In this document: positions 1 to 25,608 of the stretch, piece after piece
Position numbering within the stretch: the first letter of the stretch is position 1
Layout of the letters: every line of letters starts with the position of its first letter
Source: a virus
Strand: one strand, 5' to 3'
Virus record (IMG/VR): IMGVR_UViG_3300049893_000500
Coordinates: 1-25,608 of that record
Length of the DNA: 25,608 nucleotides
The notes under the pieces: generated by a model
What the model was told of the DNA's origin: nothing
What the model saw: only the letters and a program-made list of their open reading frames with translations
Databases searched by the model: none
Program-made: the position numbers and the translations under genes

Positions 1-54
1 AGCCAGGTTCTTTTGTGGGTTCCTAATCCATTGCGCTGCAAGGGTTCTCAAAAT

Positions 55-102
55 GCGGCCCTTATTGAGAGAAGTGCAGAGGATGCCTGCGGGCCGTTTT
101 TT
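55..102 (+). terminator. Possible rho-independent terminator
   Basis: CGGCCC at 56-61 is perfectly complementary to GGGCCG at 91-96, and six Ts follow at 97-102. The loop of 29 bases is long for an intrinsic terminator, which lowers confidence. If real, it would end a transcript entering from the left just before the late packaging operon. Confidence 0.3.
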
Positions 103-114
103 GATCACGGAGTA

Positions 115-146
115 GGTTCCGGTACCTGGCGTCCCGGTTCCGGTTC
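115..146 (+). repeat. GGTTCCGGT direct repeats, 21 bp apart
   Basis: GGTTCCGGT occurs at 115-123 and again at 136-144, a 21-bp period of about two helical turns. The second copy runs into a tandem CGGTTC CGGTTC at 135-146. Further GGTTC pentamers lie at 6-10, 18-22, 43-47 and 159-163. Helically phased repeats in a non-coding leader suggest a protein-binding array, perhaps for terminase small subunit, the ParB-fold protein or a late-gene activator. The function is inferred. Confidence 0.5.
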
Positions 147-172
147 AGGCTGCCTCGTGGTTCGATGTGGGC

Positions 173-886
173 ATGGAAAAGATCCAACACGTGGTGATGG
201 CGAAGCGGCTGGAGATGTGGCCGCTGGATCGGCTGCGGCCGTATGAGCGCAACGCACGCACTCACTCCGAAGCGCAAATCCAACAGATCCAGGCGAGCAT
301 CCGGGAGTTCGGCTTCACGGCGCCGATCCTGGTGGACAGCACGGACGGGATCCTGGCGGGGCACGGCCGGCTGTCGGCGGCGAAGCTGCTGGGGCTGGCG
401 GAAGTGCCGGTGGTGGTGCTCGACCACCTGAGCGAGGCGCAGCGGCGGCAGTATGTGCTGGCCGACAACAAGCTGGCTGAGAACGCAGGCTGGGATCTGG
501 AGCTGCTGGCGCTGGAGCTGGAGGCGGTGGAGATCGACCCGGCGGTGCTGGGCTTCGGCGAGGCTGACCTGGCGCGGCTGCAGGATGGCCTGGAGCTGGG
601 AGAGTTCGAGCAGGTGGCTGCAGCAGGCCCTGGGACGGAGCGCGCGGAGCCGGAGCACCAGCCGGGGCTGAGTGTGGAGATGGGTGACGACGACGAGCTG
701 GCGGACGCGACAGCGGAGAGCGGCGAGGTCGAGGAGCGGCACGTCTTCAGCGTGAACCTGCTGTGGGATGACCGTGAGGTGGTGCTGGCTGCGGTGCGGC
801 TGGCGAAGGAGAAGCACGGCCTGGAGGGCACGCCTGAGGCGCTAGTCCAGGTGTGCCGGGAGTGGATGGATGGATGCGGCGTTTGA
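173..886 (+). CDS. ParB/Srx-fold domain protein
   Basis: The protein has 237 residues from ATG 173. In-frame starts at GTG 167 and ATG about 197 are also possible, and no strong ribosome-binding site decides. Residues about 10-110 show the ParB N-terminal nuclease-like fold: a PLDRLRPYERNARTHS strand/turn, then the signature DGILAGHGRLSAAKLLG and the ADNKLAENAGW segment. In many phages this domain is fused to a DNA methyltransferase and lies beside the terminase genes. Here no methylase motifs follow; an acidic linker leads to a short C-terminal domain (about residues 185-235). Likely roles are DNA binding, nicking or nucleotide hydrolysis linked to packaging, but the exact function is unknown. 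The next gene overlaps its end by 17 bases. Confidence 0.85.
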   Translation: MEKIQHVVMAKRLEMWPLDRLRPYERNARTHSEAQIQQIQASIREFGFTAPILVDSTDGILAGHGRLSAAKLLGLAEVPVVVLDHLSEAQRRQYVLADNKLAENAGWDLELLALELEAVEIDPAVLGFGEADLARLQDGLELGEFEQVAAAGPGTERAEPEHQPGLSVEMGDDDELADATAESGEVEERHVFSVNLLWDDREVVLAAVRLAKEKHGLEGTPEALVQVCREWMDGCGV

Positions 887-1076
887 AGAGCTGAGAGGTG
901 GCCATGGCCTGCTGCGCGAGCTGCCGGGCGTGAGGGTGTGGGCCTGGGTCGATGCGACGCAGGCGCAGAGCGTGCAATCGGTAGTGAAAGCGACGCCTGG
1001 CACGCAGGTGCTGATGCCCTGGCAGGATGCAGTCGCATCGCAGCGGCGGCGGTTCGTGCCGGGGTTCGATGATTGA
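870..1076 (+). CDS. Small hypothetical protein
   Basis: This is a 68-residue frame starting at ATG 870, with GGGAG at 858-862 as a plausible ribosome-binding site. It overlaps the end of the ParB-fold gene by 17 bases, and its stop overlaps the next ATG (ATGATTGA at 1069-1076). The tight junctions support coding. I do not recognise the family. No membrane segment, signal peptide or metal site is visible; the C-terminus is basic (SQRRRF). Its place between the ParB-fold gene and the small terminase suggests an accessory packaging or late-operon role, which is inference. Confidence 0.6.
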   Translation: MDAAFEELRGGHGLLRELPGVRVWAWVDATQAQSVQSVVKATPGTQVLMPWQDAVASQRRRFVPGFDD

Positions 1077-1353
1077 AGTTGCGCAGATCGTCTACGGCTG
1101 TCAGTGGGATGACCGCGGGCATGTTCAGGGCTGGCCGTTGCGCGTGATGTTCGGCGCCAGGGGGCCTGAGGTGACGGTGGATCAGATGCTCGAAGGCCGC
1201 GGTCATGCGGTGCTGCTGATCGACCAGCTGGCGGCGTTGATCCGCGGCATGACCGGGACCGACACGCCGGTGCAGCTGGGCGTGGGTCGGCCGCCCGGTC
1301 TGGCGCGCAAGCTGATCGAGATGGGTTACTACGTGGAACTGCTGCTGGACTGA
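1069..1353 (+). CDS. Small hypothetical protein
   Basis: The protein has 94 residues from ATG 1069 (MIEVAQIVYGC). An upstream in-frame ATG at 1027 would add 14 low-complexity residues overlapping the previous gene, so the downstream start is preferred. The stop TGA at 1351-1353 overlaps the ATG of the small terminase by one base. The sequence alternates short hydrophobic strands and helices and ends in GYYVELLLD, suggesting a compact soluble alpha/beta protein. I do not recognise a family. It is placed to be co-translated with the terminase genes. Confidence 0.65.
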   Translation: MIEVAQIVYGCQWDDRGHVQGWPLRVMFGARGPEVTVDQMLEGRGHAVLLIDQLAALIRGMTGTDTPVQLGVGRPPGLARKLIEMGYYVELLLD

Positions 1354-1922
1354 TGGGAATGACGCCGGCTGCTTATGCGGCGCATCGCGGCGTCAGTGAT
1401 CGCGCGGTGCGAAAGGCGATCGAGTCGGGCCGGCTGGTGAAAGGCGTGACGCGCAAGGGCGCGCGGTGGTTGATCGACCCAGAGATTGCGGACCTCGAGT
1501 GGGATCGGAACACGGCGCCGCAGAAGGTGCGGTCGGCGCAGCAGATCAACAACGGCAAGGCGCGAGCGAAGGGCGAGGACCCGGGCGAGCCGGAGCCGCC
1601 GATGGTGCCAGGCGCGGGCCGCGGCGCTGCGACCTACAGCCAGGCGAAGGCGGCAGCCGAGGGCTACCGCGCGATGCTCTTGAAGCTCGATTACCAGGAG
1701 CGTGATGGCTCACTGGTGAAGAAGTCGGACGTGGACCGCCAGCTGTTCGAGGTGGCGAAGCAGGTAAAGGATTCGGTGCTGCGGCTGGGCCCGCTGATGA
1801 TCGGCGAGATCGCCAAGGCTGCCGGCGGGCTGTCGCCCGAGCAACGGCAGGATGTGCTGATGATCATCGAGCGGCATCAGACGAAGGCGTTGGAGGCGCT
1901 GGCCAATGCCCGCATCCGCTGA
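1353..1922 (+). CDS. terS: Terminase small subunit (Nu1-like)
   Basis: The protein has 189 residues. Residues about 3-50 look like a winged helix-turn-helix of the Nu1/excisionase type (TPAAYAAHRGVSDRAVRKAI, then KGARWLIDPEIADLEW). A charged linker follows, then a helical C-terminal part (about 95-189) that would serve oligomerisation and contact with the large subunit. Small terminases recognise the cos or pac site and load the packaging motor. It lies directly upstream of, and overlaps by 17 bases, the large terminase, the expected partner order. Family membership rests on the HTH and the context, not on strong primary motifs. Confidence 0.8.
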   Translation: MGMTPAAYAAHRGVSDRAVRKAIESGRLVKGVTRKGARWLIDPEIADLEWDRNTAPQKVRSAQQINNGKARAKGEDPGEPEPPMVPGAGRGAATYSQAKAAAEGYRAMLLKLDYQERDGSLVKKSDVDRQLFEVAKQVKDSVLRLGPLMIGEIAKAAGGLSPEQRQDVLMIIERHQTKALEALANARIR

Positions 1923-3819
1923 GAGCTGCTTCGCCTCGTTCTGGCGGGGCCTGCTGCCGGAGCCGCTGCTGACGGTGAGCGAATGGGCGGACGAGCGCCG
2001 CATCCTGAGCCCGAAGGCGAGCAGCGAGCACGGGCCCTGGCGGACGGCGCGCACGCCGTATCTGCGCAAGCCGATGGATGACCTGAGCGCGACGAGCAAG
2101 GTGCGGGAGGTGGTGCTGGTGTTCGGAGCTCAGTTGGGCAAGAGCGAAAGCCTCAACAACTGGATGGGCTACGCGATGGACATCCAGCCGGCGCCGACAT
2201 TGTTCGTGCAGCCAACGATCGACCTGGCGAAGCGCTACAGCAAGATGCGCATCGCGCCGATGATCGAGGCGACGCCGAGCCTGGGCGAGAAGGTGAAGGC
2301 GCCGCGTGAACGCGACAGCGGCAACACGCAGCTGATGAAGGAGTTCGCGGGCGGCTTTCTGATCCTCGGCGGCGCGAATGCAGCGAGCGGCCTGGCGTCG
2401 ATGCCGATCCGCTTCCTGGCGGGCGACGAGATCGACCGCTGGCCGGCTGATGTGGATGAGGAAGGCAGCCCGCTGGCGATCGTGGAGGCCAGGACGCGGA
2501 CGTTCGGGCCGCGTGCGAAGAAGTGCTGGACGTCGACGCCGACGATCGCTGGACGCAGCGCGATCTGGGCGAAGTGGGAAGAGAGCAACAAGCAGGTGCT
2601 GCGTCTGCCGTGTCCGCATTGTCAGCACCGGCAGGTGTTGAGCTGGGACCGGATCCGGTACGACGCGAAAGATCCAGGCCTGCCGAACACGTTGCGGACG
2701 CCGCCGGTGCTGATCTGTGAGGAATGCGGCACGGGGATCGAGGAAGACGCGAAGGCGTGGTGGTACGACCCGGATGTGTTCGACGACGGGTGGTGGGATG
2801 CGGAGCACCCGGATCGGCTGACGCAGGGGTATCACCTCTCGGCTCTCTACAGCCCGTTGGGCTGGTTCAGCTGGACTGAGGCGGCGGTCGGCTACGAGAA
2901 GGCGAAGGACAACCCGGCGGACCTGAAGCCGTGGACGAACACGGTGCTGGCGGAGTGCTGGAACGACGACGGCGAGGCGCCGGACTGGGAGGCGCTTTAC
3001 AACCGGCGCGAGGACTACGACCTGGGCACGGTGCCCGACGGGGTGGTGTTCATCACCTGCGGGATCGACGTGCAGAAGGACCGCCTGGAGCTCGAGGTAA
3101 TTGGCTGGGGCCCGGGCATGGAGAGCTGGAGCCTGGACTACCAGGTGCTGGCCGGCGACACGGCGGAGCCGGATGTGTGGCGCGAGCTGACGAAGTTCGT
3201 GCGCAGCGAGTTCGGCCGCGGCGATGGGCAGCGGCTGCCGATCAGGATGGCGGCGATCGACTCGGGCTTCAGGACCGAGGAGGTGAAGCGCTGGGTGAGG
3301 AAGCAGGCCAGCAACCGCGTGATCGCAGTGAAGGGCGTCGAGAGCCAGGTGAGCGTGATCGGCACGCCGAGCCGTGTGGAGGTGCTGCGCAATGGCAAGG
3401 CGCTGCGCGGTGGCGTGAAGATTTGGCCGATCGGCACGAGCACAGCGAAGGGCGAGCTCTATGGCTGGCTGCGGCGCCGGCTGCCGGAGGAAGAAGGCGA
3501 TCTGCTGCCGCACGGCTGGTGCCACTTCCCGCAGCATGGCGAGGAGTATTTCCGGCAGCTGTGCGCGGAGCGGCTGACGAACACGATCGACCGGCGCGGC
3601 TACAACCGGTTCGAGTGGATCAAGACCCGGCCGCGCAACGAGGCGCTCGACTGCCGGGTCTATGCGCGGGCCGCTGCAGCGCTGGTCGGCGCCGATCGGT
3701 GGAGCGATGAGCGATGGGATCAGGAACGCACCGGCGGCCTGCAACGCGAAGAGCGCCGGCCGGCGCCGGTGCAGGAAGAGCAAGCGCCGGCGCGTTCAGG
3801 ATCGAGCTTCTGGGACTGA
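1906..3819 (+). CDS. terL: Terminase large subunit, lambda GpA family
   Basis: The protein has 637 residues, similar to lambda gpA (641). It is the ATP-driven packaging motor and maturation nuclease. Visible motifs are a Walker A-like loop GAQLGKSE (74-81), Walker B FLAGDEID (170-177), a motif III-like TSTPT (209-213), and a zinc-finger-like pair CPHC (236-239) and CEEC (271-274). The nuclease half has acidic residues in CGIDVQ (D388) and AIDSG (D452). The GpA type (rather than the T4 or HK97 TerL type) predicts cos-like cutting as in lambda, although related phages differ. It follows the small subunit with a 17-base overlap and precedes gpW and portal, as in lambda. Confidence 0.97.
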   Translation: MPASAESCFASFWRGLLPEPLLTVSEWADERRILSPKASSEHGPWRTARTPYLRKPMDDLSATSKVREVVLVFGAQLGKSESLNNWMGYAMDIQPAPTLFVQPTIDLAKRYSKMRIAPMIEATPSLGEKVKAPRERDSGNTQLMKEFAGGFLILGGANAASGLASMPIRFLAGDEIDRWPADVDEEGSPLAIVEARTRTFGPRAKKCWTSTPTIAGRSAIWAKWEESNKQVLRLPCPHCQHRQVLSWDRIRYDAKDPGLPNTLRTPPVLICEECGTGIEEDAKAWWYDPDVFDDGWWDAEHPDRLTQGYHLSALYSPLGWFSWTEAAVGYEKAKDNPADLKPWTNTVLAECWNDDGEAPDWEALYNRREDYDLGTVPDGVVFITCGIDVQKDRLELEVIGWGPGMESWSLDYQVLAGDTAEPDVWRELTKFVRSEFGRGDGQRLPIRMAAIDSGFRTEEVKRWVRKQASNRVIAVKGVESQVSVIGTPSRVEVLRNGKALRGGVKIWPIGTSTAKGELYGWLRRRLPEEEGDLLPHGWCHFPQHGEEYFRQLCAERLTNTIDRRGYNRFEWIKTRPRNEALDCRVYARAAAALVGADRWSDERWDQERTGGLQREERRPAPVQEEQAPARSGSSFWD

Positions 3820-3847
3820 GTAGCATGACCAAGAGGAGGTGGCCCGG

Positions 3848-4057
3848 ATGAGCACGTTCACGCAGGCGCATCTGATCGCCATCGAGGAAGCGATCGCCGG
3901 CGGATACCTGGAAGTCAGGTACGACGACAAGGTGGTGAAGTATCAGTCGATGAGCGACCTGATGCGGGCCCGCAACCTGATCGCCAGCAGCCTGACGGCC
4001 GCAACATCGCCAGCGGTGCGGATCGACTACCCGGCCGTGGTGCGGGATTACGAATGA
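3848..4057 (+). CDS. Head-tail joining protein, lambda gpW family
   Basis: The protein has 69 residues, nearly the size of lambda gpW (68). AGGAGG at 3834-3839, eight bases before ATG 3848, fixes the start; an in-frame GTG at 3839 lies inside that ribosome-binding site and is rejected. The sequence has the gpW pattern: an N-terminal helix (TQAHLIAIEEAIAGG), a two-stranded hairpin (LEVRYDDKVVKYQS) and a second helix (MSDLMRARNLIAS). In lambda, gpW binds the portal ring after DNA filling and stabilises packaged DNA. Its stop overlaps the portal ATG by four bases (ATGA). Confidence 0.92.
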   Translation: MSTFTQAHLIAIEEAIAGGYLEVRYDDKVVKYQSMSDLMRARNLIASSLTAATSPAVRIDYPAVVRDYE

Positions 4058-5607
4058 ACCCTTTCGAGCAGCTGCTGGCCGTCATTTCGCCGCGTGCGGC
4101 GCTGAAGCGTCACGCAGCGCGACTGCAGCTGGATCAGATGCGCCGCTACGACGCGGCGGCGCGCGGCCGGCGGACGGACGGCTGGATCACCCAGGGCAGC
4201 AGCGCTGATGCAGCGAGCGCGCGTGGCTTCGGGATCCAGCGGGATCGTGCGCGCGACCTGGTGCGCAACAACCCCTACGCCAAGAAGGCGATCGAGAGCT
4301 GGGTGACGAACCTGATCGGCGCCGGCTGGAGCTTCAAGGCGAAGCAGTCGCGCCGCAACGGCCGCCAGGGCGAGCGCGTGACGGAGCTGATGCGTGGGTG
4401 GATGCTCGACCCGCGGCAGTGCGACTACAACGGCCTGCTGAACTTCGACGGGCTGATGGCGCAGGTGGTGCGCTGCTGGAAAGAGTCGGGCGAGGTGCTG
4501 ATCAGGATGCGGACGCCGAGCCGGGCGACGATGCAACGCCTGGGCCTGGCGATCCCCCTGCAGCTGCAGGTGATGGAAGGCGACTGGATCGACGAGAACC
4601 ACGACACGCCGGCCGCTGCTGGTGGCGGCTTCACCAAGCGCGGGATCGTCTACGACGCCGAGGGCCGGCGCGAGAGCTTCTGGATCTACAACTACCACCC
4701 GGGCGAGAGCGCGCTGCAGGCGACGAGCATCGTGAGCAACACGGTGCCGGCCGATCAGATCATTCATCTGTTCACGCCGGAGCGGCCCGGCATGACGCGT
4801 GGCGTCAGCTGCCTGGCGCCGGTGATGGTGCGGCTGAAGGATCTCGGCGACCTGCTCGACGCGCGGCTGATGAAGGAGAAGGTCGCCGCGTGCCTGGCGG
4901 CCGCCGTTGTGGATCTCGACGGCACGAGCGATCAGAAGAGCACGATCGGCGATCGGATCGAGCCGGGCGGCATCGTGCGGCTGGGCCCCGGCCAGGACAT
5001 CAGGACGATCAACCCGCCAGCAGCGGGCGAGATCGACCGGGTGATCAAGACCTACCTGCTGGAGATCGCGGCCGGCATCGGCATCACCTACGAGGAGCTC
5101 ACGGGCGACTACAGCGGCGGCAGCTACACGCAGGGCCGGATGGGCTGGATCGGCTTCCAGCGGCGGCTGCAGAGCGACACCTGGCAGGTGCTGGCGCCGA
5201 TGGTGTTCGACCGCATCTGGAGCTGGTGGGCGACGCAGGCCTCCAGCGCTGGCGTGCCAACTGATGGGCTGAGCGCCGACTGGACGCCGCCGCGCCGTGA
5301 GCTCTACGACCCGCAGAGCGAGACGAGCAGCACCATCTCGCGCGTGCGCGCGGGCCTGCTGCCGCCGCAGGAAGCGATCCGCGCTGATGGCTACGAGCCG
5401 GATGAAGTGCTGCGCCAGATCGAGGAATGGAACCGGCTGCTGGATGCTGCGGGCATCGTGCTCGACAGCGACCCGCGGAAGGTGAGCGCGGCCGGCCTGA
5501 CGCAGGCCCGGCCGATGGGATCGGTGCAACCGCCGACCGGAGAGCCGCCGCTTGAAGCCGAACAACCGCCAGCGCCTGCAGCGCCAAGGGCTGCTGCCGC
5601 AGGCTGA
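4054..5607 (+). CDS. Portal protein, lambda family
   Basis: The protein has 517 residues. It forms the dodecameric ring at the capsid vertex through which DNA is pumped. The N-terminal pattern (RDRARDLVRNNPYAKKAIES, then a NLIGAGW segment), the NYHPGE and PADQIIHLF stretches and the ERPGMTRGVSCLAPVM segment match the lambda gpB-type portal family (Phage_portal_2). A late TYEELTGDYSGGSYTQGR segment is also typical. The C-terminus is proline- and alanine-rich. The gene is coupled to gpW through an ATGA overlap and is followed by the protease/capsid gene, the standard head-gene order. Confidence 0.95.
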   Translation: MNPFEQLLAVISPRAALKRHAARLQLDQMRRYDAAARGRRTDGWITQGSSADAASARGFGIQRDRARDLVRNNPYAKKAIESWVTNLIGAGWSFKAKQSRRNGRQGERVTELMRGWMLDPRQCDYNGLLNFDGLMAQVVRCWKESGEVLIRMRTPSRATMQRLGLAIPLQLQVMEGDWIDENHDTPAAAGGGFTKRGIVYDAEGRRESFWIYNYHPGESALQATSIVSNTVPADQIIHLFTPERPGMTRGVSCLAPVMVRLKDLGDLLDARLMKEKVAACLAAAVVDLDGTSDQKSTIGDRIEPGGIVRLGPGQDIRTINPPAAGEIDRVIKTYLLEIAAGIGITYEELTGDYSGGSYTQGRMGWIGFQRRLQSDTWQVLAPMVFDRIWSWWATQASSAGVPTDGLSADWTPPRRELYDPQSETSSTISRVRAGLLPPQEAIRADGYEPDEVLRQIEEWNRLLDAAGIVLDSDPRKVSAAGLTQARPMGSVQPPTGEPPLEAEQPPAPAAPRAAAAG

Positions 5608-5637
5608 CCCTAGAATCGTGACGATGAAGGAGTGCAC

Positions 5638-7527
5638 ATGAGCGACGGTCTCCTACAGACCCGGGCAATGTTCGCCCCCGAGACGATCAACGTCGAGGAG
5701 CGAACCGTTGAGCTGGTCTGGTCGACCGGCGCGCAGGTGAGGCGCGCCAGCTGGTCGCGCGGCGACTACATCGAGGAGCTGAGCATGGCGCCCGGCGCCG
5801 TGCGTCTGGACCGTCTGAACAAGGGGGGTCCGCTGCTCGATGCGCACGACTCCTTCTCGCTGCGCAGCCAGATCGGCGTGGTGCAGCGAGCCTGGCTGGA
5901 TGGCAACGAGGGCCGCGCCCTCGTGAAGTTCAGCCGGCGTGATGACGTCGAGCCGATCTTCCAGGACGTGATCGACGGCATCTACCGCAACGTGTCTGTG
6001 GGCTACAAAGTCCACAAGACCGAGCGTGATGAGACCGGCGCTGTGCCGGTCGAGCGCGCAGTGGACTGGGAGCCCTATGAGCTCTCGCTTGTCCCGATCC
6101 CGGCCGACGCCGGGGCCCAGGTGCGCTCAGACGAGCCCACCCCCACCCAACTCCAACAGGAGCGATCCATGGACGAACTGAACCAGGGGGCGCTGGCCGC
6201 TGAGGCTGCGCCCGAGAACAAGATTGAATCCCGCGCCGCTGCGCCTGCTGCGCCCGTGGTGGATCTGGAGGCCGTGCGCGCTGAAGAGCGCCGCCGCGCT
6301 GCTGGCATCCTCGACGCCGCTCGCAAGCTGCAGGTCGGCGACGAGCTGGCCCACAAGCTGATCGCCGATGGCGTGAGCCTCGACGAAGCCCGCGGCCAAC
6401 TGATCGACGCCCGCTCGGCTGAGGAGCGCAAGACCCCTGCCGTGAGCCGCATCGAGGTCACCCAGGATCACGGGCAGAAGCGCGCCGCCGCCAAGCTCGA
6501 CTACCTGAAGGTCCGCGCTGGCCTCACCACCCTCGACCAGGCCGAGGCTGCCCGCGAGTATCGCGGCACCACGCTGCTCGACATGGCCCGCGAGTCGCTG
6601 GACATGGCCGGCATCAACGCCCGCGGCATGGACAAGAGCGAGATCGCCGTGCGTGCCCTGCACAGCACCAGCGACTTCCCGCTGCTGATGGCCAGCATCC
6701 AGCGCGTGACGCTGAAGGCTGCCTACGGCGAGGAGCAGCAGACCTGGCGCCCCCTGGCGGAGCAGCGCAACCTGCCTGACTTCCGCGAGATGAAGGAGAT
6801 CGAAGTCGGCGGTCAGATGATCCCCGAGGAGATCAAGGAAGGCGGCGAGTACAAGACCGGCACCCTGCAAGAGCAACAGGGCGCTTGGAGCCTCACCGAG
6901 TACGGCAAGAAGCTGGTGATCGGCCGCCGCCTGATCATCAACGACAACCTGGGGTACATCACCCGCGCTGTGCAGGTGCTGGCCCGTGGCGTCGCCACGC
7001 TGGAAGCCAACCTGATGTGGGGACTGATCACCGGCAACGCCAAGTGCATGAGCGACGGCGTGGCCCTGTTCCACGCCAGCCACAACAACACCGGCACCGG
7101 CGTGATCGGTGAGACCGCTATCTCGGAAGCGCGTCAGAAGATGCGCAACCAGAAAGACTTCACCGGCAAGAACCCCCTTTACGTGGTGCCGCAGTACATC
7201 CTGCTGCCGACCACCCTGGAGACCGCGTTCGACAAGTTCAACACCACGATCGTTCCGAACCAGACCAGCAACGTCAACATCTTCTCGGGCTACCTGCAGA
7301 AGATCGTCGAGCCCCGTCTGGATGTGAGCAGCACCGCTCAGTACTACATCGTGGGCAACTACCCCGGCGTGGACAAGCTAGTTTACGGCTACCTCGAAGG
7401 CGAGGCCGGCCCGACGATCGAGTCGGAGATCAAGCGCGATCCCGACGGCATCACCACCTACCTGCGCCATGACTTCGGCTGCATGGTGAGCCAGCACCAG
7501 GCCTTCTACCGCTCCAGTGGCGCCTGA
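5638..7527 (+). CDS. Prohead protease/major capsid fusion
   Basis: The protein has 629 residues from ATG 5638; AAGGAG at 5627-5632 sets this start over the in-frame GTG 5632. Residues 1-165 form an HK97-type (U35) prohead protease: LLDAHDSF (H70), the serine segment RNVSVGYKV (S120) and EPYELSLVPIPADAG (145-159) are the expected catalytic neighbourhood. Residues about 178-290 are helical, charged and scaffold-like. The rest, from about LHSTSDFPLLMASIQRV to the C-terminus, resembles the Mu gpT-type major capsid family. Fused protease/capsid proteins of this kind are a known phage family. Self-cleavage should free the capsid protein. An internal in-frame start at 6169 probably gives a second, protease-free product. 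Confidence 0.93.
   Translation: MSDGLLQTRAMFAPETINVEERTVELVWSTGAQVRRASWSRGDYIEELSMAPGAVRLDRLNKGGPLLDAHDSFSLRSQIGVVQRAWLDGNEGRALVKFSRRDDVEPIFQDVIDGIYRNVSVGYKVHKTERDETGAVPVERAVDWEPYELSLVPIPADAGAQVRSDEPTPTQLQQERSMDELNQGALAAEAAPENKIESRAAAPAAPVVDLEAVRAEERRRAAGILDAARKLQVGDELAHKLIADGVSLDEARGQLIDARSAEERKTPAVSRIEVTQDHGQKRAAAKLDYLKVRAGLTTLDQAEAAREYRGTTLLDMARESLDMAGINARGMDKSEIAVRALHSTSDFPLLMASIQRVTLKAAYGEEQQTWRPLAEQRNLPDFREMKEIEVGGQMIPEEIKEGGEYKTGTLQEQQGAWSLTEYGKKLVIGRRLIINDNLGYITRAVQVLARGVATLEANLMWGLITGNAKCMSDGVALFHASHNNTGTGVIGETAISEARQKMRNQKDFTGKNPLYVVPQYILLPTTLETAFDKFNTTIVPNQTSNVNIFSGYLQKIVEPRLDVSSTAQYYIVGNYPGVDKLVYGYLEGEAGPTIESEIKRDPDGITTYLRHDFGCMVSQHQAFYRSSGA
6158..6171 (+). promoter_or_regulatory. 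Internal ribosome-binding site and start in fusion gene
   Basis: AGGAG at 6158-6162 stands six bases before ATG 6169, which is in frame with the fusion gene (codon 178). The site falls exactly where the protease domain ends. Initiation here would make a 452-residue scaffold/capsid protein (6169-7527, starting MDELNQGAL), allowing many capsid subunits per protease. This is analogous in logic to the nested Nu3 scaffold start in lambda gene C. Use of the site is inferred. Confidence 0.6.
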
Positions 7528-7563
7528 TCGCGCTGACCTTTCCAACCCATTGAGGACTGATCC

Positions 7564-7893
7564 ATGAAGAACTTTGTGCAGAACGGCGAATACGTGGAGG
7601 TCGCCCTCCCGTATGCGCGCCTGTCGGGTGAGGGCGTAAAGATTGGCGGCGCTCTGTTCGGCGTGTGTGTGGTGGATGGCGCTTCTGGCGCCTCCATCAA
7701 CATCCACACCGAGGGCGTCTACGACCTGACCGCCGCTACCGGCGCCGGCACTGACGCTGTGGTGGGCGCCGCCGCTTATTGGGACGACAGCGCCAAGAAG
7801 ATCACCTCCCAGGCCTCGACCCACCTGCAGGTTGGCGTGTTCCTGGCGGCCAAGGCCACCACTGATGCGGTGGCTCGGGTGCGGCTCGGCTGA
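7564..7893 (+). CDS. DUF2190 capsid cement/decoration protein
   Basis: The protein has 109 residues, with GAGGA at 7552-7556 before ATG 7564. It resembles the DUF2190 family: a small all-beta protein with MKNFVQNGEYVEVALP at the N-terminus, a central KIGGALFGV strand, EGVYDL, AAYWDD and a terminal GVFLAAKA segment. Members lie directly after the major capsid gene and some are known or predicted to decorate or stabilise the shell. The stop shares one base with the next ATG (7893), so the next protein is likely co-translated. Confidence 0.88.
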   Translation: MKNFVQNGEYVEVALPYARLSGEGVKIGGALFGVCVVDGASGASINIHTEGVYDLTAATGAGTDAVVGAAAYWDDSAKKITSQASTHLQVGVFLAAKATTDAVARVRLG

Positions 7894-8207
7894 TGCGCAA
7901 CGACCTGGCCAACCGTGCTTTGAACGCTGTGGTGAGCGTGATGGGTGAGCCCATCGCCATCACCCGGGGCCAGAGCACGGCCCAGGTGAGCGGCGTGTTT
8001 CAAGCCAGTCATGTGGGCCTGGATCCCGAAACAGGGGTTCAGGTCCGCTCGACACAACCGGTCGTGCTTGTCGATCGAGAGAACCTGCCCTGGGATCCAA
8101 AGCAGGGCGACACCGTGGTGGCGCGCAGCACCACTTACCGCGTGAGAGACGCGCAGCCTGATGGCCACACTGGCTGGCTGCTGATGCTGCACCGGACGCA
8201 GCAATGA
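7893..8207 (+). CDS. Head-tail joining protein, lambda gpFII-like
   Basis: The protein has 104 residues, close to lambda gpFII (117). It shows the pattern of that family: an N-terminal helical arm, ITRGQSTAQVSGVF, a QPVVLVDREN strand and a GDTVVARSTTYRVRDAQPDG barrel segment ending in LLMLHR. In lambda, gpFII binds after gpW and makes the surface to which the tail attaches. Position between the decoration protein and the tail terminator fits. Note that this lambda FII is unrelated to the P2 tube protein FII found further on. Confidence 0.8.
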   Translation: MRNDLANRALNAVVSVMGEPIAITRGQSTAQVSGVFQASHVGLDPETGVQVRSTQPVVLVDRENLPWDPKQGDTVVARSTTYRVRDAQPDGHTGWLLMLHRTQQ

Positions 8208-8848
8208 CCCATCCCCGCACTCAGATCCGCAGCGCCTTTGTTGGCCGGCTTAGCGCGAACATCACCCCGCCGCCGGCCCAGGGGCAGCAGCCTGGTGCGC
8301 CCACCTATCGCACCGCTGCCGGCCCCCGCGTCTACAGCGGCCGCCTGATGCCGATCGAGGAGCCCGAGCTGCCGGCGATCGTCATCCACACCCGCGAGCC
8401 GGAAGAGATCCAGGGTCGCAGCATCTCCGGCTGGAACGGCTTCGAGCGCCGCCGCTGCATCGTCTCGATCGTCTGCATCGCGCAGAGCTTCGACGACATC
8501 GACGAAGACCTCGACACCATGGCCCAGCAGGTCGAAGCTGCGCTGCAGAGCTGGACGATCCCCGGCTTCGAGTCGAGCGACGCCCTGCTGCTCGACACCA
8601 AGAGCGACGACCCAGAGTTCGACGGCGCGCTGACAACCGGCGCCACCACACTCCGCTACGTGGTGACCTACCAGACGCCCTACCGCGAGTGCAGCAACCC
8701 CTACGTCATTGACGGCGACGATCCCCTGGAGCGCAGCGGCGCCTATCCTGGAGGCCAGGTGACGCCGGGCTGCCCAGCAGACAACTCCGGCGAGGCCTGC
8801 CCTGTGGCAGACGCCACCATCACCGCCAACGGCGAGGAGCTCACCTGA
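8204..8848 (+). CDS. Tail terminator protein, lambda gpU-like
   Basis: The protein has 214 residues and overlaps the previous gene by four bases (ATGA). The core (about 1-160) resembles lambda gpU-type terminators: a first helix (THPRTQIRSAFVGRL), VYSGRLMPIEEPELPAIVIHT, an acidic helix DDIDEDLDTMAQQVEAAL and a final strand LRYVVTYQT. These proteins cap the tail tube and mediate joining to the head. A C-terminal extension (about 165-214) holds three cysteines (C163-area, and GCPADNSGEACP) and is absent in the short lambda protein. Its role is unknown. Confidence 0.75.
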   Translation: MTHPRTQIRSAFVGRLSANITPPPAQGQQPGAPTYRTAAGPRVYSGRLMPIEEPELPAIVIHTREPEEIQGRSISGWNGFERRRCIVSIVCIAQSFDDIDEDLDTMAQQVEAALQSWTIPGFESSDALLLDTKSDDPEFDGALTTGATTLRYVVTYQTPYRECSNPYVIDGDDPLERSGAYPGGQVTPGCPADNSGEACPVADATITANGEELT

Positions 8849-9216
8849 TGGCAACCACCCGCAAGCGCGCCCGCACCGACGAGGGCAAGTTCATGGGCGA
8901 CGACCCGGCAACCCCGGAGCGCAACGAGGCCTACGTGCAGGACATGCCGCTGAGCGTCGACAGCCTCGCGGCCTTCATGGAGATCGAGCAGCCGGACCGC
9001 AAGCGCCTCGGCCTGGCCCTGGAGCTCGCCAAGGAAGCTGCGCTGGCGGTTACCGGCCGGCCCGTGGGCGACACCGCCCCGCACGCCATCCGCCACGGCG
9101 TCCACATGCTCGCCTCACAGCTGCTGATCAAGGATCAGCTCGAAGCCGCGCCCCAGGGCGCCGAGATCCCCGGCGTCGTGCGCTACCTGTGGAAGACCGC
9201 CGATGCTGGGCGTTAA
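8848..9216 (+). CDS. Head-tail connector, gp6-like
   Basis: The protein has 122 residues; its ATG overlaps the previous TGA. After a charged N-terminus, the segment MPLSVDSLAAFMEIEQPDRK, a helix with AKEAALAVTGRP, a long HAIRHGVHMLASQLLIKDQ helix and a terminal EIPGVVRYLWK motif follow the HK97 gp6 / SPP1 gp15 adaptor pattern. Such adaptors bind the portal as a ring. The family call rests on pattern and context. It is the only gene here ending in TAA, and the next gene starts inside it. Confidence 0.65.
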   Translation: MATTRKRARTDEGKFMGDDPATPERNEAYVQDMPLSVDSLAAFMEIEQPDRKRLGLALELAKEAALAVTGRPVGDTAPHAIRHGVHMLASQLLIKDQLEAAPQGAEIPGVVRYLWKTADAGR

Positions 9217-9721
9217 TCGCTCCGATCAGCTGACGAGCGGCGTCGGCTCTCCTGAGAGCACCGATCACGCGCGCCGGCTGAGCAACGTCGCCCGCTACGG
9301 CATTGTGCACGAGGCCGACTACACCGGCGAGACGGCTGGCTTCCCGGCGATCCGCGTGCAGCTCCAGGACGGCGAGATCCTCTCCGACTGGGTGCCCTGG
9401 TTCACGCCGCGCGCTGGCAAGGATCGCGTCTGGGATCCGCCCGAGGTTGGCGAGGTCGTGATGCTGCTGGCCCCGTCGGGTGAGCTTGCCAATGGCGTCG
9501 CCATCCCCGGCCTGTTCTCCAACGGCAACGCGAACGGCGATCGCGCCGGATTGCAGCGCCGCACCTTCGACGACGGCACCGTGGTCGAATACGACCGCGA
9601 GGGGCACAAGCTCTTCCTCGACGTGAAAGGCGACGTGCGGATCAAGGCCACCGGCAAGATCGAGATCGAGGCCGACGGCGACCTGAAGTTGGTCGGCGCG
9701 AGAATCGACATCAACCCATAG
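9203..9721 (+). CDS. V: Baseplate spike protein, P2 gpV family
   Basis: The protein has 172 residues (P2 gpV has 211). The OB-fold part includes VARYGIVHEADY, RVQLQDGEILSDWVPWFTPRAG and a VGEVVMLLAPSGEL segment typical of gpV/gp45 baseplate proteins. The C-terminal half is a repetitive beta stretch (GDVRIKATGKIEIEADGDLK) expected for the trimeric spike shaft. It should form the membrane-piercing tip below the tail tube. The gene begins the P2-ordered baseplate block V-W-J-I. Its short C-terminus ends at IDINP without an obvious histidine metal-binding apex. Confidence 0.92.
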   Translation: MLGVNRSDQLTSGVGSPESTDHARRLSNVARYGIVHEADYTGETAGFPAIRVQLQDGEILSDWVPWFTPRAGKDRVWDPPEVGEVVMLLAPSGELANGVAIPGLFSNGNANGDRAGLQRRTFDDGTVVEYDREGHKLFLDVKGDVRIKATGKIEIEADGDLKLVGARIDINP

Positions 9722-9731
9722 GAGGCGCGCG

Positions 9732-10070
9732 ATGGCTGGCATGAGCCGCACAACTGGCGAACCGCTCGGCGGCTTCGACCATCTGCGCCAGTCGATCCAG
9801 GACATCCTGACAACGCCGCTCGGCACCCGCGTGCATCGCCGCGACTACGGCAGCCGCATCCCGCGCCTCGTCGACCGGCCGATCAACAACAGCCTCGTCT
9901 CCGAGCTGGTGGCCGCCACCGCCGAAGCGCTGGAGCGCTGGGAGCCGCGGTTGAAGCTGGAGCAGGTGAAGATCGACAGCGTCTCAGCGAGCGGTCAGAT
10001 CAGCCTTAGCCTTGTTGGGTACTACCTGCTCAATGGGCAGCGAATTGAGATCGAGGGGCTGGTGGTCTGA
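9732..10070 (+). CDS. W: Baseplate protein, P2 gpW/T4 gp25 family
   Basis: The protein has 112 residues, close to P2 gpW (115). AGGAGG at 9720-9725, six bases upstream, fixes ATG 9732. The GPW_gp25 pattern is clear: HLRQSIQDILTTPLGTRVHR, then RDYGSRIPRLVD, and the EALERWEPRLKLEQVKI helix-strand. The conserved EPR-like core is present. It joins with gpJ to form the baseplate wedge and starts sheath polymerisation. Its stop overlaps the gpJ start by one base. This P2 W is unrelated to the lambda W homologue at 3848. Confidence 0.95.
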   Translation: MAGMSRTTGEPLGGFDHLRQSIQDILTTPLGTRVHRRDYGSRIPRLVDRPINNSLVSELVAATAEALERWEPRLKLEQVKIDSVSASGQISLSLVGYYLLNGQRIEIEGLVV

Positions 10071-10909
10071 TGGCGACGATCGACTTCAGCAGCATCCCCG
10101 ATCCGACGATCATCGAGGAGCTCGACTTCGAGACGATCCTTGCGGCGATGATCGCCGACCTGCAGGCGCGCGACCCGTCCTACACCGAGATCCTCGAAAG
10201 CGACCCGGGCATCAAGATCCTGGAGGTGGCCGCCGCCCGCGAGCTGATCCTGCGGCAGCGGATCAACGATGCGCTCCAGGCCACCCTGCTGCGCTATGCC
10301 GGCGGCGCCGACCTCGACAACCTGGCGACCTTCTACGCCGTCACGCGCCTCGAAGACGAAACCGATGCAGCGCTGCGCTCCCGCGTGATCGAGCGCATCA
10401 TGGGAAGCAGCACAGCCGGCGGCGCGGCCTGGTATCGCTACCAGGCGCTGACAGCCAGCGAGCTGGTGAAGGATGCGGCCGTAAGCTCCCCGGCGCCCGG
10501 TGAGGTGCTCGTCAACATCCTCTCGACCCAGGGCAACGGCACCGCCAGCAACGAGCTGCTCACCGCGGTCGACGCGGTGCTGCAGAGCGACAGCGTGCGG
10601 GTGATCACCGACGTCGTCACGGTCGCCAGCGCGACGATCAACACGGTGCCGGTCACCGCGCAGGTCTACCTCTACCCCGACACGCCGATCGAGGCGTTCA
10701 ACGGCCTGCAGGCCCAGCTGCAAGCCGCCTTCGCCGCGGCCTCGGGCCTGGGCTGGGACGTCACCCGCTCCTGGCTCATCGCGCAGCTTCATCCTGCTGG
10801 CGTGCAGCGCGTGGTCTTGACCGCCCCCGCAGCTGATGTAGTCTGCGGCCCCAGTCAGGCTCCGGCTCTGGGCGCAATCACGCTCACGATGGCGGGGCGT
10901 GACCGATGA
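10070..10909 (+). CDS. J: Baseplate protein, P2 gpJ family
   Basis: The protein has 279 residues (P2 gpJ 302). Baseplate_J features are the N-terminal DPTIIEELDFETIL, the ESDPGIKILEVAAARE helix with LRQRINDALQA, YAGGADLDNLATFY and the AALRSRVIERI helix. The later part has VYLYPDT and a gpJ-like terminal domain. It forms the wedge of the P2-type baseplate with gpW and gpI. Neighbouring genes overlap by one to four bases on either side. Confidence 0.96.
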   Translation: MATIDFSSIPDPTIIEELDFETILAAMIADLQARDPSYTEILESDPGIKILEVAAARELILRQRINDALQATLLRYAGGADLDNLATFYAVTRLEDETDAALRSRVIERIMGSSTAGGAAWYRYQALTASELVKDAAVSSPAPGEVLVNILSTQGNGTASNELLTAVDAVLQSDSVRVITDVVTVASATINTVPVTAQVYLYPDTPIEAFNGLQAQLQAAFAAASGLGWDVTRSWLIAQLHPAGVQRVVLTAPAADVVCGPSQAPALGAITLTMAGRDR

Positions 10910-11751
10910 GCCGCTTCGATCTTCTCCCACCCAACGCCACGACCTTGGAGCGGGATTTCTCCCGCTCCACTTCCAGCCTGCAGCGCGCTGGCGGCCCTGT
11001 GCCGATCATCCGCACAGCGAAGCGGGTCAGCATCCCCGACTCGGTGGTGCCATGGCTGATCTACGAATACGGCCTGGGTGAGATCCTTCCCTACCTGGGC
11101 AACAACCAGCGGCGGGCCCTCGCGGAGGGCGTGCTGTGGCAGCGGATCCGGGGCACGCCCGAAGCAGTCCGCGTTGCTCTGAGCTGGATCAACGTCGAGG
11201 GCCTGATCGACGAATCCGAAGGCGGCTCCTACCGCTGGGCTGAATACCAGCTGGGGCTCTCGGAAGCGACGCAAGGCGAGCAGATCATCAGCGACATCGT
11301 TGGGGTCTGCCAGATCAGTTCCCCGGTGCGCTCGCGTCTGCAGCGCATCTATGCGGTCTATGACTTCCGCCGCTTTGTGCTCGACAGCAGCCTGCTGTCG
11401 GACGGCGGGATGCTCAGCGATCACAGCGGCGTGCGGCCGCGGCCCGACTGGCCGCAGATCAGCTACGGGCAGATCCTCTCCAGCCTGGTGGAGGAGAACG
11501 CCACGGTCGCCAGCACGCACACCGACGTGATCGGCGTGCTCGTGCGGAACTTCGATCGGTTCCTGCTCGATCACAGCCTGATGGATGAGGAGTGGCACAC
11601 CCTCAACCATCCAGGGATGCTCACCAATCAGGAAGGGGTGAGCGGGAAATACGAGGGCCAGACGTGGGCCGCGATCACCTGGCAGCCGACAACAACCTGG
11701 CTCGACACGAACGCCGTCGCATCGAGCACCGTGACAACCCAGACGGCGTAG
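10906..11751 (+). CDS. I: Tail protein I with duplicated C-terminal extension
   Basis: The protein has 281 residues, about 100 more than P2 gpI (176). Residues about 5-150 match the P2 gpI family: DLLPPNATTLERDF, a PWLIYEYG segment, and RIRGTPEAVRVALSWI. The extension contains an apparent duplication: residues about 155-188 (RRFVLDSSLLSDGGMLSDHS) and about 217-252 (DRFLLDHSLMDEEWHTLNHP), each ending near YGQ/YEGQ. The extension could attach the fibre or DUF4815 apparatus to the baseplate; this is inferred from its place before those genes. Confidence 0.9.
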   Translation: MSRFDLLPPNATTLERDFSRSTSSLQRAGGPVPIIRTAKRVSIPDSVVPWLIYEYGLGEILPYLGNNQRRALAEGVLWQRIRGTPEAVRVALSWINVEGLIDESEGGSYRWAEYQLGLSEATQGEQIISDIVGVCQISSPVRSRLQRIYAVYDFRRFVLDSSLLSDGGMLSDHSGVRPRPDWPQISYGQILSSLVEENATVASTHTDVIGVLVRNFDRFLLDHSLMDEEWHTLNHPGMLTNQEGVSGKYEGQTWAAITWQPTTTWLDTNAVASSTVTTQTA

Positions 11752-11776
11752 CATGAGGAGCGACTAAGGGGCGAGC

Positions 11777-12262
11777 ATGGCGGCAGTCCTCACCACATCC
11801 GGGCGCATCGCCATCGCTACGGCGATCAAGGCGCGCACCGCTCACCTCGCATGGGGGTCCGGCGATGCGGCCTGGGGCAGCACGCCCCCGGCGCCCGCTG
11901 CGAACGCAACCGCTCTGCTCGCCGAGGTCGGCCGGCGCAAGGCCACCCTGGTGGACTACTGCGCGCCGGACGCCAACGGCGCGATCAGCGTGCCCGAGGG
12001 CAAGTTCAGCGTCTCCGCGACGCCGACCAACAACCTCTACTTCAAGTTCCACTTTGAGTTTGAAGAGGCGGTCGGTTCAACGATCCGCGAGCAGGCGATC
12101 TTCCTCGACACCGTGGCCGCCGCTGGCGTCCCGGCCGGCCAGTTCTACCTGGCCCCGGCTCAAGTGGCGCAGCCCGGCACGCTGCTGGTGATCGAGCGGC
12201 GCGCGCCGATCGTGCGCGAGATCACAACCCGTCAGCTGTTCGAGTTCGTGGTGACCTTCTGA
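11777..12262 (+). CDS. Baseplate/tail-fibre adaptor, DUF3751-like
   Basis: The protein has 161 residues. AAGGGG at 11766-11771 precedes ATG 11777. The pattern LTTSGRIAIATAI, AWGSGD, a TALLAEVGRRKATL stretch, an IREQAIFLD segment and a terminal FEFVVTF strand recalls the DUF3751 tail-collar domain found at the N-terminus of P2 gpH-like fibres. Here the domain stands alone. It is probably the collar that links fibres to gpI. The stop overlaps the following ATG by one base. Confidence 0.65.
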   Translation: MAAVLTTSGRIAIATAIKARTAHLAWGSGDAAWGSTPPAPAANATALLAEVGRRKATLVDYCAPDANGAISVPEGKFSVSATPTNNLYFKFHFEFEEAVGSTIREQAIFLDTVAAAGVPAGQFYLAPAQVAQPGTLLVIERRAPIVREITTRQLFEFVVTF

Positions 12263-14205
12263 TGCCTCTCACCGGCTACTACAACCGCTTCAACGCGGCG
12301 AACCGCTACGACGAGCTGCTCTTCCGCGCAGGCAAGGGCCTGCAGTCGGCCGAGCTCAACGAGATCCAGAGCACGGTCATCGACCGCCTCAAGCGCATCG
12401 CCGACGCGGTGTTCAAGGATGGCGCGGTGATCAGCGGCACGCCGCCGGCAATCAGCGGCGCGAACGTCACATGCCCGCTGAGCCTGATCTATCTGCGCGG
12501 CGCCGTGCGTGAGGTTGCGGCTCGCAGCTTCACAATTCCCACCACGGGCCTGGTGCGGATCGGCGTCTACCTCCTCGACGAAGAGATCACCGAGCTGCAG
12601 GACGCGACGCTGCGCGATCCGGCCCTCAACACCCGCAACTACAACGAGCCCGGCGCCGGCCGCCTGCGCACGACCGCCACCTGGGGCCGCGAGGGCGATG
12701 GCGGCACGGGCGTCTTCTACCCCGTCTACACCGTCATCGACGGCACGCTGCTCAACCAGGGCGGCGGCAATGTCGGCGACGCCTTCTCTGAGGCGCTGGC
12801 CCGCTACGACCGCGAGAGCAACGGCAACTACATCGTCACCGGCCTCAGCGTCACCGCCCTGGGCCTCGCCGCTGGCGTCAACGCCTTCTCGGTGAAGGAC
12901 GGCACCGGCAACATCTTCGGCTACAAGATCGACAAGCTGGCCTCGACCCGGCTCAACTACGCCGAGGACCCCGACCTGGAGCTGGTCGACGCCGAGCCCG
13001 ACACCTTCACCGGCACGACCGGCGGCAGCGCCACCATCCAGCTCAACCGCTTCCCTGTTGAGAGCATCCTGGAGGTGGTGATCACCCAGGAAAAGACCGT
13101 CACCATCACCCGGGGCGGCTTCAGCGGCGGCCAGGACACGCTGCCCGACGTCTCGGTGCTCAGCATCCAGAGCATCACCCAGGGCGGCACCACCTACGTC
13201 GCCAACACCGACTACTTCCTCAACGGCGACAAGGTGGACTGGAGCCCGGCCGGCGCCGAGCCCGCGCCAGGCTCCACCTACTCGATCACCTACCGCTACC
13301 TGGGGAACGCGACCCCGTCGGCCGTCAACCTGCAGGCCGGCACCTTCACGATCAGCGGCGCCGTCAACGGCACCCTGGTGCTGAGCGACTACCGCTGGAA
13401 GCTGCCGCGCTACGACCGCCTCTGCATTGACCGCGAGGGCAACTTCTCGCGCATCAAGGGCATCAGCTCGCGCTTCACCGCGCTGCCGCCTGCGGTGCCC
13501 GCCAACCTTTTGAACCTGGCGACGATCGAGCAGCGGTGGGGCGAGACGCCGGTCGTGACCAACGACGGCATCCGCGCCATCCCATTCGATCAGCTGGAGC
13601 GGATGCGCTCGCTGATCGTTGACCTGTTCGACCTGGTGGCGCAAGAGCGTCTGCGCAACGACATCAGCTCGCGCGAGCCGTCGAGCAAGCGCGGCGTGTT
13701 CGTGGATCCGTTCCTCGATGACGACTTGCGCGACCAAGGCATCACGCAGACCGCGGCGATCGTCAACGGCACCCTGCAGCTGCCGATCGCGCCGACCGTC
13801 TACCAGGCGCCGACGAACAACGCCCAGGACTGGATGCTCTCCTACACCGAGGAGATCATCCTGGAGCAGACGCGCCAGACCGGCAGCAGCAAGATCAATC
13901 CCTACCAGGCGTTCGATCCGATCCCGGCTGCCGTGGTCCTCACCCCTGCGGTGGATCGCTTCACCGTGATCGACACCGTCTGGGCTTCCGGCGCCACGCA
14001 GCAGGTCAGCACCTGGCTCGGCGCCACCGGACGGTTCACGATCGACAGCGTGATCACCACTACCCGCACCGAGCTGCTTAGCGAAACCGAGCGGCCCGCT
14101 GAGTTCCTGCGTCAGATCCAGGTCAACTTCACCCTCGACGGCTTCGACCCCGGTGAGAGCCTCACCGAGGTCAAGTTCGACGGGATCGACGTCACCCCCG
14201 CCTGA
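12262..14205 (+). CDS. DUF4815 tail protein, N-terminal portion
   Basis: The protein has 647 residues. The start MPLTGYYNRFNAANRYDELL with GKGLQSAELNEIQS is the recognisable DUF4815 N-terminus found in contractile phage tail operons. Later segments are beta-rich with SITYRYLGN and YRWKLPRYDRLC. The protein ends ...DGIDVTPA, where related proteins continue into a FTIPANVPAGTK-like domain; here that domain is in the next gene. The function is not established. Size and position suggest a large baseplate or fibre-support structure. The terminal TGA is followed at once by TAG. Confidence 0.85.
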   Translation: MPLTGYYNRFNAANRYDELLFRAGKGLQSAELNEIQSTVIDRLKRIADAVFKDGAVISGTPPAISGANVTCPLSLIYLRGAVREVAARSFTIPTTGLVRIGVYLLDEEITELQDATLRDPALNTRNYNEPGAGRLRTTATWGREGDGGTGVFYPVYTVIDGTLLNQGGGNVGDAFSEALARYDRESNGNYIVTGLSVTALGLAAGVNAFSVKDGTGNIFGYKIDKLASTRLNYAEDPDLELVDAEPDTFTGTTGGSATIQLNRFPVESILEVVITQEKTVTITRGGFSGGQDTLPDVSVLSIQSITQGGTTYVANTDYFLNGDKVDWSPAGAEPAPGSTYSITYRYLGNATPSAVNLQAGTFTISGAVNGTLVLSDYRWKLPRYDRLCIDREGNFSRIKGISSRFTALPPAVPANLLNLATIEQRWGETPVVTNDGIRAIPFDQLERMRSLIVDLFDLVAQERLRNDISSREPSSKRGVFVDPFLDDDLRDQGITQTAAIVNGTLQLPIAPTVYQAPTNNAQDWMLSYTEEIILEQTRQTGSSKINPYQAFDPIPAAVVLTPAVDRFTVIDTVWASGATQQVSTWLGATGRFTIDSVITTTRTELLSETERPAEFLRQIQVNFTLDGFDPGESLTEVKFDGIDVTPA

Positions 14206-14210
14206 TAGCC

Positions 14211-15638
14211 ATGCCCCTCACAGCAAACGCAGCCGGTCAGATCTCGGGGTCGTTCACGATCCCCGCCAACGTGCCCGTCGGCACAAAGCGCGTCACCTTC
14301 CTGGGCAACCAGGGCAGCTTTGGCGCCGCGCGCTTCATCGGCTCCGGCACGATCCTCACCCGCACACAGCGGCAGCTCACCACCATCGAGACCCGCTTCT
14401 GGGATCCGCTGGCGCAGACCTTCCGCCTCGATCAGTCGCGGCATGTGACGGGCGTGGACTTCAAGTTCACGGCGCGCGGCAACACCGCCAACAAGGTCTA
14501 CCTGGAGATCCGCGAGACCGAGCTCGGCCTGCCCAACGCCACTACGCTCGCAGAAGGTGTGATCCAGGGCACGGCGATCACCGTCAACGCCTGGAACAAG
14601 ATCAGCCTCACCAAGCCCGTCTACCTGCAGGCCGGCGTTGAATACGCGATGGTGCTGCTGACCGACGACGCTGAGCACGCGGTCGGCCTCGCTGAGCTCG
14701 GCAAGTTCGACAGCGCCGCCCAGCAGTTCGTCACCTCGCAGCCCTACACGATCGGCACGCTGCTCAAGTCGAGCAACGCCTCGACCTGGACCCCGGTGCA
14801 GGAGTCGGACCTTACCTTCCGCATGTACGGGGCCCGCTTCACCAGCACCACCCGGACGGTGAACCTGGGCCAGCTGCGCGGCGCTGCGGTGTCAAGCCTG
14901 ACCCGCTCCGGCGGCACCGCGACGCTCACAACCAGCACGCCGCACGGCTTCGTCACGGGCCAGAAGGTGGTCATCAGCGGCGCCACCCAGGCCGACTACA
15001 ACGGCGCCTACACGGTCACGGTGACGGGGCCGACGACGTTCACCTACACGGTGGCGAACAGCCCGGCGACGCCCGCAACCGGCACGATCCTGATCTCGGC
15101 CGGCGACATCACCGACCTGGTGGCGCTCGCCGGCGTCGAGCGGATCAGCTCCGAGACCGACGCCGAGTTCATCTTCACCAAGCCCGACGGCTCGCAGATC
15201 CGCGGCGCCGACAACGCCCGCATTCAGCTGGCCGAGGACGTCAACGTGCCGCTCACCCTCTCGGCGGTGCTGCGCGGCACCGCGACAGCGAGCCCGTATC
15301 TGTTCGCCGGCAGCCAGGCCCTTTACGGCAATTTCGGCGAGACCGGCTCCTACGTCAGCCGCGCGGTGCCTTGCGCAGCCGGCGCGAAGGTGAGCTGCAC
15401 CTTCGAGTCGCTGCTCCCTGGCGCCTCGAGCGTGCTGGTGGAGTTCGAGAACAGCGATGGCACCTGGCAGACCGTGACGCTGACCAGCAGCTCGCCGGTC
15501 GGCGATGGCTGGGTGGAGCAGGTCCACACCGTCGCCAACTTCGCCGCCGGTGGCACGACCACCCGCGTGCGCCTTACCCTCACTGGAACGGCTGCCGCCC
15601 GTCCGCAGCTGCGCCAGCTCCGTCTCGTGGTGATCTGA
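14211..15638 (+). CDS. DUF4815-associated tail protein, C-terminal portion
   Basis: The protein has 475 residues. It opens with MPLTANAAGQISGSFTIPAN and a DPLAQTFRLDQSRHVTGVD segment, a module that in related phages continues a DUF4815 protein. The middle (about 230-300) is a beta domain with THSTPHGF-like STPHGFVTGQKVVISG and YNGAYTVTVTG, an Ig-like or ubiquitin-like surface module. The rest is beta-rich without cysteines of note beyond C386-C393 region. It starts five bases after the upstream stop, in the -1 frame. It may act as an independent subunit or be a frameshift-separated half. Confidence 0.75.
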   Translation: MPLTANAAGQISGSFTIPANVPVGTKRVTFLGNQGSFGAARFIGSGTILTRTQRQLTTIETRFWDPLAQTFRLDQSRHVTGVDFKFTARGNTANKVYLEIRETELGLPNATTLAEGVIQGTAITVNAWNKISLTKPVYLQAGVEYAMVLLTDDAEHAVGLAELGKFDSAAQQFVTSQPYTIGTLLKSSNASTWTPVQESDLTFRMYGARFTSTTRTVNLGQLRGAAVSSLTRSGGTATLTTSTPHGFVTGQKVVISGATQADYNGAYTVTVTGPTTFTYTVANSPATPATGTILISAGDITDLVALAGVERISSETDAEFIFTKPDGSQIRGADNARIQLAEDVNVPLTLSAVLRGTATASPYLFAGSQALYGNFGETGSYVSRAVPCAAGAKVSCTFESLLPGASSVLVEFENSDGTWQTVTLTSSSPVGDGWVEQVHTVANFAAGGTTTRVRLTLTGTAAARPQLRQLRLVVI

Positions 15639-15642
15639 TCCC

Positions 15643-17703
15643 ATGCCCATCGACGACCGCACAGCCAACCGCAGCTACAAGCTGCCCAATGCTGGTAACT
15701 TTCTGGCTGACGACGTGCAGCGTCTGCGCGATGCGCTGACCGCGATCGACGCGGACATCTTCGCCCGCTACACCAAGACCGAGACCGATCAAAAGCTGGC
15801 AGATCTGATCAACGGCGCGCCGGGTGCGCTCGACACGCTGAACGAGCTGGCGGCTGCGATGGGGAACGATCCCAGCTTTGCAGCGACGATCACCAATGCG
15901 CTCGCGGGCAAGCCTGGCTTCGCAGACGTGTGGACGCGCACGCAGGCTGATGCGCGCTACGTGCAGGGCGTCACGCAGACCGAGAACGTCTTCACTGGGA
16001 ATGGCAGCCAGACCACGTTCGCACTGAGCCAGACGCCGCCCACCAGGGAATCACTGCTGGTGACGGTCGACGGCGTGATGCAGCCAGTCAGCGAGTACAA
16101 CCTCAGCGGTTCAGCGCTGATCCTCAGCGAGGCCCCTGCCAGCGGCTCGAAGATCCGCGTGCTGATGCTTGGCGTCGCTGGACCGGTGCAAAGCGCGAGC
16201 ACCCTGTCGTTCACCCAAGCTGGAACTGGTGCTGTCACGCGCACGGTCGACAGCAAGCTGAAGGATCTGATCAGCGTCAAGGACTTTGGCGCGGTTGGTG
16301 ACGGGGTGGCCGATGACACTGCGGCCATCCAGGCGGCGATCAATGCAGCAAGGACGCAAAACAGTGTTGTCTATTTCCCACCCAACAACACCAGCCAGAT
16401 CTATAAGATCACCGCTCCGCTGACATGCAATGGCCCGATCAGCATCATCGGCGCAGGGCCGCAAGCCGTCACCATCTGGGCGCAAGGCTTCTCGGCAGGC
16501 CAGTTCATTCTTGATTTTAACCTGCCAGTTGCCACCAACTACTTCTTCGACATCCACGGCATCACGCTAAGGAGCAACAACGGAGCGCCCAACGGCCTGC
16601 GGCTGAAGAATACGTCCTACTGCACCATCAAGAACCTTCAGATCTACAACGTTGCCAATGGCGTTGAGATCTCCGGTGGTAACTGCTTCTCCAATTTCTT
16701 TGAGAACCTAGCCTGCTATCAGGTATCGGGTCGAAGCGTCAGCTTTGTATCCTTCACGGGCGGCGGTCACTACACCTTTAGTCACTGCACTTTCACCGGC
16801 AACTATGGCGTTGACGTTGACTCGGCAAGCGGCATTAGCCAGCTCGCTTTTGTGAGCTGCAACTTCGAGCAGTGCGTCAGCAATAGCTTCTACACGCTTG
16901 GCACCGTTCAAGGCCTGTCTTTTGTTGGGTGCCGGACTGAAGGCTTAGATGGCAGTTCGGACTTCTTGATCTACCCGTCGGCTGGCAACAAAGTCACCGG
17001 ACTCAGTGTTACAGGATGTTATTTCACGACTGATGCCGGGGCATCAGTTCCAATCTATCTGGGCGGCAACAGTGGCCCCGTGCGCGGTTTTCAGATCTGC
17101 GGCAATCACGTTGAATACGCAGCGGCCAGTAACTTTGTGACTCTGAATGGCGACGGAGAGTCAGGCCTAATCGCGGGCAACTATTTCAATCTGACCACAA
17201 CGACGCCAACAAACGTCAGACGTCCTGGTGTTGTCGTCTACGGCAACGAGAACGGATCCGGCAAATGCACCGAAAGCTGGGGCAATGCGAACTGGGGCAT
17301 CGAAGAAGGCAGCTTTACGCCTTCATGGCAGGGCGTCACTGTCACAGGCAACACCGTTCCCCGCAACAACGTTGGTCGTTACCGACGCGCTGGAAACATG
17401 GTGACGGTGTGGATTCTGGGCGACTATGTGCTGAACAGTTACACCACTAAGCCAACGGGACAAGTTCGGATCTCAAATCTTCCATTTGTCGCGGCATCCG
17501 ATCACATCACTGTCGAGTTCCCTGCTACAGCGACGCGAGTCACGCACAGCATGCCAATCTTTGGGGCGCTGTACGGCGGCAGCAACTCATTACTGCTGTT
17601 CGAGGAAGCAAACAACCTCTTGAACAGTCCCACAGCGCTGGATTGGACTGCCATCAGGGATCCCTTCGGCAACCTGTCCATGCAATTCAGCTATCGAATC
17701 TGA
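15643..17703 (+). CDS. Tailspike/fibre with pectate-lyase-fold beta-helix
   Basis: The protein has 686 residues. Residues 1-110 are a fibre-type N-terminus: ADDVQRLRDALTAIDADIFA, YTKTETD and the common LDTLNELAAAMGNDPSF repeat. Residues 115-180 form a fibre domain with TFALSQTPP and VTVDGVMQPVSEY. From about 204 the Pectate_lyase_3 entry motif LISVKDFGAVGDGVADDTAA begins a right-handed beta-helix to about 555, with rungs such as GVEISGGN. The last 130 residues (EGSFTPSWQGV, NVGRYRRAGNMVTV) are a trimerisation/capping module seen in other spikes. It probably binds or cleaves host surface polysaccharide. From about 16350 the DNA is less GC-rich than its neighbours, suggesting module exchange. 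Confidence 0.92.
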   Translation: MPIDDRTANRSYKLPNAGNFLADDVQRLRDALTAIDADIFARYTKTETDQKLADLINGAPGALDTLNELAAAMGNDPSFAATITNALAGKPGFADVWTRTQADARYVQGVTQTENVFTGNGSQTTFALSQTPPTRESLLVTVDGVMQPVSEYNLSGSALILSEAPASGSKIRVLMLGVAGPVQSASTLSFTQAGTGAVTRTVDSKLKDLISVKDFGAVGDGVADDTAAIQAAINAARTQNSVVYFPPNNTSQIYKITAPLTCNGPISIIGAGPQAVTIWAQGFSAGQFILDFNLPVATNYFFDIHGITLRSNNGAPNGLRLKNTSYCTIKNLQIYNVANGVEISGGNCFSNFFENLACYQVSGRSVSFVSFTGGGHYTFSHCTFTGNYGVDVDSASGISQLAFVSCNFEQCVSNSFYTLGTVQGLSFVGCRTEGLDGSSDFLIYPSAGNKVTGLSVTGCYFTTDAGASVPIYLGGNSGPVRGFQICGNHVEYAAASNFVTLNGDGESGLIAGNYFNLTTTTPTNVRRPGVVVYGNENGSGKCTESWGNANWGIEEGSFTPSWQGVTVTGNTVPRNNVGRYRRAGNMVTVWILGDYVLNSYTTKPTGQVRISNLPFVAASDHITVEFPATATRVTHSMPIFGALYGGSNSLLLFEEANNLLNSPTALDWTAIRDPFGNLSMQFSYRI

Positions 17704-17705
17704 TC

Positions 17706-17945
17706 ATGACTGAACCGACCATCAACCTGATTGAGACCCACGCCACCGGAGTGGTGATGATTCGCTATGTCGTCAAAGAGGACGGCAAAGATGACGAGTA
17801 CATCCGCAGCTCGTTTGAGCCAGGCCAGGATGTCAGCGACCAGCCGCAAGAGATTCAGGATGCCTGCGCTGCAGCCTGGACGCCCGAGGTGCTGGCTTCA
17901 TGGCAGCAACGCTTGAACCAGCCCGCTGCTCCTCTTGAGCCGTGA
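17706..17945 (+). CDS. Small protein following tailspike
   Basis: The protein has 79 residues from ATG 17706, two bases after the tailspike stop. An upstream in-frame ATG at 17643 lies inside the tailspike and is not preferred. The sequence MTEPTINLIETHATGVVMIR, an acidic EDGKDDEYIRSSF loop and a PEVLASWQQRL helix suggest a small soluble alpha/beta protein. I do not recognise a named family. Small genes directly after fibre or spike genes often encode assembly chaperones or caps, so that role is possible but unproven. Confidence 0.7.
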   Translation: MTEPTINLIETHATGVVMIRYVVKEDGKDDEYIRSSFEPGQDVSDQPQEIQDACAAAWTPEVLASWQQRLNQPAAPLEP

Positions 17946-17992
17946 CCAAACTCAGAGACCTGGCCAGCAGCCTTCCTCTCGCAACCTGACCC

Positions 17993-18658
17993 ATGCCACT
18001 GCAAAGGATTCCCGGCGCCATGGTGTCGGATTCGACAATCACCTCAGCCGACGTTTAAGACGGCAGCCTCACAGGCGCTGATGTGCAAGACGCATCGCTC
18101 ACCGGCGCTGACGTCCAGGACGGCACGCTGACCGGAACAGACATTCAGGACGCAAGCATTCAAGGCGCTGATCTTGCTGCTGGCGCTACGGCGATCGCGC
18201 GCGACACCGCCAAGGCTTCAACGTCAGGTGTTGCCGTGGAGTTCACCGGCATCCCCTCCTGGGCCCGGCGGATCACCGTGCTTTTCAACGGCGTTTCGAC
18301 CAACGGCGCAACCAACATCCTCGTGCAGCTCGGCACTGGCGGCGCACCCACAACGTCGGGCTATGCCGGCTACAGCGTCTTCTCCTGGGCCAGCGGCATC
18401 GTGCCTGTCACGTCCACGGCTGGCATTCCAGTGTTCAACAACGCCGCCAGCTATAACCACTACGGCGAGCTGGTGCTGACGAACATCAGCGGCAACACCT
18501 GGGTGGCGTCGGGGCAATTCGCCACCGCCGGAACGCAGGGCTCGACGATCTCCAGTGGCGCCGTCACCCTTGCCGGCGTTCTGAACTATCTCCGCGTCGT
18601 GACCGCCAACGGCACCGACGCTTTCGACGCAGGCTCGATCAACGTCCTCTACGAGTGA
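17993..18658 (+). pseudogene. Decapeptide-repeat tail protein broken by TAA
   Basis: Reading from ATG 17993 gives MPLQRIPGAMVSDSTITSAD V, then TAA at 18056-18058, then an uninterrupted frame to TGA 18656-18658. The downstream part alone can start at GTG 18083 (191 residues). Five 10-residue units run from 18029 to 18178 (consensus D-[GA]-[ST]-[LI]-T-G-[AT]-D-[VI]-Q). The stop sits exactly at the Q of the first unit, where later units have CAA or CAG, so a single C-to-T change explains it. The C-terminal 140 residues form a beta-rich domain (VEFTGIPSWARRITVLFNGV) common in phage fibres and collar proteins. It is probably a tail fibre or receptor-binding accessory. A GTG at 17942 in the same frame is followed by TGA at 17987. 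Confidence 0.7.
18029..18178 (+). repeat. Five 30-bp coding repeats
   Basis: Units lie at 18029-18058, 18059-18088, 18089-18118, 18119-18148 and 18149-18178. They encode DSTITSADV-stop, DGSLTGADVQ, DASLTGADVQ, DGTLTGTDIQ and DASIQGADLA. The pattern has the five-residue periodicity of pentapeptide repeats and may form a stalk or solenoid. DNA units have diverged at third codon positions. Confidence 0.85.
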
Positions 18659-18795
18659 TGGCAGTCCGCAGCAAGACCGGCGTCGCCCGCATCGACCACC
18701 AGCCCGGCCCGCCCAAGACCACATCCCAGGGCCAGGGCCAGCGTTCACGCCCGCGCCGTCGCGGCCGCAAAAAGCTGCGCGGCCAAGGCCGCTAG
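18658..18795 (+). CDS. Small basic protein, 45 residues
   Basis: The ATG at 18658 overlaps the stop of the repeat protein by one base (TGATG) and the frame ends with TAG at 18793-18795. The protein begins MAVRSKTGVARIDHQPGPPK, continues with a GQGQGQ-like stretch and ends in a cluster RPRRRGRKKLRGQGR. The N-terminal half is proline-containing; the C-terminal half is strongly basic and probably disordered, which suggests nucleic-acid binding or a packing tail. I do not recognise a family. The tight overlap with its neighbour is the best support for coding. Confidence 0.65.
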   Translation: MAVRSKTGVARIDHQPGPPKTTSQGQGQRSRPRRRGRKKLRGQGR

Positions 18796-18825
18796 ACTCA
18801 ACCCGACAGGAGGACTCTCCTACCC

Positions 18826-20238
18826 ATGACAACGACCTTTCTGCACGGCGTAGAGGTCCTCCAGATCGACACTGGGGCCCGGCCGATCCAGACCGTCCGA
18901 TCCTCTGTGATCGGCCTCATCGGCACCGCACCTGATGCGGACGCCGCCAAGTTCCCTCTCAACACCCCCGTCCTGATTGCTCGTCGCAGCGAGATGGCGG
19001 GCCTCGGCGAAGCCGGCACCCTTCAGTCGGCGCTCGACCTGATCTACGACCAGGCCGGCGCTGTCGTTGTCGTGGTTCGCGTCGACGAGGGCGCGAACGA
19101 AGCCGCCACCATCGACAACGTGCGCGGCGGCATCAACAACACCACCGGCGCCTACGAAGGCGTTCACGCCTTCCTCGCTGCTGAGAACGAAGTCGGCTTC
19201 AGCCCCCGCATCCTGCTCGCCCCTGGCTTCACCCACCAGCGCACCAGCAACGGCATCCTCTCGATTGCCGTCCAGACCCAGGGCAGCGGCTACACCACCG
19301 CCCCGGCCGTCACCATCAGCGGCGGCGGGGGCTCCGGCGCCACTGCAGTCGCGGTGCTCGGCACCGGCGCCAACGCTGGCAAGGTGGTGAGCTTCACCAT
19401 CACCAACCCCGGCAAGGGCTACACCACCAACCCCACCGTCGCCATCGCTGCTCCCCCCGAGGGCGGCGTGCAGGCCGTGGCTGGGACCGTCAACCGCGGC
19501 ACCGTCCGCTCCGAGGTGCTGGCCGAGCTACTCGGCATCGCCAACCGCCTCCGCGCGGTGATCATCGCCGACGGCCCGAACACCACCGACGCTGCAGCCA
19601 TCCAGATCGCTGACGACTTCGGCTCCGATCGCATCTACGTGATCGACCCCTGGGTGCTCCGCAATGGCGAGAGCGTCCCCGCTTCCTCCGCCGTCGCTGG
19701 CCTGATCAACAAGGTCGACAACGAGCGCGGCTTCTGGTGGAGCCCCTCCAACAACGAGATCGCCGGCATCGAGGGCACCTCGCGCGCCATCGACTTCACC
19801 CTGGGCGACTACACCAGCCGGGCGAACCTGCTCAACGAGGCCAAGATCGCCACGATCGTGCGCGAGCAGGGCTTCCGCCTCTGGGGCAACCGCACCCTGG
19901 CGATGGATCCGCTCTACGCCTTCCTGAGCGTGCGGCGCACCGCCGACATGGTCAACGAGAGCATCCTGCGCGGCCACCTGTGGGCCGTCGATCGCTGCAT
20001 CACCGCCACCTACCTGGAGGAGGTGCAGGAGAGCGTGCGCGGCTACCTGCGCAGCCTCAAGGCCCGGGGCGCAATCCTCGGCGGCGACGTCTGGGTGGAT
20101 CCTGATCTCAACAGCCCGACCAGCATCGCCAACGGCCAGGTCTTCTTCGACTTCGAGTTCACGCCTCCCTATCCCGCGGAGCGCGTGACCTTCCGCAGCC
20201 ACCTGGTCAACAGCTACGTCGTTGATCTCTTCGCTTGA
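18826..20238 (+). CDS. FI: Tail sheath protein with inserted repeat domain
   Basis: The protein has 470 residues; P2 FI has 396. AGGAGG at 18808-18813 stands 12 bases before ATG 18826. Sheath features include FLHGVEVLQIDTG, SSVIGLIGTAPDAD, an AGAVVVVVRV strand, RILLAPGF, and the C-terminal WAVDRCITATYLEEVQESV and PPYPAERVTF segments that form the inner, tube-contacting domain. Residues about 143-219 are an insertion with two GxGYTT-[AN]-P repeats. The protein contracts to drive the tube through the host envelope. It opens the P2-ordered block FI-FII-E-E'-T-U-X-D. Confidence 0.95.
   Translation: MTTTFLHGVEVLQIDTGARPIQTVRSSVIGLIGTAPDADAAKFPLNTPVLIARRSEMAGLGEAGTLQSALDLIYDQAGAVVVVVRVDEGANEAATIDNVRGGINNTTGAYEGVHAFLAAENEVGFSPRILLAPGFTHQRTSNGILSIAVQTQGSGYTTAPAVTISGGGGSGATAVAVLGTGANAGKVVSFTITNPGKGYTTNPTVAIAAPPEGGVQAVAGTVNRGTVRSEVLAELLGIANRLRAVIIADGPNTTDAAAIQIADDFGSDRIYVIDPWVLRNGESVPASSAVAGLINKVDNERGFWWSPSNNEIAGIEGTSRAIDFTLGDYTSRANLLNEAKIATIVREQGFRLWGNRTLAMDPLYAFLSVRRTADMVNESILRGHLWAVDRCITATYLEEVQESVRGYLRSLKARGAILGGDVWVDPDLNSPTSIANGQVFFDFEFTPPYPAERVTFRSHLVNSYVVDLFA
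19252..19485 (+). repeat. Glycine-rich repeat domain inside tail sheath
   Basis: Two related coding repeats are present: GSGYTTAPAVTISGGGGSGA at about residues 153-172 and GKGYTTNPTVAIAAPPEGG at about 197-215. They lie between RILLAPGF and AELLGIANRLRAVI of the sheath. Similar GxGYTxxPxV repeats occur in phage fibre and bacterial surface proteins. The domain is probably exposed on the sheath exterior. Confidence 0.75.
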
Positions 20239-20249
20239 GGACCTGACCC

Positions 20250-20759
20250 ATGGCCCAAATCCCCCGCGTTCTGAAGAACTTCAGCCTGTTCGTTGATGGT
20301 CGCGGCCTCGCCGGCACCATCTCGACGCTGACCCTGCCCACCCTCACCACCAAGATGGAGGAGTTCCGCGGCGGCGGCATGGACGCCCCCGTGGACATCG
20401 ACATGGGCATGGAGAAGCTGGAGACCAGCTTCGAGCTGTTCGACTACGAAGAGAACGTCCTCAGCCTCTACGGCCTGGCCGATGGCGCCGCCACCCAGGT
20501 GACCGCTCGCGGCGCTCTGCGTCGTGACGGCGAGGCCGCTGTGCCGATGGTCGTGAACATGACCGGCGTCATCAAGGAGATGGATCCCGGCGACTGGGTG
20601 TCGGGCGATCAGACCTCGATGACCTGCTCGATGTCGCTCCGCTACCTCAAGATCACCATCGGCGGCCGCGAGGTTGTCGAGATCGACAAGGTGAACATGA
20701 TCCGCCGCATCAACGGCGCCGATCAGCTTGAATCCATCCGCAACGCAATCGGCGTCTGA
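20250..20759 (+). CDS. FII: Major tail tube protein, P2 FII family
   Basis: The protein has 169 residues, close to P2 FII (172). The start MAQIPRVLKNFSLFVDG is preceded by GAGG at 20236-20239. Conserved tube features are EEFRGGGMDAPVDIDMGMEK, a FELFDYEENVLSLYGLADG segment and SLRYLKITIGGREVVEID. It polymerises to form the rigid inner tube around the tape measure. Immediately downstream, after five bases, the assembly chaperone gene E begins. Confidence 0.96.
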   Translation: MAQIPRVLKNFSLFVDGRGLAGTISTLTLPTLTTKMEEFRGGGMDAPVDIDMGMEKLETSFELFDYEENVLSLYGLADGAATQVTARGALRRDGEAAVPMVVNMTGVIKEMDPGDWVSGDQTSMTCSMSLRYLKITIGGREVVEIDKVNMIRRINGADQLESIRNAIGV

Positions 20760-20764
20760 TCTGA

Positions 20765-21052
20765 ATGGCTGGTAAGAACCCCCACCCCAACACCGCCAAG
20801 ATCGACCTCGACTTCCCGATCACCGTGTCGGGCGTCGAGGTCTCTCACCTCATCATGCGCCGCCCCAAGGTGCGCGACATCATGGCGGCGCAGAAGAGCG
20901 GCGGCAGCGAGGCCGACATGGGCGCCACGCTGGTGGCGAACCTGTGCGAGATCACGCCCGATGACGTGATGGAGCTCGACAGCCTCGACTGGGACAAGTG
21001 CGAGGCGCAGGTCCAGGCTTTCAAGTCGGCCAGGTCTCAGAAGACCAGCTGA
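20765..21052 (+). CDS. E: Tail assembly chaperone, P2 gpE-like
   Basis: The protein has 95 residues, close to P2 gpE (91, from memory). The pattern is IDLDFPITVSGVEVSHLIMR, PKVRDIMAAQKSGG, then an ATLVANLCEITPDDV helix and a LDSLDWDKCEAQVQAF helix, as in the Phage_TAC_7 family. It lies between tube and tape measure genes, the invariant place of the chaperone pair in long-tailed phages. Its 3' end overlaps E' in the -1 frame. Confidence 0.88.
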   Translation: MAGKNPHPNTAKIDLDFPITVSGVEVSHLIMRRPKVRDIMAAQKSGGSEADMGATLVANLCEITPDDVMELDSLDWDKCEAQVQAFKSARSQKTS

Positions 21053-21195
21053 GGCAAGCGATCATCGTCTTGTCGAAGCTGACCAACTGGGGCCTGGCCG
21101 AGGTGCTGGACCTGGAGGCTGACGAGTTCTGGGCTTACTTCAAGCAGGCCCAGATCGTTGAGAATGAGATTGCCAAGCAACTGAGGCCCAAATGA
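20965..21195 (+). CDS. E': E' extension, reached by probable -1 frameshift
   Basis: An open frame from just after TGA 20962-20964 to TGA 21193-21195 overlaps E and is offset by -1. It encodes SEDQLRQAIIVLSKLTNWGL, then AEVLDLEADEFWAYFKQA, a GpE'-like helical tail. A -1 shift in the overlap gives a joined protein of about 143 residues, near the P2 E+E' size. A GTG at 20998 could start it alone but has no ribosome-binding site. No canonical slippery heptamer is present; GCT TTC at 21017-21022 is the best single-codon slip candidate. The stop overlaps the tape measure ATG (21192). Confidence 0.75.
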   Translation, partial: RDGARQPRLGQVRGAGPGFQVGQVSEDQLRQAIIVLSKLTNWGLAEVLDLEADEFWAYFKQAQIVENEIAKQLRPK

Positions 21196-23426
21196 TCGGC
21201 GGCGGCCCCCAGAAGATCACGGTCGAGATCGGCGGGAAGATCGGCGCCAGTCTCGGATCGGCTCTGCGCGGCGCGCAGATGCAGGTGTCGTCGTTCGGGC
21301 GGAACGTCAGCCGGACGATGAATGACGCCGCCTCCGCGGGCAAGAAGGGCTTCAAGGGGATGTTCGACAACGCGCTGTGGCAGCAGGCCGCAGCCGGCGC
21401 TGCAGCGATTGGCGTGGGCATGGTGGCCAGCGTCAAGGCGGCCGCGCAGTTCGAGCAGGTGCTGAGCGAGATCGGCAAGACCTCCGGCGCCACGAGCGTG
21501 GAAATCAAAGGCATCAGCAAGGATCTGCTGTCGCTCTCCGGCCGCAACCGCACCAACCTCGGCCCGAAGATCCTGGCGGACGGCGTGCAGGATCTCGTCG
21601 CCCAGGGCCTCAGCCTCAAGGATGCAGTCGCCTCGATCGAGTCGCTCGGCCGCGTGGCGACCGCCACCAACTCCGAGCTGACCGACGTCACCAAGACCGG
21701 CTTCCAGCTGCAGAACGCGCTGAAGATCCGGCCGACTGAGCTCAAGGCCACCTTCGATGCGCTGGCCTTTGCCGGCAAGCAGGGCGCCTTCGAGCTGAAG
21801 GACATGGCGCAATTCATGCCGACGATCGCTGCAGCGGCAGGGACGCTCGGCATCACCGGCAAGCAGGGCGCCATCGCCCTGGCGAGCATGATGCAGATGG
21901 TGCGCAAGGATGCGCCCGATGCAGGCCAGGCATCGACGCGCCTCACCGACGCGATGCTAAAGATGACCGCGCCGGACGCGGTGAAGAACTTCAAGGAGTT
22001 CGGCGTCAACATCGAGCAGGTGCTGAAGAACGCCAAGGCCAAGGGCGTCAACCCGATGGAGGCTGCGCTCAACGAGCTGCAGCGCGTGACCGGGGGCGAC
22101 GCTTTCAAGCTGGGCCAGATCTTCGGCGATAAGGAGGCCAAGCTCGGCCTGATGTCGCTGATGAAATACCGCAAGGAGTACGAAAAACTGAAGGCCGAGG
22201 CGGGCGGATCGGCCGCGGCCGGCACCGTCGACAAGGACTACCAGCGCCAGGTCCAGACCTTCGCGGGCACGCTGACGAGCTTCCAGAACACCAGCCAGCG
22301 GCTTGGTATCACGCTGGGCAATGCGCTGCTGCCGTCGCTCACGCGCATCGCTGAGGCGATCACGCCGCTCGTCGAGAAGTTCGCAGCCTTCGCCGAGGAG
22401 AACCCGCGCATCACGACCGGCATCGTCGCCGTCGCTGGCGCCTTTGCTGGGCTCGTCGCTGTGGCGCCGTTCGTTTCCGGCCTGATCGGCGTGATCACCA
22501 CGATCGGCCCTGCGCTCGGCGGCATCGCGGCCGCGGCAACCGGCCCCATCGGCATCGCCGTGCTCGCCGTCATCGGCCTGGGCCTCGCGTTCAAGGCGGC
22601 CTACGACAAGTTGGGCTGGTTCCGCGATGGCGTGAACACCTTCGCCGCTTCAGTGCGGCAGGCCTTCGGCGGCCTCGTCACCTACATCGGCGGCGCGTGG
22701 AAGGTCTTCACCGGCATCCTCACCGGCGACACCCAGCGGATCCAGCAGGGCTTCACGCAGGCGTTCAGCGGCCTGCGCACGATCTTCAGCGCCTGGGCCG
22801 GCTGGGTGACGAGCGTCTTCCGCGGCGTCGGCGCAACGCTCGCGGCGGTGCCGAACGCCGTGGGCAATGCCTTCCGGGGCCTGGCGACCGCTATCCAGCT
22901 GGTGACGCAGAACATCTTCAGCGCCTTCCAGCGCGTCGGCCCGGCGATCCTCTCGGTGATGTTCCCGATCCCCGCCGCGATCTACCGCTTCTTCACGCAG
23001 ACGCAGATTGGCCAGCAGATTGTGCAGACGATCATCAACGGCCTCAAGGCCAGGGCCTCCGCGCTGTTCGGCTGGATCTCCGGCGCCTGGGCGCGGATCA
23101 AGAGCATCGTCGGCGGCGGCGGCGGCGGAGGCGCCCCTGCAGGTGCGCAGCCGCCCGGGCGGGCTTCGGGCGGGCCCGTGCGCGCGGGGCAGCCCTACAT
23201 CGTCGGCGAGCGGCGTCGTGAGCTGTTCGTGCCTGGCATGGATGGGGCGATCATCCCGCGCGTCGCCCGGCCCGTTGCAGGCGGCGGCGGTGTCACCATC
23301 AACGCCCCCGTTACCATCAACGCAGCGGGAGGCGACGCGATGGCGATCCGCGATCAGGTGCGCATGGCGTTCGAGGATCTGATCGCCCGCGCTTACGGCG
23401 ACTACCGGGTGGCGCTCAATGACTAG
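21192..23426 (+). CDS. T: Tape measure protein, P2 gpT-like
   Basis: The protein has 744 residues. It sets tail length and is ejected into the cell envelope. The start overlaps the E' stop by four bases. The N-terminal part has QAAAGAAAIGVGMVASVKAA, then the TP901-type core FEQVLSEIGKTSGATSVEIK with the FDALAFAGKQGAFELKDMAQ segment. A central hydrophobic block (about 410-480; VAVAGAFAGLVAVAPFVSGL and GPIGIAVLAVIGLGLAF) contains likely membrane-inserting helices. A glycine run near 640 leads to the typical C-terminal motif ASGGPVRAGQPYIVGERRRE. The length predicts a fairly short tail of order 100 nm, using about 0.15 nm per residue. Confidence 0.95.
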   Translation: MIGGGPQKITVEIGGKIGASLGSALRGAQMQVSSFGRNVSRTMNDAASAGKKGFKGMFDNALWQQAAAGAAAIGVGMVASVKAAAQFEQVLSEIGKTSGATSVEIKGISKDLLSLSGRNRTNLGPKILADGVQDLVAQGLSLKDAVASIESLGRVATATNSELTDVTKTGFQLQNALKIRPTELKATFDALAFAGKQGAFELKDMAQFMPTIAAAAGTLGITGKQGAIALASMMQMVRKDAPDAGQASTRLTDAMLKMTAPDAVKNFKEFGVNIEQVLKNAKAKGVNPMEAALNELQRVTGGDAFKLGQIFGDKEAKLGLMSLMKYRKEYEKLKAEAGGSAAAGTVDKDYQRQVQTFAGTLTSFQNTSQRLGITLGNALLPSLTRIAEAITPLVEKFAAFAEENPRITTGIVAVAGAFAGLVAVAPFVSGLIGVITTIGPALGGIAAAATGPIGIAVLAVIGLGLAFKAAYDKLGWFRDGVNTFAASVRQAFGGLVTYIGGAWKVFTGILTGDTQRIQQGFTQAFSGLRTIFSAWAGWVTSVFRGVGATLAAVPNAVGNAFRGLATAIQLVTQNIFSAFQRVGPAILSVMFPIPAAIYRFFTQTQIGQQIVQTIINGLKARASALFGWISGAWARIKSIVGGGGGGGAPAGAQPPGRASGGPVRAGQPYIVGERRRELFVPGMDGAIIPRVARPVAGGGGVTINAPVTINAAGGDAMAIRDQVRMAFEDLIARAYGDYRVALND

Positions 23427-24372
23427 GCCGCTCTTCCAACTCGGCAGCTTCCAGTTCGACCTGCCGAACGGCGTCCCGCAGACGCTCGACCGCACGGCCG
23501 AGTATCGCTGGGAAGGCCAGGACCGGCTGCTCCGCGACCCGGCGGTGCAGTTCCTCGGCCCCGGCAGCCAGGAGATCACCCTCGACGGCCAGCTGTTCCC
23601 GGGCTTCTCCGGCCGCCAGAGCACGATGGAGACGCTGCGCGAGCTCGCCACCCAGGGCCAGCCGCAGATGCTCACCGACGGCCTGGGCCTCGTCTACGGC
23701 AAGTGGGCGATCAAGCAGATCCGCGAGGGCCTCTCGACCTTCGCGCCCGGCGGCGGCGCCCGGCAGATCGGCTTCAGCATCAGCCTGGTTCGCTACGTCG
23801 AGGACAATCCGGGCGACGCCGCGAGCCCGCTTGCGTTGGCCTTCAACAGCACCGCCGCGTTCGGCCTCGGTTCGGAGTTGCCCAGCTTTACTGAAGCTGA
23901 CTCCGCGTTCAAAGCACTCGATTGGGCGAGTGACCCGCAGTTCAGCGCGATGACGACTCAGGCGCAGCAAGGCGGCTTCAGCCTGGGTCAGCTCGCAACC
24001 ATCGCTACCACTGGCGCCAGAATCGCGCAGCAGGTCAGCTCTGGCCAGTATGTCAACGCGGCCTTGGGCGCCTTCGGGGCGCTTGGAATCCCGGTCGACC
24101 AATCTGATGCGTGGACTCAGATCGGCATCAGCGCCGCCAGACTGGCCGAGTCCTACGCAAACGGCAACGGCCCAACCGGCATGGCTTTGGCGATGGAGGT
24201 CGCATCATCAATCGGAGCCCCGGCGCTGCAGCAACTCGGGATAGTTGCACCAGAAGATCTGCAATCCATCAATTCGCTGCTGGAGAGCACCGCAACAGTC
24301 ACGGAGATCCTGAAGGTAGACCCTGCAGTCACAGAGTCGCTGAGGCCATTGATCGTTTTGACCGGAGGATGA
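23419..24372 (+). CDS. U: Tail protein U with C-terminal extension
   Basis: The protein has 317 residues, about twice P2 gpU (159). Residues 1-135 match gpU: LFQLGSFQFDLPNGVPQTLD, YRWEGQDRLLRDPAVQF, an ITLDGQLFPGF segment and FSISLVRYVED. Residues about 145-317 are an added helical, glutamine- and alanine-rich region (LGQLATIATTGARIAQQVSS, VNAALGAFGALG) of unknown family. The DNA from about 23870 is visibly less GC-rich and uses different codons than the gpU domain. It overlaps the tape measure gene by eight bases. The gpU part is probably a tail-terminating or tail-assembly component. Confidence 0.9.
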   Translation: MTRPLFQLGSFQFDLPNGVPQTLDRTAEYRWEGQDRLLRDPAVQFLGPGSQEITLDGQLFPGFSGRQSTMETLRELATQGQPQMLTDGLGLVYGKWAIKQIREGLSTFAPGGGARQIGFSISLVRYVEDNPGDAASPLALAFNSTAAFGLGSELPSFTEADSAFKALDWASDPQFSAMTTQAQQGGFSLGQLATIATTGARIAQQVSSGQYVNAALGAFGALGIPVDQSDAWTQIGISAARLAESYANGNGPTGMALAMEVASSIGAPALQQLGIVAPEDLQSINSLLESTATVTEILKVDPAVTESLRPLIVLTGG

Positions 24373-24373
24373 G

Positions 24374-24619
24374 ATGAGTCAGCTCTACATCACTCGCCAG
24401 TTCGATGAGCTCGATGAGATCTGCTGGCGCTACTACGGCCGCACGCAGCAGACCGTCGAAGCGGTGATGCTGGCGAACCTAAACATCGCCGAGCTCATGC
24501 CCGTCCTTCCCGAAGGCGTGACGATTCTGCTCCCTGATTTGCCGGCCCCGAGCACCAGCAAAACGGTCCGCATCTGGGATCAGCCGGTCACTGCAACGCC
24601 TGGCACCGGAGCAGCATGA
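24374..24619 (+). CDS. X: Tail protein X, P2 gpX family
   Basis: The protein has 81 residues, near P2 gpX (67). The Phage_tail_X pattern is plain: LDEICWRYYGRTQQTVEAVM, a LANLNIAELMPVLPEGVTI stretch and LPDLPAP, which form a LysM-like fold. GGAGG at 24364-24368 precedes ATG 24374. P2 gpX lies elsewhere in the P2 genome, but the U-X-D order here is common in P2-like prophages. The stop shares an ATGA with gpD. Confidence 0.95.
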   Translation: MSQLYITRQFDELDEICWRYYGRTQQTVEAVMLANLNIAELMPVLPEGVTILLPDLPAPSTSKTVRIWDQPVTATPGTGAA

Positions 24620-25608
24620 GCACGCCAGGCTTCAGGATCGAGGCGAACGGCGGCGACATCACCCGGCTGATCGCCGACCGGCTCGTCAGCTTGCGCATCA
24701 CCGACCAGGCGGGGCAGCAGAGCGACAGCCTGGAGATCACCCTCGACGACCGCGACAAGCGCATCCCCGTCGCCAACAGCGGCACCTGGATCCGCGTCTG
24801 GCTGGGCTACAGCACCGGCGGCCGCACGCCCGTCTACATGGGCGCCTTCGCCGTCGACGAGGTGGAGCTCAGCATGGGCCCGCGCTCGATGGTCATCAAG
24901 GCGACCGCGAGCAACACCGCGCCGACGCTCGTCAAGGAGCAGAAGACGAAGAGCTGGCACAACACCACGCTCGGCCAGATCGTGCAGGAGATCGCCCAGC
25001 GCAACAACCTCACCACGGTCATCAAGGGCAACCTGGCCAGCACGCAGATCAAGCACGAGGACCAGACCAACGAGAGCGACCAGGGCTTCCTCACGCGCTT
25101 GGCTGAGAAGTACCGCGCGACCATCAAGCCTTCCGACGGTCGGCTTGTGGTCGTGCCTCGGGGCGACAAAGACAACGCGGGCAGCGTCACCATCAAGCAG
25201 GAGGACGTCACCAGCTGGCGCGCGACGCTCAAGAACCGCGGCGCCTATGGCGCGGTGAAGGCGAAGTGGCTCGACCGATCGGTCAACAAGGAGAAGCTCT
25301 ACACCGCTGGCGAATCTGGCGGCGCGCTGCCGGCGTTCGAGGAGAAGCAGCTGTTTAAGACCCAGGCCGAAGCGCAGAAGGCCGCCGACAGCCGCCTGCA
25401 GTCGCTGCGCGCGGGCGAGGTGCGCATCAGCCTGCAGATGCCCGGCCGGCCGGATGTGAACGCCGAGGGCCTGGTGACGCTCACCGGCTTCCGGGAATAC
25501 GTCGACGGCACCTGGAACGTGAAGAGCGTCACGCACGACCTCAGCAGCTCGGGCTACGTGACGACGGTCGAGTGCGGCACGCAGGGCGAGGAGAGCAGCG
25601 ACTGGAGC
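24616..25608 (+). CDS. D: Baseplate hub protein, P2 gpD family (3' end cut)
   Basis: The frame opens at ATG 24616 (ATGA overlap with X) and stays open for 331 codons to the window edge. P2 gpD has 387 residues, so about the last tenth may be missing. The Phage_GPD pattern includes DITRLIADRLVSLRITDQAG, SDSLEITLDDRD, a LGYSTGG turn, the helical HNTTLGQIVQEIAQRNNL, and NESDQGFLTRLAEKYRATIK. The late FKTQAEAQKAADSRL and GRPDVNAEGLVTLTGF segments also fit. gpD forms the hub connecting the tube to the gpV spike. Confidence 0.96.
   Translation, partial: MSTPGFRIEANGGDITRLIADRLVSLRITDQAGQQSDSLEITLDDRDKRIPVANSGTWIRVWLGYSTGGRTPVYMGAFAVDEVELSMGPRSMVIKATASNTAPTLVKEQKTKSWHNTTLGQIVQEIAQRNNLTTVIKGNLASTQIKHEDQTNESDQGFLTRLAEKYRATIKPSDGRLVVVPRGDKDNAGSVTIKQEDVTSWRATLKNRGAYGAVKAKWLDRSVNKEKLYTAGESGGALPAFEEKQLFKTQAEAQKAADSRLQSLRAGEVRISLQMPGRPDVNAEGLVTLTGFREYVDGTWNVKSVTHDLSSSGYVTTVECGTQGEESSDWS

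Follow-up and report, generated by a model that had tools for sequence, protein, structure and literature searches.

A probable nonsense allele of recent origin in a putative accessory tail-tip gene of an uncultured phage with a contractile tail

Truncated adsorption genes have been described in Staphylococcus kayvirus 812K1/420, in which a tail-fibre complex gene was split by a premature stop via a 77-bp deletion and a nonsense mutation interrupted another gene in frame (PMC6445280). The locus reported here resembles these mutants in having a premature stop in a putative adsorption gene. However, the kayvirus mutants were host-range mutants picked in the laboratory, whereas our allele was found in environmental contigs. 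Stop codons at glutamine positions are also a feature of phages with reassigned stops, such as those using code 15, in which TAG encodes glutamine (PMC9523058). There the reassigned codon is TAG and the effect is genome-wide, in contrast to the single TAA in one gene found here. The C-terminal domain of the interrupted gene shared 39-41% identity with the tip domains of Rhizobium phage fibres and of Pseudomonas phage AH02 gp15, a protein named major tropism determinant. In those phages the domain ends long single proteins, whereas here it stands behind a short repeat stalk. Pseudomonas phage PPpW-3 (Hiroshimavirus), with a sheath 63% identical to the one found here, also carries a small gene of fibre type between its fibre and sheath genes, but the protein encoded in that slot is a tail-collar protein and ours has a different domain.

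The stretch of DNA analysed, hereafter the window, comprises 25,608 bases and is a linear fragment of an IMG/VR virus whose tail is contractile. It encodes a gpA-type terminase, a lambda-type portal, a sheath and a pectate-lyase-type spike. The gene at 10906 has its stop codon at 11749-11751. The features around the interrupted gene are collected in Table 1. A frame check on the window confirmed that the frame from ATG 17993 to TGA 18656-18658 has a single internal stop, which takes the place of the glutamine found in the later decapeptide units. With the units phased at 18029-18058, 18059-18088, 18089-18118 and 18119-18148, the tenth codons of units 1-4 are TAA, CAA, CAG and CAG, as the original prediction had stated.

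Table 1 Features of the interrupted gene and its neighbourhood in the window.
Feature	Position	Strand	Remarks
Tail spike, pectate-lyase-like beta helix, intact	15643..17703	+	
Small gene between the spike and the broken gene	17706..17945	+	PHROG 6228, unknown function
N-terminal module MPLQRIPGAMVSDSTITSADV, 21 codons before the stop	17993..18055	+	Common to 29 distinct genes; DNA alignment
Decapeptide units, consensus LTGADVQDxS	18029..18178	+	Scores weakly as pentapeptide repeat, beginning at residue 2 of the putative restart product
In-frame TAA, at the glutamine (tenth codon) of decapeptide unit 1	18056..18058	+	Also in L091 and L106; CAA in relatives
GTG, only near in-frame restart candidate 3' of the stop	18083..18085	+	Weak ribosome-binding site
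C-terminal beta-sandwich domain, open and constrained	18179..18655	+	Kind common at phage tail fibre ends
Tail sheath gene, downstream of the broken gene	18826..20238	+	

The C-terminal domain was modelled as a beta sandwich, with pLDDT >90 from about residue 101 on. The model matched many predicted phage proteins (BFVD), fibre proteins included, and no solved structure was significantly like it. At the sequence level, the gene matched the tail fibre family PHROG 18673 (7.8e-6), and relatives of its C-terminal domain were found at the ends of fibres in various phages, those of Rhizobium among them, as well as in AH02 gp15. This relation to fibre proteins in sequence and fold, together with the location in the tail region next to the sheath, places the gene among the tail-fibre tips. 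The product is probably a small, exchangeable tail-tip protein with a putative role in attachment.

A search for the N-terminal module (M-LQRI-G) recovered 29 distinct genes with the same start position, varying in repeat number and C-terminal domain. Because this start and the module MPLQRIPGAMVSDSTIT are conserved in all of them, the TAA lies inside a truly translated frame: the segment 5' of the stop is the module of the 29 genes, and the segment 3' of it shares 95% identity with the uninterrupted gene in a related contig, G003. ATG 17993 has no Shine-Dalgarno sequence (ribosome pairing +1.3 kcal/mol). In many relatives, the ATG of the module gene immediately follows the stop of the preceding gene, an arrangement that suggests coupled translation. 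In the window the upstream gene stops 47 bases before the ATG, and the usual coupling seems to be lost. The leader in this gap (17946-17992, CGCAACCTGACCC) resembles those of two family members, L085 and L092, despite the 47-base distance to the upstream gene. In the window (17993-18055) and in L085, L092, L094 and L096, a near-invariant N-terminal stretch of ~50 bases is followed by unrelated C-terminal domains, and the stretch looks like a recombination anchor for tail-tip swapping. Upstream of the module gene, the preceding gene often ends like a tip-domain paralogue (LYE or LFE; L008, L011, L013, L014 and L015), so that tip genes seem to stand in tandem in part of the family.

The DNA alignment revealed CAA at the aligned codon in G003, L009, L019 and L085, in a near-identical context: the sequence is GTTCAAGACGG or GTTCAAGATGG in these relatives and GTTTAAGACGG in the window. 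Since close relatives have CAA there, a single C-to-T change explains the TAA. The original prediction had proposed comparing homologues at this codon, and the intact genes were found to start at the same ATG, not downstream of the stop. Over the 171 codons after the stop, dN was 0.008 and dS 0.20 against G003, values that mostly reflect the time before the mutation. They point to strong past constraint on this part of the gene, which does not appear to have decayed yet. We estimated the age of the change from ~390 non-synonymous sites, with half of the dS of 0.20 assigned to the window branch. About 40 non-synonymous changes would be expected had that branch been unconstrained throughout, and the pair with G003 has few; by this estimate, the unconstrained share of the branch may be at most about a fifth. 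Constraint is still visible after the stop, so that either the change is of recent date or the gene continues to yield some protein, two situations that are inseparable on dN/dS data. The intact homologues have one to six decapeptide units. In G003 (L007:708-960) there are six, some of them near-exact 30-base copies, which points to a recent expansion of units.

The same TAA was present in contigs 3300047551_001085 (G001) and 3300043442_000670 (G002), from two other metagenome datasets. They differed from the window at 114 of 7,865 and 47 of 7,588 sites, respectively, mostly in patches, and matched each other's differences across their common stretch; we counted them as one haplotype. The patches (15296-16848, 21503-22112 and 23301-23690) affect the spike, the tape-measure gene and the one that follows it, a pattern like that left by recombination. 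Between 16849 and 21502, the window differed from the two contigs at just three positions, 17977, 18148 and 20925. Only 18148 lies within the gene, and it is synonymous. The TAA is thus found in at least two haplotypes (three contigs), within a young shared block. Scanning IMG/VR for the close context with any base allowed at the site matched the two TAA contigs alone, and a degenerate-pattern scan for other stops at the same place gave only the known lineage. The G002 contig ends inside the broken gene, at window position 18021, perhaps due to repeats or strain variants in the assembly.

We consider it likely that the interrupted gene is a recent nonsense allele of an accessory tail-tip gene, arisen by C-to-T. 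A CAA glutamine codon would recently have become TAA, and translation from ATG 17993 would now halt after 21 residues. The repeat stalk and the beta-sandwich tip would then be absent or made in traces only, and the phage would presumably cope with its intact spike. We infer the absence of the protein from virions, its dispensability and its attachment role. The swapping of C-terminal domains in this family and the differing small fibre gene in the PPpW-3 slot are what an exchangeable accessory would be expected to show. Several observations agree with a nonsense allele: the intact orthologues have a sense codon at the site, the stop lies within a conserved frame, and the allele was seen repeatedly. 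Against a loss speaks the frame after the stop, which is fully open, without further damage. The open frame and the synonymous change at 18148 are compatible with a very young mutation, but also with continued synthesis of some product. The original prediction had listed four options without choosing among them; a nonsense mutation by one C-to-T change agrees with the CAA of relatives and with the constraint after the stop, while a sequencing error is very unlikely. The allele is ordinary in kind, and restart or readthrough is improbable and unsupported.

Ribosomes ending at the TAA could reinitiate at GTG 18083, giving a 191-residue protein that lacks the N-terminal module and the first unit. 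The GTG lies in frame, 24 bases past the stop, the remainder of the gene is open and constrained, and unit number varies among relatives. However, pairing with the ribosome is weak at this GTG (-2.5 kcal/mol, versus -5 to -10 for many window genes), and a product without the module conserved in all 29 genes would probably be unable to attach to the tail. Such a restart is unlikely.

One further in-frame TAA was found in the family, independent of the first. L092 shares the N-terminal module, has a different C-terminal domain and carries TAA at glutamine codon 225 (2875-2877, minus strand), with an open frame after it. It is a single contig. In a scan for this stop no second TAA was found, and 43 relatives have CAA or CAG. 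An isolated TAA at a glutamine thus occurred in 2 of 29 distinct module genes versus 0 of ~206 other dereplicated genes (p 0.015, in a post hoc test that includes the prompting case). L092 is weak evidence for recurrent loss. A more general reading, in which glutamine nonsense is a recurrent off switch or a regulated ochre readthrough site in exchangeable tail-tip genes with the MPLQRIPGAMVSDSTIT module, appears improbable.

Readthrough at the TAA itself would require a host ochre suppressor or leaky decoding, with glutamine or another residue inserted and both short and full-length forms produced. The alignment of the TAA with a glutamine, the intact frame afterwards and the stop in L092, an otherwise unrelated family member, would fit this. 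However, a nonsense change made by a single C-to-T step is expected to fall on a glutamine in any case, and TAA is a normal stop elsewhere in the phage. The ochre suppressor tRNA search that had been proposed found none in the phage contigs (~47 kb of sequence). Nor did we find a stimulating structure, the 120 bases after the stop folding no better than shuffles (z 0.42), and among relatives the stop was confined to the near-identical lineage, which is not what programmed readthrough would show. We regard readthrough as an unlikely explanation. Slippage or a frameshift at the stop was rejected, the tip domain being in frame with the start. Phase variation by deletion of the stop-bearing unit was also considered: unit number varies among relatives, but the units of the window are imperfect and the variant was not found.

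The window is a metagenome assembly, and the TAA might be a sequencing or assembly error, but two contigs with other dataset numbers also carry it and are set apart from the window by real polymorphisms, which makes an error very unlikely.

Reading of TAA as glutamine throughout the genome had already been called unlikely. An all-against-all search for in-frame stops initially gave hundreds of false cases, opposite-strand shadow frames. When only genes that lie on the structural strand and do not overlap were considered, 93 candidates remained, and on reading of the aligned queries these were also shadow frames, except for the window gene and L092. Across the window and G002, 18056 was the only TAA that is flanked on either side by coding-like frame and has homologues in its support. 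The ~25 window genes mostly end with TGA and one with TAA. This one, at 9214-9216, terminates the gene at 8848-9216 and had rightly been taken for a real stop: its L095 homologue likewise terminates with TAA, one codon further on, and no sensible protein results if the window TAA is read past. Stop reassignment would put in-frame stops in many genes and avoid the codon as a terminator; here one gene was affected. No tRNA genes were found in the window, G001, G002 and G003, the phage genome being incomplete. The occurrence of TAA at a glutamine position in two members of one phage family would suit genome-wide recoding, but with a single split gene, TAA in use as a terminator and no tRNA gene found, it is hardly credible.

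Were the full-length protein made despite the TAA, ochre readthrough would, unusually, yield two tail forms here, of which there is no sign now. If, instead, the gene is simply off, as the nonsense allele would have it, the locus shows that an uncultured phage population has recently lost a tail-tip protein in nature, and indicates a modular slot in which one conserved N-terminal piece is combined with interchangeable tips.
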